Assembly (NCBI RefSeq): GCF_009467795.1
Contig: NZ_WIAX01000013.1
Coordinates: forward strand, 62,001-126,000
DNA from: Nesterenkonia halophila
GTDB lineage: Bacteria > Actinomycetota > Actinomycetes > Actinomycetales > Micrococcaceae
Direction: 5' to 3'
Length of the DNA: 64,000 bases
Position numbers and translations under genes: made by a program. Positions 1 to 64,000 of this stretch are shown here, piece by piece. The notes under the pieces were generated by a model that saw nothing but the letters and a program-made list of their open reading frames with translations, did no database searches and had not been told where the DNA came from. Each line of letters starts with the position of its first letter. The first letter of the stretch is position 1.

Positions 1-1047
1 CAGCTGCTGCCGACGCTGCAGGGCGCCTTCTGCTTCGTGTTCATGACCGAGAACACCCTCTACGCCGCCCGCGACGCCCAGGGCGTGCGCCCGCTGGTGC
101 TCGGCCGGCTGGACCGCGGCTGGGTGGTCGCCTCCGAGCAGTCGGCGCTGGCGACGGTCGGCGCCTCGGTGATCCGCGAGATCGAGCCGGGCGAGTTCAT
201 CGCCATCGACGCCGACGGCGTGCGCAGCCAGCACTTCGCCGCCTCGGACCCGGCGCGCTGCGTCTTCGAGTACGTCTACCTGGCACGGCCCGACGCGCTG
301 ATCAACGGCCGCTCGGTCTACGAGTCGCGCGTGGAGATGGGCCGTCAGCTGGCCCGCGAGGACAGCCACGACGCCGACATCGTCATCCCGGTGCCTGAGT
401 CCGGCACGCCGGCGGCGGTGGGCTACTCCGAGGAGTCCGGGCTGCCCTTCGCCCAGGGCTTCATCAAGAACTCCTACGTCGGCCGGACCTTCATCCAGCC
501 CTCGCAGACGCTGCGCCAGCTGGGCATCCGGCTGAAGCTCAACGTCCAGGACCACGTGGTCCGCGACAAACGGGTGGTCGTCGTCGACGACTCCATCGTC
601 CGCGGCAACACCCAGCGGGCCATCGTGCGGATGCTCAGGGAGGCCGGCGCCGCCGAGGTGCACGTGAAGATCTCCTCGCCGCCGATCAAGTGGCCCTGCT
701 TCTACGGCATCGACTTCGCCACCCGGGCGGAGCTGATCGCCACCGGCGCGACGATGGACGAGATCCGCCAGGCGGTCTCCGCCGACTCGCTGGCCTACAT
801 CTCGGAGGAGGGGATGATCGCCGCGACCGAGCAGCCGCCCTCGACGCTGTGCACCGCCTGCTTCTCGGGCCAGTATCCGATCCCGCTGCCGCCCGAGTCC
901 CGGCGCGGCAAGCTGCTGCTGGAGGATCCGGCCGTCGGCGGCTCCGCGACGTCCGAGGCCGCCGGATCCTCGGGATCGGGCTGCGAGCCAGGCCCGGACG
1001 CCGAGTTCGACGTCGCCGACGAGATCCCCACGGAGGCCCCCCGATGA
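1..1047 (+). CDS. purF: Amidophosphoribosyltransferase, 3' part (5' end outside window)
   Basis: First committed enzyme of purine synthesis: it transfers the amide nitrogen of glutamine to PRPP, giving 5-phosphoribosylamine. The frame is open from base 1, so the start and the catalytic N-terminal Cys of the glutaminase domain lie upstream of the window. The phosphoribosyltransferase part is complete: the PRPP loop reads VVVVDDSIVRGNTQ at about 574-615. Four cysteines match the pattern of the [4Fe-4S] Bacillus-type enzyme: one in DPARCVF, one in KWPCFYG and a CxxC in STLCTACF. The last 50 or so residues are Gly/Ser/Glu-rich and look like a variable tail. The stop overlaps the purM start by four bases (ATGA), so the two are translationally coupled. 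Confidence 0.97.
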   Translation, partial: QLLPTLQGAFCFVFMTENTLYAARDAQGVRPLVLGRLDRGWVVASEQSALATVGASVIREIEPGEFIAIDADGVRSQHFAASDPARCVFEYVYLARPDALINGRSVYESRVEMGRQLAREDSHDADIVIPVPESGTPAAVGYSEESGLPFAQGFIKNSYVGRTFIQPSQTLRQLGIRLKLNVQDHVVRDKRVVVVDDSIVRGNTQRAIVRMLREAGAAEVHVKISSPPIKWPCFYGIDFATRAELIATGATMDEIRQAVSADSLAYISEEGMIAATEQPPSTLCTACFSGQYPIPLPPESRRGKLLLEDPAVGGSATSEAAGSSGSGCEPGPDAEFDVADEIPTEAPR

Positions 1048-2225
1048 CCGGACAGCCCGAGCAGGCCGGACGGCCCGAGCCGATCACCTATGCGTCGGCC
1101 GGCGTCGACGTCGAGGCCGGAGACCGCGCCGTCGAGCTGATGAAGTCGGCGGTGCAGGCCACCCACTCCTCGGCCGTCATGGGCGGGGTGGGCGGCTTCG
1201 CCGGACTCTACGACGCCTCGGCGCTGACCCGGCTGCCGAAGCCGCTGATGGCCACCTCCACCGACGGAGTGGGCACCAAGGTCGCCATCGCCCAGGCGAT
1301 GGACCGCCACGACACCATCGGCCACGACCTCGTCGGCATGGTCGTCGACGACATCGTGGTGATGGGCGCCGAGCCGCTGTTCATGACCGACTACATCGCC
1401 TGCGGCTCGGTGGATCCCGACCGGATCGCCGCGATCGTGCGCGGCATCGCCGAAGCCTGCTCGCTGACCGGCACCTCGCTGATCGGCGGGGAGACCGCCG
1501 AGCACCCGGGGCTGCTGGCCGCCGACGAGTACGACGTCGCCGGGGCGGCCACCGGCGTCGTCGACGCCTCCGCAGTGCTGGGCCCGCAGCGGGTCCGCTC
1601 CGGCGACGTGGTGATCGGCATGGCCTCCTCCGGCGTGCATTCCAACGGCTACTCGCTGGTGCGCCGCGTGCTGGAGTCGGCCGGCTGGGGCTACGAGCGC
1701 CATGTCACGGAGTTCGGCCGCAGCATCGGCGAGGAGCTGCTAGAGCCGACGCGGCTCTACACCCGCTCCTGCCTGGACCTGGTGCGCGCGCTCAACGGCG
1801 ACCCGGCCGAGTCCCCGACCGCCGACGACGCCCCGGTGCGCGGCTTCAGCCATGTCACCGGCGGCGGGCTCGCCGCGAACCTGGCCCGCGTGCTGCCCGA
1901 GGGCCTGATGGCCACCGTCGACCGCTCCACCTGGTCCTGGCCGGCGATCTTCCGGGTGATCGCCGAGCTGGGCGCCGTCCCGCAGGCGGATCTGGAGCGC
2001 ACGCTGAACCTCGGCGTCGGGATGGTCGCCGTCGTCGACGCCGAGCACGCCGAGTCCGCGCTGGACACGCTCGCGGCCGCCGGCGAGGCCGCCTGGGTGA
2101 TGGGCGAGGTCTCCGCGCACGACCCGCAGGACGCGCGGGTGGCCGAGGCGGGCGAGGATTTCGTCCAGGGGGCGAAGGGCGTCGACGGCGGTGGCGTGCT
2201 GCTCACCGGCTCCTACCCGTCCTGA
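1044..2225 (+). CDS. purM: Phosphoribosylformylglycinamidine cyclo-ligase (AIR synthetase)
   Basis: Closes the imidazole ring in purine synthesis: FGAM plus ATP gives AIR. The 393-residue protein has the family's N-terminal block (YASAGVDVEAGDRAVE), the ATP/substrate segments STDGVGTKV and LIGGETAEHPG, and the C-terminal SGVHSNGYSLVRR and HVTGGGLAANLARVLP blocks. The length is slightly above the usual 340-360 because of an N-terminal extension and a C-terminal tail. The ATG at 1044 is chosen because it overlaps the purF stop (ATGA). A hairpin with a short T run follows at 2244-2270, so the purF-purM unit probably ends here. Confidence 0.97.
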   Translation: MTGQPEQAGRPEPITYASAGVDVEAGDRAVELMKSAVQATHSSAVMGGVGGFAGLYDASALTRLPKPLMATSTDGVGTKVAIAQAMDRHDTIGHDLVGMVVDDIVVMGAEPLFMTDYIACGSVDPDRIAAIVRGIAEACSLTGTSLIGGETAEHPGLLAADEYDVAGAATGVVDASAVLGPQRVRSGDVVIGMASSGVHSNGYSLVRRVLESAGWGYERHVTEFGRSIGEELLEPTRLYTRSCLDLVRALNGDPAESPTADDAPVRGFSHVTGGGLAANLARVLPEGLMATVDRSTWSWPAIFRVIAELGAVPQADLERTLNLGVGMVAVVDAEHAESALDTLAAAGEAAWVMGEVSAHDPQDARVAEAGEDFVQGAKGVDGGGVLLTGSYPS

Positions 2226-2243
2226 ACGTCGGCCCGACAGGTC

Positions 2244-2270
2244 GCCCCCCCCCCCCGAGGGGGGCTTTCC
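2244..2270 (+). terminator. Probable intrinsic terminator after purM, with a run of 12 C
   Basis: GCCCCCC (2244-2250) can pair with GGGGGGC (2259-2265) across an 8-base loop and is followed by TTTCC. The loop side is part of an uninterrupted run of 12 C at 2245-2256. It lies 19 bases after the purM stop and before the ROK promoter. Confidence 0.6.
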
Positions 2271-2310
2271 TGGCGTCGACGACCGAGACGCCCGGGCCGC
2301 GGACGACGGA

Positions 2311-2316
2311 TACAGT
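2311..2316 (+). promoter_or_regulatory. -10 box of the ROK regulator gene (leaderless)
   Basis: TACAGT ends six bases before the ATG at 2323, so transcription should start at or next to the start codon. No good -35 box was found. Confidence 0.55.
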
Positions 2317-2322
2317 GGCCCC

Positions 2323-3519
2323 ATGGACAGACCCCAGGAACCGGCTCCCGGCTCTCCGGGGTCCCAGCGTGCGCTGGCCGCGGCGAACCGCCGCCGCGTC
2401 GAGGACGTCCTGCGGCGGCAGGGCAGCATCTCGCAGGCCGACGTCGCCCGGTCCACAGGGCTGGCACCGGCCACAGTCTCCAACATCGTCCGCGCCCTGC
2501 GCGCCGAGGAGATCGTCGAGCGGGCGCCGGCGGAGCACGGGCGCCGGCCTCTCATCCGCCTGGCGCCCTCGGACGCCGCCGTCGCCGGACTCGACTTCGG
2601 GCACCGCCACCTCTCGGCGGCCCTGGCCGATCCGTCCGGGACAGTGCTCGCCGCGCGCCGCACCGCGCTGGCCGCGGCGACCACGGCCGAGCGCTCGCTG
2701 GCCCTCGCCGGCGACCTGCTCGAGGGCCTGCTCGGCGAGTCCCGGCGCGACCACGGCTCCCTGCGCGCCGTCGGCCTGGGCCTCCCCGCACCGGTGAGCC
2801 AGCCCAGTGGGCGCATGGATTCCCAGGCGATCCTCCCCGGATGGGCCGACGTCGACGTCGTCGACCAGGCCCGCCGGCAGCTCGACGTCCCGGTGGTCGT
2901 GGACAACGACGCCAACCTCGCGGCCCTGGCCGAGCACCGGTGGGGCGCCGGCCAGGACGTCGAAGACCTGGCCTACATCAAGCTCTCCGAGGGCGTCGGC
3001 GGCGGACTGCTCATCGATGGCCGACCCTTCCGGGGCCGGGGCGGCACCGCCGGCGAGCTGGGGCACACCACCGTCGAGGAGAACGGCCGCGTCTGCCGCT
3101 GCGGCAACCGCGGGTGCCTGGAGACGCTGGCCTCCGCACGGGCACTGGTCGAGCTCCTCGAACCGCGCCTGGGGCCCGAGACGACCATCGCCGACATCGT
3201 CGCCGCCGCCGCGGAGGGCGAGCACTCCTGCCTGCGCGTGCTGACCGACACCGGGCACCACGCCGGTCGTGCGCTCGCCGATCTGTGCAACATCGTCAAC
3301 CCGCAGCGGATCATCGTCGGCGGCGAGCTGGCCCAGGCCGGCGAGCTCCTGCTGGCCCCGATGCGCGAGGCCGTCCGTCGCCACGCCGTGCCGAGCGCCA
3401 CGCACGCCCTGGACATCCGCCCGGCGGCCCTGGGCGATCGGTCGGCGGCGCTGGGGGCCGTGGCCCTCGCGCTCGAGCGCATCGCAGCGGAGGCGACCGA
3501 CTCTGCAGCGCATTCCTGA
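2323..3519 (+). CDS. ROK-family transcriptional regulator
   Basis: Predicted sugar-responsive DNA-binding regulator of 398 residues. An N-terminal winged helix-turn-helix (about residues 25-75, with QADVARSTGLAPATVSNIVRA as the recognition region) is followed by the ROK sugar-kinase-like fold. The zinc motif CxCGxxGCxE is present (CRCGNRGCLE). The phosphate-binding motif near the start of the ROK domain reads LDFGHRHLSA rather than DxGGT, as expected of a regulator rather than an active kinase. The start is set by the -10 box six bases upstream; an earlier in-frame start would run through the purM terminator. A sugar porter follows 176 bases downstream with an inverted repeat between them, so local control of that transporter is likely. 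Confidence 0.9.
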   Translation: MDRPQEPAPGSPGSQRALAAANRRRVEDVLRRQGSISQADVARSTGLAPATVSNIVRALRAEEIVERAPAEHGRRPLIRLAPSDAAVAGLDFGHRHLSAALADPSGTVLAARRTALAAATTAERSLALAGDLLEGLLGESRRDHGSLRAVGLGLPAPVSQPSGRMDSQAILPGWADVDVVDQARRQLDVPVVVDNDANLAALAEHRWGAGQDVEDLAYIKLSEGVGGGLLIDGRPFRGRGGTAGELGHTTVEENGRVCRCGNRGCLETLASARALVELLEPRLGPETTIADIVAAAAEGEHSCLRVLTDTGHHAGRALADLCNIVNPQRIIVGGELAQAGELLLAPMREAVRRHAVPSATHALDIRPAALGDRSAALGAVALALERIAAEATDSAAHS

Positions 3520-3530
3520 CGTTCAACCTA

Positions 3531-3567
3531 TGAATGAATAGACCACGTCTATCGATACATTCGTTCA
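3531..3567. promoter_or_regulatory. Candidate operator (inverted repeat) upstream of the sugar porter
   Basis: TGAATGAAT at 3531-3539 faces ATTCGTTCA at 3559-3567 (8 of 9 bases pair), 19 bases apart. Inside lies a smaller dyad AGAC-CAC-GTCT at 3540-3550. The stretch is clearly AT-rich compared with its surroundings and sits just upstream of a possible -35 box. Confidence 0.5.
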
Positions 3568-3572
3568 CTCTG

Positions 3573-3601
3573 TAGACGTCACACACCCCCTCCCCTAGGG
3601 T
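3573..3601 (+). promoter_or_regulatory. Candidate promoter of the sugar porter gene
   Basis: TAGACG (3573-3578) and TAGGGT (3596-3601) are 17 bases apart and lie directly downstream of the inverted repeat at 3531-3567. The match to consensus is only moderate. Confidence 0.35.
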
Positions 3602-3695
3602 GACTCGCATCACGTACATTGCAGGGCACCCCGACCTCGCCGTCGCCTCGGCGACAAAGTCGGGGCGAGCTCCCCCGCGACGGAGAGGCGAGGCC

Positions 3696-5111
3696 ATGAC
3701 GGACACCGACCAGAGACCGGAATCCTTCCACACCGGGCAGGCGCTGCTGCTCGCCTCGGTGGCCGCACTCGGCGGCTTCCTCTTCGGATTCGACACCGCC
3801 GTCATCAACGGCACCGTCACCGCCGTGCGCGACGGCTTCGGGCTCAGCGCCGGACTCATCGGCTTCGTCGTCTCCTCCGCCCTGCTGGGCTGCATGGTCG
3901 GCGCCTTCCTCGCCGGCAAGCTCGCCGATCGCATCGGCCGCGTGCGGGTCATGCTCATCGCCGCCGCTCTGTTCCTCATCAGCGCTGTGGGCTGCACACT
4001 GGCCGTCGGCCCCTGGGATCTCATCGCGTGGCGCGTGATCGGAGGGCTCGGCGTGGGGACCGCCTCGGTGATCGCGCCGGCCTACATCGCCGAGATCTCG
4101 CCGGCGCAGATCCGCGGCCGACTGGGCTCGATGCAGCAGCTGGCCATCGTCACCGGAATCTTCGTCGCCCTGCTCTCCAACGCCTGGCTCGCCTCGGTCT
4201 CCGGCGGTGCGGGCGACGCGCTGTGGCTGGGTCTGGAAACCTGGCGCTGGATGTTCTTCACCGAGGTCGTCCCCGCCCTGGCCTACGGCATGCTGGCGCT
4301 GACCATCCCCGAGTCGCCGCGTTTCCTGGTCAAGAAGGGCGCGACGTCGAAGGCCAGGGAGGTCCTCGGCCGCATCCTGGAGACCGGCGTCGACGAGCGC
4401 ATCGCCGAGATCCGCCGCACCCTGGGCAGCGAGGCCCGCACCCGGCTGAAGGACCTCCGCGGCCCGGCGCTGGGCCTGCTGCCCATCGTCTGGGTCGGCA
4501 TCCTGCTGTCCACGTTCCAGCAGTTCGTCGGCATCAACGTGATCTTCTACTACTCCTCGGCGCTGTGGCAGGCCGTGGGCTTCACCGAGTCCGACGCGCT
4601 GACCCAGACGGTCATCACCGGCCTGACGAACATCGTGGTCACCATCATCGCCATCGCGCTGGTGGACAAGATCGGCCGGCGGCGGCTGCTGATGATCGGA
4701 TCCTCCGGCATGACGGTCTCGCTGGCGGTGCTGGCCTGGATCTTCGCCAATGCGCCGCTGGTCGAGGCCGCCGACGGCACCATCACCCCCGAGCTCACCG
4801 ACGCCGGCGGCGTCGTGGCGCTGCTCGCCGCGAATCTCTTCGTGGTCTTCTTCGGCATGTCGTGGGGCCCGGCGGTCTGGGTGCTTCTCGGAGAGATGTT
4901 CAACAACCGCATCCGCGCCACGGCGCTGGGCGTCGCCGCGGCGGTCCAGTGGCTGGCGAACTTCGCCATCTCCACCTCCTTCCCGGCCCTGGCGGATCTC
5001 AGCCTCGGCGTGGCCTACGGCTTCTACACGATCTGCGCAGCCCTGTCGCTGCTCTTCGTGATCCGCTGGGTGCCCGAGACCAAGGGCAAGCAGCTCGAGC
5101 AGATGGACTGA
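3696..5111 (+). CDS. Sugar porter (MFS, xylose/glucose:H+ symporter type)
   Basis: Twelve-helix inner-membrane sugar importer of 471 residues. Signatures of the sugar porter family are visible: the first helix with LFGFDTAVINGTV, GRVRVMLIAA after helix 2, PESPRFLV at the centre, GRRRLLMIG after helix 8 and the C-terminal PETKGKQLEQMD. The helix-7 segment QQFVGINVIFYYSS resembles XylE/GLUT sugar-binding residues. The start at 3696 has a GGAGAGG ribosome site just upstream; an earlier in-frame start at 3600 would lie inside the promoter region. With the preceding ROK gene it forms a probable regulator/transporter unit. The exact sugar cannot be told. Confidence 0.92.
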   Translation: MTDTDQRPESFHTGQALLLASVAALGGFLFGFDTAVINGTVTAVRDGFGLSAGLIGFVVSSALLGCMVGAFLAGKLADRIGRVRVMLIAAALFLISAVGCTLAVGPWDLIAWRVIGGLGVGTASVIAPAYIAEISPAQIRGRLGSMQQLAIVTGIFVALLSNAWLASVSGGAGDALWLGLETWRWMFFTEVVPALAYGMLALTIPESPRFLVKKGATSKAREVLGRILETGVDERIAEIRRTLGSEARTRLKDLRGPALGLLPIVWVGILLSTFQQFVGINVIFYYSSALWQAVGFTESDALTQTVITGLTNIVVTIIAIALVDKIGRRRLLMIGSSGMTVSLAVLAWIFANAPLVEAADGTITPELTDAGGVVALLAANLFVVFFGMSWGPAVWVLLGEMFNNRIRATALGVAAAVQWLANFAISTSFPALADLSLGVAYGFYTICAALSLLFVIRWVPETKGKQLEQMD

Positions 5112-5170
5112 CCCGCCGGCGGAGCCGCGCCCGTGGAGGTCACGTTCAGGTCACAGAGAGCATCGACGAC

Positions 5171-5176
5171 TAGGCT
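5171..5176 (+). promoter_or_regulatory. -10 box of the FemX-like gene (leaderless)
   Basis: TAGGCT ends eight bases before the GTG at 5185. A short direct repeat, AGGTCACGTTCAGGTCACA, covers 5137-5155 where a -35 box would lie. Confidence 0.45.
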
Positions 5177-5184
5177 CTCTTCTC

Positions 5185-6363
5185 GTGACGCCTCAGACTC
5201 CGCCAGCGGACGCTCCGCCCGTGACGGTCGCGCCGCTCTCCGACGACGCCCACGCCGAGTTCCTCGCCGCCCACCCGACGGCCTCCTTCCTGCAGAATCC
5301 CCGCTGGCCGGAGGTGAAGAGCGGCTGGCGCGGCGAGTCCCTCGGGGTCTTCGCCGACGACCGCCTCGTCGCCGCCACCCTGGTGCTGCACCGGCCGCTG
5401 CCGGTGCCCTCGGCCGTGCCGCTGGTCGGCGGCCGGACGCTGGCCTACCTGGCCGAGGGGCCGGTGTTCGACCCGGCCGACGTCGACCTGTCCTCGATGC
5501 TCACCGCGCTCACCGAGCGGCTGCGCCGCGACGGCGCCTTCCTGGTCCGCATGGGCCTGCCCGGGGTGCGCCGCCGCTGGTCCGCCGGCGACGTCCGCAG
5601 GGCGCTGGCCGCCGGCGATCATCGGATGCTGACCGAGCTCGAGCCGCTCGCCGTCGACGACGACGCCGAAGCCCTCCGCGACGAGCTCGCCGCGCTGGGC
5701 TGGCGCGCGCCCGGAGAGTCGGAGGAGTTCGAGGCCGGCCAGCCGCAGTTCCAGGCCCGCATCCCGCTGGTCGACGACAACGGCGCCGGCCTCGACGTCG
5801 AGGCGGTGCTGGCGCGGATGGACCAGACCTCGCGCCGGCAGACTCGCAAGTCCACCCGCTCGGAGCTGACCATCAGCGTCGGCGGCGAGGAGGATCTGCC
5901 CAGCTGGCAGGAGCTCTACGAGGAGACCGCCGCGCGCGACGGCTTCACCGGCCGGCCGCTGAGCTATTTCCAGCGCATGCACCGCGCGCTCAACGCCGCG
6001 GACGACACCGAGTGCACGCTGTACTTCGCCCATCTGGACGAGACCCTGCTGGCCGCGGCGATCTTCGTCCGGCAGGGTCGCTTCGCCTGGTACGTCTACG
6101 GCGCCTCGGCGGCGCAGGAGCGCAAGCGCTACGCCCCGCGGGCGCTGCAGCTGCGCCAGATCGAGGACGCGCTGGCCGCCGGGTGCCGCTGGTACGACCT
6201 GGGCGGGCTGAGCCCTTCATTGGATCCGGAGCACGAGCTGGCGGGCCTGACCCGGTTCAAGACCACGATGGGCGCCGACGTCGTGCAGACCCAGGGCGAG
6301 TGGGACTTCGAGATCAGCCCGCTGCTGGCCAAGGCCTTCCGGCTCTACATGGCCCGCCGCTGA
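5185..6363 (+). CDS. FemX/FemAB-family peptidoglycan interpeptide-bridge aminoacyltransferase
   Basis: Predicted cytosolic transferase that adds an amino acid from aminoacyl-tRNA to the lipid II stem peptide (Fem/MurM family). The 392 residues form two GNAT-like halves. The N-terminal part holds the family's FLQNPRWPEVKSGW block; a basic stretch SRRQTRKSTRSEL follows near residue 215; the C-terminal half has FAWYVYGASA and the family-typical end YDLGG...LTRFKTTMGADVVQTQGEWDF. The GTG start is supported by the -10 box eight bases upstream. The converging neighbour encodes an ATP-grasp enzyme related to D-aspartate ligase; both could build the cross-bridge. Which amino acid is added is not visible. 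Confidence 0.85.
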   Translation: MTPQTPPADAPPVTVAPLSDDAHAEFLAAHPTASFLQNPRWPEVKSGWRGESLGVFADDRLVAATLVLHRPLPVPSAVPLVGGRTLAYLAEGPVFDPADVDLSSMLTALTERLRRDGAFLVRMGLPGVRRRWSAGDVRRALAAGDHRMLTELEPLAVDDDAEALRDELAALGWRAPGESEEFEAGQPQFQARIPLVDDNGAGLDVEAVLARMDQTSRRQTRKSTRSELTISVGGEEDLPSWQELYEETAARDGFTGRPLSYFQRMHRALNAADDTECTLYFAHLDETLLAAAIFVRQGRFAWYVYGASAAQERKRYAPRALQLRQIEDALAAGCRWYDLGGLSPSLDPEHELAGLTRFKTTMGADVVQTQGEWDFEISPLLAKAFRLYMARR

Positions 6364-6443
6364 GCGGGCGGGCGACTCCGAGGCTCAGCGGCCGGAGGTC
6401 GTCACCCTCGCCCCTCCTCGCGACCCCTCAGGTCTCGACGGAT

Positions 6444-6460
6444 CCCGACCAGTGGTCGGG
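6444..6460. terminator. Hairpin between converging genes
   Basis: CCCGACC-AGT-GGTCGGG, a perfect 7-bp stem, lies between the end of the FemX-like gene and the end of the ATP-grasp gene. No T run, so a terminator role is inferred from position. Confidence 0.4.
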
Positions 6461-6483
6461 CTTGCCGAGCGCGAGAGGTGTGC

Positions 6484-7773
6484 TCACGCCGGAGGGTGCT
6501 GACGCACCTCGCGCAGGCTCTTCAGCAGCACGGCCGCGTGGTACGCCCGCTTCCGCAGATCGGGGTCCGGCCGGTAGCGGAACGGGCTGTGCACTGCACC
6601 GGCCCGGGCGGCGGCGTCCACGCGGGCGCGCTGGCCGGCGTCGGCGAAGCGGCGCGCCAGCGACAGCGGCACTGTGGTGTGCAGCGCGTCGGGGCGCGTG
6701 GTCTCCGGCAGCTCGCGCGGCAGCTCGACGCCGGCGCCGGTCAGCGCCTCGGCCAGGTGCTGCTGGACGACCAGCTCGGCCGGGTTCACCCCGCCGGCGG
6801 TGAGGTAGAAGTGATTGCGCCCCAGCCGCGGATTCATCTCGAAGAACTGCGGACTGCCGTCGCGCGGGTCGATCTTCACGTCGAACATCGCGAAGCCGTG
6901 CCAGTCGACCTCATGCAGGAACGTCTCGGCATGTTCGTCGATGCGCGGATCGGCCGACGTGAGGATGGCTCGGGAGTTGCCCTCCAGCCCCGGCGCATGG
7001 TCCTCCAGCAGCACCTCGCCGACGGCGCGCAGCCGGATCCCCCCGGCGCCGTCGCGAAAGTAGGAGCCCACCCGCATCTGCGAGTCGGGACCGGGGATGA
7101 GCTCCTGCAGCAGGAAGACGTCGTCGAAGCCGGCGCCGGCCGCGGCGTCGAGCAGCCGGCCGAGCTCGGCGGCGTCCTCGACGCGGTGCACCTTCCGCCG
7201 ACCGGCGAAGGTGGTCTGCGCCCAGGCCCAGCTGTCGGCGGCCTTGAGGATCAGCGGGAAGTCGGCGCCCAGCTCCTCGAGCGTCGCGGCGACGATCTGT
7301 TCAGTGCGCGCCGGGTCGTGCTCGACCATCGACAGTCGCGTCTCGCGCGGGTGCGGGATGCCCAGCCGGCGACAGATCGCGGCGAAGGACTCCTTGTCGG
7401 CGACCTGCTCGACCGTCGCACGGTCCGGGAAGGGGATGACGTACCAGCGTTCGAGCTCCTCGCGGTGACGCAGCACCGCCTGGACGACGTGGTCGTAGGT
7501 CGCCAGCAGCACCAGCGGCCGCGGGTTCGCCCCGGAGTCGGTCAGCCGCTCGGCGACGTCGATCAGCGCGGTGATCGTGGTCTGCTCGTCGGTCATCACG
7601 CCGGCCGGGAAGGCGTCGAGGATGCGCGAATGCTTCAGGTTCCGGTTCAGCCGGGTGGGGACCACCGCCGAGACCACGCCGAAGGCCTCGTGGAATTCGC
7701 GGGCCCAGGAGTATGCCCCGACGTCTCCGCCGGTGATCACGGGGACGAAGGGCTGCTCGGCGGGGATCTGCAT
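6484..7773 (-). CDS. ATP-grasp ligase, D-aspartate-ligase-like
   Basis: Predicted ATP-dependent carboxylate-amine ligase of 429 residues. The N-terminal block FVPVITGGDVGAYSWAREFHEAFG, the ADKESFAAICRRLGIPHP segment and the ATP-grasp motifs (FPLILKAADS near residue 190, LLQELIPGPDSQMRV near 245, FAMFDVKIDPRDG and FFEMNPRLGRNHFY near 320-345) fit the family that includes the Enterococcus D-aspartate ligase, which activates beta-Asp for linkage to the peptidoglycan Lys. The first block is written as 24 letters only as a consensus of adjacent motifs FVPVITGGDVG and AYSWAREFHEAFG. The start is supported by a -10 box seven bases upstream. Other ATP-grasp ligations cannot be excluded. Confidence 0.75.
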   Translation of the reverse strand: MQIPAEQPFVPVITGGDVGAYSWAREFHEAFGVVSAVVPTRLNRNLKHSRILDAFPAGVMTDEQTTITALIDVAERLTDSGANPRPLVLLATYDHVVQAVLRHREELERWYVIPFPDRATVEQVADKESFAAICRRLGIPHPRETRLSMVEHDPARTEQIVAATLEELGADFPLILKAADSWAWAQTTFAGRRKVHRVEDAAELGRLLDAAAGAGFDDVFLLQELIPGPDSQMRVGSYFRDGAGGIRLRAVGEVLLEDHAPGLEGNSRAILTSADPRIDEHAETFLHEVDWHGFAMFDVKIDPRDGSPQFFEMNPRLGRNHFYLTAGGVNPAELVVQQHLAEALTGAGVELPRELPETTRPDALHTTVPLSLARRFADAGQRARVDAAARAGAVHSPFRYRPDPDLRKRAYHAAVLLKSLREVRQHPPA

Positions 7774-7780
7774 GCCAGGA

Positions 7781-7786
7781 AGACTA
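7781..7786 (-). promoter_or_regulatory. -10 box of the ATP-grasp gene (leaderless)
   Basis: TAGTCT on the minus strand ends seven bases before the ATG at 7773. Confidence 0.5.
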
Positions 7787-7858
7787 TCAACACCCGGCCC
7801 GTGCGCTCCGGCAGCGGCACCGTCGTCGCCCCGAGTGTGACCTCGCCCACCCCTCTAG

Positions 7859-7888
7859 CAAACTTAACCATACGTCCGGTATAGTTTG
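7859..7888. promoter_or_regulatory. Palindromic operator of the exporter/TetR unit
   Basis: A 30-bp imperfect palindrome: outer arms CAAACT/AGTTTG and inner ACC/GGT and AC/GT pairs, 22 of 30 positions symmetric. It covers the -10 box TATAGT, so a bound repressor would block transcription. Size and the central ATACGTCCGGTAT pattern suit a TetR-family dimer, and a TetR gene lies downstream in the same direction. Confidence 0.65.
7880..7885 (+). promoter_or_regulatory. -10 box of the drug exporter gene (leaderless)
   Basis: TATAGT lies inside the palindrome and ends seven bases before the ATG at 7893. Confidence 0.6.
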
Positions 7889-7892
7889 TGGC

Positions 7893-9428
7893 ATGACGAT
7901 GACCTCCCCCCTCCCGCTGGCGCGCCGGACCGCCATGCCCCGGTGGCGCCGCTGGAGCGTGCTGGGGATCGTCTCCGCCGCCCTGGCGCTCATCACGCTG
8001 GACAACTCCATCCTCTACACCGCGCTGCCGGTGCTCACCGAGCAGCTCGGCGCGACGTCGGGCCAGTCGCTGTGGATCATCAACGCCTACCCGCTGGTGA
8101 TCGCCGGTCTGCTGCCCGGCGCCGGGGGTCTGGGCGACCGGATCGGGCATAAGCGGCTCTTCCAGTACGGCCTCGGTCTCTTCGCACTGGCCTCGCTGAC
8201 CGCCGCGTTCTCCCCGACCCCGGAGTTGCTCATCGGCGCCCGGGGACTGTTGGCCGTCGGCGCGGCGGCGATGCTGCCGGCCACGCTGGCGCTGATCCGC
8301 GTGACCTTCTCCGACGAGCGCGAGCGCACGCTGGCCGTCTCGATCTGGGCCGGGGTCTCAGTCGCCGGCCTGGCCGCCGGCCCCGTGGTCGGCGGCCTGC
8401 TGCTCGAGCACTTCTGGTGGGGCTCGGTCTTCCTGGTCAACGTGCCCGTCGCCGTCGCCGCCTCCGCGGCGATCGTCGCGCTCGGCCCGGCCAACGTCAC
8501 CGATCCCTCGCGCCGCTGGGACGGGGTCTCCTCGGCGCAGGCGCTGCTCGGCCTGGGCGGAGCGGTGCTGGCCATCAAATCCCTGGCGACGACGCCGCCG
8601 CACTGGACCACCGCCGGCGCGGCCGCCGTCGTCGTCGCCGCCGTCGCGCTGACCGCCTTCGTCCGGCGGCAGCGCCGGCTGGCCGACCCGCTGATCGACT
8701 TCTCCATCTTCGCCAACCGCGCCTTCAGCGCCGGAGTGGTCTCCGCAGGGGCCAGCATCTTCGCGATCATGGGGCTGCAGTTCGCCGTCACCCAGCGCTA
8801 CCAGCTGGTGGAGGGCTTCACCCCGCTGCAGGCCGGGCTCGTGGTCGCCGTGCTCTCGCTGGGGGCGCTTCCGGTCGCGCTCGCCGGCGGGGCGGTGCTG
8901 CACCGGCTCGGCCTGCTGGTGCTCATCGGCGGCGGCCTGAGTGTGGCCGCGCTCGGCGCCGGGAGCCTCGTCGTCGCCGCCGTCGCCGACCGGCTGGACC
9001 TGCTGCTCGCCGGGCTGCTGGTCCTCGGCCTCGGCCTCGGCGCGGCGATCTCAGTGGCCTCGACGGCGATCATCGGCAACGTGCCGCGGCATCGAGCCGG
9101 GATGGCGGCCTCCCTCGAGGAGGTCTCCTACGAGTTCGGCGGACTGGTCGCCGTCGCCGTGCTGGGCAGTCTGTTGAACGCCGTCTACCTGCATGCCCTG
9201 GAAGGGCCCGACGGCGCCGACGGGGTCGCCGCGCCGAGCCCCGCGGCGGCGCTGAGCTCCTCCGATCCGGCGCTCGCCGCGGCCGCCGCCGAGGCGATGG
9301 ACTCCGCCTTCCTCGCAGTGGTCGTCGCCGTCGCCGTCGCCATGGTCCTCGGCGCGGCGGCCACGGGCTGGCTGCTCCGCCGCCATCTGCCGGGCACCGC
9401 CTCGCAGGCGCATCCCGGCGACCACTGA
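7893..9428 (+). CDS. MFS drug exporter, DHA2 (EmrB/QacA) family, 14 helices
   Basis: Proton-driven export of toxic compounds is the usual role. The 511-residue protein has about 14 hydrophobic segments. Motif D1-like LDNSILYTALPVLTEQLG is in helix 1, motif A appears as GLGDRIGHKRLFQYG after helix 2, and motif C is in helix 5 as WAGVSVAGLAAGPVVGGLL, which marks the antiporter class. The start is fixed by the -10 box seven bases upstream. A TetR gene follows after about 110 bases. The palindrome over the promoter suggests that this TetR protein represses the pair and is relieved by a drug-like ligand; the ligand is unknown. Confidence 0.92.
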   Translation: MTMTSPLPLARRTAMPRWRRWSVLGIVSAALALITLDNSILYTALPVLTEQLGATSGQSLWIINAYPLVIAGLLPGAGGLGDRIGHKRLFQYGLGLFALASLTAAFSPTPELLIGARGLLAVGAAAMLPATLALIRVTFSDERERTLAVSIWAGVSVAGLAAGPVVGGLLLEHFWWGSVFLVNVPVAVAASAAIVALGPANVTDPSRRWDGVSSAQALLGLGGAVLAIKSLATTPPHWTTAGAAAVVVAAVALTAFVRRQRRLADPLIDFSIFANRAFSAGVVSAGASIFAIMGLQFAVTQRYQLVEGFTPLQAGLVVAVLSLGALPVALAGGAVLHRLGLLVLIGGGLSVAALGAGSLVVAAVADRLDLLLAGLLVLGLGLGAAISVASTAIIGNVPRHRAGMAASLEEVSYEFGGLVAVAVLGSLLNAVYLHALEGPDGADGVAAPSPAAALSSSDPALAAAAAEAMDSAFLAVVVAVAVAMVLGAAATGWLLRRHLPGTASQAHPGDH

Positions 9429-9537
9429 GCCCGGGAGGCGAGGACGTGTTCGGCGACCGGGCGCCGCGCGACATACCCTGGAATGCAGCCTGCACCGCGG
9501 GCACCGCACCCGCCCGAGACCCCTGAGGTGACCGACC

Positions 9538-10131
9538 ATCCGACAGTCCAAGCGCACCGAGATCCTCGAGGCGGCCACCCGCATCGTCCAGCGCGACGGC
9601 GTGACCGCCCTGACCTTCGAGTCCGCGGCCGTCGAGTCCGGGCTGACCAAGGGCGGGCTGCTCTACCACTTCCCCAGCCGCGAGGATCTGCTGCTGGCGC
9701 TGCACGAGCATGTGGCCGGACAGTGGGAGGCCTGCATGGAGCGCGAGGCGGGGGCGCCGCACGACCAGCTCCCCGCCGCCCGGCGGCTGGAGGCCTACAT
9801 CCGCGCCTCGCAGAACCCGGACCGTGCCGAGCTGCTGCTCATGCTGGAGTCCGCGCAGGACTCGGACGCGCAGGCCGCCTGGGACCAGGTCCACGAGCGG
9901 TGGTCGCCGCCGGCCCCCAGCGGCGAGGCGGCGGACTCCGGGGAGGCGGACTCCGGGACGCAGCGCACCGGCGTGGCCGTCGCTCCCGAGCTGCTGCCCT
10001 TCCTCGCGCGGCTGGCCGCCGACGGGCTGTGGTTCTACGAGGCGCTGACCCCGGGCACGTTCGACGCCGGGCAGCGGGCGCGGATCGTCGAGGCCATCGT
10101 GCAGCTGGGCGCCGCGGACGAGACGCCCTGA
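9538..10131 (+). CDS. TetR-family regulator, probable ATC start
   Basis: Predicted repressor of the exporter upstream. The normal TetR N-terminus is present in frame only if translation begins before any ATG/GTG/TTG: RQSKRTEILEAATRIVQRDG forms helix 1, followed by VTALTFESAAVESGLTKGGLLYHF as the helix-turn-helix (first part VTALTFESAA, second VESGLTKGGLLYHF). The first usual start, GTG at 9601, would delete helix 1. An in-frame stop at 9529-9531 leaves only four codons upstream of RQSK; among them ATC at 9538 has GAGGTGA (9525-9531) six bases before it. With this start the protein has 197 residues, normal for TetR. A one-base indel joining GTG at 9528 would be the alternative. The ligand domain carries a Glu/Ser-rich insert near residue 130. 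Confidence 0.75.
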   Translation: MRQSKRTEILEAATRIVQRDGVTALTFESAAVESGLTKGGLLYHFPSREDLLLALHEHVAGQWEACMEREAGAPHDQLPAARRLEAYIRASQNPDRAELLLMLESAQDSDAQAAWDQVHERWSPPAPSGEAADSGEADSGTQRTGVAVAPELLPFLARLAADGLWFYEALTPGTFDAGQRARIVEAIVQLGAADETP

Positions 10132-10161
10132 TCCGCTCGGCGTGACTGCCGGCGCGCCCGC

Positions 10162-11106
10162 TCAGCACAGCGCGGCGTCGAGCTCCTCCAACGCCGGAGT
10201 GATGCGCGTGCGCCAGCGGAACGGCGCCTTGGCGTCGGCGCGCGAAGGGCCGCCGTTGATGACGCCGATGGGCCGGCCGGAGCGATGCATCTGCAGCGCG
10301 ACGCGGAAGCCGCTCATCACCGCCATCGAGGAGCCGACCACCAGCAGCGCGCGGGCGTCAGCGACCATCGCGTCGACGGCGACCTTGCGCTCGGCGGGCA
10401 CACTCTCGCCGAAGTAGACGACGTCGGGCTTCAGATGCGTCGAGCCGCAGACCAGGCAGCCGACCATGTGGAAGCGGGCGACCCAGGATTCGTCCAGCTC
10501 GACGTCGCCGTCAGGGTTGACGTTCTCCGCGGCGACGGCCGCGGCCTCGGCGAAGCCGGGGTTGGCCTCCTCCAGCCGGCGGTCCAGGCCCGCCCGGTGC
10601 TCGCGGTTGTCGCAGGTCAGGCACAGCACCGTGTCCAGGTCCCCGTGCAGCGGGACGACCGGGTCCGCGCCGGCGGCGGCATGCAGCCCGTCGACGTTCT
10701 GGGTGATCAGCCCGCCGAGGTGCCCGCGTCGCTGCCATTCGGCCAGCAGACGGTGCGCGGCGTTCGGGGCCGCGGCGCTCATATGCCGCCAGCCGACGAA
10801 GCTGCGGGCCCAGTAGCGACGGCGCGCGGCGTCGTCGTGCCGGAACTCCTGGTACGTCATCGGCCGGTGCCGACGCAGCGAGCCGTTCGGGCCGCGATAG
10901 TCGGGGATGCCGGAGTCGGTGGAGACCCCGGCGCCGGTCACGCACAGCACCTCGCCGCCGCGCAGCAGCTCGAGGATCCCGTCCCGCGCGACGGCCGGGT
11001 CCTGCGGCTCGGCGGTCTCGTCGACGACGCGGGCGATGGAGCGCAGCGCGGCCCGGTGGGCATCGGCCACGGGGGCCGGGAACGACTCCGACGTCAGCTC
11101 CTCCAC
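10162..11106 (-). CDS. Sirtuin, NAD-dependent protein deacylase (class II, SIRT4-like)
   Basis: Removes acyl groups from lysines, using NAD. All key motifs are present in 314 residues: NAD loop GAGVSTDSGIPDYRG (about residue 57), TQNVDGLH (about 140), the catalytic His in VVPLHGDLD, and the zinc pairs CLTC and CLVC separated by about 55 residues that include NPDGDVELDE, as in class II sirtuins. KPDVVYFGE and GSSMAVMSG complete the NAD site. The GTG start has GGGAGGT eight bases upstream. It faces the TetR gene end to end with 30 bases between. Confidence 0.93.
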   Translation of the reverse strand: MEELTSESFPAPVADAHRAALRSIARVVDETAEPQDPAVARDGILELLRGGEVLCVTGAGVSTDSGIPDYRGPNGSLRRHRPMTYQEFRHDDAARRRYWARSFVGWRHMSAAAPNAAHRLLAEWQRRGHLGGLITQNVDGLHAAAGADPVVPLHGDLDTVLCLTCDNREHRAGLDRRLEEANPGFAEAAAVAAENVNPDGDVELDESWVARFHMVGCLVCGSTHLKPDVVYFGESVPAERKVAVDAMVADARALLVVGSSMAVMSGFRVALQMHRSGRPIGVINGGPSRADAKAPFRWRTRITPALEELDAALC

Positions 11107-11135
11107 GCGGCATGACCTCCCGGCACGACAGAGAA

Positions 11136-11160
11136 CGACCCGACGGTCATCGTCGGGTCG
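11136..11160 (-). terminator. Terminator after the DUF3073 gene
   Basis: A perfect 10-bp stem, CGACCCGACG and CGTCGGGTCG with a 5-base loop, followed on the minus strand by TTCTCT. It lies between the DUF3073 stop and the sirtuin start. Confidence 0.6.
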
Positions 11161-11226
11161 AACGGACAGGATGCGCGTCGCACCCTCGGCGGCGGCGCCG
11201 ACGGCGGCTCGCGGTGAGCGCTCCGC

Positions 11227-11421
11227 TCAGCGGCCGTAGCGTTCGGAGAGCTCGTCGACGTCGTACGGATCGTCCTCGGAGGAGGTGGTGTCCTCGACAG
11301 GAAGATCGCCCCGCTTCTGCGCCAGCTCCCTCTCGAGAGCGGACAGATCAGTGTTCGGGGTGTAGTACTTGATCTCCCGCGCCTGCTTGGTTGCTTTCGC
11401 CTTCTGACGGCCGCGCCCCAT
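11227..11421 (-). CDS. DUF3073 small protein
   Basis: A 64-residue protein of unknown function conserved in actinobacteria. The N-terminus MGRGRQKAKATKQARE is strongly basic and the C-terminus, ending DDPYDVDELSERYGR, is acidic with the family's DELxExYG ending. KYYTPNTDLSALERELA in the middle is the most conserved part of the family. The ATG has GAGGGGG seven bases upstream. In many actinobacteria this gene lies near purM, as it does here, about 9 kb away with other genes between. Confidence 0.9.
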   Translation of the reverse strand: MGRGRQKAKATKQAREIKYYTPNTDLSALERELAQKRGDLPVEDTTSSEDDPYDVDELSERYGR

Positions 11422-11844
11422 GAGCGAGACCCCCTCTGTCGTCTCTGGTCCTCGCGATGTCGGGCAGGAATCACCGCGGGAGTAACTCTACGATCTCCTG
11501 ATTCGTGCTTCCCAGGTTAACATGTCTGCGGAACGTCCGTCGCCGAGCGGGACGCGACGGCGCGGCCGCGCGCGCCCGTGGCATGCGGAACCGCACAGCA
11601 CTGACCCCCGCCGTCGCAGTCGAGGGACTGCGACCGCCGGCCACGCGGGGCGGCCCCGATGCGAGCGATGTCACTCCGCTCGTCCCACCGACGACGGCGA
11701 CCGCGCGGCCCGCGGGACCGGACCGCCCCGTGGGCCGGTCGCGTCGGCCGCGATCGACGGGCAGGACACGGCGGCGCCGCAGACAGGCCACGGACAGGTG
11801 GGACGATGGACGATGGCCCACCCCTGCGCCCCTTGGAGGACCCG
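11422..11844. other. Gene-free stretch of 423 bases
   Basis: It lies between divergent genes (DUF3073 to the left, the alkyltransferase-like gene to the right). Reading frames here translate into Arg/Pro-rich sequence with no recognisable motif. The only clear break in composition is an AT-rich patch at about 11480-11525, a likely promoter area for the DUF3073 gene. No RNA gene was recognised. Confidence 0.5.
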
Positions 11845-12441
11845 ATGAGCACATCTGCCGACGCCGCACCCGAGCTGCCCGAGCTGCGCTGGTCCTCCGC
11901 GCCGCTGGAGGATCTGGGGACCCTCGTGGTGGTCCACTCCCCCGACGACGAGGCGATCCGCGCCGCCGGGCTGGCCCGCCCGCAGGGTGCCGAGCCCGAC
12001 GTCGCGGCCATCGGGCGGCTGCTCGAGCAGCAGATGGACACGTTCGAGCGCCTGGACCCGGCCACCGCCGACCGCGAGATGAATCCGCTGCCCACGGATC
12101 GCGGCGCCGTCGCGGAGGCGGTGGCCGCCTACGCCGCCGGCGACCTGGCCGCCTTCGACGCCCTCGCCGTCGCCCAGCCGGGGCCGAAGTTCCGCCAGCG
12201 GGTCTGGGCGGCGCTGCGCGAGGTGCCGGCCGGCGAGACCGTCTCCTACGGGGAGCTCGCCGTCATGGCCGGGCGCCCGCAGGCGCACCGGGCGGCGGCG
12301 AGCGCCTGCGCGCACAACCAGGTGGGCTTCGCGGTGCCCTGCCACCGGGTGATCCTCGCCGACGGGTCCATCGGCGGCTACGGCTTCGGCGGCGTGGGGA
12401 TCAAGCGCGCGCTGCTCGCCCGGGAGGGCGTGCACCTGTAG
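11845..12441 (+). CDS. Methylated-DNA-[protein]-cysteine S-methyltransferase (Ogt-like)
   Basis: Repairs O6-alkylguanine by moving the alkyl group to its own cysteine. The C-terminal DNA-binding and active-site domain is intact in the 198-residue protein: FRQRVWAALREVPAGETVSYGELA, split here as FRQRVWAAL and VPAGETVSYGELA, then the Arg-finger segment GRPQAHRAAASACAHN and the acceptor motif VPCHRVI, with GGYGFG afterwards. Residues 20-110 are a poorly conserved N-terminal domain. The Arg-finger segment has HRAA where AARAVG is usual. The ATG at 11845 is preceded by GGAGGA five bases away. It ends 55 bases from the clpB stop (convergent). Confidence 0.9.
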   Translation: MSTSADAAPELPELRWSSAPLEDLGTLVVVHSPDDEAIRAAGLARPQGAEPDVAAIGRLLEQQMDTFERLDPATADREMNPLPTDRGAVAEAVAAYAAGDLAAFDALAVAQPGPKFRQRVWAALREVPAGETVSYGELAVMAGRPQAHRAAASACAHNQVGFAVPCHRVILADGSIGGYGFGGVGIKRALLAREGVHL

Positions 12442-12496
12442 CGACCGCCCTTCCCCATGCATCGAGCGGCGGGCCCGCGCGGAGCCCGGGCAGGCG

Positions 12497-15133
<2,637 letters not shown>

Positions 15134-15211
15134 GGAGGAAGCCCCTTCCAGTCGATGTCGACGGCCGCTCCTCGAGGAGGTTCGACGATCCTCTGAGCTG
15201 CGTCGCGGAAA

Positions 15212-15232
15212 CTTGAGTCAATGATACTCAAC
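15212..15232. promoter_or_regulatory. HAIR element (HspR operator) upstream of clpB
   Basis: CTTGAGT (15212-15218), seven bases, ACTCAAC (15226-15232): 13 of 14 bases match the HAIR consensus CTTGAGT-N7-ACTCAAG bound by HspR in actinobacteria. The only other nearby gene, on the plus strand, starts about 160 bases away. Confidence 0.85.
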
Positions 15233-15389
15233 TTTGTCGGCTCACGGCATATTCCCCACACGTCGCCCGCCCCGCGATCGACGGGCTCAGGGCATATCAT
15301 GGGAGCGGCCGACCGCCCGGGGCCACAGCACCGGGCCGTCCGGCGCACGGCGAGACCGCCGGTCCCGCCGCTCGACTCGAGGAGGACCC

Positions 15390-16253
15390 CTGGAGCACAC
15401 CGCCGCATCCCCCTCTTCCGCCGCGAGGCGCGTCCTGCTGGCCGGCTGCGGGGACGTCGGAGCGACCCTGGGCGCACGGCTCGCCGCGGCCGGAACCGAC
15501 GTCGTCGGCCTCCGACGCGGGGGCGACAGACCGGGGTTCCCGTTCCCGATCCGGGCCGCCGACCTGACCGAGGACACCGCCGCGACTCTTCCCCAGGCCG
15601 ATCAGGTGGTCGTGGCCCTGTCGCCGGACGGTCACGACGCGGCCGCCTATGAACACACCTTCCGCGGAGGCCTCGCCGGACTTGCCCGCCGCCTCCCGAC
15701 CCCGCCCCGCCGAGTCGTCTTCATCTCCTCGACCGGGGTGCTGGGCGCTCACGACGGCGACCGCGTGGACGAGGCGACGCAGCCCGCACCTGACCGGGGC
15801 AGCGCGGCCGCCCTGCTGTCTGCGGAACAGGACGCGCGCGAGCTCTTCGACAGCGAGGTCGTGGTGGTGCGCCCGGCCGGCATCTACGGCCCCGGCCGCT
15901 CGCGCACCATCGATCGCGTGGCCCGGGGAACGCCGATGGACCATCGACGCATGACCAACCGCATCCACCGGGATGACCTGGTGACGATCCTCGCGGCACT
16001 GCTGGAGCGCTCAGCCCCTCCGCCCCTGCTGCATGCCGTGGACGCCGAGCCGGCGACGCTGGGCGCCGTCGCGTCCTTCATCGCCGAACGCCTGGGCGTG
16101 GACCTGCCGGCGGACTCCGGAGACGGCCGCGCGAGCGGAAAGACCATCGACGGTCGCCGCCTCCAGACTTTCCTGCAGGGGTCCCGCCTGCGCTTCCCCA
16201 CGTTCCGCGAGGGGTACGCGGAGCTGATCGGTCGGCACGGCCCGACGCGCTGA
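15390..16253 (+). CDS. NAD(P)-dependent oxidoreductase, YeeZ-like SDR; probable CTG start
   Basis: Extended short-chain-dehydrogenase fold of unknown substrate. RVLLAGCGDVGATLGARLAA near the start is the dinucleotide-binding GxGxxG motif, VVFISSTGVLG and RPAGIYGPGR are the central and substrate-side motifs, and RIHRDDLVTIL is typical of the family. The catalytic YxxxK Tyr of classical SDRs is not obvious, as in the YeeZ group. From CTG at 15390, preceded by AGGAGG four bases away, the protein has 287 residues. The first in-frame ATG/GTG/TTG is a TTG at 15234 that would add 52 Arg-rich residues and run through the clpB regulatory region, so CTG is preferred. Confidence 0.75.
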   Translation: MEHTAASPSSAARRVLLAGCGDVGATLGARLAAAGTDVVGLRRGGDRPGFPFPIRAADLTEDTAATLPQADQVVVALSPDGHDAAAYEHTFRGGLAGLARRLPTPPRRVVFISSTGVLGAHDGDRVDEATQPAPDRGSAAALLSAEQDARELFDSEVVVVRPAGIYGPGRSRTIDRVARGTPMDHRRMTNRIHRDDLVTILAALLERSAPPPLLHAVDAEPATLGAVASFIAERLGVDLPADSGDGRASGKTIDGRRLQTFLQGSRLRFPTFREGYAELIGRHGPTR

Positions 16254-16293
16254 CCCGGCGCTCGCCGCCGCATCCCTCGACCATCGGCGACGG

Positions 16294-16731
16294 TCAGCCG
16301 GGATCGAGCGCGTCGGGCGCGGCATCCCGGCCGAGGCCGCCGTCGCCGGGTCCGAGGCCGAAGCGCACCGGCTGCTGGGACAGCAGCATCGTCGAGACCA
16401 CCCGGTCGTAGGAGGTGACCACCAGCTCCTCGATCAGTTCCTCGGTGATGCCCTCGCCGGCCCCGACGGAGATCCAGTGCCGCTTGTTCATGTGGTATCC
16501 GGGCCGGATCGAGGCGAACTCCTCGCGCAGCGCCTCGGACTCGTCCGGCGTGACTTTCAGCGTGATCAGCGGCTCGCCGGTCGCCTCGGTGGTCATCAGG
16601 AAGATCTTGTCGCGGACCTTGTGGACGTCGTGCTCCGGCCCGAACGGATGAGTGCAGCTGCTCCAGGGCAGCTGCCGCGCGGCCGCACCGGCCACGTCCT
16701 GGATGCGCAGTCCGTCGAGGATCTCGGCCAT
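16294..16731 (-). CDS. MmcQ/YjbR family protein (CyaY-like fold)
   Basis: DNA-binding-type YjbR fold protein of 145 residues; the biological role of the family is not settled. Family features are the N-terminal AAARQLPWSSCTHPFGPEHDV region, split as AARQLPWSSCTHPF and GPEHDVHKVRDKIFLM, then LKVTPDESEALREEF, the basic YHMNKRHWISV and the C-terminal SYDRVVSTM. The ATG is chosen by the -10 box TACTCT six bases upstream. The C-terminal 30 residues (GLGPGDGGLGRD) are low-complexity. It converges with the SDR gene, 40 bases between them. Confidence 0.82.
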   Translation of the reverse strand: MAEILDGLRIQDVAGAAARQLPWSSCTHPFGPEHDVHKVRDKIFLMTTEATGEPLITLKVTPDESEALREEFASIRPGYHMNKRHWISVGAGEGITEELIEELVVTSYDRVVSTMLLSQQPVRFGLGPGDGGLGRDAAPDALDPG

Positions 16732-16737
16732 CTCTCC

Positions 16738-16743
16738 AGAGTA
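16738..16743 (-). promoter_or_regulatory. -10 box of the YjbR gene (leaderless)
   Basis: TACTCT on the minus strand ends six bases before the ATG at 16731. Confidence 0.45.
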
Positions 16744-17000
16744 GGCGCCGGGCGTCCGCACGGACAGCCCCCGGCGGCCCGTCCGCCGCGGATGCTCGGC
16801 ATCTCCGGAGGAGTCCGGGGAACCCGGGGCGCCCGCTCTGCACTCCGGGACACCGGGGCGTCGCTCAGAGCTCCCGCAGGGCTGATGTGACATAGTGCGA
16901 CTCACCAGGACTGCCCCGCCCAGCCTGTCGGTGATCGGAGCCCCTCTCCGATCAGGACTGTCACCCCACGACCCGTCTTCAGGCACGCTCGAGAGGCCCC

Positions 17001-18773
17001 ATGCACCTCCCCTCCCGCAGCACGACCGTCGGCCTGACGGCCATGGCACTGATGCTGACCTCGTGCTCCGCGCCCGACCCGCGCTCCTCCGAGGCTCCCG
17101 CGCAGAGCGGCACGGCCTCCCCGTCCGAGACCTCCGGAGCCGGCACCGCCGCTCCCTCGGGCAGCCCGTCGTCGGAGAGCAGCGCCTCGGCGTCGGAGAC
17201 GACGGAGACCCCCACGACGACGCCGGGCTCCCCGCAGCTCGATGAGATGGCGGTGGCGGCGGCGCATCCCGAGGCCGTCGACGCCGGCATGGAGATCCTG
17301 CAGGACGGCGGCAGCGCCGTCGACGCCGCCGTGGCCGCGGCCTTCGCGGTGGCAGTCGTGGAGCCCTATGCTTCCGGGATCGGCGGCGGCGGCTCGACGA
17401 TCCTGGCCGGCCACGGAGACGACCCCGTCAGCTATGACTACCGCGAAGTGGTGGCCGAGGACGGAGAGATCCCGGAGTCCGGCACCGGCGTCCCCGGCTT
17501 TGTCGCCGGCCTGGCCCGCATCCATGACGAGCACGGCGATATGGCCTGGCAGGACGTCCTCGACCCGGCCGTGGAACTGGCCGACGAGGGCTTCCCGGTC
17601 TCGGACTTCCTGGCGCTGCGCCTCCGCTCCGACGCCGGGCCCGCCTCGATCGAGGGACTCGACCATTTCCACGACTCCTCGGGCGACCCGCTGGCCGCCG
17701 GAGATCGCCTCGTGCAGGAGGACCTCGCCGAGACGATGAGGACGCTGGCCCAGGACGGCCCGGGGTCGTTCTACTCCGGCGACTTGGCCGAGGAGCTGAC
17801 CTCGGTGGACGGACTGGACGCCGAGACGCTGACCGCCTATGCCCCGACGCGGACGGATCCGGTCGGCGGCCCCGTCGGCGAGCACACTCTGCTCTCGGCC
17901 GCTCCCCCGCTGCCCGGCGCGGCCCTGATCCAGCAGATGCAGATCGCCGAATCGCTGGGCATCGCCGATCACGCGCCGGACAGCGCCGGCCACGTGGACC
18001 GGCTCACCCGGGCGTGGACCACCGCCGACGAGTCGGTGGATCAGCTGTTCGGCGACCCCGACGTCGTCGACGTCCCGACGGACCGACTCACCGATCCCGA
18101 GCGGAACGCCGCGCTCGCCGAAGAGATGGATCCGGCCGGCATGACGTCCTCGACCACGCAGAAGGACCCCTCCTCGACCATCATGGCGGGGAACACCACC
18201 CATCTGACCGTCGTGGACGAGGACGGTGCCGCCGTCTCGATGACCAACACGCTGACGAGCTTCTGGGGCGGCGGCGAGTCGGAGTACGTGGACGGCTACT
18301 TCCTGAACAATCAGCTCTCCCGATTCGCCACGCAGGACTCCGAGGCCAACCAGCCCGCGGCCGGCCGCCAGTCGGTGAGCTGGTCGGCGCCCAGCATGGT
18401 CCTCGACGACGACGGACGTCCGGTGCTCGGCCTCGGCAGCCCGGGCGGGCATCAGATCCCCAACATCCTGACCAGCGTGCTGGCGTCCTGGGGGCTGCGG
18501 GGAACGTCGCTCCAGGAGGCGGTGGACGCGCCCCGACACCACCTCGAGGAGGGCGTGCTGGCCGTCGAGGAGGAGCCTTCCGACGCGTTGGAGGCGCTGA
18601 TCTCCGAGCGGAACTGGGACCTGCGGGTCACCGAACGGGAGGAGGCGATATTCGGCTCCGTGCAGGCGCTGGAGATCGACCACGAGACCGGCCGGATCTC
18701 CGGGGCGGAGGACTCTCGGCGGGAAGGCGGCTTCGCCGTCGCCGACGTCGGCTCCGCGACGGGGACAGGATGA
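17001..18773 (+). CDS. Gamma-glutamyltransferase, lipoprotein
   Basis: Cleaves or transfers the gamma-glutamyl group of glutathione-like compounds outside the cell. The 590-residue precursor begins with a lipoprotein signal (MHLPSRSTTVGLTAMALMLT, lipobox LTSC) and a Ser/Thr/Glu-rich linker to about residue 75. The Ntn-hydrolase fold follows: AHPEAVDAGMEILQDGGSAV-type opening, ASGIGGGGS, and the autocleavage/catalytic Thr in GNTTHLTVVDEDG near residue 400. SWSAPSMVLDDDGRPVLGLG and GSPGGHQIPN are the oxyanion and lid regions. The ATG has GAGAGG four bases upstream. The stop overlaps the next gene by four bases. Confidence 0.93.
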   Translation: MHLPSRSTTVGLTAMALMLTSCSAPDPRSSEAPAQSGTASPSETSGAGTAAPSGSPSSESSASASETTETPTTTPGSPQLDEMAVAAAHPEAVDAGMEILQDGGSAVDAAVAAAFAVAVVEPYASGIGGGGSTILAGHGDDPVSYDYREVVAEDGEIPESGTGVPGFVAGLARIHDEHGDMAWQDVLDPAVELADEGFPVSDFLALRLRSDAGPASIEGLDHFHDSSGDPLAAGDRLVQEDLAETMRTLAQDGPGSFYSGDLAEELTSVDGLDAETLTAYAPTRTDPVGGPVGEHTLLSAAPPLPGAALIQQMQIAESLGIADHAPDSAGHVDRLTRAWTTADESVDQLFGDPDVVDVPTDRLTDPERNAALAEEMDPAGMTSSTTQKDPSSTIMAGNTTHLTVVDEDGAAVSMTNTLTSFWGGGESEYVDGYFLNNQLSRFATQDSEANQPAAGRQSVSWSAPSMVLDDDGRPVLGLGSPGGHQIPNILTSVLASWGLRGTSLQEAVDAPRHHLEEGVLAVEEEPSDALEALISERNWDLRVTEREEAIFGSVQALEIDHETGRISGAEDSRREGGFAVADVGSATGTG

Positions 18774-19957
18774 GGGCCATGGCCGTCGCTCGCCATCCCG
18801 CCGGCCCTGCCGAGCCCGCCGACGACGGCGGCCGACGCTCCCGCCGCCGCTCGGACCGCACCGGCAGCCCGGCCCGCTCCGCCCGGCCCGCATCCCGCCC
18901 GCGCGCCGGCGGACGACTGCACGGCCTCGACGTCGCGCGCTCACTGGCGATCATCGGGATGGTCGCCGTCAACGTGGGACCGCGCGGAGCCGAGGGCCTC
19001 CTCGGCACCCTCCACGACCTCCCGCTGGGGCGCGCCTCGCTGCTGTTCATGCTCCTCGCCGGCATCGGCATGTCGCTGATGACCCGGACCGTGCGGCGAC
19101 CACGCCGCGCCCCGCTGCCGTGGGCGACGATCCTGTGGCGGGCCGCGCTGCTGCTCGTCGGCGGACTGGCCCTGCAGCTGGCCGCCCACGAGGCCAGCGT
19201 CATCCTGCCGGTCTACGGCATCCTGTTCCTCGCCAGCCTGCCGCTGCTGCGCGCCCCCGCCTGGCTGCTCGGCACTCTGGCCGCCGCCCTGCTCGCTCTG
19301 GGGCCGGTCCTCTGGCTGGCGCTGCGGAGCGGCACCGACGCGTTCGCCGTCGCGGAGCCGACGCTGCTGGATCCTCCGGACGAGATCCTGCGAGGGATCC
19401 TCGTCACGGGGTCCTATCCCCTGGTGGTGTGGGCTGCGCCCTTCGTCGCGGGCCTGCTGCTCGGACGCCTGGACCTGCGCAGCCCGACCCTCCAGCGACA
19501 GCTGGTCCTGTGGGGCGCGGTGACGGCGGTGGCCGCGTACTCCCTCTCCCGGCTCCTGGTCCTGCTCCTCGGGGAGCCGGACCGCAGCGTGGGACTGCAC
19601 CGGCTGATCTCGGCGACGGCGCACTCCCAGATGCCGCTCTGGCTGATCTCCAGCACCGGGGCCGCGCTCTTCGTGCTGGGCCTGTGCCTGATGGGCGAGT
19701 CGCTCGCCGCCCGGCGCCTCTCGGCGCTCGCCGCGGCCGGACGCCTCTCGCTGACCCTCTACGTCGGCCATCTGGTCGCCCTGGCGCTGGTCGTCCGTCC
19801 GGGGCCCGATTCGCTGGCCGGCGGCATCCTGACCACCGTCGTGATCTGCCTGGCCTCGGTGGTCTTCGCCTGGCTCTGGACCAGGCGCTTCTCCGCCGGG
19901 CCGCTGGAACGACTGCTGCGCCTGCCCCGCCGGGGCGCCCGTCGAGCGGCGAGCTGA
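18770..19957 (+). CDS. DUF418-like acyltransferase-family membrane protein
   Basis: Multi-pass inner-membrane protein of 395 residues, unknown substrate. After a basic, disordered N-terminus (about 45 residues) comes RLHGLDVARSLAIIGMVAVN, the opening common to DUF418/DUF1624 proteins, then about ten hydrophobic segments and a closing LSLTLYVGHLVAL with the family's conserved Tyr and His. Some relatives are linked to acetyl transfer to sugars, but no activity can be assigned. The ATG overlaps the gamma-glutamyltransferase stop (ATGA), so the two are co-translated. A later ATG at 18779 is also possible. A long hairpin (repeat family A) follows 17 bases after the stop. Confidence 0.8.
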   Translation: MRAMAVARHPAGPAEPADDGGRRSRRRSDRTGSPARSARPASRPRAGGRLHGLDVARSLAIIGMVAVNVGPRGAEGLLGTLHDLPLGRASLLFMLLAGIGMSLMTRTVRRPRRAPLPWATILWRAALLLVGGLALQLAAHEASVILPVYGILFLASLPLLRAPAWLLGTLAAALLALGPVLWLALRSGTDAFAVAEPTLLDPPDEILRGILVTGSYPLVVWAAPFVAGLLLGRLDLRSPTLQRQLVLWGAVTAVAAYSLSRLLVLLLGEPDRSVGLHRLISATAHSQMPLWLISSTGAALFVLGLCLMGESLAARRLSALAAAGRLSLTLYVGHLVALALVVRPGPDSLAGGILTTVVICLASVVFAWLWTRRFSAGPLERLLRLPRRGARRAAS

Positions 19958-19970
19958 ACAGCCCCGCACC

Positions 19971-20040
19971 CCGGGGGATGACTCGGCGGAACGTGTGGGA
20001 ATGCGTCGGCGTTCCCACACGTTCCGCCGAGTCATCCCCG
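19971..20040. repeat. Extragenic palindrome, family A, copy 1
   Basis: Arms 19974-20001 and 20012-20039 are a perfect 28-bp inverted repeat beginning GGGGATGACTCGGCGG and containing GTGTGGGAA. With one wobble pair and two more pairs the stem reaches 31 bp around the tetraloop GTCG. It lies between two genes on the plus strand. The second copy is at 49659-49718. It could act as a terminator here, but the second copy lies between divergent genes. Confidence 0.85.
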
Positions 20041-20055
20041 CCGCAGCCCGTCCCG

Positions 20056-20075
20056 TAGTCTGGTGACCGGTCACC
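20056..20075 (+). promoter_or_regulatory. lacI-type gene promoter -10 with palindromic operator
   Basis: TAGTCT (20056-20061) is followed directly by the perfect 14-bp palindrome GGTGACCGGTCACC (20062-20075), at the expected transcription start. The CG-rich centre and position suit self-control by the LacI-family protein encoded 32 bases downstream. Confidence 0.5.
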
Positions 20076-20106
20076 CCCGCCGACGTCCCTCCCAGAGGTC
20101 TCCGCC

Positions 20107-21198
20107 ATGGCATCCGAGTCGTCCCCGCCCGCCGGCCCGTCGAGCCCCGCGACGCCTCGCCGTCGCCCGACGATCCGCGAGGTCGCCCGGCGCGCCGGCG
20201 TCTCCCACCAGACCGTCTCCCGCCATCTGAAGGGGGACACGACGGTGAACGAGCAGCTCGCCGCGACGATCCAGGACGCGATCGAGGCCCTGGACTACCG
20301 GCCGAACCTCGTCGCGCGGGCGATGCGCAACCACCGCACCGGCCGCCTGGCGGTGCTGCTGCCACCGGGCAGCGCGATCAGCTCGCTGGAGATCCTCTCC
20401 GGAGCCAAGGAGATCGCCGACGCCGGCGAGTACGTCCTGGAGGTCGTCACCGTCAGCGGCTCGGCCGAGATGCGCGACCGGCGCGCCCTGGAGCTGCGCG
20501 ACTCGCGGCTCTTCGAGGGCGTGCTGGCGCTGACCTCGCTGAGCGACCTGCCCCAGCCCGACGACGGGCGGGTTCCGCTGGTGACCATGCCCCTCTACGA
20601 CGAGGCGATGCGCGGCATCGGGGCGCTGGCCTCGGCCGGCCCCGAGCACGAGATCATCTCCCGGCTGGCCGAGTTGGGCCACCGCCGCTTCCTGCACCTG
20701 GCGGGGAACTATGCCCACGCCGGTGCGATGCGACGCCGCGACATGTACCTGCAGACCATCGAGGAGCTCGGCCTGGAGTCCGCCGGCGTGGTCGACTGCG
20801 GCTGGGACGGCGACGCGGCGCGCCGGGCCGTGGCCGACCTCCCCGCCGACAGCGGGATCACCGCGATCATCGCCGCCAACGACATCCTCGCCACCGCGGC
20901 GGTCAGCGGGGCGGTCCGTCGCGGCTGGAACGTCCCGGAGGAGCTGAGCATCACCGGCTGGGACGACACTCGCGTCGCGGCGGTGACCACCCCGTCGATG
21001 ACCACGGTCGCGGTCCACCACGCGGAGCTCGGCCGGCGGCTGATGCGCCACCTGCTCGACGTCGTCGCCTCGCGGCGCCGCGGCGCCGACGACGCCTCGG
21101 ATCCGGCACCGTCGCCGCTGGAGGACGACTGGCGGCTGGCCGAGGTCATCTGGCGCGAGTCCACAGGACCGGCGCCGCAGACTCCGCCCGCACGATGA
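20107..21198 (+). CDS. LacI-family transcriptional regulator
   Basis: Sugar-responsive repressor of 363 residues. The N-terminal helix-turn-helix reads TIREVARRAGVSHQTVSRHL with the hinge helix YRPNLVARAMRNH; a periplasmic-binding-protein-like core follows, ending with the typical SITGWDDTRVAAVTTPSMTTV block, split as SITGWDDTRVAAV and TTPSMTTVAV. The DNA-reading residues SHQTVS differ slightly from the usual SxxTVS only in SH. The start has AGAGG eight bases upstream. The likely targets are its own promoter and the sugar transport/beta-galactosidase operon downstream, though the alkaline phosphatase gene lies between. Confidence 0.92.
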   Translation: MASESSPPAGPSSPATPRRRPTIREVARRAGVSHQTVSRHLKGDTTVNEQLAATIQDAIEALDYRPNLVARAMRNHRTGRLAVLLPPGSAISSLEILSGAKEIADAGEYVLEVVTVSGSAEMRDRRALELRDSRLFEGVLALTSLSDLPQPDDGRVPLVTMPLYDEAMRGIGALASAGPEHEIISRLAELGHRRFLHLAGNYAHAGAMRRRDMYLQTIEELGLESAGVVDCGWDGDAARRAVADLPADSGITAIIAANDILATAAVSGAVRRGWNVPEELSITGWDDTRVAAVTTPSMTTVAVHHAELGRRLMRHLLDVVASRRRGADDASDPAPSPLEDDWRLAEVIWRESTGPAPQTPPAR

Positions 21199-21266
21199 GC
21201 TCCGGAGACCCGGGCGCGGCGCCGGCGCACCCGGGCCTCTTCCTGGACATCGCCTCTCAGCTTCCA

Positions 21267-21310
21267 GTTCATCGGCTGGTCGTCACCTGTCAACACCAGA
21301 TCCCTAGAGT
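21267..21310 (+). promoter_or_regulatory. PHO-box-like direct repeats and -10 box of the alkaline phosphatase gene
   Basis: Three adjacent 11-base units, GTTCATCGGCT, GGTCGTCACCT and GTCAACACCAG (21267-21299), resemble the direct repeats bound by PhoP in actinobacteria (G-G/T-TCA...). A -10 box TAGAGT follows at 21305-21310, with the repeats in place of the -35 region. Confidence 0.55.
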
Positions 21311-21349
21311 GCTCGGACGGCAGCAACACCCCTATCGATGAGGAGAAAC

Positions 21350-22741
21350 ATGTCGCACTCGCACTCCCGCCTCCGGCGCGGCGCCGGCCTGGCCGCCGTC
21401 GTCACCGTCGGTCTCGCCGGGCTGACCGCCTGCGCGCCGTCCGACGGCTCCACCGACGACACGGGCGAGGCCTCAGCACCGAAGAACGTGATCTACATGA
21501 TCGGCGACGGGATGGGATACAACCACCTCTCGGCGACGAACCTCTACGAGAGCGGCCAGACCCGCTACCAGCTCGACGGCGAGGCCGACCCGGAGACGCT
21601 CGAGGAGCAGCCCGGCGACGCGGTCCAGACCTATGAGGAGTGGGACCACTACGCGCTGAGCACCTTCCCCGCCGGCGGCGAGTACGACCCCGAGGCCGCC
21701 TGGTCCAGCCACGACTGGGTGCAGTCGGGCGCCACAGACTCCGCCGCCGCCGGCACGGCGATGGCCACCGGGGAGAAGACCGAGAACGGCGTGCTGGGCC
21801 TGGACGCGGACGGCGAGAGCGCGGAGAACCTCTCCGAGCGCGCCGTCGCCACCGGCCGCTCGGCCGGCGTGGTCAGCTCCGTGCCCTTCAGCCACGCCAC
21901 CCCGGCCGCCTGGGCGGCCCACGACGAGTCGCGGGAGAACTACCACGCCATCGCCTCGGAGATGATCGACTCCGACCTGGACGTCATCTTCGGCGCCGGC
22001 CACCCGCACTACGACGACGACAGCCAGCAGGTCGACGACGCCGACTACTCCTACATCTCCGAGGAGGACTACCAGCGGCTCAGCGAGGGCGAGACTGACT
22101 TCACCTTCACCGACGAGGACGCCGACTTCAGCGCCTACGCCGACGGCGAGGACGTTCCCGAGCGCGCCTTCGGCCTGGCCCAGGCGGCGTCGACGCTGCA
22201 GCAGGCCCGCTCCGCCGAGGGCGATCAGCCCTATGCGGCTGAGGCGAACGACGTCGTCGACCTGACGACGATGTCCGAGGCCGCGCTGAACGTCCTCGGA
22301 CAGAACGAGGAGGGCTTCCACCTGATGGTCGAGGGCGGCGCCATCGACTGGGCCGGCCACGCCAACGAGTCCGCCCGCGACATCGAGGAGACGCAGAGCT
22401 TCAACAACGCCGTGGACGCCGTCGTCGACTGGGTCGAGGCCGAATCCTCCTGGGAGGAGACGATGGTCGTCGTCACCGCCGACCACGAGACCGGCTACCT
22501 GGCCGGCTCGGAGGACGACCCCGGCTTCAGCCCGATGACCGGCGAGGCCGACGAGATGCCGGACTCCGCCTGGTACTCCGAGGACCACACCAACCAGGTG
22601 GTGCCCTTCTTCGTCCGCGGCGCCGGGGCCGAGACCTTCGGCGACGAGGTCGTCGGCACCGATCCGGTGCGCGGCGACTATCTGGACAACACCGTCGTCG
22701 CCGACGTGCTGATGGACGACCTCTGGGCCACGGAGGACTGA
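21350..22741 (+). CDS. Alkaline phosphatase, lipoprotein
   Basis: Releases phosphate from organic esters at the outer face of the membrane. The 463-residue precursor starts with a lipoprotein signal ending LTAC (about residue 27). Metal-site motifs follow: NVIYMIGDGMGYNH, the catalytic Ser in GATDSAAAGTAMATGEKT, HATPAAWAAHDESR, GGAIDWAGHAN and VVVTADHETG. The protein is rich in Asp and Glu, which may reflect a salt-tolerant lifestyle. The ATG at 21350 is preferred over one at 21338 because AGGAGA lies seven bases before it. PHO-box-like repeats upstream suggest induction by phosphate shortage. Confidence 0.93.
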   Translation: MSHSHSRLRRGAGLAAVVTVGLAGLTACAPSDGSTDDTGEASAPKNVIYMIGDGMGYNHLSATNLYESGQTRYQLDGEADPETLEEQPGDAVQTYEEWDHYALSTFPAGGEYDPEAAWSSHDWVQSGATDSAAAGTAMATGEKTENGVLGLDADGESAENLSERAVATGRSAGVVSSVPFSHATPAAWAAHDESRENYHAIASEMIDSDLDVIFGAGHPHYDDDSQQVDDADYSYISEEDYQRLSEGETDFTFTDEDADFSAYADGEDVPERAFGLAQAASTLQQARSAEGDQPYAAEANDVVDLTTMSEAALNVLGQNEEGFHLMVEGGAIDWAGHANESARDIEETQSFNNAVDAVVDWVEAESSWEETMVVVTADHETGYLAGSEDDPGFSPMTGEADEMPDSAWYSEDHTNQVVPFFVRGAGAETFGDEVVGTDPVRGDYLDNTVVADVLMDDLWATED

Positions 22742-22766
22742 TCCGCCCGCCGGCCTGACTCGGGAT

Positions 22767-22804
22767 GCGGCGCCTGCCCCCGTGTGCACGGGGTCAGGCG
22801 CCGC
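22767..22804. terminator. Strong hairpin between converging genes
   Basis: GCGGCGCCTG-C-CCCCGTG pairs with CACGGGG-T-CAGGCGCCGC, 17 pairs with one mismatch, between the alkaline phosphatase stop and the beta-galactosidase stop. Probably works in both directions; no T run. Confidence 0.6.
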
Positions 22805-22810
22805 GTCGTC

Positions 22811-27850
<5,040 letters not shown>

Positions 27851-27854
<4 letters not shown>

Positions 27855-29212
27855 CGCGCGGCCCTCCGGATCGTCAGCCCTTTCTCGCGGAAGACCTCCA
27901 TGGTGTCCGCCTCCGCCTGGACGACGGCGTCGACCAGGGAGGTGCCGCCGGCCTTTCCGCGGAAGGCGTCGGCCAGCACATTGAAGGTCTGCTGGGTGGT
28001 CGGCCACCACTGCCAGTCCGGGTTCTGCTGTTCGGCGGCCGGGGCGAAGATCTCGGTGTTGTAGGCCTGGCCTCCGAAGAATTCGCTGCCCCCCTGCCGC
28101 GGCGCCCCGATGTGCCCGGGATTCGCCGACCAGCCGATGCCGCTGTGCTCGATCAGCCCGTCGATGCCCGCCGCGCTGGAGTTCAGCCACACGGCGAACT
28201 CCATGGCCTCACGCGGGTGGGCACTGTTCGCCAGCACGGCCGTGGTGGATCCGCCCAGCTGGGCCGAGCCGTAGCCGGAGGGCCACTGCGGCAGCGGAGC
28301 CACCCGCCACTTCCCCTCGGCGTCGCTGACGCCCTCCAGCAGGGCGTCGCCCCAGGAGGCGCTCATCAGCGTGGCGATCCGGCCCTCGGCCGCCGCGGCG
28401 AACCAGCCGGGCGAGAAGGGCTGCAGCTGGGTGGAGACGATGCCGTCGTCGATGGCCGCGTCGAAGAACCGGGCCACCTCCAGCGTGGACTCGCCGGCCA
28501 TGTCGATGACCCAGCCCTCGTCCTCCGCGCTCAGCCAGACCGCGCCGGCCTGCATGGCGTGCGCGGCGAAGACCGAGGTGTCGGCCAGCGGGAAGGTGCC
28601 CATGAATCGTCCGGCGTCGCGGACCTCCGCGCCGATCTCGGCCCACTGCCGCCAGGTCTCCGGCGGAGCGGCGCCGACCTCCTCGAGGAGGTCGGGACGG
28701 TGATAGAGCGCCGTGGGCCCGGAGTCCTGCGGGACGCCGTAGACTCCTCCGGCGAAGCTGACCTGCCCCCAGAGCGTGGGATCGAAGCGGTCGGCGTAGT
28801 CGTCGATGCCGTATCGGCCGAGGTCGACCACCCCGTCGACCAGCATGAATTCGGGGATGCTCCGCATCTCGACCTGCGCAAGGTCCGGACCGGAGCCGGC
28901 GGCGAGCGCGCTGTAGAGCTTCTGGTAGCCGCCGTCGTTGCCGCCGGGGATCCAGGAGATCTCGACCTGGATGCGGGGGTTCTCGGCATTCCACACGTCG
29001 GCGACGGCCTGCAGCTCCTTCAACCAGGCCCAGTAGGTCAGCGTCACCGTCTCGTCGGGACCGGCCGGCGGAACCGTCGGTTCGGTGTTCACCGACGAGG
29101 TGCCCGGCACCGTGCAGCCGGCGAGCGCGGCCGCTCCGGCGCCGAGTCCAAGGCCCAGGCCGCCGCGGAGCAGGCTGCGGCGAGTCACCGGCGGTCGAGG
29201 GCGGGCCGTCAT
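27851..29212 (-). CDS. Sugar-binding lipoprotein of ABC transporter (Tat signal)
   Basis: Captures the sugar outside the membrane and delivers it to the two permeases. The 453-residue precursor has a twin-arginine signal (VTRRSLLRGGLGLGLG) ending in the lipobox LAGC, so it is exported folded and lipid-anchored. The rest is a family 1 extracellular solute-binding protein: TLTYWAWLKELQAVADVWN, PDLAQVEMRSIPEFM, and YGVPQDSGPTALYHRPDLLEE-type blocks. The ATG at 29212 precedes the signal directly; upstream in-frame starts would extend into the promoter. Being first behind a strong promoter and coupled to the permeases and beta-galactosidase, it probably binds a galactoside. Confidence 0.92.
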
Positions 29213-29322
29213 GGATGCGCTCCTCGCGGCGAGCCGATCGCTGCACTGGTCATCGACGCTCCTCCCGCCTGGCCAGGGCCTCATCACCCGGCTACTCCCA
29301 CAAAAACGAACAGGTGCGATCA

Positions 29323-29351
29323 ACTATCAACGAGAGTCCTCATCGTGTCAA
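29323..29351 (-). promoter_or_regulatory. Promoter of the sugar transport/beta-galactosidase operon
   Basis: On the minus strand TTGACA (29346-29351) and GATAGT (29323-29328) are separated by exactly 17 bases, the best consensus promoter in the window. About 105 bases of leader follow, with the direct repeat GTTGATAGTTGAT overlapping the -10 as a possible regulator site. Confidence 0.75.
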
Positions 29352-29432
29352 GAGTCACACCCGTGTTCGGCGCGATCTGACGTGGCCCCGACGCATGGCC
29401 GCCCCAGCGTTGCCCTCCGGCCGCCGGCGCGC

Positions 29433-29438
29433 CAGACT
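29433..29438 (+). promoter_or_regulatory. Weak -10 box of the nitrilase-family gene
   Basis: CAGACT ends six bases before the ATG at 29445; it departs from TANNNT in the first base. Confidence 0.3.
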
Positions 29439-29444
29439 GACAGG

Positions 29445-30305
29445 ATGCGCATCGCTCTGCTGCAGGCCGCCGCCGTCCCGCTCGACGTCGACCACGACCT
29501 GGCCGTGATCGACGCGGCCGCGGCCGACGCCGCCGCCCGCGGCGCCGAGCTGCTGCTCACCCCGGAGCTCTTCCCCGTCGGCTATGCCCCAGCGCGGATC
29601 CGCGCCGAGCTGACCGACACGACGATCGAGGACGCCGCCGTCCGCCTGGCGGCGATCGCCCGGCGCCACGGCATCGCCCTGGTGCACAGCCTCCCCTCGC
29701 CCGCCGACCCGCACCGCGGCATCACCGCGACGCTGGTCGACGCCGCGGGGACGGTCCGCGGCGTGCACACCAAGACGCACCTCTTCGGCCCGGCCGAGCA
29801 GGAGGCCTTCCGCCCCGGCGAGGCGCGGCCGCCGCTGGTCGAGCTCGGCGGCCTGACCCTGGGACTGCTGATCTGCTACGAAGTCGAGTTCCCCGAGACG
29901 GTGCGCGATCTGGCCGTCCGCGGCGCCGACGTCGTGCTGGTCCCGACGGCTCTGGCGGGCTGCCCGACGGTGGCGCGCACCCTGGTGCCGGCGCGGGCCG
30001 TCGAGAACGGGATCACCGTCGCCTACGCCAATCACTGCGGCCTCGAGGACGGGCTGGTCTTCGACGGCGAGAGCGTCGTCGCCGGCCCCGACGGCGCCCC
30101 GGCGCCGCGCCTCGAGGCCGGCCCCGAACCCGCGTCGTCGTCGGCAGAGGTCGCCCCGGCCCGCGCCGGCGGCGATCCGGAGCTGCTCGTCGCCGAGGTC
30201 GGTCCCGCCCGCGGACACCTGACCCCGCACCAGGACCCGGACGGCCCCTGGTACCTGCACGACCGCCGCCCCGCGCTCTACCGCCGCTGGGCGGAGGAGG
30301 ACTGA
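29445..30305 (+). CDS. Carbon-nitrogen hydrolase (nitrilase superfamily)
   Basis: Predicted amidase or nitrilase-type hydrolase of 286 residues. The catalytic triad is visible: Glu41 in LLLTPELFP, Lys110 in HTKTHLFG and Cys144 in LLICYEVEFPE. A segment of about 30 residues (PAPRLEAGPEPASSSAEVAP) before the last strand is unusual for the family and looks like an insertion. The start at 29445 places the family's opening RIALLQ at the N-terminus. It is divergent from the sugar operon. The substrate is unknown; omega-amidase-like proteins are the nearest in general pattern. Confidence 0.88.
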   Translation: MRIALLQAAAVPLDVDHDLAVIDAAAADAAARGAELLLTPELFPVGYAPARIRAELTDTTIEDAAVRLAAIARRHGIALVHSLPSPADPHRGITATLVDAAGTVRGVHTKTHLFGPAEQEAFRPGEARPPLVELGGLTLGLLICYEVEFPETVRDLAVRGADVVLVPTALAGCPTVARTLVPARAVENGITVAYANHCGLEDGLVFDGESVVAGPDGAPAPRLEAGPEPASSSAEVAPARAGGDPELLVAEVGPARGHLTPHQDPDGPWYLHDRRPALYRRWAEED

Positions 30306-30366
30306 CCGTGCGGAATCAGCCTTCGGACTGATGGCGCCGGCGCGGTGCTCGGCCAGGATGGAGACC

Positions 30367-30915
30367 ATGATCGAGCTGCTCTCCGCCGACACCCTGCTCG
30401 CCGCCCAGTCCTCGGGCCTGCCCGAGGACCACTGGATCGGTCAGCTGCAGCGCTGGACCGACTCGCTGCCCGGGGCCGTGCAGTGGCTGGGCATCATCCT
30501 CATCTCCGCGATCCCCTTCGTGGAGTCCTACTTCGGCGCCCCCATCGGGGTGATCGTCGGCCTGCATCCGGCGGTCGCAGTGGCGACGGCGACAGTGGGC
30601 AACATGCTCTCGCTGGTCGTCGTGGTGTATCTGGCCCACTGGGTGCGCACGGCGATCCTGCACCGCCGCGACCCCGACCGCACCGCGAACGATTCGTCGA
30701 AGCGCGAACGGGTGCAGAAGATCTTCGACCGTTTCGGCATCCCCGGGGTGAGCATCCTGGGGCCGCTGGCGCTGCCCAGCCAGATCACCGCCCCGCTGAT
30801 GGTCTCCTTCGGCGCGAATCGGCATGCCGTGATGATCTGGATGCTGGTCTCGGTGGTCCTGTGGGGCACCGGATTCGCCCTGCTCGGCGTCGGCCTGCTG
30901 CGCCTGATCGCCTGA
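30367..30915 (+). CDS. Small multidrug-export-like membrane protein (PF06695 type)
   Basis: Inner-membrane protein of 182 residues with four to five hydrophobic segments. GLHPAVAVATATVGNMLSLV, the basic loop with KIFDRFGIPGVSILGPLALP and the closing WMLVSVVLWGTGFALLG follow the pattern of the Sm_multidrug_ex family, whose transport role is weakly supported. PFVESYFGAPIG near residue 50 carries the conserved acidic residue. ATG at 30367 is preferred because GGATGGAG lies just upstream; ATGs at 30331 and 30358 are in frame. It follows the nitrilase gene after 61 bases and may share its transcript. Confidence 0.7.
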   Translation: MIELLSADTLLAAQSSGLPEDHWIGQLQRWTDSLPGAVQWLGIILISAIPFVESYFGAPIGVIVGLHPAVAVATATVGNMLSLVVVVYLAHWVRTAILHRRDPDRTANDSSKRERVQKIFDRFGIPGVSILGPLALPSQITAPLMVSFGANRHAVMIWMLVSVVLWGTGFALLGVGLLRLIA

Positions 30916-30961
30916 TCGCCCAGCGCCGCCCGCCGGCGCCGCCCCGTCCGCGCGAGCGCCG

Positions 30962-32101
30962 TCAGCGCTGCTCGGCGTCGCGCGGATAGCGCCGCAGCTC
31001 GCGGCTGCCCTGGGTGAGCCCCTCCAGATCGGCCTCCGGGTCGAAGTTCGACCCGATCGCCCCGGCGACGGTGCCCATCGAGGCCGCCAGCCAGGCGATG
31101 TCGACGTAGTTCAACAGCGTCCCGTCCAGCCCTTCCTGGGTCTGGGCCATGTACGTCGGATCGATCAGCAGCAGCGAGATCACCAGGATCCCGGCGAAGA
31201 GCAGCAGGTAGAGCATGGCCACGCTCACCAGCAGGCTAAGCACTGTCGCCACGGTGTACATCACCGCCAGCCGGCGGCCGCCGGCCGATCCGGGGCCGTC
31301 CCAGAGGCGGTTGCGCAGCATCAGCCACAGCACGAGCCCGAGGATCGCCAGCCCGGTGATGACCGCCAGCCGCCAGCTGGGCAGGGCTTCGGCGATCCCC
31401 CAGATCGACCCGTAGAAGACGCCGAAGGCCCCGGTGGCGCTGGCGGCGGCGAAGACGCCGGAGAGCTTGGGCAGCGAGAGCATCGGCTCGTTGCTCACCG
31501 CGATGCCCAGCGTCATCCACACTCGGGCGGGCCAGGTGTACCGCGGGGTGATGTAGGCGGAGTCCCGCTCGTCGCCCTGCTCCAGGCGCCAGCCGACGCG
31601 CAGGTGCTCCACGGGTTCCAGAGAGTGCCGGCGCAGCGTGACCAGCGCGCGGTCGAGCTCGCGCCGCAGGCCGTGCATCACGCCCGCCGGACCCTGCACC
31701 GGCAGGGAGATGATCGCCAGCCGCTCGGAGAAGTGCAGCTCGGCGGACTTCGGCCCGCTGGCGCCGATCCGCGGCAGCTCGGTGATGACCACTGTCATCG
31801 ACGCGCTCTCCTCGCGCGCCCACTCCTGGGCCACGTCGACGTCGAGGGTCCCGTCGGAGCGCAGCGGCAGCCGCGTCTGCCGGTGGGTGATCTCATGCTG
31901 CTCGCCCCACTGCCGCGGGCCGCGCCGCAGCAGGCGTCGGACCAGATAGGACGTGCGCCCCGGATCGGAGATGATGGTGACCCGCCCGCCGCGGGGCGAG
32001 CTCTCCTCCACCGCCTCCTCCGCGCGCTGCTCCACGGACCGCCCGGCGTCCTCCCGGGACGACGAGCCGTTCATCTCCGACTGCTCCTGCTCCACGGACA
32101 C
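30962..32101 (-). CDS. Membrane protein of unknown function
   Basis: A 379-residue protein that I cannot place in a named family. The first 40 residues are acidic and Ser/Glu-rich. A soluble domain (about 40-190) contains VTIISDPGRTSYLVRRLLRRG, split as VTIISDPGRT and SYLVRRLLRRG, and ITELPRIGASGPKSAELHFS, suggesting an alpha/beta fold. About four membrane segments follow (residues 205-230, 240-260, 285-325, 335-355) and a charged tail. The GTG start has GGGAGGAG directly upstream, and a minus-strand TAGGAT at 32162-32167 may be its -10. It converges with the small membrane protein gene. Confidence 0.7.
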   Translation of the reverse strand: MSVEQEQSEMNGSSSREDAGRSVEQRAEEAVEESSPRGGRVTIISDPGRTSYLVRRLLRRGPRQWGEQHEITHRQTRLPLRSDGTLDVDVAQEWAREESASMTVVITELPRIGASGPKSAELHFSERLAIISLPVQGPAGVMHGLRRELDRALVTLRRHSLEPVEHLRVGWRLEQGDERDSAYITPRYTWPARVWMTLGIAVSNEPMLSLPKLSGVFAAASATGAFGVFYGSIWGIAEALPSWRLAVITGLAILGLVLWLMLRNRLWDGPGSAGGRRLAVMYTVATVLSLLVSVAMLYLLLFAGILVISLLLIDPTYMAQTQEGLDGTLLNYVDIAWLAASMGTVAGAIGSNFDPEADLEGLTQGSRELRRYPRDAEQR

Positions 32102-32161
32102 GCTCCTCCCTCTCCGCCGACCGCGAGGACCCCGCCGGGTGACGGTGCTGACGACGGCACC

Positions 32162-32167
32162 ATCCTA
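32162..32167 (-). promoter_or_regulatory. Possible -10 box of the unknown membrane protein gene
   Basis: TAGGAT on the minus strand, giving a leader of about 54 bases that ends in a good ribosome site before the GTG at 32101. Confidence 0.4.
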
Positions 32168-32266
32168 GCCCCTGCCGGGAGCACATCCGAGGGCTCGGCG
32201 TCGCCCCGCCGTCGGCGGTGGAGCAGCGCGCACCGGAGCTCCCGCACCCGCCGCCGAACCGGCGAC

Positions 32267-32324
32267 CCCCGAGTTTTCGCAGGATCACCGTGAAACAGCA
32301 CGGTGATCCTGCGAAAACTCGGGG
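32267..32324. repeat. Extragenic palindrome, family B, copy 1
   Basis: A perfect 26-bp inverted repeat: arms 32267-32292 (CCCCGAGTTTTCGCAGG...) and 32299-32324, loop AAACAG. It contains an AT-rich TTTTCGCAGGATCACC block that stands out from the surrounding DNA. A diverged copy is at 35369-35426. Confidence 0.85.
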
Positions 32325-32412
32325 ACCGCCGACGGGACACAGCCGGCGCCGACCCCGCCGGCGAGGTGTTCGGGCCGCACGCCGTCGGGCGGCGCCCGGT
32401 GCCGTCGGCCGC

Positions 32413-33486
32413 TCAGGACTCGGAGAGCATGTCCAGAACCAGCGGCTTGACCCGCGAGCCGTAGAGCTCGACGGCGCGCAGCATGTGCTCATGGGCCAGC
32501 GAGCCGTTGCCGTACTTCAGGCCGAAGCGCGAGATGCCCAGCAGCTTCTGCGAGCGCACGATCTTGCGCGCCACCGTCTCCGGCGAGCCGACGTAGAGCG
32601 ACCCGTGCTCGACCTCCTCGGCGAACTGGTCGCGGCCCGGCCGGCCGCCGCCCCAGCCGCGCTCCCGGCCGAGCTGGGCCATCGTGTCGGCCCAGGACGG
32701 GTAGAAGATCTCCCGGGCCTCGTCGTCGGTGTCGGCGACGAATCCGTGGGAGTGCATCGCCACCCGACGGGCATCCGCGAAGCCGAACTCGCCCAGCGCG
32801 CGGTGATAGAGCTCGACCAGCGGCCGAAAGCGCTGCGGGGCGCCGCCGATGACCGCCAGCTCCAGGCCGAGTCCGTGCCGGGCCGCGCGGACCACCGAGG
32901 CCGGCGTGCCGCCGACGGCGACCCAGGCGGGCAGCCCCTGCTCATGGACGGTCGTCGGGTGGATCTGCTGATCCCTCAGCGCCGGGCGCATCGTCCCCTC
33001 CCAGGACACCGGACCCTCGGAGCGCAGCCGGGCGAAGAGGTCGAGCTTCTCCTCGAAGAGCTGCTCGTAGTCGGAGAGCTCGTAGCCGAAGAGCCCGTAG
33101 GACTCGATGAACGACCCGCGTCCGAGCGAGACCTCGGCGCGGCCGCCGGTGAGCCCGTCGAGGGTCGCGAAGCGCTGGTAGACCCGGACCGGGTCGTCGG
33201 AGGAGAGCACGGTGACCGCGGAGATGAGCTTGATGCGCTCGGTGGCCGCGCCGACGGCGGAGAGCACGACGTCGGGCGCGGAGATCGCGTAGTCCGGGCG
33301 ATGATGCTCGCCGACGCCGAGGACGTCGACGCCGGTCTCGTCGGCCATGCGCGCCTCGGCGAGGACGTTGCGCAGGACCTCGGGCTGGGTCAGGGTCCGC
33401 GAGCCGTCGGCGGAGGCGGTGACGTCGCCGAAGGTGTGCAGGCCCAGTTCGAAGTGGTCGTGGTGGCGCTCTGTGCTGATGCTCAT
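32413..33486 (-). CDS. Luciferase-like (LLM class) flavin-dependent oxidoreductase
   Basis: Flavin-dependent monooxygenase of 357 residues with the bacterial luciferase TIM-barrel. Typical stretches are LGVGEHHRPDYAISAPDVVL, IKLISAVTVLSSDDPVRVYQ, the LDGLTGGRAEVSLGRGSF block and the C-terminal GSPETVARKIVRSQKLLG. The substrate is unknown. The ATG has GGGACGG five bases upstream. The leader region at 33519-33533 contains the tandem repeat TTGAAAT-TTGAAAT followed on the minus strand's upstream side by TAGCAT (33534-33539), a possible -10; a redox or MarR-type regulator could bind there. Confidence 0.9.
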   Translation of the reverse strand: MSISTERHHDHFELGLHTFGDVTASADGSRTLTQPEVLRNVLAEARMADETGVDVLGVGEHHRPDYAISAPDVVLSAVGAATERIKLISAVTVLSSDDPVRVYQRFATLDGLTGGRAEVSLGRGSFIESYGLFGYELSDYEQLFEEKLDLFARLRSEGPVSWEGTMRPALRDQQIHPTTVHEQGLPAWVAVGGTPASVVRAARHGLGLELAVIGGAPQRFRPLVELYHRALGEFGFADARRVAMHSHGFVADTDDEAREIFYPSWADTMAQLGRERGWGGGRPGRDQFAEEVEHGSLYVGSPETVARKIVRSQKLLGISRFGLKYGNGSLAHEHMLRAVELYGSRVKPLVLDMLSES

Positions 33487-33623
33487 GACCGTCCCAACAG
33501 CCGCATCTCACCCTCCATTCCTTGAAATTTGAAATGCTACGACGGCACCCGCGGACCGATGCTCGACGTCGCTCCGCGGCTCCGTCGGCGGCGACTGATG
33601 CCGGCGGATGCGCCGCGAGCAGG

Positions 33624-33629
33624 TAGACT
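33624..33629 (+). promoter_or_regulatory. -10 box of the helicase gene
   Basis: TAGACT. If used, transcription starts near 33636 and leaves a leader of about 190 bases before the helicase start. Confidence 0.45.
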
Positions 33630-33828
33630 GGCCGAACCTGCGGACCCGCCCCGGGTCCCCTGCGTCGACTGGACGCCCCGCCCGACGCCGCCGGCATTCC
33701 GCCGGCCCGGGCTCGGATGCTTCTCACTCGGCGAGAAGAGAGCACCAGATTGTGCTCCCGCCACCGTGCCGGATCCGCGCGCCGCCCTGAGACGGCGAGC
33801 CGCGCGCCGGCCCTTCGAAAGGTCCCCC
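33630..33828 (+). other. Structured 5' leader of the helicase gene
   Basis: Three perfect hairpins follow one another: CCGGC-ATTCC-GCCGG (33691-33705), CTTCTC/GAGAAG (33720-33738) and GAGCAC-CAGATT-GTGCTC (33740-33757). The frame running through this region would encode Arg/Pro-rich sequence without motifs, so it is taken as untranslated. It makes up most of the 342-base gene-free stretch 33487-33828 and may control helicase synthesis, for example by temperature or by the helicase itself. Confidence 0.5.
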
Positions 33829-35319
33829 ATCACGACTTCGCAGACCACCTTCGCCGCTCTGGGCGTGCCCGCACCGCTGGTGCAGGTCCTGGACGCGGCC
33901 GGCAAGACCTCCGCATTCCCCATCCAGCAGGACACCCTGCCCGACACGCTGGCCGGCCGGGACGTCCTCGGCCGCGGCAAGACCGGCTCGGGCAAGACGC
34001 TGGCCTTCTCCATCCCGCTGGCCGCCCGACTGGCCGCCTCGGGCGCCGGTCCGGCGAAGCCGCGCCGCCCGCGCGGCCTGGTGCTCGCGCCCACCCGGGA
34101 GCTGGCCACGCAGATCGCCGAGGCCCTGACCCCGCTGGCCGAGGCCTACGGCATGCGCACCACCACCATCTACGGCGGGGTGAACCAGAAACGGCAGACC
34201 GATGCGCTGGCCCGCGGCGTCGACGTCGTCGTCGCCTGCCCCGGCCGCTTGGAGGACCTGCTGGGCCAGGGCGAGCTGAGCCTGGGCGAGGTCGAGGTCA
34301 CCGTGCTCGACGAGGCCGACCACATGGCCGACCTGGGCTTCCTGCCCGGCGTCACGCGGATCCTCGCGCAGACTCCGGACACCGGCCAGCGCCTGTTCTT
34401 CTCGGCGACGCTGGACAAGGAGGTCGACAAGCTCGTCCGCCGCTTCCTGCACGACGAGGTGCTGCACTCGGTCGACGACCCGACCTCGCACGTCTCGGCG
34501 ATGACCCACCACGTCTTCGAGGTCTCCGCCGACGACAAGAAGCCGCTGGTCCAGACGCTGGCCTCCGGCCGCGGCAAGCGGCTGCTGTTCACCCGCACCA
34601 AGCACCAGGCCAAGCGCCTGGCGAAGCAGCTGACCACCCAGGGGATCCCGGCGGTGGACCTGCACGGCAACCTCTCGCAGAACCAGCGCGACCGCAGCCT
34701 GGCCGCCTTCGGCCAGGGCGATGTGCAGGTGCTGGTGGCCACCGACGTCGCCGCCCGCGGCGTGCACGTCGACGCGATCGAACTTGTGGTCCACGTGGAC
34801 CCGCCGGCCGAGCACAAGGCGTATCTGCACCGCTCGGGCCGCACCGCCCGCGCCGGCAGCGCCGGCGACGTGGTCACCGTGATGCTGCCCGAGCAGCGCC
34901 GCGACACCGAGCAGCTGCTGCGCAAGGCCGCGATCGACACGACGCCGGTGACCGTCACCCCGAACTCGACCGCTGTGGCCGAGCTGGTGGGCGAGCAGGC
35001 TCCGCATGTGGAGCCCGCGCCCCGCGGCGGCTCCGGCGGCTCGCCGAAGGGCGGGCAGAACGGCTCGCGCGGCGGCTCCGGCGGCGGCTCGCGGAACGGC
35101 TCGCGCGGCTCCTCCGGCAAGGGCCGCGGACGCGGATCCGGCCAGGGGCAGAGCTCCGGGCAGTCCCGCGGCGGCCAGAACGCCGGGAATCCGGCCGGGC
35201 AGCCCGCCGGACAGAACGCCGGCCAGGGCTCCTCGCGCGGACGTCGCGGCGGACGCGGCCAGGGCGGCCAGAGCGGTCGTCGCGCCTCGGCCCCGGCGGG
35301 CTCCCCGACCCGCGGCTGA
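33829..35319 (+). CDS. DEAD-box RNA helicase, probable ATC start
   Basis: ATP-dependent RNA unwinding, likely in ribosome assembly or RNA decay. In 496 residues all helicase motifs appear: Q motif (FPIQQDTLP), I GKTGSGKTLAF, Ia APTRELATQ, II VLDEADHM (DEAD), III FSATLD, IV LLFTRTKHQAK, V VLVATDVAARGVHVD, VI HRSGRTARAG. The last 120 residues are a Gly/Ser/Gln/Arg-rich tail, typical of RNA-binding tails. TTSQTTFAALGVPAPLVQVL is the expected N-terminus; directly before it stands ATC at 33829 with GAAAGG six bases upstream and no ATG, GTG or TTG nearby. The next upstream in-frame start would add about 75 residues of non-coding character. Confidence 0.88.
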   Translation: MTTSQTTFAALGVPAPLVQVLDAAGKTSAFPIQQDTLPDTLAGRDVLGRGKTGSGKTLAFSIPLAARLAASGAGPAKPRRPRGLVLAPTRELATQIAEALTPLAEAYGMRTTTIYGGVNQKRQTDALARGVDVVVACPGRLEDLLGQGELSLGEVEVTVLDEADHMADLGFLPGVTRILAQTPDTGQRLFFSATLDKEVDKLVRRFLHDEVLHSVDDPTSHVSAMTHHVFEVSADDKKPLVQTLASGRGKRLLFTRTKHQAKRLAKQLTTQGIPAVDLHGNLSQNQRDRSLAAFGQGDVQVLVATDVAARGVHVDAIELVVHVDPPAEHKAYLHRSGRTARAGSAGDVVTVMLPEQRRDTEQLLRKAAIDTTPVTVTPNSTAVAELVGEQAPHVEPAPRGGSGGSPKGGQNGSRGGSGGGSRNGSRGSSGKGRGRGSGQGQSSGQSRGGQNAGNPAGQPAGQNAGQGSSRGRRGGRGQGGQSGRRASAPAGSPTRG

Positions 35320-35368
35320 GCGCACCATGACGCGGCGCCGATCCGGCGCCCCGCCGTCGATCCATCGT

Positions 35369-35426
35369 CCCTGAGGATTCGCAGGATCATCGTGAGAGAG
35401 CGCGGTGATCCTGCGGGAACTCGGGG
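35369..35426. repeat. Extragenic palindrome, family B, copy 2
   Basis: Arms 35369-35394 and 35401-35426 pair at 19 of 26 positions around the loop AGAGAG. The core GCAGGATCA and outer CTCGGGG match copy 1. It lies between the converging helicase and LysR-type genes. Confidence 0.75.
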
Positions 35427-35467
35427 ACACCACGAGGTTCGTGATCGGCGCGCGGCCGTCGAGCCGG

Positions 35468-35515
35468 CCGCACCTCAGGCCATGCGTGCCGCCGCACCTC
35501 AGGCCATGCGTGCCG
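35468..35515. repeat. Tandem 24-bp duplication across the lysG-like stop codon
   Basis: Two identical 24-base units (35468-35491 and 35492-35515), each containing CACCTCAGGCCATGCG. Because 24 is divisible by three, the downstream unit repeats the last codons and the stop of the LysR-type gene in frame. Confidence 0.85.
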
Positions 35516-36380
35516 CCGCACGACGCACTGCGTCGGTGAATCGGTCCAGCGCCGGGGTGCCGGTGGTCCAGCGCTGCCAGTGCAGATGCGCCGCCGTGGG
35601 GCCGATCTCCTCCACGAGCACCAGATCCGGATGCTCGCCCTCCATCACGCCGTCCGGCATCATCCCCTCAGGGATCATCCCCCAGCCCAGCCCGTGGGCG
35701 ACGGCGGCGTTGTAGGCCTCCACCGAGGGGATCAGATGCGTCACCCGCGGGGAGACGCCGAGCCGCCGCAGCCCGCTGCGCTGCAGCGAGTCGCGGATGC
35801 TGTAGTCGACCTGCGGCACGCGCGCCCAGTCGACGGCGCCGTCGTCGCCGCGATGCCGGTCCAGCAGCTCCGCACTGGCCACCGGCCAGTAGCGCATGGT
35901 CCCCAGCGCGGTCGCCCGGCATCCGGAGACCGGCGTCGGCGTCTCGGTGACCGCCGCGGAGACCGTGCCGCCGCGCAGCAGCTCGTGGGTGTGCTCCTGA
36001 TCCTCGGCATGCAGGTGCAGCTCGACGTCGTCCCAGGTCGCCGCCTCCTGCAGGACCCGCTGGAACCAGGTGTAGAGCGAGTCGGCGTTGACCGCGACCG
36101 ACAACGTGACGATCTCGTCGCCGGCGCCGCGGAAACCCAGGCTGCGGCGGGCCTCGTCCTCCAGCAGCGTCATCTGCCGGGCGGTGCGCAGCAGCGCGGC
36201 CCCGGCCTCGGTGGGGCGCACCGGCACAGTGCGGGTGAGCAGCACCTGGCCGACCTCCTTCTCCAGCGCCTTGACCCGCTGGGAGAAGGCCGAGCCGGAG
36301 ATCCCCAGCAGGGCGGAGGCGGCCTCGAAGGTGCCCTCGTCCACGGCGGTGACGAAGGCCCGCAGGTGGTCGGTGTTCAT
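35499..36380 (-). CDS. lysG: LysR-family regulator, ArgP/LysG type
   Basis: Activator of the divergent LysE exporter gene, probably sensing basic amino acids. The 293 residues start with the helix-turn-helix MNTDHLRAFVTAVDEGTFEAA (first part MNTDHLRAFVTAV) and ALLGISGSAFSQRVKALEKEVGQ, which follows the ArgP/LysG pattern (xSAxSQRVKxLExxxGQ-L). The ligand domain includes VNADSLYTWFQRVL. The paired arrangement with lysE and the 128-base shared control region match the Corynebacterium lysG-lysE system. The ATG at 36380 is set by the family's N-terminus. Its 3' end carries an exact 24-bp tandem duplication. Confidence 0.9.
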   Translation of the reverse strand: MNTDHLRAFVTAVDEGTFEAASALLGISGSAFSQRVKALEKEVGQVLLTRTVPVRPTEAGAALLRTARQMTLLEDEARRSLGFRGAGDEIVTLSVAVNADSLYTWFQRVLQEAATWDDVELHLHAEDQEHTHELLRGGTVSAAVTETPTPVSGCRATALGTMRYWPVASAELLDRHRGDDGAVDWARVPQVDYSIRDSLQRSGLRRLGVSPRVTHLIPSVEAYNAAVAHGLGWGMIPEGMMPDGVMEGEHPDLVLVEEIGPTAAHLHWQRWTTGTPALDRFTDAVRRAAARMA

Positions 36381-36426
36381 GCTCGCTCCCCTCCCTCGCA
36401 CGGTCCCGGTCCGGCCCCTTCCCGGC

Positions 36427-36451
36427 TTCATCGTATCTGAAGCGATGCTTC
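36427..36451. promoter_or_regulatory. LysG binding-site candidates between lysG and lysE
   Basis: TTCATCGTATCTGAA (36427-36441) has TTCA/TGAA arms and contains T-N11-A, as in LysR boxes. It overlaps GAAGCGATGCTTC (36439-36451), a second perfect dyad. A minus-strand -10 for lysG, TACGAT (36430-36435), lies inside the first box, which would allow self-control. Confidence 0.55.
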
Positions 36452-36508
36452 GGACAGTGAAGAATCCTGCGCTGGTGCGGATTCTCGAAGCTGAGGAGGA
36501 TGGAGTCC

Positions 36509-37300
36509 ATGACGACCCTGCTGACCGGATTCTTCACCTGCCTGGCCCTGATCATGGCGATCGGCGCGCAGAGCGCCTGGCTGCTGCGCCAGGGCCTGCG
36601 CCGCGACCGCGTGGGCACGGCGGTGCTCGTCTGCCTGGTCGGCGATCTGATCCTCATCGGGCTGGGCACCCTCGGCGTGGGCACCGTCCTGGACCACACG
36701 CCGTGGCTGATGGAGATCGTCCGCTGGCTCGGGGTGACTTACCTGGTGTGGTTCGCCGTGCGCTCCTTCGCCTCGGCGCGCACCGCCGACCGGGGGCTCT
36801 CGGTCGAGGAGCCGGAGGCCCCCGACGACGACGGCGCACGCGACCAGCCGGCGAGCGACGGCGCGCGCGGCCGCGGCGATGACGGCACCGTCGTCGTCGG
36901 CGAGGACGGTCCGGACGCGACGCCGGGTCCGGTCACGACGCAGACCCGGACGGTGCGGCTGACCTCGACGTCATCCGACGACGCCGGGAAGACCCGAGCA
37001 CGGGCGGTCTCCCCGATCCTCTCGGTGATCGCCGCCGGGCTGATGGTCAGTCTGCTGAACCCGCACGCCTGGGTGGACACCATGGTCGTCATCGGGTCGA
37101 TGGCCACCAGCTTCGGCGCCGAGAAATGGATCTTCTCCGCCGGCGCAGTGCTGGGCTCGCTCTCCTGGTTCCTGCTGCTGGCCTACGGCGGCCGCGCGCT
37201 GGCCGGGGTTCTCGACCGGCCCCGCACCTGGCAGATCATCGACGTCGGCGTCGGCGTCACGATGCTGGTGGTCGCCGGGCTGCTGGCCTTCGGCGGCTGA
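36509..37300 (+). CDS. lysE: LysE-family basic amino acid exporter with a long charged loop
   Basis: Exports lysine/arginine when they accumulate. LTGFFTCLALIMAIGAQSAW and LLRQGLRRDRVGTAVLVCLVGD at the N-terminus (shown as separate helices) and SLLNPHAWVDTMVVIGSMA in the second half are LysE signatures, including the conserved NPxAW. The protein has 263 residues against about 200-235 usually; the excess is a hydrophilic loop of some 75 residues (about 80-155) rich in Asp, Gly and Glu between helices 3 and 4. ATG at 36509 is preferred over 36500 because AGGAGG at 36494-36499 abuts the earlier one. Confidence 0.92.
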   Translation: MTTLLTGFFTCLALIMAIGAQSAWLLRQGLRRDRVGTAVLVCLVGDLILIGLGTLGVGTVLDHTPWLMEIVRWLGVTYLVWFAVRSFASARTADRGLSVEEPEAPDDDGARDQPASDGARGRGDDGTVVVGEDGPDATPGPVTTQTRTVRLTSTSSDDAGKTRARAVSPILSVIAAGLMVSLLNPHAWVDTMVVIGSMATSFGAEKWIFSAGAVLGSLSWFLLLAYGGRALAGVLDRPRTWQIIDVGVGVTMLVVAGLLAFGG

Positions 37301-37329
37301 TCCGGGGGCCTGCCCCGGACGCACGGCCC

Positions 37330-38922
37330 TCAACCGTGCCGCTGCAGCGCCGCATGCGCGGCGTGCCAGCCGTTCATCCCGTGGGCCCCGCCGCCGGGCG
37401 GGGTCGAGGCCGAGCAGAGATACACCCCGTCGACGCCGGTGGAGTACGGCGCGCCGGCCGTCGGACGCGCCAGGAACTGCGCCGGCGTAGGCACGCCGCC
37501 GCTGATCGAGCCGCCGACCAGGTTCGCGTCCATCGACTCCAGGTCCTGCGGGGACCACACCTGCTCGGCCAGCACGCGCGCGCCGAAGCCCGGCGCCTGG
37601 GACTCGATCTCCGCGCGGATCGCCGCGGCCGCCCGCTCGACGCCGCGGCCGGAGAGCCCGTGCGGCACATGGGCATACGCCCAGGCCGCCGACTGCCCCT
37701 CCGGGGCGCGCGTCGCATCGGCCGCACTCGGCTGGGCGAGCAGCACGTAGGGGCGCGAGGCCAGCACGCCCTGGGAGGCGGCCGCCTCGGAGCCGGCGAT
37801 CTGCGCGCCCGAACCGCCCAGATGCACCGTCGAGGCCCTCCCCATCTCCGGATGCCGCCAGGGGATCCCTCCGTCGAGCAGCAGGTCGATCTTCACGATG
37901 CCGGGGCCGTGCCTGAAGCGACGCAGCGCCCGACGACGTGCGGCAGGCAGCGTCAGGCCCTCCAGATCCAGCAGTTGCCGGGTGTCGAGGTCCAGCAGCA
38001 CGACGTCGACCGGCTGACCGCTGCGCGCGCGCCCGGCCGAGTCGACGCCCTCGACGCGGCGCGGCCGGGGCCCGCCGCCTCCGATCGTCGTCGCCGTCGT
38101 CGGCACTGCTGAGGCGCCGGGCAGCGAGCCGGCGCTGACCTCGCTGACGCCGGTGACGCGCATATCGGTCTCCACGCGCCCGCCGTGCCCGGCCAGCTCG
38201 GCCAGGAGCGCGTCGACGATCGCCTGCGAACCGCCGCGGGCGACCGGCCAGCCGGTGCTGTGCGCCGCCGCGCCGAAGAGCACGCCGAAGGCCCCGGTCA
38301 GCGGCTGGTGGAACGGCGCCGTCGAGTGAGCGGCGAGCCCGGCGAAGAGTGCCTTCGCCCGTGCCGTGCGGAAGAGCCGCAGCACCGCCGACGCCGGCCA
38401 GGCGCCGCGGGCGCCCAACGAGGCCATCGCCGCCAGCCGGGCGGTGCCGTGCGGGTCGTCGTCGCGCAGCTGGGTGCAGATCTCCTCCAGCGTGGCGAAC
38501 GGCGGACCGAAGGCCGAGTCCGCGATCGCCTCCCAGCGCCGCGCGGGTCCGTCCATCAGCAGCCGCCAGGCTCCGGCGTCCTCGCCGAGGGCAGCGGCGG
38601 TCTGCTCCAGCGAGTCGTGCAGCAGCGCCGGGGGCTCGTCGTCGAGCGCATGCGCGGCGGGGATCGGGGCATGGGCCCACTCGAGGCCGTGGGAGGTCAG
38701 GTCCAGGGCGGCGAAGGCCGGCGAGGCCGCGCCGATCGGGTGGACGCTGGCGCCGAGGTCACTGACGACGTCGTCGCCCAGCAGCCGCTGCGAGCGCATC
38801 GCCCCGCCCGGCACCGAGGCGGCCTCATGGACGGTGACCTCCCAGCCGGCGCGCGCGAGCACGCAGGCGGCGGTCAACCCGTTGGGTCCGGAGCCGACGA
38901 CGGCGGCGCTGCGCTGGGTCAT
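37330..38922 (-). CDS. FAD-dependent oxidoreductase (phytoene-desaturase/PYROXD2-like)
   Basis: Flavoprotein of 530 residues, unknown substrate. The N-terminus has the FAD-binding motif AAVVGSGPNGLTAACVLARAGWEVTVHE (seen as VGSGPNGLTAA then GWEVTVHEA) and the second motif PGGAMRSQRL; the C-terminus has GVDGVYLCSASTPPGGGAHGMNG, split as GVDGVYLCSAS and TPPGGGAHGMNGW, the FAD end typical of phytoene-desaturase relatives. No carotenoid genes are near, so a general PYROXD2-like role is more likely. A segment around 265-310 (SLPGASAVPTTATTIGGGG) is a probable loop insertion. The start is supported by a -10 box six bases upstream. Confidence 0.87.
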   Translation of the reverse strand: MTQRSAAVVGSGPNGLTAACVLARAGWEVTVHEAASVPGGAMRSQRLLGDDVVSDLGASVHPIGAASPAFAALDLTSHGLEWAHAPIPAAHALDDEPPALLHDSLEQTAAALGEDAGAWRLLMDGPARRWEAIADSAFGPPFATLEEICTQLRDDDPHGTARLAAMASLGARGAWPASAVLRLFRTARAKALFAGLAAHSTAPFHQPLTGAFGVLFGAAAHSTGWPVARGGSQAIVDALLAELAGHGGRVETDMRVTGVSEVSAGSLPGASAVPTTATTIGGGGPRPRRVEGVDSAGRARSGQPVDVVLLDLDTRQLLDLEGLTLPAARRRALRRFRHGPGIVKIDLLLDGGIPWRHPEMGRASTVHLGGSGAQIAGSEAAASQGVLASRPYVLLAQPSAADATRAPEGQSAAWAYAHVPHGLSGRGVERAAAAIRAEIESQAPGFGARVLAEQVWSPQDLESMDANLVGGSISGGVPTPAQFLARPTAGAPYSTGVDGVYLCSASTPPGGGAHGMNGWHAAHAALQRHG

Positions 38923-38928
38923 GCCCCG

Positions 38929-38934
38929 ACTCTA
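38929..38934 (-). promoter_or_regulatory. -10 box of the FAD oxidoreductase gene (leaderless)
   Basis: TAGAGT on the minus strand, six bases before the ATG at 38922. Confidence 0.5.
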
Positions 38935-38984
38935 GTCGGCGGCGGCGCCCAGGACGACGGGGCGGGGTCAGGCCGCCGACGCCG

Positions 38985-39620
38985 TCACCGCCGTCGAGCC
39001 ACCATGGCACCGTGCGGCCGCGAGCCGGGATCATGGCGCGCATGACGCTCCTCCACGGCGAACCCGGCCTCGGCCAGCAGCTCCTCGAGCATCTCCGGCG
39101 ACCAGTACCAGGCCGGAGTCACGGCATGCTCGAAACGCTCCCCGGCCTCGCCGCGGAAGAAGCCCAGCAGCAGGCTCCCGCCCGGGGCCAGCACCCGGGA
39201 GATCTCGGCCAGACCCGTCGGCAGCCGCTCGGGCGGCAGGTGGATCAGCGAGTACCAGGCCAGCACCGCACCGCGACTCGCGGTCGGCACCGGCAGCCCT
39301 TCGGCGTCGGCCTGGCGGAACTCCGGCACCTGCCATCGCGCCCGCGCCGACGCGATCATCTCGGCCGAGACGTCGACGCCGAGCACCTCGCGGCCGCCCT
39401 CGGCCAGCAGCGCCGTCCAGTGGCCGGGCCCGCAGCCGACGTCGAGCATCGGCCCGCGGATCGCGTCCCGCCAGCGGGTGATCAGTGTGCGGTCCTCGCC
39501 CGCCATCTGCTCCAGCGCGCCGAGACGGGCGATGTACTCGGCGGCGCGGGCGTCGTAGGCCGCCGATGTCGCGGTGATCGGCCCCGCCGCCGAGCCGGCC
39601 GCGCCGTCGTCCGCGCTCAC
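38985..39620 (-). CDS. Class I SAM-dependent methyltransferase
   Basis: Methyltransferase of 211 residues with unknown acceptor. Motif I is MLDVGCGPGHWTALLAEGG (about residue 50), the acidic post-I residue is in VLGVDVSAEMI, motif II-III lies in FRQADAEGLPVPTAS and LAPGGSLLLGFF. It resembles the UbiE/type 11 group. The GTG start overlaps the stop of the upstream membrane protein gene by four bases (GTGA), so the pair is co-translated and may act together. The last residues (ARHDPGSRPHGAMVARRR) are basic. Confidence 0.88.
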   Translation of the reverse strand: MSADDGAAGSAAGPITATSAAYDARAAEYIARLGALEQMAGEDRTLITRWRDAIRGPMLDVGCGPGHWTALLAEGGREVLGVDVSAEMIASARARWQVPEFRQADAEGLPVPTASRGAVLAWYSLIHLPPERLPTGLAEISRVLAPGGSLLLGFFRGEAGERFEHAVTPAWYWSPEMLEELLAEAGFAVEERHARHDPGSRPHGAMVARRR

Positions 39621-41026
39621 CCCCGCCCCGCCGGCGAGGCCGCCGAGCCGCCGAAGAGCACCGGCACCGCCGGAGCGCCGGGGATCTCGGCGACCGCGGC
39701 GACGGTGCGGATGAACACGATCAGCCAGAAGAACAGCACCCCGGCGGCGATGAGCTCCAGCGAGGTGAGGTTGTAGTAGCCGATCGGCTTCCAGAGGGTG
39801 ATCGCGAAGATCAGTCCGCCGGCGGCCAGCCAGCTCATCAGGTAGGTCGCCCGCGGGAAGCCGGGCAGCCAGTACGGCAGCCCGACCAGCAGCCCGATGA
39901 AGAAGACGCCGAAGCCGCTGGTGAAGGTCGAGTGCAGCTGGTCGTGGAAGTTGATCGGCACCAGCCCGACCCCGGCCAGCGAGATGCCCATGCCGATCAT
40001 CGCGATGCGCACCACCCCGATCCGCGGGGTGTGGACATGGCGGCTGACGGTGATCCGCAGCCGTTCGCCGGCGCCGATGCGGCCGCGCAGCGCCCGATCG
40101 ACCTCCTCGCGGCGACGCAGCCGCTCCTGGTGCCGCGAGCGGGTCCGCTCGGCCCAGATGCGCAGGTCGCGGGTGATGAAGGCAGTCAGCGTGGTGATGA
40201 TGATCCCGGAGACCACCAGCGTGGTGTTGAAGGTCCAGAACGAGGTCATCCCGGCCTGTCCGGTGCCCAGCTCGGAGAACATCACCTGCCACCAGTAGGG
40301 ATTCTCCGCATACAGCATCGAGACCAGCACTCCCGAGGCCATGAAGATGCCCAGCAGCGAGGAGACGGAGAATGCGGTGAGCCGCGCGCCGGAGTTGAAG
40401 CTGAAGTAGGCGGCGACGACGCCGACCACGCCCAGCAGCGCCGAGCCGGCCAGATAGTCCACGCGCAGGCCGACGAAGGCCTCCTGGAACACCCGGAAGA
40501 TCCCCAACGCACCCATCACGGCGATGGAGGAGTGCACCACGAGCAGCGCGACGGCATCGATGAGCTGACGGACTTTCGGGCGCTGCCCCAGCCAGAGATT
40601 CGCCATGCGCGCGTTGAGCGAGTAGCCCAGCAGGAAGGCCGCCCCGGCGGCCACGCCGCCGACGATCGAGGCGTAGAACTGGATGGACTGCTCGCCGGCG
40701 AGCTCGGGATGCCGTCCGGGGAAGACCACGAGGCCGGCGAGCACGCCCAGCACCCCGCCCAGGATCGCGCTGAGCACCGCGCGGGACTCGATGAGCACCT
40801 GAAGCCGCGCCTGGGACTCCTGCTGGCGGGCCGTGGTGGTCGTCGGATGGGCCGCCTCCTCGGCCGCGGCGACGGCGGCCAGCCGGCGGGCCGACCCGTG
40901 GCTGGGCAGCCGGTCGGAGGGATCCGGCAGCGGATCGTGGGCGACGTCGCCGTCGACGCCGCCGGGCAGCAGGCCGACCCGCCGCATCCGTCCGCGGACT
41001 CCGCGTCGGGCGTCGTCCTGGGCCAT
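39617..41026 (-). CDS. Multi-pass membrane protein of unknown function
   Basis: A 469-residue protein with about ten hydrophobic segments starting near residue 80; I do not recognise the family with certainty (DUF998/Frag1-like proteins look similar in outline). The N-terminal 75 residues are soluble. Between helices 6 and 7 there is a strongly basic cytosolic loop, RSRHQERLRRREEVDRALRG (about residues 260-280). In the second half, FHDQLHSTFTSGFGVFFIG and IGYYNLTSLELIAAG are the most distinctive stretches. The ATG has GGGAGG four bases upstream. It is coupled to the methyltransferase gene by a four-base overlap. Confidence 0.7.
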   Translation of the reverse strand: MAQDDARRGVRGRMRRVGLLPGGVDGDVAHDPLPDPSDRLPSHGSARRLAAVAAAEEAAHPTTTTARQQESQARLQVLIESRAVLSAILGGVLGVLAGLVVFPGRHPELAGEQSIQFYASIVGGVAAGAAFLLGYSLNARMANLWLGQRPKVRQLIDAVALLVVHSSIAVMGALGIFRVFQEAFVGLRVDYLAGSALLGVVGVVAAYFSFNSGARLTAFSVSSLLGIFMASGVLVSMLYAENPYWWQVMFSELGTGQAGMTSFWTFNTTLVVSGIIITTLTAFITRDLRIWAERTRSRHQERLRRREEVDRALRGRIGAGERLRITVSRHVHTPRIGVVRIAMIGMGISLAGVGLVPINFHDQLHSTFTSGFGVFFIGLLVGLPYWLPGFPRATYLMSWLAAGGLIFAITLWKPIGYYNLTSLELIAAGVLFFWLIVFIRTVAAVAEIPGAPAVPVLFGGSAASPAGRG

Positions 41027-41173
41027 CGCGCCTCCCTTCCTCGCCGCGCGCTCGAAGCACCTATTCTGCCAAGCGATTCTGTCAGCACGACGACGGCGCC
41101 GCCGAGACGCCGACGCCGGCTCCGCCGAGGACGAACGCCCCGGACCGGCCCGACACGCGCCGGCCTCCGCGCT

Positions 41174-41179
41174 TAGACT
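41174..41179 (+). promoter_or_regulatory. -10 box of the SRPBCC gene (leaderless)
   Basis: TAGACT ends seven bases before the ATG at 41187. Confidence 0.5.
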
Positions 41180-41186
41180 GACGTCC

Positions 41187-41657
41187 ATGAGTCGGACCCC
41201 GCATCGCCTCGACCGCGGAGAGCACATCTTCTCCTGGTCCATCGACGTCGACGCCTCGGCCTCGGAGCTGTACGCGATCATCGCCTGCCCGCACCGCCAC
41301 CACGAGCTGGACGGCTCGGGCACGGTGCGCTCCACCGCGATCGGCCCCCGCCAGCTGATCGACGGCGACCGATTCCGCGTGGACATGCGGATGAAGGGCA
41401 TCCCCTATGCGCTGACGATGGTCACCACCGCCGCCGTCACGGACCGCCTGGTGGAGTGGCGCCACCCCGGCGGACATCGGTGGCGCTGGGAGCTGGAGCC
41501 CGTGTCGCAGGGCGTAACACGCATCACAGAGAGCTACGACTTCCGCGGCCAGCCCGCGCCGCTGCGCCGCCTGCTCGGCATGACCGGGTCGCATGCCGCC
41601 AACGACCAGGGAATCCGCCGGTCGTTGCAGAAGGTACATGATCGCTTCGACTCCTGA
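41187..41657 (+). CDS. SRPBCC (polyketide cyclase/START-like) protein
   Basis: Small ligand-binding protein of 156 residues with the helix-grip fold. FSWSIDVDASASELYAIIACPHRHHELDG, seen as FSWSIDVDASASELYAII and PHRHHELDG, is the standard opening in which a strand and helix lead to a WxxxxxxD/H-like loop; VEWRHPGGHRWRWELEPVSQG and ITESYDFRGQPAPLRRLLG form the later strands and the C-terminal helix. Ligand unknown. The start is fixed by the -10 box seven bases upstream. Confidence 0.82.
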   Translation: MSRTPHRLDRGEHIFSWSIDVDASASELYAIIACPHRHHELDGSGTVRSTAIGPRQLIDGDRFRVDMRMKGIPYALTMVTTAAVTDRLVEWRHPGGHRWRWELEPVSQGVTRITESYDFRGQPAPLRRLLGMTGSHAANDQGIRRSLQKVHDRFDS

Positions 41658-41764
41658 GGCGGAGACGGGCATGCGCAGTCCGACGCCCGCGGATCGCGCG
41701 ATCGGCGGGCGTCATAGTCACCACCGTCGCGATGACGATCCATCTCACTCATGCCGTCAGGGCC

Positions 41765-41787
41765 GTGTCTCGTTACACTGAAGACAC
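41765..41787. promoter_or_regulatory. Inverted repeat over the promoter of the CGNR gene
   Basis: GTGTCT (41765-41770) and AGACAC (41782-41787) flank a -10 box TACACT (41774-41779). It may be an operator, possibly for the regulator encoded 70 bases downstream. Confidence 0.4.
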
Positions 41788-41858
41788 CTGTTGCACCAGA
41801 CGTCTCCGCAGACCGTTCCCCCGCGGGGGCGTCGACACGACCCGTCAGGAGAGACTGC

Positions 41859-42650
41859 ATGTTCCACGCAGAGATCAACCGGACCCTGACCGCAGCCGTC
41901 AATCTGATGAACACCGCCGAAGGCCTGCACAGCGCGAAGCCCAGCCCCGATGAGATCACCAGCATCGAGAGCCTGCGGAAGTTCGTCGCCGCCCAGGACG
42001 CCGAGCTGAAGTGGCCGTCCTCCGGCCTCGACCGCTCCCAGGTGGACGGCATCATCGAGCTGCGGGACACCCTGCGCGAGATCTGGTCCGCCGCCCCGAT
42101 CACCGGCGGCCGGCCGGTCGAGCAGATCAACGAGCTGCTCGACGGGGTGAGCACCAAGCTGGTGCGCACCGACGAGACCTCCACGACGCCGGAGTATCGG
42201 GCCGCCCCGATCCCGGTGAGCAGCCAGCTGGTCGACGTCGTCACCGCCGCCGTCGGCGATGCGCTGAAGTTCCTGCTGGTCAACGATGAGACCAGCCGGA
42301 TGCGCACCTGCCGCGGAGACGACTGCGACGCCGCCATCATCGATCTGACCCGCAACCGCTCGAAGCTGTTCTGCGACTTCGGCAACTGCGCCAACCGGGC
42401 CCACGTGCGCGCCTACCGCGCCCGGCAGGCCGCGCTGCGCGAGGCCGGCAAGCAGGCGCTGAAGGAGTCGGAGACCGGGGACAAGCTGGCCAAGCCCTCC
42501 GCCGCGGAGAAGGCCGCCGAGCTCGACGAGCCGACCTCGGAGTCCGGGGTCGCGGCGAAGCAGTTCCGCAGCGCCATGCGCGACGAGCTGATGGATCAGC
42601 GCGACACGAAGGGCGGCAAGAAGAAGAAAAAGAAGAAGAACAAGAAGTGA
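41859..42650 (+). CDS. CGNR zinc-finger (ABATE-domain) regulator
   Basis: Predicted stress-type transcription factor of 263 residues. The N-terminal ABATE domain (about 1-140) is followed by the zinc finger near residue 150: CRGDDCDAAIIDLTRNRSK then FCDFGNCANRAHVRAYRAR, in which CANR replaces the more common CGNR while the four metal Cys remain. The tail is unusual: about 60 charged residues ending in KKGKKKKKKKNKK-like poly-lysine, which could add non-specific nucleic-acid binding. The ATG has AGGAGAG seven bases upstream. The stop codon lies inside a 14-bp tandem repeat. Confidence 0.85.
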   Translation: MFHAEINRTLTAAVNLMNTAEGLHSAKPSPDEITSIESLRKFVAAQDAELKWPSSGLDRSQVDGIIELRDTLREIWSAAPITGGRPVEQINELLDGVSTKLVRTDETSTTPEYRAAPIPVSSQLVDVVTAAVGDALKFLLVNDETSRMRTCRGDDCDAAIIDLTRNRSKLFCDFGNCANRAHVRAYRARQAALREAGKQALKESETGDKLAKPSAAEKAAELDEPTSESGVAAKQFRSAMRDELMDQRDTKGGKKKKKKKNKK

Positions 42651-42695
42651 TCGGCGCCCGGTGATCGGCGCCCGGTGATCGGCGCCCGGTGATCG
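42647..42695. repeat. Tandem 14-bp repeat at the CGNR stop codon
   Basis: GTGATCGGCGCCCG occurs three times exactly (42647-42688) followed by half a unit (GTGATCG). The first copy includes the stop codon. Confidence 0.85.
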
Positions 42696-42722
42696 CCGCC
42701 GCGTCATCGGCCGCGCAGCATG

Positions 42723-42751
42723 CGGGCGGGCCCTTCCACAGGGCCCGCCCG
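42723..42751. terminator. Strong hairpin between converging genes
   Basis: A perfect 12-bp stem, CGGGCGGGCCCT and AGGGCCCGCCCG with loop TCCAC, between the CGNR stop and the metallothionein-like stop. Confidence 0.65.
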
Positions 42752-42798
42752 ACTGCGTCTCCGGCAGGATCCCGGCCGGTCAGCGACCTCCGACGGTG

Positions 42799-43035
42799 TC
42801 AGACCCGGTCGGTGGCCTGTGTGGCGCCGGCCTCGCGCGCGCAGTGCGCGCAGCAGTACATCGCGCCCGAGACGGACTCGACGCCGTGGCCGAGGATCCG
42901 ACACTCGCAGCGGCCGCAGCGGGGAGCCATGGCCTGGGCGGCGCATTCGAAGCTGTCGAAGACCCCGCGCGCCTCTCCCTGGGTGATGGTGAACGGCTTG
43001 TCGTACTCATTGCCGCAGATGTCGCAGGCCGCCAT
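42799..43035 (-). CDS. Metallothionein-like cysteine-rich protein (SmtA/PF02069 type)
   Basis: A 78-residue metal-binding protein with nine Cys and two His likely to coordinate zinc or similar metals. An N-terminal zinc-ribbon-like part has C4xxC7 and C31 (FDSFEC); the C-terminal part C40xxC43xC45, His50, YC61C62, H64, C65 follows the SmtA pattern CxxCxC...GxxYCCxxCA. The combination is known in some proteobacterial metallothioneins. The ATG at 43035 overlaps the stop of the upstream gene by one base (TGATG), so both are made together. Metal identity and role (storage, detoxification) are inferred only. Confidence 0.8.
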   Translation of the reverse strand: MAACDICGNEYDKPFTITQGEARGVFDSFECAAQAMAPRCGRCECRILGHGVESVSGAMYCCAHCAREAGATQATDRV

Positions 43036-43280
43036 CAGCGATTCACCTCCGTGCCGAGGCGCTGCGCCAGCAGGCTCTTGGCCTGCTCCGCCCCCTTGGT
43101 GCTCTCGCGCTGGGCCTTCTCGAAGAGTTCGGCGAGCTCGGCGTCGCCGTCGCGCTCGGCGTCTGCCCGGTAGGTCTCGAGCCGGAGCACGTTGGAGAGG
43201 CACTGCTCGGCGAACCAGACGAGATTGTAGTTCTTGTCCTTCGTCCCGGTGACCTGGCCGCCGTCGACTGCATCAGTCAT
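43035..43280 (-). CDS. Small helical protein of unknown function, partner of the metallothionein-like gene
   Basis: An 81-residue protein of no recognised family. After a short polar start the rest is amphipathic helix: NYNLVWFAEQCLSNVLRLE, TYRADAERDGDAELAELFEK, AQRESTKGAEQAKSLLAQRL. The pattern suits a two- or three-helix bundle of ferritin-like or four-helix type after dimerisation. It has one Cys only. The ATG has AGGAGG seven bases upstream, and the gene is coupled to the metallothionein-like gene, suggesting a shared role in metal handling. A possible -10 is TAGCGT at 43369-43374 (minus strand). Confidence 0.7.
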   Translation of the reverse strand: MTDAVDGGQVTGTKDKNYNLVWFAEQCLSNVLRLETYRADAERDGDAELAELFEKAQRESTKGAEQAKSLLAQRLGTEVNR

Positions 43281-43459
43281 GGCCGCCTCCTTCCTCGACG
43301 CGCAGGATGCGCCGTCGATCCGTGGGGTGGTGTCACATCGGTCCATGACGCCCGAGGCGTCACTCAGGACGCTAACGCCCACTCACCGCGAGGCCAAGGG
43401 GCGGCGGGCCGGTCGAGGCCCCCTTCACGTCGCTCGACGGTCGACCCCAGAGTGGAGGC

Positions 43460-44836
43460 ATGGCGACATATCGGACGACCAACCCGACCACAGGACGCAC
43501 CGAGACCGAGTTCCCCACGCTCGACGACGGTCAGGTCGAGCACATCCTCAGCCGCTCGGACGCGGCGTACCGCACCTGGCGGACGACGCCCGCGCAGCAG
43601 CGTGCCGCGGCCCTGACCCGGGTCGCCGATGCCTACGAGGCCCGCGCCGAGGAGCTGGGACGACTCATCGCCACGGAGATGGGCAAGCCGCTCGACCAGG
43701 GGATCGGCGAAGCGCAGCTGGCCGGCTCGATCTACCGCTGGTACGCCACGCACGGACCGGACCTCCTGGAGTCCGAGCAGCTCGACCCCCAGGGCGCCCG
43801 GGAGTCCCTCGTGCAGACCGAGCCGATCGGGCCGCTCGTCGGCGTCATGCCGTGGAACTACCCCTACTACCAGGTGGCCCGCTTCGTCGCGCCCAACCTC
43901 ATGGCCGGCAACACGATCGTGCTCAAGCATGCCGAGATCTGTGCGGCCTCCTCCGAAGTCATGGCCCGGATGCTGCACGACGCCGGAGTGCCCGAGGACG
44001 CCTACATCAACGTCTTCGCCGGCCACGAGCAGATCGCCTCCATGATCGCCGACCCGCGGGTGCGCGGCGTCTCGCTCACCGGCAGCGAACGGGCCGGATC
44101 GGCCGTCGCCGGCACCGCCGGGGAGCACCTGAAGAAGGCGGTGCTGGAGCTCGGCGGCTCGGATCCGCTGATCGTCCTGGACGACGTCGACGTCGAGCAC
44201 GTCGCCGGCGTCGTGGCGAAGGCGCGGCTCTCGAACGCCGGCCAGGCCTGCAACTCGCCGAAGAGGATGTTCGTGCCCCGGGAGATGACCGAGGCCTTCC
44301 TGGAGACTGTGCTCGCGATCTTCGAGCAGGCGACGGTCGGCGATCCCCTGGACGAGGCCGTCGACGTGGGCCCCCTCTCCTCTGTGGAGGCGCGCGACGG
44401 CGTCGTCGAGCAGGTCGCCCGCGCCGTGGAGCAGGGCGCGACGCTGCACACCGGCGGCGAGGCGCTCTCCGGGGAGGGCGCCTTCATGCGCCCTGCCGTG
44501 CTGACCGGGGTCACGCGGGAGATGGATGCCTACTGGGAGGAGATCTTCGGGCCCGTCGCGGTGATCCACAGCGTCAGCTCCGTCGACGAGGCCGTGAAGC
44601 TGGCCGACGACGTCGACTTCGGGCTCAGCGGCTCCGTGTGGGGCCGGGATCTCGACCGCGCCCAGCAGGTCGCCGACCGGCTGGAGGTCGGCATGGCCTA
44701 TGTGAACGAGCACGGCACCACGCTCCCCGGACTGCCCTTCGGCGGCGTGAAGCGGTCCGGCTTCGGCCGGGAGCTCGCCCGCTGGGGCATGGGCGAGTTC
44801 GTCAACGTCCGGCTGCGCCGCACGTCGGCGCTGTGA
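43460..44836 (+). CDS. NAD(P)-dependent aldehyde dehydrogenase, succinate-semialdehyde type
   Basis: Oxidises an aldehyde, probably succinate semialdehyde, to the acid. The 458 residues are slightly short for the family but complete, as in GabD2/Sad-type enzymes. PWNYPYYQVARFVAPNLMAGN is the cofactor-side block (shown PWNYPYYQVARF), the catalytic Glu is in LELGGSDPLIV (about residue 230) and the catalytic Cys in NAGQACNSPKR (about 264). EIFGPVAVI and PFGGVKRSGFGREL close the protein. The ATG has GGAGG just upstream. Context gives no pathway: it is divergent from the metallothionein pair. Confidence 0.92.
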   Translation: MATYRTTNPTTGRTETEFPTLDDGQVEHILSRSDAAYRTWRTTPAQQRAAALTRVADAYEARAEELGRLIATEMGKPLDQGIGEAQLAGSIYRWYATHGPDLLESEQLDPQGARESLVQTEPIGPLVGVMPWNYPYYQVARFVAPNLMAGNTIVLKHAEICAASSEVMARMLHDAGVPEDAYINVFAGHEQIASMIADPRVRGVSLTGSERAGSAVAGTAGEHLKKAVLELGGSDPLIVLDDVDVEHVAGVVAKARLSNAGQACNSPKRMFVPREMTEAFLETVLAIFEQATVGDPLDEAVDVGPLSSVEARDGVVEQVARAVEQGATLHTGGEALSGEGAFMRPAVLTGVTREMDAYWEEIFGPVAVIHSVSSVDEAVKLADDVDFGLSGSVWGRDLDRAQQVADRLEVGMAYVNEHGTTLPGLPFGGVKRSGFGRELARWGMGEFVNVRLRRTSAL

Positions 44837-44879
44837 TCCCGGAGCCGGCCGCGCCCCGAGCTGGTCAGTCCCGAGCCGG

Positions 44880-45314
44880 TCAGTCCCGGCGGTCGCCCTC
44901 GGCGTCGTCGGATGCGGCGTCGCCGTCCGCCGCGGCGTCGTCGGCGCGCCCGAACTCCGGCTCGCCCTCGGCCTCGCGGGCCTCCCGGGCCTTCTGCCGG
45001 GCGGCCTCGCGCCGACGTTCGGCGACCTGCTGGCGGTAGAGCTCCTCGGAGTCGCGGTTCACGCCCGATCCCTCGGCGAGTTCGTCGGGGTTCTCGCGCG
45101 CGGCGAGCTGCAGCATCGAGACGAGCAGCAGCGCGACGATGAAGGCCACGCCGAAGGCGATCAGCGCCAGGTCCACGCGCGGCTCGGCCTCGGTGCCGCC
45201 GGAGGCGGTGACCAGGGTGACGAGGGCGGCGACGACGCCCAGGGCCGCGGAGAAGATCAGCGGCGCCTTGACCGTCTCGATCAGCGAGCGACGCTCCTTG
45301 GAGTGGTCAGCCAC
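44880..45314 (-). CDS. Small membrane protein with a charged coiled-coil tail
   Basis: A 144-residue protein of unknown function. Two hydrophobic segments (about 13-33 and 45-68) are followed by a helical, highly charged tail: EELYRQQVAERRREAARQKA and REAREAEGEPEFGRADDAAA, ending in Asp-rich sequence. This resembles small actinobacterial membrane proteins with no assigned role. The GTG at 45314 is chosen because GAGGAGA lies four bases upstream; the in-frame ATG at 45401 sits on a -10 box (TAGAAT, 45400-45405, minus strand), so the leader would be about 78 bases and contains the hairpin GGCGGG/CCCGCC. Confidence 0.68.
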   Translation of the reverse strand: MADHSKERRSLIETVKAPLIFSAALGVVAALVTLVTASGGTEAEPRVDLALIAFGVAFIVALLLVSMLQLAARENPDELAEGSGVNRDSEELYRQQVAERRREAARQKAREAREAEGEPEFGRADDAAADGDAASDDAEGDRRD

Positions 45315-45436
45315 GGGTCTCCTCGTTCCTGGTCGGATCGGTGGGCCCGGCATCATCCGCAGAGCCTGCAGGCGGGGTGCACCCGCCGGGCCGTCGTCCA
45401 TTCTACGCCGCGTAGTAGAGCGGCGGCGAGCCGGGC

Positions 45437-46000
45437 TCAGTCGGCCGCGCGGCGGGCTTCATGGGTCATCGAGGCCCCGCTGATCATCAGCAGCACCGCC
45501 AGGATCACCAGCCCCATGCCGGCGATCCCGAGGATGCCGTGCACGTCCAGCCGCATGCCCGCCAGCAGCCCGACGCCGGTGGCCATCCCGACGCCGCCCT
45601 GGACCAGCAGATCCCGGGCGGGGACGAAGTCCGGCCGGCCGCGCAGGCCGGCGATCAGCTCGGCCAGCCCCATGCCGAGGAAGCCGGCGGCGGCGACGAT
45701 CGCTCCCGCCGTCGCCGAGGGCACGAAGATCACGCCGACGCCAACCAGCACCCACAGCGCCGCGCCGGAGGCCAGCGGCCCGCGGACGGCGTCGGGGACC
45801 ACGACGGTGTCCTTGGCGTAGTCCCAGATGGCGGTGCCCGCCAGCACGAAGTAGGCGGCCAGCGAGATCTTGAGCAGCAGCAGGGTCTCGCCCTGCCAGA
45901 AGATGGTCACCAGCGCGAGCAGCGCGGTGACGGCGGCGCGCAGCCAGACGGGGCGGGCCAGCTGCTCGGCGGTCGCGGCGGGGATTCTCTGCACAGGCAC
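45437..46000 (-). CDS. Membrane protein, HdeD/DUF308-like
   Basis: A 187-residue protein with about six membrane segments arranged in pairs, as in HdeD/DUF308 proteins; assignment rests on layout and short motifs such as GETLLLLKISLAAYFVLAG and GILGIAGMGLVILAVLLMISG-like endings, so it is tentative. The GTG start is strongly supported by a minus-strand TAGAAT seven bases upstream. The next gene upstream (MATE exporter) ends 44 bases away. Confidence 0.65.
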   Translation of the reverse strand: MPVQRIPAATAEQLARPVWLRAAVTALLALVTIFWQGETLLLLKISLAAYFVLAGTAIWDYAKDTVVVPDAVRGPLASGAALWVLVGVGVIFVPSATAGAIVAAAGFLGMGLAELIAGLRGRPDFVPARDLLVQGGVGMATGVGLLAGMRLDVHGILGIAGMGLVILAVLLMISGASMTHEARRAAD

Positions 46001-46007
46001 GCCGGCG

Positions 46008-46013
46008 ATTCTA
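46008..46013 (-). promoter_or_regulatory. -10 box of the HdeD-like gene (leaderless)
   Basis: TAGAAT on the minus strand ends seven bases before the GTG at 46000. It shows that this gene is not merely the end of the MATE transcript. Confidence 0.55.
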
Positions 46014-46044
46014 CGCTTCCTCGCCCGCGGCGCTCACCGAGGAC

Positions 46045-47472
46045 TCACGCGGCGTCGCCGCCGACCATCCAGGCCTCGCCGCGAGCGCGCACGCCCAGTG
46101 TCAGCGCCCGGGCGCCGATGAAGACCACGCCGTAGCCGACCCACAGCCACACCACGGAGGCGGTGCCGGTCAGCCCGGCAGAGCTGATCCAATACAGCGC
46201 CGGGGCGTAGAGGGCCAGGTTCACCAGCCCGGCCAGCGCCAGGTAGCGCACGTCGCCGGCGCCCATGAGCACACCGTCGAGCACGAAGACCAGCCCGGCG
46301 ATCGGCTGCGCGGCGGCGACGACCAGCAGCGCGGCGCCGATGGCCGAGGCGACGGCCGCGTCGGGGGTGAACAGCGGGGCGCTCAGCGGGCCGACGACGG
46401 CGATCACCGCGCCGGTGACCACGCCGAAGCCGACGCCCCAGAGCACCATGGTCCGGGTCAGCCGCGCCGCAGTCTCCAGCCGGTGGGCGCCGAGCTCCTT
46501 GCCGATCAGCGCCTGGGCGGCGATGGCCAGCGCATCGAGGATGAAGGCCAGCGTGGAGAAGACGGTGAAGGTCACCTGGTGGGCGGCCAGCGTGTCCGGG
46601 CCCAGGTCGGTGGCCACCAGCACGGTCGCGACCATCGCCGCGCGCAGGCTCAGCGTGCGCAGCAGCATCCAGGACCCCACGGAGAAGGCCTTCCGCAGTC
46701 CCATCGGATCGGCGGTCAGCGGCACCGCGTGCTCGCGCAGCCGCGGGACCAGCAGCGTCAGGTAGACCAGCGCCATCCCCCACTGGGCGATGGAGGTGCC
46801 CAGCGCCGCACCGGCCACGCCGAGGCCGGCCGGGTGGACCAGGATCAGGTTCAGCAGGATGTTGGCCCCGAAGCCGCAGCCGGCGACGACCAGCGGGGTG
46901 GTGGTGTCCTGCAGCCCGCGCAACACCCCGGTGGCGGCGAAGACCAGCAGGATCGCCGGGATCCCGGGCAGCGACCAGAGCAGATAGGCCCAGGCCTGGT
47001 CGAGCATCGCGCCGTCGGCGCCCATCAGCTGCAGCAGCGCCTCGCCGGCGGCCAGCCCGGCGGCGACCAGCACGACGCCGATGATCACCGAGAGCCAGAC
47101 ACCGTCGCGGCCGGCGGCCAGCGCCCGGGACATCCGCCCGGCGCCGACGGAGCGGGCGACCTGCGGCGTCGTCGAATAGGCCAGGAAGATCATCAGCCCG
47201 GTGACCGTCTGCATCACGGTCAGGCCGAGTGCGGCCCCGGCGAGCTCCTCGACGCCGAGCCGGCCGATGATCGCGGTGTCGGCCAGCAGGAACAGCGGCT
47301 CGGCCACCAGGGCGCCCAGCGCCGGGACCGCCAGCGCGAGGATCCGGCGCGGCAGCGAGCGCCTGTCGGTCGCCGCGGGGACGTGCTCGGCCGGCCCGCT
47401 CTGCTCGGTCTGCTCGGTCTGCCCGCTCTGCTCCTGCGGTCCGGCGCGCTCGTCGTCGTGCCGCGGGCTCAT
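46045..47472 (-). CDS. MATE-family exporter (DinF type)
   Basis: Cation-coupled drug or metabolite exporter of 475 residues with 12 helices after a Gln/Glu/Ser-rich N-terminal stretch of about 40 residues (EQSGQTEQTEQSG). The family opening ILALAVPALGALVAEPLFLLADTAIIG is present (first half ILALAVPALGALVAEPLF), and the second half repeats the pattern. DinF-type members are linked to the SOS or oxidative response in some bacteria; no such control site is seen here. The ATG overlaps the stop of the CPBP gene upstream by four bases. Confidence 0.9.
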   Translation of the reverse strand: MSPRHDDERAGPQEQSGQTEQTEQSGPAEHVPAATDRRSLPRRILALAVPALGALVAEPLFLLADTAIIGRLGVEELAGAALGLTVMQTVTGLMIFLAYSTTPQVARSVGAGRMSRALAAGRDGVWLSVIIGVVLVAAGLAAGEALLQLMGADGAMLDQAWAYLLWSLPGIPAILLVFAATGVLRGLQDTTTPLVVAGCGFGANILLNLILVHPAGLGVAGAALGTSIAQWGMALVYLTLLVPRLREHAVPLTADPMGLRKAFSVGSWMLLRTLSLRAAMVATVLVATDLGPDTLAAHQVTFTVFSTLAFILDALAIAAQALIGKELGAHRLETAARLTRTMVLWGVGFGVVTGAVIAVVGPLSAPLFTPDAAVASAIGAALLVVAAAQPIAGLVFVLDGVLMGAGDVRYLALAGLVNLALYAPALYWISSAGLTGTASVVWLWVGYGVVFIGARALTLGVRARGEAWMVGGDAA

Positions 47473-48560
47473 CCCGCCAGCACCGGTCCCAGCACCGGCG
47501 ACAGCACCGGCGCGACCGTCGCGCCGAGCAGGCCCAGCACTGCGACGCCGCCGTCGGGCATCGTGTCAGGCAGCTGCTCGGTGAACTCCTTCATCGGCCC
47601 CTGCAGCAGGTACTGCAGGCTGACCGCCATCGAGTTGTTGAAGGCATGCAGCAGCCACGAGTACAGCAGCGAGCGGCCCGAGAGGATGTAGCCCAGGGTG
47701 AAGACCAGGCCCATGGTCACGTAGGGCACCAGCGTCGCGATCGAGAGGTCGTCGGTCGGTCCGATCAGGGCGGGGATGAAGTGGATCATCGGGAAGACCG
47801 CCACGGAGATGCCTGCGCAGATCCAGATGTTCAGATGCCGGGAGAGCTTGCCGATGAGCAGGTGACGGAAGAAGAACTCCTCCACCAGCGGCCCCAGCAG
47901 GCCGAGGACCACTAGTGCGCCCAGATACGGCACGGCGCCGAGCATCTGCTCGATGGCCTGCTGGTTCGCCGAGACCTGCGGCTGGTCGCTGATCAGCGAG
48001 ACCAGCGTGGCGTTGACGAGGATGATCGCCAGCCAGCTGACCGGCACCAGCAGCAGCTTCAGCCACCACAGCGGCGCGAAGGTGCGCACGGCGCGCATCA
48101 TCGCCGGGCCGGCCAGCAGCAGCACCACCAGGGCCATGAGCACGTAGGCGCCGGCGTTGACGAGGAACTGCGAGAGGGCCATCTGGTCGGCGTCGCCGCT
48201 GGTCATCATCCGGCGGACCGGCGGCAGGAGAGTCGCGACGAGGCCGGCGCCGCCGACCATGAAGGTCGCCAGGTAGAGCACGACGGCGCCCAGGTCCCAC
48301 CAGCTGAATCGGCCCGGCTCGGCGTCGCGCTGGCGATGGCGCGACGGCGCCGGGCGGGGCGGCTGCGGCGGCGTCCACCAGCCGGGCTGGCCGCCGGGCT
48401 GACCCTGCGGCGCGCCGGGCGGCGGGCCCTGCGGCGGTCCCTGCGGGTCCGGCTGCTCGGGAGCGCCGTAGGGGTGCGGTCCGGGCGGCGGAACGGGCGG
48501 ACCGCTGCGGTAGGTCTCCCGCGGATCCCGCCCCTGCTGGTCATCGTTCGGGGTGCTCAT
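47469..48560 (-). CDS. CPBP (CAAX/Abi) intramembrane metalloprotease family protein
   Basis: Membrane protein of 363 residues. The first 80 are Pro/Gly/Gln-rich (PQGPPQGPPPGAPQGQPGG), a disordered cytosolic tail common in Micrococcales. Eight helices follow. The CPBP motif is complete: EExxxR as LVEEFFFRHLL (about residue 230), then FxxxH as FPMIHF and the third-motif His in SWLLHAFNN. Relatives process prenylated peptides or act in bacteriocin immunity; the substrate here is unknown. It is coupled to the MATE exporter gene downstream, which might link it to peptide export. Confidence 0.87.
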   Translation of the reverse strand: MSTPNDDQQGRDPRETYRSGPPVPPPGPHPYGAPEQPDPQGPPQGPPPGAPQGQPGGQPGWWTPPQPPRPAPSRHRQRDAEPGRFSWWDLGAVVLYLATFMVGGAGLVATLLPPVRRMMTSGDADQMALSQFLVNAGAYVLMALVVLLLAGPAMMRAVRTFAPLWWLKLLLVPVSWLAIILVNATLVSLISDQPQVSANQQAIEQMLGAVPYLGALVVLGLLGPLVEEFFFRHLLIGKLSRHLNIWICAGISVAVFPMIHFIPALIGPTDDLSIATLVPYVTMGLVFTLGYILSGRSLLYSWLLHAFNNSMAVSLQYLLQGPMKEFTEQLPDTMPDGGVAVLGLLGATVAPVLSPVLGPVLAG

Positions 48561-48569
48561 ATGGCGCTC

Positions 48570-48575
48570 AGCCTA
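48570..48575 (-). promoter_or_regulatory. -10 box of the CPBP gene
   Basis: TAGGCT on the minus strand ends nine bases before the ATG at 48560, leaving a leader of only a few bases. Confidence 0.4.
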
Positions 48576-48675
48576 ATGAAGCCGCCCTCGGCGCGCATCA
48601 CCCCTGAGGCGGAGTCGAGGTCGCCGGGCTCGGCCCGCACAGGGAGCCGGACCGGGCCGGCCTGGTCCGGAGGGA

Positions 48676-49623
48676 TCAGACCGACTGCGCCACCGGGCTC
48701 GGCGCGAGCAGCGTGGCATTGCGCAGCTCGCGCAGCGAGCGGGCCTTCTGCGCCACGGCGTGGTCGGCGTCGGTGATCGGCTGCCAGGGGGTGATGTGCC
48801 GCGCCGAGCCGGCGCCGTCGGGGGCGACCATCACCGGCAGGCCGTAGGCGACCACCTCCGGGTCCTTCTCCCAGCGTGCGCCGGCGCGGACCCGGACCAG
48901 CACGTGCATCGACTTCGAACCGGTCAGCACCAGCCGGGCGTCGGCCTCGACCAGATCGCCGACGTGGATGGGCCGATAGAAGCGCACGCCGCCGGTGAGC
49001 ACCGCGGCGACGTCGAAGCCCGAGTACCGCTCCGCGCAGATCTCGGCGGCCAGGTCGATCCACTTCATCACTGCGCCGCCGCGGATCTTGCCGTCCGGGT
49101 AGCGCTCGTCGGTCTCGGCCAGGAACCGCATGGTCAGGCCTTCGGAGGTGCCCATGTCCTCGGGCATCGAGCTGATGGTGTCCTCGACCTGGCGGCGGTA
49201 GATCATCCGCTGGGCGGCGTCGACCGAACGGCGGCGCTGCAGCTCGGTCTCCGCCTCGAAGGGCGTGATCCGCCGCGGCTCGCCGTCGTCGCCGACGGCC
49301 ACGTAAATCATGAAGCATTCGGTGCAGACCTGCCAGCCGCGCTCGGGATGCTGGATGAGCACCCGCGTCTGGATGTGCACCGAGGTGCGGCCGGTGTGCA
49401 CCACGCGGGCCTGGACGGTGGCCGGCATGTCGCGCGGGACCGGCGTGGTGAAGTGCATGTTCCCGACGTAGGAGGTCACGCAGTCCGCCCGCGCCCAGGA
49501 GGCCGCACAGGCGTAGGCGGTCTTGTCGATCCAGTCGACGACGGTGCCGCCGGCCACAGTGGACTCCTTGGAGGTGCCCTTGACCTCGCGGAAGGTGAGT
49601 TCGATCGTGCTGCGCCGCGCCAT
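48676..49623 (-). CDS. Acyl-CoA thioesterase with two hotdog domains
   Basis: Hydrolyses acyl-CoA. The 315 residues hold two tandem hotdog domains of the BACH/BFIT type: the first around GGTVVDWIDKTAYACAASWA and the second around GGAVMKWIDLAAEICAERYSG (written in two parts GGAVMKWIDLAAE and ICAERYSG), each with the WxDxxA/G helix. HFTTPVPRDMPATVQARVV and RFYRPIHVGDLVEADARLV are the following strands of each unit. Both domains keep the Asp, so both may be active. The start is supported by a -10 box seven bases upstream. Confidence 0.88.
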   Translation of the reverse strand: MARRSTIELTFREVKGTSKESTVAGGTVVDWIDKTAYACAASWARADCVTSYVGNMHFTTPVPRDMPATVQARVVHTGRTSVHIQTRVLIQHPERGWQVCTECFMIYVAVGDDGEPRRITPFEAETELQRRRSVDAAQRMIYRRQVEDTISSMPEDMGTSEGLTMRFLAETDERYPDGKIRGGAVMKWIDLAAEICAERYSGFDVAAVLTGGVRFYRPIHVGDLVEADARLVLTGSKSMHVLVRVRAGARWEKDPEVVAYGLPVMVAPDGAGSARHITPWQPITDADHAVAQKARSLRELRNATLLAPSPVAQSV

Positions 49624-49630
49624 GTCCTAG

Positions 49631-49636
49631 ACGCTA
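49631..49636 (-). promoter_or_regulatory. -10 box of the thioesterase gene (leaderless)
   Basis: TAGCGT on the minus strand, seven bases before the ATG at 49623 and 23 bases from repeat A copy 2. Confidence 0.5.
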
Positions 49637-49658
49637 GCACCGATGCCCGCGCCGGAGG

Positions 49659-49718
49659 GACGACTCCGTGGCACGTGTGGGAATGGGGCCGCATTCCCAC
49701 ACGCGCCACAGAGTCATC
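49659..49718. repeat. Extragenic palindrome, family A, copy 2
   Basis: Arms 49659-49685 and 49692-49718 pair at 24 of 27 positions around the loop GGGCCG. The centre GTGTGGGAATG/CATTCCCACAC and the outer GATGACTC match copy 1 (19971-20040); the right arm matches copy 1 at 23 of 27 bases. It lies between two divergent genes, where a terminator would make no sense. Confidence 0.85.
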
Positions 49719-49839
49719 ACAGAGCGACGCGGAGACCTCCCGTCCCGGCGCGGGCAGGCATGATGGGTGGAGCCGTCGCCGATGTGGCGACCGCGCCCCG
49801 TGCTCCCTCCAGCAGACTCCCCGAGGACGTGACCCCGCG

Positions 49840-51027
49840 ATGCAGACCCGATACGCCGTCGTCGGCGCCGGCCTGGCCGGCGCGTCCACCGCCCGCCGCC
49901 TGGCCGCCGACGGCGAGGAGGTCACGCTGATCGAGCGCGGACGCCCGGCCGATCCGCTGGGCAGCTCCCACGGCTCGGCCCGGATCCTGCGCTACGCCTA
50001 CCCCGATCGGCTCTCCGTCGAGCTGATGGCCGCCGCCCGTCCCGGGTGGGAGGAGCTCGAGGCGCGCAGCGGGCGACGCCTGCTCACCCCGACCGGCGCG
50101 CTGGACCACGGCGCGGTCCGCGACCCGCGGCAGCTGGCCGGAGTGCTCGAGGCCGTCGGCGTCGACCACGAGCTGCTCTCCGCCCGGCAGGCGGCCGCCC
50201 GCTGGCCGATGCTCTCCTTTGACACCGAGGTGCTCTGGCACCCCGACGCCGCCGTGCTGGACGCAGAATCCACCGTGGAGGCGATGCTCGACCTCGCCGT
50301 CGACGACGGCGCGCAGCTGCTCACCGGCTGGGAGGTCGAGCTGGTCGAGCGCGCCGGCACCGGGTTCCGACTGACCTCGACCGACGGCGAGACGCTCGAG
50401 GCCGAGCGGGTGGTCGTCTGCGCCGGCGGCTGGCTGCCGGCGCTGCTGCGCCGCCTGCCGGTGCCCGCGGGGTTCCTGCCGGCGCTGCACGGGATCACCG
50501 TCCGCCAGGAGCAGGCATTCCACTTCCCGCACCGGCCCGAGCACCGGGAGCCGGACTCTGCCGAGGGGGCGCCCGGGGGACAGCCCGGGACGCAGACCCG
50601 CTGGCCGACGTTCATCCACCAGTCCGCGGAGATGACCACCTACGGGCTGCCCGGCGGCCGCGACGCCGGATTCGCCGGCCAGAAGGTCGCCGAGTACGAC
50701 GGCGGCCCGGTGATCGACTCGGCGGCGGCGCAGGACGGCCGCGTGGATCCGGAGAACCGTCGGCGCGTCGTCGACTTCGTCCGACGCCGTCTGCCCGGCG
50801 CCGAGCCGGCGCCGTACGCCGAGACGACCTGCCTGTTCACCACCACTCCGGATGCGGCCTTCCTGATGGACTCCTGGGACGGGCTGACGGTGATCTCGCC
50901 GTGCTCCGGCCACGGGGCGAAGTTCGCCCCGCTGATCGGCGAGCTGGGGGCCGGACTGGCCGCCGGCGACGTCGCTCGGCACCGTCCGGTGCCCGCGGCC
51001 TTCCGCGCCGACCGGCGGATCGGCTGA
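49840..51027 (+). CDS. Sarcosine oxidase / N-methyl amino acid oxidase-like flavoprotein
   Basis: Predicted monomeric sarcosine-oxidase (MSOX/MTOX) family enzyme of 395 residues that oxidises N-methyl or related amines and forms H2O2. The FAD-binding start is YAVVGAGLAGASTARRLA; SHGSARILRYAY is the family's conserved block after it. The Cys that holds FAD covalently in MSOX is present in ETTCLFTTTPDAAF, and SGHGAKFAPLIGE closes the FAD site. A Gly/Pro/Glu-rich insert (about residues 235-255) lies in the substrate domain. The ATG is preceded by GAGGACGTGA, rather far (about 10 bases). Substrate unknown. Confidence 0.87.
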   Translation: MQTRYAVVGAGLAGASTARRLAADGEEVTLIERGRPADPLGSSHGSARILRYAYPDRLSVELMAAARPGWEELEARSGRRLLTPTGALDHGAVRDPRQLAGVLEAVGVDHELLSARQAAARWPMLSFDTEVLWHPDAAVLDAESTVEAMLDLAVDDGAQLLTGWEVELVERAGTGFRLTSTDGETLEAERVVVCAGGWLPALLRRLPVPAGFLPALHGITVRQEQAFHFPHRPEHREPDSAEGAPGGQPGTQTRWPTFIHQSAEMTTYGLPGGRDAGFAGQKVAEYDGGPVIDSAAAQDGRVDPENRRRVVDFVRRRLPGAEPAPYAETTCLFTTTPDAAFLMDSWDGLTVISPCSGHGAKFAPLIGELGAGLAAGDVARHRPVPAAFRADRRIG

Positions 51028-51317
51028 GCCGGTCACCGGGAATCGCCCCCGCCGACGCCTGGTGACCGGGCATCAACCTGCTTAGGATGGGGAGGACGCG
51101 GAGCCGGCTCCCCGTCGGCACGGCCCGTCGCGGCCGCTGACCTGCGCCGGGAGGCCGCAGCACCGCCGCAGCAGGACCGTCCGGCGGCACCGCGCCGGAC
51201 GGAGGCCGAACCCGGAGGGCTCCGACCGCTCCGACCGCTCTGACCGCCGCGCGCCGGCGACCCGCCGACGCCCGTCGTCGCGACGACGCATCCCATCCCG
51301 CACTCCACGAGGTATCG
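51028..51317 (+). promoter_or_regulatory. Upstream region of the GH65 fusion gene
   Basis: A possible -10 box TAGGAT at 51083-51088 would give a leader of about 225 bases. Upstream lie CCGGTCACC (51029-51037) and GGTGACCGG (51061-51069), the two halves of the palindrome seen at the lacI-type promoter. The leader contains a tandem 9-base repeat (51220-51246). No small gene was recognised in it. Confidence 0.4.
51220..51246 (+). repeat. Tandem 9-base repeat in the leader of the GH65 fusion gene
   Basis: CTCCGACCG twice, then CTCTGACCG. Confidence 0.75.
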
Positions 51318-54300
51318 ATGCATCCTTTCGAGAATCCGTTCCGCCACAGCGCCGAGGCTCGTCGGCACGCTCTGCGCCACTTCCGCGCCGTCATCTTCGA
51401 CATGGACGGGGTGGTCACCGACACTGCGAGCGTGCACGCCGACGCCTGGAAGGAGCTCTTCGACGCCGCGCTGGAGGAGGTCGCCGGCGCCCCGCAGCCG
51501 GAGTTCACCCAGCAGGACTACCTGGACCACGTCGACGGACGGCCGCGCGAGGAGGGCGTGCGCGCGCTGTTGGCAGCCCGCGGCCTCGACGTCGCCGAGG
51601 GCACCGAGGACGACGGCCCCGACCAGCTGACGATCCGCGGGCTGGCGGCCCGCAAGCAGAGCTACTTCGAGAGCGTCATGGACCGCGACGGCGTCGGGGT
51701 CTTCGACACCACCGTCGACCTCGTCCGCCAGCTCGGCGAGGACGGCATCCCCACCGCCCTGGTGACTTCCTCGCGCAACGGCCGCACCGTGCTGCGCGCC
51801 GCCGGCCTGCTCGACGCGTTCACCGCGATCGTCGACGGCAGCGACGCCCTCGAGCTGGGCCTGCCCGGCAAGCCCGACCCGGCGATGTTCCGGCACGCCT
51901 CCACGCTGCTCGGCGTCGAGCCCGAGGACTCCATCGTCGTCGAGGACGCCGCCTCGGGCGTGCAGGCCGGCCACCGCGGCTCCTACGGCATGGTGGTCGG
52001 GCTGAACCGCGGCGACGACCCGCGGCGGCTCAAGGACGCCGGCGCCGACGTCGTCGTCGCCGATCTGTCGGTGATGAACCTGGCCACCCGCACCACCCGC
52101 CCCCACGACCCGGACTGGGTGCTGACCTACCACCATTTCGACCCCAAGGACGAGCCCACCCGGGAGGCGCTCTGCGCGCTGGCCAACGGCTACTGGGGCA
52201 CGCGCGGCAACTACCCGGGCACTTCGGCCGACGCCACCCACTACCCCGGCACCTACATCGCCGGGGTCTTCAACCGGCTGCACACCGACCTGATGGGCAA
52301 GACGGTCGAGACCGAGCACATGGTCAACATCCCGGACTGGACCCATCTGGAGGTCACCCCGGAGGCCGGCTCGGCGCTGCTGCCGGGCTCGCCCGAGCTC
52401 GTCGACTACCGCCAGGAGCTGGACATGCGCCGCGGACTGCTCACCCGCACCGCCCGCTACCAGGATCTGCACGGCCGCCGGACCCGGGTGGTCACCCGTC
52501 AGTTCCAGTCGATGGCCGGGACCCAGCTGGCCGCCATGGAGATGACGATCGAGGCGGAGAACTGGTCGGGCAACATCAACGTGCGCTCGATGACCGACGG
52601 CCGCGTCGCCAACCGCAACGTCGCCGCGGACCGCGAGCTGGCCGGCAACCACCTGGAGCCGGTCGACTCCCGCGAGGTCGACGGCGAGACGGTGCTGCTG
52701 GAGACGATGACCAACCAGTCGCAGGTGCGCGTCGCCCTGGCCACCCGCACCTCGGTGACCTCCGACGTCGCCGTCCCGCCGATGCGCCGGCCGGTCTCCG
52801 AGGGCGACCTGGTCGCCGGCCATGACATCTCGCTGCAGCTCGACGCCGGCGCCCCGGTGACGCTGGAGAAGATCGCCTCCGTGGCCAATTCCCACGACCA
52901 CGCGATCTCCACCGTCTGGCACGCCGCGGTCAAGCGGGTCCAGCGCGCGGACGCCTTCCGCACCATGCTGACCTTCCACGAGGAGATGTGGGGCGTGCTC
53001 TGGCGCCGCTTCGCCGCCTCCATCGGCTCGGAGCCCTCGCGGCAGCAGATGGCGTTGAACATGCACACCTTCCACGTGCTGCAGACCGCCTTCGGCGCCC
53101 GCCGCGAGCTCGACGCCGGCGTCGGCGCCCGCGGACTCCACGGCGAGGGCTACCGCGGGCATCTCTTCTGGGACGAGATGTTCATCTATCCGATGCTGAC
53201 CCTGCGGCGCCCGGAGATCACCCGCGGGCTGCTGATGTACCGCTACCGGCGGCTCGCCGAGGCCCGCGCCATGGCCGCGTCGGAGGGCCACGCCGGGGCG
53301 ATGTACCCCTGGCAGGCCGGCTCCGACGGCCGCGAGGAGACGCCCACCGAGCTGTGGAACCCGCGCAGCCAGATGTGGATGCCGGACAACTCGCACCGGC
53401 AGCGCCACGTCTCGCTCGCGATCGCCTACTCGGTGCTGCAGTACTTCGAGACCACGCAGGACTACACTTTCCTGGCCGACTACGGCGCGGAGATGCTGGT
53501 CGAGATCAGCCGCTTCTTCGTGTCGCTGACCAGCTACGACGACGAGGCCGACCGGTACGACATCGACGGCGTGATGGGGCCGGACGAGTACCACGACGGC
53601 TATCCGGAGACGCCGGGCTCGGGGGTGCGGGACAACGCCTACACCAACGTGCTGACCTCCTGGATGCTGCGCCACACCGCCCGTCTGGTCCGCGAGCTCG
53701 ACGGCCGCGACGACCCGCTCTCGGAGTGGCTGGACATCTTCGAGGACGAGCTCGACAGCTGGGAGCACATCAGCCGCCGGCTGCGCGTGCCGTTCCACGC
53801 CGACGGGGTGATCAGCCAGTTCGCCGGCTACGAGGACCTGCTGGAGTTCGACTGGGAGGGCTATAAGGCCCGGTACGGCAACATCGGCCGGCTCGACCTG
53901 ATCCTGCAGGCCGAGGGCGACGCGACCAACCGGTACAAGCTCTCCAAGCAGGCCGACGTGCTGATGCTCTGCTACCTGTTCTCCACGGACGAGCTGATCG
54001 AGGCCTTCGACCACATGGGCTACTCGGTCTCGGTGGAGGACGTCCGGGCGACGGTGCGCTACTACCTGGCCCGCTCCTCGCACGGCTCGACGCTGTCCCG
54101 GCTGGTGCACGGCTGGGTGGCGGCGAAGTTCGACCGCTCCAGCTCCTGGAACCTGTTCAAGGAGGCGCTGGAGGCCGACCTCTCCGACACCCAGGGCGGC
54201 ACCACCCGGGAGGGCATCCACCTGGGCGCGATGGCCGGCACCGTGGACATGGTGCTGCGCTGCTACGCCGGAGTGGAGACCCGCGCCGACGCGCTCTGGC

Positions 54301-54524
54301 TCCATCCGCTGCTGCCCGACGAGCTGCCCGAGGTCACCTTCCGGATGCGGTACCGCAACCAGCCGATCGTCGTCCACGTCGACCACCGGGAGGTCACGCT
54401 GAACCTCTCCGGCGGCTCCGCCGAGCCGATCGACGTCAACGTCGAGGGCAAGCACAAGCTGCTGCACCCCGGCGAGATCTGGGTCGTGGAGCTGGAGCAC
54501 TCCGCCCGCGCGCTGGCCGACTGA
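51318..54524 (+). CDS. Fusion of beta-phosphoglucomutase-like HAD domain and GH65 disaccharide phosphorylase
   Basis: A 1068-residue protein that could both split a disaccharide (trehalose, maltose or kojibiose) with phosphate and convert the resulting beta-glucose 1-phosphate to glucose 6-phosphate. Residues 20-260 are a HAD domain with beta-phosphoglucomutase marks: FDMDGVVTDT (nucleophile Asp28, acid Asp30), VHADAWKELF (His40, Trp44), TSSRNG, GKPDP and EDAASGVQAG. Residues about 265-1065 are GH65: ANGYWGTRGNYPG, RGLHGEGYRGHLFWDEMF-type active-site block (read as RGLHGEGYRGH and LFWDEMF), and the general acid Glu757 in MGPDEYHDGY. Phosphate-site segment SSHGSTLSRLVHGW is near the end. GAGG precedes the ATG. 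A HAD-GH65 layout also occurs in mycobacterial OtsB1-like proteins. Confidence 0.92.
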   Translation: MHPFENPFRHSAEARRHALRHFRAVIFDMDGVVTDTASVHADAWKELFDAALEEVAGAPQPEFTQQDYLDHVDGRPREEGVRALLAARGLDVAEGTEDDGPDQLTIRGLAARKQSYFESVMDRDGVGVFDTTVDLVRQLGEDGIPTALVTSSRNGRTVLRAAGLLDAFTAIVDGSDALELGLPGKPDPAMFRHASTLLGVEPEDSIVVEDAASGVQAGHRGSYGMVVGLNRGDDPRRLKDAGADVVVADLSVMNLATRTTRPHDPDWVLTYHHFDPKDEPTREALCALANGYWGTRGNYPGTSADATHYPGTYIAGVFNRLHTDLMGKTVETEHMVNIPDWTHLEVTPEAGSALLPGSPELVDYRQELDMRRGLLTRTARYQDLHGRRTRVVTRQFQSMAGTQLAAMEMTIEAENWSGNINVRSMTDGRVANRNVAADRELAGNHLEPVDSREVDGETVLLETMTNQSQVRVALATRTSVTSDVAVPPMRRPVSEGDLVAGHDISLQLDAGAPVTLEKIASVANSHDHAISTVWHAAVKRVQRADAFRTMLTFHEEMWGVLWRRFAASIGSEPSRQQMALNMHTFHVLQTAFGARRELDAGVGARGLHGEGYRGHLFWDEMFIYPMLTLRRPEITRGLLMYRYRRLAEARAMAASEGHAGAMYPWQAGSDGREETPTELWNPRSQMWMPDNSHRQRHVSLAIAYSVLQYFETTQDYTFLADYGAEMLVEISRFFVSLTSYDDEADRYDIDGVMGPDEYHDGYPETPGSGVRDNAYTNVLTSWMLRHTARLVRELDGRDDPLSEWLDIFEDELDSWEHISRRLRVPFHADGVISQFAGYEDLLEFDWEGYKARYGNIGRLDLILQAEGDATNRYKLSKQADVLMLCYLFSTDELIEAFDHMGYSVSVEDVRATVRYYLARSSHGSTLSRLVHGWVAAKFDRSSSWNLFKEALEADLSDTQGGTTREGIHLGAMAGTVDMVLRCYAGVETRADALWLHPLLPDELPEVTFRMRYRNQPIVVHVDHREVTLNLSGGSAEPIDVNVEGKHKLLHPGEIWVVELEHSARALAD

Positions 54525-54535
54525 GTCGGCGAGCA

Positions 54536-54621
54536 GCATCGAGCGGCCGCTCATGACGACGCCTGACCCGGGATGCGACGGAGTCGACGCCGAGATCTCG
54601 TCACGAGAGGCCACTCGATGC
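54536..54621. repeat. Extragenic palindrome, family C, copy 1 (86 bp)
   Basis: Ends GCATCGAG and CTCGATGC with inner arms GGCC...TGACGA and TCGTCA...GGCC. Lies between the GH65 fusion gene and the MarR gene, both on the plus strand. Copies 2 and 3 are at 57432-57517 and 62652-62737. Confidence 0.88.
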
Positions 54622-54684
54622 GGCGCGCGAATCCAGGGTGCCGCATCCCGCGCCACGAGGGCGCGGATCGTCTCGATTTCCGAT

Positions 54685-54703
54685 CCACTCGAGAATCGAG
54701 TGG
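54685..54703. promoter_or_regulatory. Operator of the MarR/MmpL operon
   Basis: CCACTCGAGAATCGAGTGG, perfect 8-bp arms around GAA; one further base pairs on each side. Ten bases before the MarR ATG, overlapping the possible -10 TGGAAT (54701-54706). Size and place suit binding by the MarR dimer itself. Confidence 0.7.
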
Positions 54704-54712
54704 AATGGACCT

Positions 54713-55273
54713 ATGCATGACGTCCCGCGCCCTCACGCTCCGGAGCCGCCCGACACGAGCCGGGCCGGCCGCCCGGCGACCCTCGCCGCTCTGGAAGCCG
54801 TCCGGCTGCTCGACGACTCCCTGGACCGGACGCACCATCGGCTGAAGTCCGCGGTGGAGATGAACGCCTCCGACGTCAGCACGCTCCGGATGCTGGTGAT
54901 CCGCGAGCGGCAGGGCACGCGGACCACGCCTCAGGACATCGCCGAGCATCTGCGGCTGAGCACGGCGACGGTGACGACGCTGCTGGACCGCCTCGCCGCG
55001 GCCGGCCACGTGCGGCGGACTCCGCATCCCGCCGACCGCCGGTCGCGGATCGTGGAGCTCACCGATCAGGCGCGGAGCACCTTCCTCCGGCACTTCGGCG
55101 GCGAGCTGCAGGCGATGCGCGAGGTCATCGAGGCCCGCGACGACGCGGACCTCGACGTCGTCACGGCCTTCCTCACCGACCTCGCCGCGGCCCTGGCGGA
55201 TCCTCAGGACCAGACACAGCCCACGCGGGCCGCGCGGCCGACGCAGGCGACATGGCCGGAGGAGGACGCATGA
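54713..55273 (+). CDS. MarR-family transcriptional regulator
   Basis: Predicted repressor of the exporter encoded next to it; 186 residues. The winged helix reads TTPQDIAEHLRLSTATVTTLLDRL with the wing RTPHPADRRSRIVELT, both standard for MarR. An N-terminal Pro/Arg-rich stretch (about 25 residues) precedes the dimerisation helix. The ATG at 54713 follows a perfect palindrome by ten bases, so the message may be almost leaderless; a second ATG in another frame at 54717 is ignored. The stop overlaps the mmpL-like start (ATGA). The C-terminus is Gln/Thr-rich (QDQTQPTRAARPTQAT). Confidence 0.9.
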   Translation: MHDVPRPHAPEPPDTSRAGRPATLAALEAVRLLDDSLDRTHHRLKSAVEMNASDVSTLRMLVIRERQGTRTTPQDIAEHLRLSTATVTTLLDRLAAAGHVRRTPHPADRRSRIVELTDQARSTFLRHFGGELQAMREVIEARDDADLDVVTAFLTDLAAALADPQDQTQPTRAARPTQATWPEEDA

Positions 55274-57408
55274 GCACCCCGACGCACGACGCGCGCACCC
55301 GATGGGCCCGACGGCTGCTGCCGCTGCTGGTGGTGCTCGCCTGGCTGGCCTGGACCGGAGCCGGCGGCACGACGTTCGGCGCGCTCTCCGAGGTCACCAG
55401 CAACGACCAGGTGACCTTCCTGCCGGCCGAGGCAGAGTCCACCCGGGCGGCGGAGCTGCAGCAGCAGTTCGCCGACTCCGACGCAGTGCCGACGACAGTG
55501 GTCGCCGAGCGGGACTCCGGGGCCTCCGACGGTCTGGAGGCCTCGGCCCGCGCCGACGCCGACGACGCCGCCGAGGCGCTGCGCGCGACGCCGGGGGTCA
55601 CCGAGGTGGCCGGCCCCGTCCCCTCCGAGGACGGCGCGGCCGTGCAGCTCACCGTGCTGCTGACGGAGCAGGCCGCCGACGAGGGCGCCGTCCAGGAGGT
55701 GCGCGCCGTCGCCGCCGAGCACTTCGACGCCTCCGCATGGACCGCGCATGTGACCGGCCCGGCGGCGCTCTCGGCCGACCTCTCCTCGGCGTTCGCCGGG
55801 ATCGACGGCATGCTGCTGCTGGTCGCCGTCGTCGCAGTGTTCGTCATCCTCATCCTGGTGTACCGCTCGCCGCTGCTGCCGCTGCTGGTGCTGCTCTCCG
55901 CGATCGGCGCGCTGTGCGCGGCGGTGACAGTGGTGCACCAGATGGCCCTGCAGGGCTGGATCGAGCTGAACGGCCAGGTGCAGGGGATCCTGTCGATCCT
56001 CGTCATCGGCGCCGCCACCGACTATGCGCTGCTGCTGGTCGCCCGTCACCGGGAGGAGCTGCGGCACACCGCCGATCGCCATGCGGCGCTGCGCACCGCC
56101 CTGCGACGCTCGACGCCGCCGATCCTCGCCTCCGGCGGCACCGTCGCGCTGGCGCTGCTGTGCCTGCTCTTCTCCGATCTGAACTCCAACCGGGCCCTCG
56201 GTCCGGTGGCCGCCGCCGGCATCGTCTTCGCCATGGCCTCGGCCCTGACCTTCCTGCCGGCGCTGCTGTCCCTGACGGGCCGAGGCATCTTCTGGCCGCG
56301 CATCCCCCGCGCCTGCGACGCCGCGGCGGACCGCGCGGACGCGCACGCCCGGACGGGCCTGTGGGCCCGGACGGCCGGATGGGTGCGCGCCCGCCCGCGT
56401 CCGATCTGGGCCGTGGTGCTGCTGGTCCTGATCGTCGGCGCGGCCGGCGTGACGCAGCTGCGCGCCGACGGCGTGGAACAGTCCGAGGTGGTGCTGACCG
56501 AGACCGACACGAAGGCCGGGCAGGCCATGCTGGCCGACCATTTCGACGCCGGGACCGGGGCGCCGACGAGCGTCTTCGCACCCGCCGACGAGGCCGAGTC
56601 CGCACTGCAGACCGTCCGCGGCGTCGACGGCGTCGCCGCGGCGCAGCTCGTCGCCGAAGGCGGGGCGCCGGCGCAGGAGGCCGCGCAGGCCCGCGTGGTC
56701 GACGACCAGGTGCAGATCTCGGCCACGCTGGAGGATGCGACGGACTCCCCCGCCGCCGAGTCCACCGTCCAGCAGCTGCGCGACGAGCTCGACGCCGTCG
56801 ACCAGGAGGCGCTGGTGGGCGGGACGACCGCCACGCAGCTGGACACCAATGCCACCGCCCAGCGCGACCTGATGGTGATCATCCCGGCGGTGCTGGTCTC
56901 CGTCGGGGCGATCCTGGTGCTGCTGCTGCGCTCGCTGGTGGCCCCGCTGCTGCTGGTGGCCGCGACCACGCTGTCCTTCCTGACCGCGCTGGGCGTCTCC
57001 GCGCTGGTGTTCAACCACGTCTTCGACTTCCCCGGCGCCGACCCCACCGTCCCGCTGTACGGCTTCATGTTCCTGGTGGCGCTGGGCGTGGACTACACAG
57101 TGTTCCTGATGACCCGCGCCCGCGAGGAGGCCCCGCATCGAGGGCCCCGTGAAGGCCTGCTCCACGCGCTGGTGGTCACCGGCGGGGTGATCACCTCGGC
57201 CGGCGTCGTGCTCGCGGCGACCTTCGCCGCGCTCGGGGTGCTGCCGCTGATGTTCATGGTGCAGTTGGCGTTCCTGGTGCCCCTCGGGGTGCTGCTGGAC
57301 ACCTTCGTCGTCCGCACGCTGCTGGTGCCCGCGCTCGGCGTCGATCTCGGCGGGCGCCTGTGGTGGCCCTCGCGGATCGGCCGGACGACGGGCGCAGAGC
57401 GCGTGTGA
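55270..57408 (+). CDS. MmpL-family RND transporter
   Basis: Exporter of 712 residues, probably for a lipid or drug. Twelve hydrophobic segments occur in two halves of one plus five plus one plus five, each half with a large extracytosolic domain, as in MMPL (PF03176). Key inner motifs are GAATDYALLLVARHREEL in the first half and ALGVDYTVFLMTRAREEA in the second: the DY pairs are thought to relay protons. The C-terminus ends soon after the last helix, so no extra domain is present. It is co-translated with the MarR gene and so probably induced by the MarR ligand. Confidence 0.92.
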   Translation: MSTPTHDARTRWARRLLPLLVVLAWLAWTGAGGTTFGALSEVTSNDQVTFLPAEAESTRAAELQQQFADSDAVPTTVVAERDSGASDGLEASARADADDAAEALRATPGVTEVAGPVPSEDGAAVQLTVLLTEQAADEGAVQEVRAVAAEHFDASAWTAHVTGPAALSADLSSAFAGIDGMLLLVAVVAVFVILILVYRSPLLPLLVLLSAIGALCAAVTVVHQMALQGWIELNGQVQGILSILVIGAATDYALLLVARHREELRHTADRHAALRTALRRSTPPILASGGTVALALLCLLFSDLNSNRALGPVAAAGIVFAMASALTFLPALLSLTGRGIFWPRIPRACDAAADRADAHARTGLWARTAGWVRARPRPIWAVVLLVLIVGAAGVTQLRADGVEQSEVVLTETDTKAGQAMLADHFDAGTGAPTSVFAPADEAESALQTVRGVDGVAAAQLVAEGGAPAQEAAQARVVDDQVQISATLEDATDSPAAESTVQQLRDELDAVDQEALVGGTTATQLDTNATAQRDLMVIIPAVLVSVGAILVLLLRSLVAPLLLVAATTLSFLTALGVSALVFNHVFDFPGADPTVPLYGFMFLVALGVDYTVFLMTRAREEAPHRGPREGLLHALVVTGGVITSAGVVLAATFAALGVLPLMFMVQLAFLVPLGVLLDTFVVRTLLVPALGVDLGGRLWWPSRIGRTTGAERV

Positions 57409-57431
57409 GGGAGCCTGCGTGAGGCCTGCCG

Positions 57432-57517
57432 GCATCGAGCGGCCGCTGATGACGACGTCTGAGCCGGGAGACGCCGGCGTCGACGCCGAGATCTCGTCAC
57501 CAGAGGCCACTCGATGC
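57432..57517. repeat. Extragenic palindrome, family C, copy 2 (86 bp)
   Basis: Same ends and length as copy 1; the two differ at a minority of positions. It lies between the converging mmpL-like and madM genes. The similarity to copy 1 goes on for about 55 bp to the right, into the 3' end of madM. Confidence 0.88.
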
Positions 57518-57543
57518 GGCGTTCGAAACCGCGTGCCCGCCTC

Positions 57544-58305
57544 TCACCCCACGAGGGCGCGCAGCGTCACGTAGAGCACGGAAGGCCCCAGCAGGCAGCC
57601 CACCCCGGTGAAGAAGGTCGCGGTCATCGCGCCGTAGGGCACCAGCCGCTCGTCGGTGGCGGCGAGGCCGCCGGCGACGCCGGAGGTGGTGCCCATCAGC
57701 CCGCCGAAGGCCATCGCCGCCTTCGGGTTGTTCAGCCGGATCAGCGGGGCGATCATCGGGGTCGCGACCATCACCACCACGGACTTCACCAGCCCGGCGG
57801 CCACCGACAGCGCGATGACGTCCGATCCGGCGCCCACGGCGGTGCCGGTGACCGGCCCGACGATGTAGGTCGCCGCGCCGGCGCCGATGGTCGCCATCGA
57901 CTCGGCGTCGGTGTAGCCGAAGGCCGCGGCGACGACGGCCCCGACGATGAACGAGACCACCACGCCCAGCAGGATCGACAGTACTCCGGTCGCCCCGCTG
58001 CGGCGGATGACGCTGAGGTCCACGCCGTAGGCGGTGGAGACGATGGCGAAGTCGCGCAGCATCGACCCGCCCAGGATGCCGAGCCCGCCGAAGATCGCCA
58101 GATCGGCCAGCCCGTCCTCGCCGCCGGTGGTCGCGCCGCCCCAGCCGGCGAGCGCCAGGCCGAGGATGATCGCGATGGCCGAGCCGTGCAGCCGGCCGCG
58201 GGTCAGGCTCCGCGACATCCAGCCGGAGACGAGCATCAGCACGCCGACGGCGGCGAAGGCGACCAGCAGATCGTTGTCCTCCAGCACTGAAACGATGGTG
58301 TCCAT
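57544..58305 (-). CDS. madM: Malonate transporter subunit MadM
   Basis: Large membrane subunit of the sodium-dependent malonate importer, 253 residues with about eight helices. The order with MadL and the Gly-rich stretches GGLGILGGSMLRDFAIVSTA, IGAGAATYIVGPVTGTAVGAG (read in halves) and FGGLMGTTSGVAGGLAATDE are typical. GTTSGVAGGLAATD near residue 205 is the most conserved. The ATG has GGAGG six bases upstream and lies one base after the madL stop. The last codons are inside a stretch shared with the flank of repeat C copy 1. Confidence 0.88.
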   Translation of the reverse strand: MDTIVSVLEDNDLLVAFAAVGVLMLVSGWMSRSLTRGRLHGSAIAIILGLALAGWGGATTGGEDGLADLAIFGGLGILGGSMLRDFAIVSTAYGVDLSVIRRSGATGVLSILLGVVVSFIVGAVVAAAFGYTDAESMATIGAGAATYIVGPVTGTAVGAGSDVIALSVAAGLVKSVVVMVATPMIAPLIRLNNPKAAMAFGGLMGTTSGVAGGLAATDERLVPYGAMTATFFTGVGCLLGPSVLYVTLRALVG

Positions 58306-58306
58306 C

Positions 58307-58735
58307 TCAGGCCTCCTTCGTCCGGGCGGATCCGGCCAGGCGGGCGTCGTCGCCCGCCTCGCGCGGCGGCAGCGGGTCGTCCGGAGGACCGATCCGCGCG
58401 AGCACCGGGACCAGCGCCGCGGCCGCGACCAGGGCGGCGAGTCCGGCGACGATCGCCATCGGCCCGCCGGTCAGCGCCTCGGCGACGTTCTGCGTCGAGG
58501 CCATCGCGACGACGATCGGGATGTACATCGAGCTCCAGAACATCACCCCGCGCTCCGAGGACTCGGGGAACAGGCCTCGGCGTCTCAGCCGGTCGGTGAC
58601 CAGCACCAGCAGGATCATCGCGAAGCCCACGCCGCCGACGTTGGCGTCGACTCCGACGGCGATGCCCAGTGCTTCGCCGATCAGCTCGCCGATCAGCAGG
58701 CACAGCGCCAACGCCGCCACTCCGTACACCACCAT
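58307..58735 (-). CDS. madL: Malonate transporter subunit MadL
   Basis: Small membrane subunit of the malonate importer: 142 residues with four helices. GVDANVGGVGFAMILLVLVTD and GVMFWSSMYIPIVVAMASTQNV (shown in part as FWSSMYIPIVVAMASTQNV) are the family marks. The C-terminal 35 residues (PPDDPLPPREAGDDARLAG) are a charged tail beyond the usual end. AGGAGA lies six bases before the ATG. It follows the decarboxylase/synthetase fusion gene by 72 bases in the same direction. Confidence 0.88.
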   Translation of the reverse strand: MVVYGVAALALCLLIGELIGEALGIAVGVDANVGGVGFAMILLVLVTDRLRRRGLFPESSERGVMFWSSMYIPIVVAMASTQNVAEALTGGPMAIVAGLAALVAAAALVPVLARIGPPDDPLPPREAGDDARLAGSARTKEA

Positions 58736-58807
58736 GGGTCATCTCCTGATTCGTCGTCGCGGGGCCTGCGGCCCCGTCGTGCAGTCGTTGCTCCGGCGGG
58801 GCACGCC

Positions 58808-61780
58808 TCAGACGCCGGCGCCGGTGAACAGCTCGGCGTAGCGGGTCCGCAGCTCGGCCTTCTGCACCTTCCCCATCACGTTGCGCGGCAGCGCCTCGAC
58901 CACGCGGACCGCCCGCGGCTGTTTGAACCGCGCCAGCCGTCCCTCCAGGGCGCCGACCACGCTCGCCTCGCTCGGGCTCCCGTCCGCGGCGGGCACGACG
59001 ACGGCGACGACGGTCTCGCCGAAGTCCGGATGCGGCACCCCGATCACCGCCGACTCGGCGACGTCCGGCTGGGCGTCGACCAGCTCCTCGATCTCCTTCG
59101 GATACACGTTGTAGCCGCCGGAGATGACCATGTCCTTGTCCCGGCCGACGATGGTCAGCGAGCCCTGCTCGTCGATGCGCCCCAGGTCGCCGGTGATGAA
59201 GAAGCCGTCCTCGCGGAACTCCGCGGCGGTCTTCTCCGGCATCCGCCAGTAGCCGGCGAAGACGTTGGGGCCGCGGACCTCGACGAGCCCGACCTCGCCG
59301 TCCGGCAGGGGCTCGCCGCTCTCCCGGTCCGTCACGCGGATCTCGACCCCGGGGAAGGGCACCCCGACAGTGCCGGGACGGCGGGCCCCGTCGTAGGGGT
59401 TGGTGGTGTTCATCCCGGTCTCGGTCATCCCGTAGCGCTCCAGGATGGCGTGGCCGGTGCGCTCGGAGAAGGCTTCGTGGTCGGCGGCGAGCAGCGGCGC
59501 CGAGCCGGAGACGAACAGCCGCATCGAGGCGCAGGCCTCGGCGGTGAACCGCTCGTCGGCGAGCAGCCGGGTGTAGAAGGTCGGCACCCCCATCAGCACT
59601 GTGGCCGCGGGAAGCCGTTCGAGGATCGCGTCGGCGTCGAAGCCGGGCAGCCAGTCCATGGCGGCCCCGGCGACCAGCGTCATGTTCGCCGCGACGAAGA
59701 GCCCGTGGATGTGGAAGATCGGCAGCGCGTGGATCAGCCGGTCCTCGGCGGTGAACTGCCAGGCCTCCAGCAGCGCGGCACAGTTGGAGGCGAGGTTGCC
59801 GTGGGTGAGCACCGCCCCCTTGGACCGGCCGGTGGTCCCGGAGGTGTAGAGGATCGCGGCGGGCTCGTCCTCGGCGACCTCGGCCGAGACCTCGCTGGTC
59901 TCCTCGCCGGCCAGCAGGCTGCCGCCGCCGGAGGCGTCGAGAGTCTCGACGACGAGGCCCGGCTCCCCCGCCCCTCCCGCGGTGCGCTCGGCGTGCTCCG
60001 CGGCGCGGTCCGGGGCGCAGACCAGCACCCGCGGCGCGGCGTCGTCGAGGAAGTAGTCCATCTCTGCACCGGTGTAGGCGGTGTTCAGCGGCAGATAGAC
60101 CCCGCCGACGCGCAGCGTCGCCAGATACAGCGCCAGCGCCTCGGGAGACTTCGGCACCTGGGCGGCCACCCGGTCGCCACGCTCGACGCCGTCGGCCAGC
60201 AGCGTCGCGGCGACCCGGCGGACGGTGTGCTCGAAGGCGCCGTAGCTGATCGCGGCCCCGTCGGGCAGGTGGAACAGCGTATGCTCCGGGCGGCGGGCGA
60301 CCTGGGCATCGAAGGAGCGGTGGATCGGGGTGACGGTCGCGGCCATGGCGGCGGGTCCTCTCGTGTCGTGGTCAGGGGTGCCGGCGTCGTCGGGGTCGGG
60401 GCGGCCGGCCTGCTCGAGCAGCGGGCCCTCGACGGCGACGGTCCGACGCCGGGCGAAGTCTTCATGGCGGCGCTCGAGGGCCGCCGGGTCGTAGCGGTAG
60501 GTGATCATCGCGCCGTAGGACTGCTCGAGCCCCGACGCCGAGTGGTCGGCCGGCCAGTGCAGCTGCCAGGCGGCCGCGCCGTTGCCCAGATGGAAGCGGG
60601 CGACCGGGTCGACCGGGCGGCCGTCGTCGCGACGCTCCTCGGTGATGTAGCGGGCCAGCACCGGCAGCAGCCGGTCGCGCAGCGCCGCAGTCTCCGCGGA
60701 CTGCTCGGGCCCCTCCGGTCCTACAGACTCGCCTCCCTGGTCAGCGCCGTCATGCGCACCGGACGGGCCCGACGTCGCGACGGATCCGCCCAGGTCGATG
60801 GCCAGCCGCAGCAGCTCGGGATCCTCCCGGCGCTCCAGCCAGCGGCGGAATCCGGGGATCGGCGAGAGCGTGACGAAGTGCTCCAGATGGGGGAGCTGCT
60901 GACCGACCTCCTCGATGACCTGCTTGATCAGCAGGCTGCCGAAGGAGATCCCGGCCAGGCCGGCCATCGCGGTGTTGATCGAATACAGCGCCGCCGTGTC
61001 GGCCTTCGACGGGCTCAGCGCCGGCCCCGGCTCGAGCAGCGGCCCGACCTCCCGCGGGATGCCGCGGACCAGGGCGACCTCGACGAAGATCAGCGGCACC
61101 TCGCCGGTGGCGGGGTGGAAGAAGGCGAAGCAGCGCCGGTCCTTGGGCTGCAGCCGACGCCGCAGCTCCGTCCGGTCGGCCATCGGGTGGACCTTCTCGC
61201 TGCGCAGCAGATGCTGGTGGAGCTCGCGGGGCGAATCCCAGGTGATCTCCTCCATGCGCAGGAAGCCGCGGTTGAACCAGGAGACCAGCAGGTGGTGGAA
61301 GTCGTGATCCAGCGGCCGCAGCGCCGGATGCTCGCGCATCAGCCGCAGCAGATCCGCGCGCATCTCCACCAGCGCCGTCGTGGCGTGCGGGGCGTGGTTC
61401 AACCGGCGCAGCAGCTGCTGGCGGGGAGGTTCGACGGCGTCGAAGAGCTCCGGCAGCGCGTGGCGCCGCTCCTCGCCGTCGGCGGCCTCCCACTGCTGGT
61501 ATGCGGTGCGCACCGCCGTCGGATCGACGTCGTAGTCCTCCAGGAGGTGGTGGAGGAACGTGCGCTTCGCCGCGTCGTCCAGCCGGCGGTACGCCGCCAG
61601 CGCCCGGGCGGCGACGGCGCGCCGGGAGGCCTCCCCGACCTCACCCATCAGCGCCTCGCAGGCGGCGAGCAGCTCCTCCAGCGGCTCCGGGTCCTCCGGG
61701 CGGGGATCCGCCGCGCCGCCGCGGCGCCGCCGCAGGATGCGGAAGAGGTCGGCCAGCAGCCAGCCGTCCTGTCGTGCCAT
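58808..61780 (-). CDS. Fused malonyl-CoA decarboxylase and malonyl-CoA synthetase (MatA-MatB)
   Basis: One uninterrupted frame of 990 residues that joins the two enzymes of malonate use: synthetase (malonate + CoA + ATP to malonyl-CoA) and decarboxylase (to acetyl-CoA). Residues 1-455 are the decarboxylase: helical N-terminal domain, then HFVTLSPIPGFRRWL with the catalytic Ser, and WPADHSASGLEQSYGAMITY with the His, ending YRYDPAALERRHEDFARRR. From residue 479 the sequence is MatB: ILYTSGTTGRSKGAVLTHG, YGMTETGMNTTNP, TGDLGRIDEQG and the C-terminal Lys in NVMGKVQKAEL. An ATG at 60346 with GAGAGGA nine bases upstream could also start MatB alone. GAGGAGGG precedes the main ATG. Confidence 0.93.
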   Translation of the reverse strand: MARQDGWLLADLFRILRRRRGGAADPRPEDPEPLEELLAACEALMGEVGEASRRAVAARALAAYRRLDDAAKRTFLHHLLEDYDVDPTAVRTAYQQWEAADGEERRHALPELFDAVEPPRQQLLRRLNHAPHATTALVEMRADLLRLMREHPALRPLDHDFHHLLVSWFNRGFLRMEEITWDSPRELHQHLLRSEKVHPMADRTELRRRLQPKDRRCFAFFHPATGEVPLIFVEVALVRGIPREVGPLLEPGPALSPSKADTAALYSINTAMAGLAGISFGSLLIKQVIEEVGQQLPHLEHFVTLSPIPGFRRWLERREDPELLRLAIDLGGSVATSGPSGAHDGADQGGESVGPEGPEQSAETAALRDRLLPVLARYITEERRDDGRPVDPVARFHLGNGAAAWQLHWPADHSASGLEQSYGAMITYRYDPAALERRHEDFARRRTVAVEGPLLEQAGRPDPDDAGTPDHDTRGPAAMAATVTPIHRSFDAQVARRPEHTLFHLPDGAAISYGAFEHTVRRVAATLLADGVERGDRVAAQVPKSPEALALYLATLRVGGVYLPLNTAYTGAEMDYFLDDAAPRVLVCAPDRAAEHAERTAGGAGEPGLVVETLDASGGGSLLAGEETSEVSAEVAEDEPAAILYTSGTTGRSKGAVLTHGNLASNCAALLEAWQFTAEDRLIHALPIFHIHGLFVAANMTLVAGAAMDWLPGFDADAILERLPAATVLMGVPTFYTRLLADERFTAEACASMRLFVSGSAPLLAADHEAFSERTGHAILERYGMTETGMNTTNPYDGARRPGTVGVPFPGVEIRVTDRESGEPLPDGEVGLVEVRGPNVFAGYWRMPEKTAAEFREDGFFITGDLGRIDEQGSLTIVGRDKDMVISGGYNVYPKEIEELVDAQPDVAESAVIGVPHPDFGETVVAVVVPAADGSPSEASVVGALEGRLARFKQPRAVRVVEALPRNVMGKVQKAELRTRYAELFTGAGV

Positions 61781-61821
61781 CGTCCCTCCTCATGCGTCGC
61801 GACGGTCGGATCCGTCATGTC

Positions 61822-61848
61822 ATGTACATCAGCTATCGTGATGTATAT
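61822..61848. promoter_or_regulatory. Operator between the malonate genes and the GntR gene
   Basis: ATGTACATCA (61822-61831), seven bases, TGATGTATAT (61839-61848): 9 of 10 positions pair. It is the most AT-rich spot in the region and lies between the divergent matAB-type and gntR-type genes, as expected of a MatR site. Confidence 0.65.
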
Positions 61849-61936
61849 AACAACGCACTGTACCGCACCGCAGGTGATGCGCACCACACCCCGGAGCGGA
61901 CGGAGCGGTCGACTACGCTGAGCCGCGGAGGTGGAC

Positions 61937-62611
61937 ATGGCACGGATCCCGGAGTCGCAGCGCGTCCGCGACGCGCTGGAGAACGCGATCGTCGACGGGC
62001 GGCACCGCCCCGGCGAGCGCCTGGACCCGACCCGGCTCGAGGAGGAGTTCGGCTGCTCGCGCACCCCGGTGCGCGAGGCGCTGCAGGCCCTGGAGCGTTC
62101 GGGACTCGTCCGGATCCGGCCCAAGCAGGGCACCTACGTCACCGAGCTGGGCCTCTCCGAGCTCGCCGAGCGCTTCGAGGTCATGGCCGAGCTCGAGGGC
62201 ATGGCCGCCCGCCTGGCCGCCCGCCGCATCGGGATCGCGGAGCTCGCCGCCCTCGACGAGGCGGTGGCCGAATGCGCCCGGCACGCCGAGGCCGGCGACG
62301 CCGACGGCTACTACTACGCCAACGCCCGCTTCCACGCCACGATCTACGACTCCTGCGGCAACGAGCACCTCCGCCAGCAGGTCCACCAGCTCAAGCGCAC
62401 GTTGCAGCCCTACCGGCGGCTGCAGCTGCGCGTGCCGGACCGGATGCGCCGTTCGCTGGCCGAGCACCGCACCATCGCCGCCGCCGTGCGCGCCGGCGAC
62501 GCCGGCACCGCCGAGGACGCCGCCCGCGAGCACGTGCTGGTCCAGGTCACCGAGTTCAGTCAGCTGGTGACCACCTGGCGCGCCGTGAGCTCGCCGGCCT
62601 CGGCGGAGTGA
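61937..62611 (+). CDS. GntR-family regulator (FadR/FCD group), MatR-like
   Basis: Predicted malonate-responsive repressor of the divergent malonate genes, 224 residues. The N-terminal winged helix reads RPGERLDPTRLEEEFGCSRT followed by PVREALQALERSGLVRIRPKQGTYV; the FCD ligand domain (about 80-215) has metal/ligand-type residues in NARFHATIYDSCGN and LAEHRTIAAAVRAGD. ATG at 61937 is chosen because GGAGGT lies four bases upstream; GTG at 61931 is the alternative. A -10 box TACGCT is at 61914-61919. The position opposite the decarboxylase/synthetase gene matches rhizobial matR-matABC. Confidence 0.88.
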   Translation: MARIPESQRVRDALENAIVDGRHRPGERLDPTRLEEEFGCSRTPVREALQALERSGLVRIRPKQGTYVTELGLSELAERFEVMAELEGMAARLAARRIGIAELAALDEAVAECARHAEAGDADGYYYANARFHATIYDSCGNEHLRQQVHQLKRTLQPYRRLQLRVPDRMRRSLAEHRTIAAAVRAGDAGTAEDAAREHVLVQVTEFSQLVTTWRAVSSPASAE

Positions 62612-62651
62612 CCGGCCGCGACCGCACCGCCGGCTCGGCGCGACCCCGGCC

Positions 62652-62737
62652 GCATCGAGCGGTCACGTGTGACGACATCTGTCCCGCGATACGGCGGAAT
62701 CCAGGCGGAGATCCCGTCACACGTGACCACTCGACGC
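62652..62737. repeat. Extragenic palindrome, family C, copy 3 (86 bp)
   Basis: Same length as the other two copies. Inner arms GGTCACGTGTGACG and CGTCACACGTGACC are a perfect 14-bp match although their sequence differs from copies 1 and 2, so both arms have changed together. It lies between two plus-strand genes. Confidence 0.85.
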
Positions 62738-62840
62738 CCGCGGACCTGACACGCCCCGCAGGACCATCGAGCATGTCCCGCGAGCGCCCGGCCGGATAGA
62801 GTCGGGAGCGACCCGGCACCGACCCGGAAGGTGACCACGC

Positions 62841-64000
62841 ATGGCGGACCCCCGCTCGCTGCGGCGCACGCTGGAATCCCTCGACGGCCGCGGCTATGCC
62901 TCCTACAAGCAGCTGCGCGGCCGGCATGACCTGGGCCCGGCGACGCTGGCCGTCGACCACGTCCAGGTCGACCCCTACGCGCCGCCGTCGCTGATGCGGC
63001 TGCTGGTCCCGCGCGAGACCGCCGACCTGCCCGCCGACCTGGTCGACACCGCCGCCGGGCGCACCGCCGTCGCCGACTTCCTGACCCGCCGGGCCGCCGA
63101 GGCCGCCCGCCGGCACGGCCCCGACGGTCGCGACGCCGGCGAGGTGAGCATCAATCGGCCCGGCCAGGAGGTGCTCGAACGCACCAGCGTGGTCATCGGC
63201 GAGACCCACGTCGAGGCCCGGCTGCATGTGGCGCTGCCGGCCGCCGGACGCCGCATCCGCGGCCGCGACGCCGCGACGCTGCTCACCGAGGTGCTGCCGC
63301 GCCTCGCCGAGGAGGCGCTGCACCACGACGCCCTCGACGCCGCGACGCTGCGTGCCCACGTGACCCTGCACCGCGACCAGCTGCATCTGCGCGGGCGGCT
63401 CGCCGAGGCCGGCCTGGTCGCCGTCGTCGGCGACGGGGCGATCCTGCCGCGCCGCTCCGGCGACTCGGACCTGCCCATGGACGCCGCCGACGCCGTGCCC
63501 TTCAGCTCCCCGGAGTCGCTGCGCGTGACCTTCGAGCTGCCCAGCGGGAGCACGGTGACCGGCATGGGCATCCCGGAGGGCGTGACGGTGATCGTCGGCG
63601 GCGGCTACCACGGCAAGTCCACGCTGCTGCGCGCCGTCGAGCGGGGCATCCATCCGCATATCGCCGGCGACGGCCGCGAATGGGTGCTCACCCGGGACGA
63701 TGCGACCGCGATCCGCGCCGAGGACGGCCGCGCGGCGACCGGAGTGGACATCTCGCCGTTCATCGGCGATCTGCCCTCGGGCTCCGACACCCGCGACTTC
63801 TCCACGACCAACGCCAGCGGCTCGACCTCGCAGGCGGCCGGGCTGGCCGAGGCGGTGGAGGCCGGCGCGAAGACGCTGCTCATCGACGAGGACACCTCGG
63901 CGACGAACTTCATGATCCGCGACGAGCGCATGCGCGCGCTGATCCCCGCCGACCGCGAGCCGATCACTCCGTTCGTGGACCGCATCCGCCCGCTGCACGC
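62841..64000 (+). CDS. ABC-class ATPase (COG3044/PF09818-like), 3' end outside window
   Basis: The frame is open to the last base: 386 complete codons are visible and the C-terminal part (roughly a third) is missing. The N-terminal 220 residues carry the family's VSINRPGQEVLERTSVVI segment. The nucleotide site follows: GMGIPEGVTVIVGGGYHGKS with Walker A GGGYHGKSTLL, then Walker B TLLIDEDTSATNFM. SGSTSQAAGLAEAVE is the signature-like region. The physiological role of this predicted ATPase family is unknown. The ATG has GGAAGGTG nine bases upstream. It follows repeat C copy 3. Confidence 0.88.
   Translation, partial: MADPRSLRRTLESLDGRGYASYKQLRGRHDLGPATLAVDHVQVDPYAPPSLMRLLVPRETADLPADLVDTAAGRTAVADFLTRRAAEAARRHGPDGRDAGEVSINRPGQEVLERTSVVIGETHVEARLHVALPAAGRRIRGRDAATLLTEVLPRLAEEALHHDALDAATLRAHVTLHRDQLHLRGRLAEAGLVAVVGDGAILPRRSGDSDLPMDAADAVPFSSPESLRVTFELPSGSTVTGMGIPEGVTVIVGGGYHGKSTLLRAVERGIHPHIAGDGREWVLTRDDATAIRAEDGRAATGVDISPFIGDLPSGSDTRDFSTTNASGSTSQAAGLAEAVEAGAKTLLIDEDTSATNFMIRDERMRALIPADREPITPFVDRIRPLH

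Follow-up and report, generated by a model that had tools for sequence, protein, structure and literature searches.

As far as we know, extragenic palindromes without a known origin occur in many bacterial genomes. The stretch of DNA analysed here, 64,000 nucleotides long and referred to as the window (G000:C24:62001-126000), comes from a 2.19-Mb assembly that is 65.5% complete (G000, the own genome). It holds three such palindromes of identical length, named c1, c2 and c3, which raise the question of what these elements are and by what means they have been dispersed. Their positions in the window are as follows.

54536..54621, + strand: c1, 86-bp palindrome in a tandem gap; the stop codon of the + strand gene 51318-54524 is 11 nt before it
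57432..57517, + strand: c2, 86-bp palindrome in a convergent gap between the genes 55270-57408 (+) and 57544-58305 (-)
62652..62737, + strand: c3, 86-bp palindrome in a tandem gap, 40 nt past the stop codon of the + strand gene 61931-62611

Each copy is 86 nt long and all three share the middle GAGATC(T/C)CGTCA. The preliminary description had given three 86-nt copies with their positions, ends and middle, all of which were exact on re-check, and the same-direction and converging gaps that it named were found to be tandem (c1 and c3) and convergent (c2). The genes on either side of c2 are MMPL-like (55270-57408) and DUF979-like (57544-58305) and the gene upstream of c3 is GntR-like, with all three names assigned by eye. 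When folded against dinucleotide shuffles, c1-c3 had z values of -4.2 to -8.0 over both strands and none of 200 shuffles was equally stable. The inner arms of c3 differ from those of c1 and c2 yet are perfectly paired, as had been claimed, and the inner arms of c1 and c2 contain a few mismatches. A C.A mismatch at pair 9:78, corresponding to G.T on the opposite strand, is common to all three copies. A blastn search of the own genome with c1 as query recovered c3 (E = 5e-11), and a search of the window against Rfam gave no matches above the gathering score.

Copy number and covariation

A search for further copies, as proposed in the preliminary description, was carried out using a covariance model built from eight own-genome copies, and it identified 20 distinct places in the own genome (E <= 0.01). 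This first model matches seven of the 58 genomes, the own genome included, with many matches in G003, G008 and G024 and few or weak matches in G026, G029 and G052. A second model identified 24 distinct places in G000, one of them only 46 nt long, and 23 in G003 (E <= 0.05), and it matches 18 of the 30 genomes of the genus Nesterenkonia (some barely within E 0.01). Copy numbers in three relatives are similar to the 24 of the own genome.

Covariation was assessed in an ungapped alignment of 47 copies from four genomes, which were selected for a length of 86 nt; most of the remaining copies measure 85-87 or 74-76 nt. The preliminary description had allowed that the arms might fail to co-vary when more copies were aligned, but 20 of the 29 pairs change on both sides. 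Cells with both-sided changes number 145, against a mean of 65.5 in shuffled alignments, and no shuffle out of 500 reached 145. Paired cells make up 85% of the total in the 47 copies, compared with 28-44% when the partner is slid. A compensated change is also seen between the orthologous c1 copies of G000 and G024, at pair 17:70 (C-G versus G-C). These three palindromes are members of a dispersed, structure-conserving family and not a product of chance, and the structural conservation that the inner arms of c3 had pointed to is backed by the covariation across the 47 copies. A strand-specific RNA reading was rejected because G.U is not in excess of A.C among the non-Watson-Crick cells (83 and 74, respectively, with no strand favoured). 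The constraint, or a correction of the palindrome by template switching, accordingly works at the level of DNA or on both strands.

Genomic placement

Placement was determined for 75 of the 77 listed hits, which come from six genomes, using genes from a gene caller trained on the window; two hits were dropped, L054 (weak and from another genus) and L048:1593 (a different palindrome). None of the 75 copies lies inside a gene, with some overlapping a gene end by at most 31 nt, and 68 adjoin the 3' end of a gene. Stop codons are at a median distance of 16 nt from the copies and start codons at one of 67 nt. Convergent gaps hold 26 of the copies, tandem gaps 42 and divergent gaps seven, while 2672 of the 6633 bp of intergenic DNA in the window lie in divergent gaps. 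The two orientations are equally frequent in tandem gaps (21 vs 21). A T-tract, defined as at least five T in 10 nt, was present in none of the 176 outer flanks.

In the flanks of 88 elements, the roughly 9 nt before the element are C-rich and the roughly 9 nt after it are G-rich (roughly 40-60% each), which may reflect either a target preference or a loose continuation of the palindrome beyond its ends.

Presence, absence and local spread

c2 and c3 are absent from the corresponding gaps of G024, G003 and G008, while c1 is present in G024. This gap comparison covered genomes with anchors on both sides; G005, G011, G017, G018, G021 and G023, where anchors are missing on one or both sides, were left out. 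At the c2 site of the relatives the aligned genes are at most 5 nt apart. Flanks are too divergent between species for a target-site duplication or a clean insertion boundary to be defined in this comparison.

Copies less than 15 kb apart resemble one another more than other copies do in G003 (similarity 0.83 vs 0.69) and G000 (0.74 vs 0.64), with 0/5000 permutations in each case, and in G008 (0.85 vs 0.76; 2/5000 permutations). The greater likeness of near pairs was not clear in G024 (290/5000 permutations). c1 and c2 have a right flank in common for 54 nt, with 39/54 positions identical compared with 16.6 +- 3.8 across all right-flank pairs. Flank likeness at this level was otherwise seen only between orthologous copies, and the shared 54 nt take in the end of the gene that is native to the c2 site. 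This suggests that the c2 site was the source of c1 before G024 split off and that G024 afterwards lost its c2. Given this shared flank, the view that c2 is a recent gain in the own lineage was dropped: the presence and absence of c2 between species stands, but the former direction does not.

A 5-kb segment elsewhere on the same contig (L167; own C24:268774-273930) carries three genes, LacI-, MFS- and rhamnosidase-like (named by eye), between elements at 268774 and 273845. G024 has a single element at that place.

Nuclease genes between palindromes

On contig C29 of the own genome, two copies 1.2 kb apart enclose a single gene, which encodes a nuclease. At the corresponding site G024 has a solo palindrome, and both palindrome and gene are missing from G003. 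The genes found between paired copies on own C29, in G003, on C17 and C22 of G024 and on C68 of G008 belong to one family, and a distinct palindrome subfamily accompanies each of G024 C17, G024 C22, own C29 and the G003/G008 pair. When nine regions between neighbouring copies were translated, four contained the nuclease and five contained other genes alone. The solo palindrome, on C40 of G024, matches E1 at 5/10 and E2 at 5/10 informative sites; it is E1-like on the left and E2-like on the right apart from two sites that break this order, a pattern that is suggestive only.

A profile of the nuclease gave 94 matches in 28 of the 30 Nesterenkonia genomes, some of which are fragments of one broken gene, and with the gene this widespread its presence by itself explains nothing. 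Bracketing was scored at 50 loci out of the 94 matches. The same palindrome occurs on both sides of 25 of the 50 nuclease genes but only four of 310 control genes (Fisher p 1e-20), and those four control genes sit between copies of these same palindrome families. At the threshold used, the other 25 loci show no such matching pair of palindromes; among the misses is C77 of G024 (L230), whose second palindrome is 321 nt away and whose two sides agree with 450-nt flanks. Many nuclease genes have a palindrome approximately 50-170 nt upstream. At the level of the order (Micrococcales), the profile matches at least 113 of the 149 sampled genomes. Among the matches listed there, 12 of 28 new loci have the same palindrome on both sides, a count that has no matched control, and 16 do not at the threshold used.

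Nuclease copies broken by stop codons or fragmented were observed in G002, G003, G015, G016, G018, G021, G023, G024 and G026, as expected for genes under turnover.

Domains of the bracketed protein

The product of the bracketed gene is approximately 310-340 residues long, with an AbiEi-like N-terminal half and a C-terminal endonuclease domain of the Vsr/EDxHD type. Pfam matches, all below the curated cut-off, were REase_MTES_1575 in 8/8 members, AbiEi_1 in three, DUF559 in two and AbiEi_4 in one. The PADLOC AbiEi profiles gave best E values of 1e-6 to 1e-15 across four proteins. A sequence search of the PDB returned three weak chains (E 0.05-0.19), which were not used. PMC3710099 describes MTES_1575 as a fusion of HEPN with a REase domain of the Vsr type.

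The nuclease was modelled using AlphaFold (mean pLDDT 85, pTM 0.80). The C-terminal part of the predicted model aligns with I-Bth0305I (Z 12.2 over 96 residues) and with Vsr (Z 10.2 over 99 residues), and the N-terminal part with AbiEi (Z 8.5 over 170 residues). In 45 proteins longer than 280 aa, an E, a D and an H are each conserved in 45/45 and a further D in 43/45. These are putative catalytic residues, and their assignment to the EDxHD motif was made in this analysis. Judging from the predicted fold, the bracketed protein combines an AbiEi-like domain with an EDxHD endonuclease that resembles Vsr and I-Bth0305I, and site-specific cleavage is predicted.

Co-divergence and further palindrome families

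Palindrome similarity tracks nuclease identity (Mantel r 0.70; 0/5000). The test used 33 of the 50 loci, those with a better hairpin score of at least 14, and loci scoring below 17 were retained only if both sides agreed. Orthologous loci contribute to this result, and r is 0.51 for nuclease pairs with less than 80% identity. We also compared 78 non-flanking elements from four genomes with the palindromes of 42 chosen loci out of the 50. For 37 elements the best-matching palindrome neighbours a nuclease gene in the element's own genome, for 20 one in the sister genome, and for 21 one outside both. Own-genome copies of the TGAGTGGTCA type are without a clear cognate nuclease among the loci compared. 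Two further families of palindromes are found in the window.

19970..20039, no strand assigned: family B palindrome, copy 1 (local alignment score 41 with L230)
49652..49718, no strand assigned: family B palindrome, copy 2 (score 36 with L230)
32260-32331, no strand assigned: family A palindrome with CGAGTTTTCGCAGGATCACCGTG arms
35367-35426, no strand assigned: family A palindrome with CGAGTTTTCGCAGGATCACCGTG arms

Family B, which serves as an independent check, is separate from that of c1-c3 and resembles the palindromes that flank a different nuclease on C77 of the sister genome G024 (L230). Family A is a different family again, for which no cognate nuclease was seen in the loci compared. 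Loci on C18, C10 and C24 of the own genome, and loci of G024, contain sequence similar to family A.

An independent route to the nuclease came from the one scan that covered every genome, made with a DNA pattern alone before the nuclease was known; it had yielded 28 stretches, including four in Nesterenkonia PF2B19. Three of the 28 carry the nuclease at E <= 1e-4. In the Propionibacteriaceae P6A17 stretch the nuclease (E 2.5e-5) is enclosed by two copies of one palindrome, in that of Humibacillus xanthopallidus it has inverted repeat arrays on both sides, and in that of an uncultured bin it adjoins short repeats.

Direct-repeat arrays, many with a 32-bp period, were observed with GTCGAGTGGCCAC in Humibacillus loci among L109-L136, and at one of these (L127) the GTCGAGTGGCCAC arrays are inverted around the same nuclease family. 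The Humibacillus repeats were rejected as examples of the 86-bp element, with model R1 scoring nothing (0/5 genomes), and they are related through the half-site and the nuclease rather than through the 86-bp element.

Alternative explanations

The preliminary description had raised the possibility of a REP-like or RAYT-mobilised element. Its REP-like part holds, in that the elements are palindromic, extragenic, dispersed, hairpin-forming and structure-conserving. That they are REP or REPIN elements mobilised by a RAYT (a Y1 tyrosine transposase) is extremely improbable. The check for a Y1_Tnp gene found PF01797 in three of the 58 genomes but in none of the four element-rich ones (G000, G003, G008 and G024), of which G003 is a single contig and G000 is 65.5% complete, and the elements have the ends GCATCGAG...CTCGATGC and no GTAG tag. 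RAYT mobilisation is largely refuted for G003, G008 and G024. We give only slightly more credence to the palindromes being MITEs whose terminal inverted repeats match those of a DDE transposon. Conserved inverted ends and a small, near-constant size would be expected of MITEs, but 42 of the 48 exact occurrences of the half-site TCGAGTGGCCRC in four genomes are within elements, and the six solitary occurrences are fewer than those of a reversed-pattern control (5-15 per strand per genome). With no excess of solitary TCGAGTGGCCRC, there is no sign of a longer element with these ends in the four genomes. Furthermore, c2 is without a match in phages or plasmids and the core pattern is without a match in viral contigs. 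A DNA-uptake-like signal was rejected on the same count, the half-site being mostly confined to elements (42/48 in four genomes). Integron attC motifs have terminal RYYYAAC and GTTRRRY boxes, which are absent from the consensus of the 47 aligned 86-nt copies.

Two further explanations do without nuclease-driven movement. The palindromes could be bidirectional terminators or stabilisers of mRNA 3' ends whose sequence is shared via gene conversion, with the nuclease hitch-hiking. The abundance of copies at gene 3' ends (68/75, a median of 16 nt from the stop codon), their scarcity in divergent gaps (7/75, although 2672 of the 6633 intergenic bp of the window lie there), the absence of orientation bias in tandem gaps and the near-equal numbers of G.U and A.C cells, as in a device that works both ways, would all suit such a role. 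We nevertheless regard it as unlikely: the outer flanks are devoid of T-tracts (0/176), a terminator needs no shared sequence, near-constant length or bracketed nuclease, and the genes of the relatives at the c2 site are so close together (<=5 nt) that the hairpin would not fit. It is less probable still that the palindromes are sites at which an AbiEi-like protein regulates its own and other genes, the nuclease serving in defence or toxicity. The AbiEi fold and profiles of the protein and the palindrome upstream of many nuclease genes are in its favour, and an excerpt of PMC7319586 reports that AbiEi binds inverted repeats for autoregulation. The dispersed copies, however, are behind genes and not at promoters (median distances of 16 nt to stop codons and 67 nt to start codons), and an operator would need neither a matching copy behind the gene nor gain and loss between species. 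Terminators spread by gene conversion and AbiEi operator sites are both possible, but they explain less than a REPtron-like element does.

A probable REPtron-like element with an endonuclease

We consider it probable that c1-c3 are non-autonomous, dispersed copies of a selfish element that resembles a REPtron and has an endonuclease as its dedicated enzyme. This reading follows from the Y1 transposases not being found, from there being no excess of solitary ends, and from an endonuclease that is bracketed by the palindromes and diverges together with them. Against it, the palindromes could owe their dispersal to ordinary gene conversion, the nuclease simply being carried with them. The full form of the REPtron-like element would be palindrome, nuclease gene, palindrome. 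We infer that the nuclease binds and cuts the palindromes and brings about their copying: the AbiEi-like part would recognise the arms conserved in the palindrome family that goes with it, and the nuclease domain would nick or cut at the recognised palindrome. Repair or strand transfer would then copy the palindrome, at times together with adjoining DNA or the entire cassette, and in this way the nuclease would spread the palindromes. New copies would land in gaps just behind genes, preferentially nearby, and a single solo palindrome could remain after two copies recombine. The nuclease diverges in step with its palindrome, so that several independent families are present in one genome.

ERIC, Correia-type and other small intergenic repeats are, like the elements described here, short imperfect palindromes located between genes; we know of no dedicated gene bracketed by ERIC. 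The closest parallel is with the REPtrons formed by REPs and RAYTs, which likewise combine dispersed extragenic palindromes, an enzyme gene bracketed by its own palindrome, and divergence of enzyme and palindrome together. The enzyme here differs in being an AbiEi - Vsr/EDxHD-like endonuclease and not an HUH/Y1 transposase, and the GTAG tag is lacking. The palindromes are mostly 75 or 86 bp long, whereas REPs are given as 20-40 bp in an excerpt of PMC3733652. With the EDxHD / Vsr-like homing endonucleases such as I-Bth0305I (PDB 3r3p) and with Vsr (1cw0, 1vsr) the protein shares the predicted fold of the catalytic domain and the conserved E, D, H and D, but here the domain is accompanied by an AbiEi-like N-terminal half and its gene is bracketed by palindromes. 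That N-terminal half is the part in common with the AbiEi antitoxin of the type IV AbiE toxin-antitoxin system (PDB 6y8q; Rv2827c, 1zel), from which the protein differs by its fusion to a nuclease domain.

In the open-licence PubMed Central literature, we found no description of such palindromes linked to an AbiEi-Vsr/EDxHD nuclease, and none that ties them to actinobacteria, RAYT, DUF559, AbiEi or Vsr. The enzyme had no earlier connection with repeats of this kind in that literature, and the pairing points to a type of selfish DNA that has gone unrecognised. We see an even chance that this is a form of mobile DNA found across the Micrococcales, with an AbiEi-guided Vsr/EDxHD endonuclease as its sole mobility enzyme, which would carry its palindrome, and occasionally the entire cassette, to the ends of genes through cutting followed by repair, and with enzyme and palindrome as co-evolving, independent pairs, several per genome. 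It would then be a counterpart of REP/RAYT that relies on an enzyme other than a transposase. If the pairing is functional, it would provide a cause for these repeats and a function for a large, little-studied nuclease family, and it would constitute a second, independent route by which bacterial palindromes spread.
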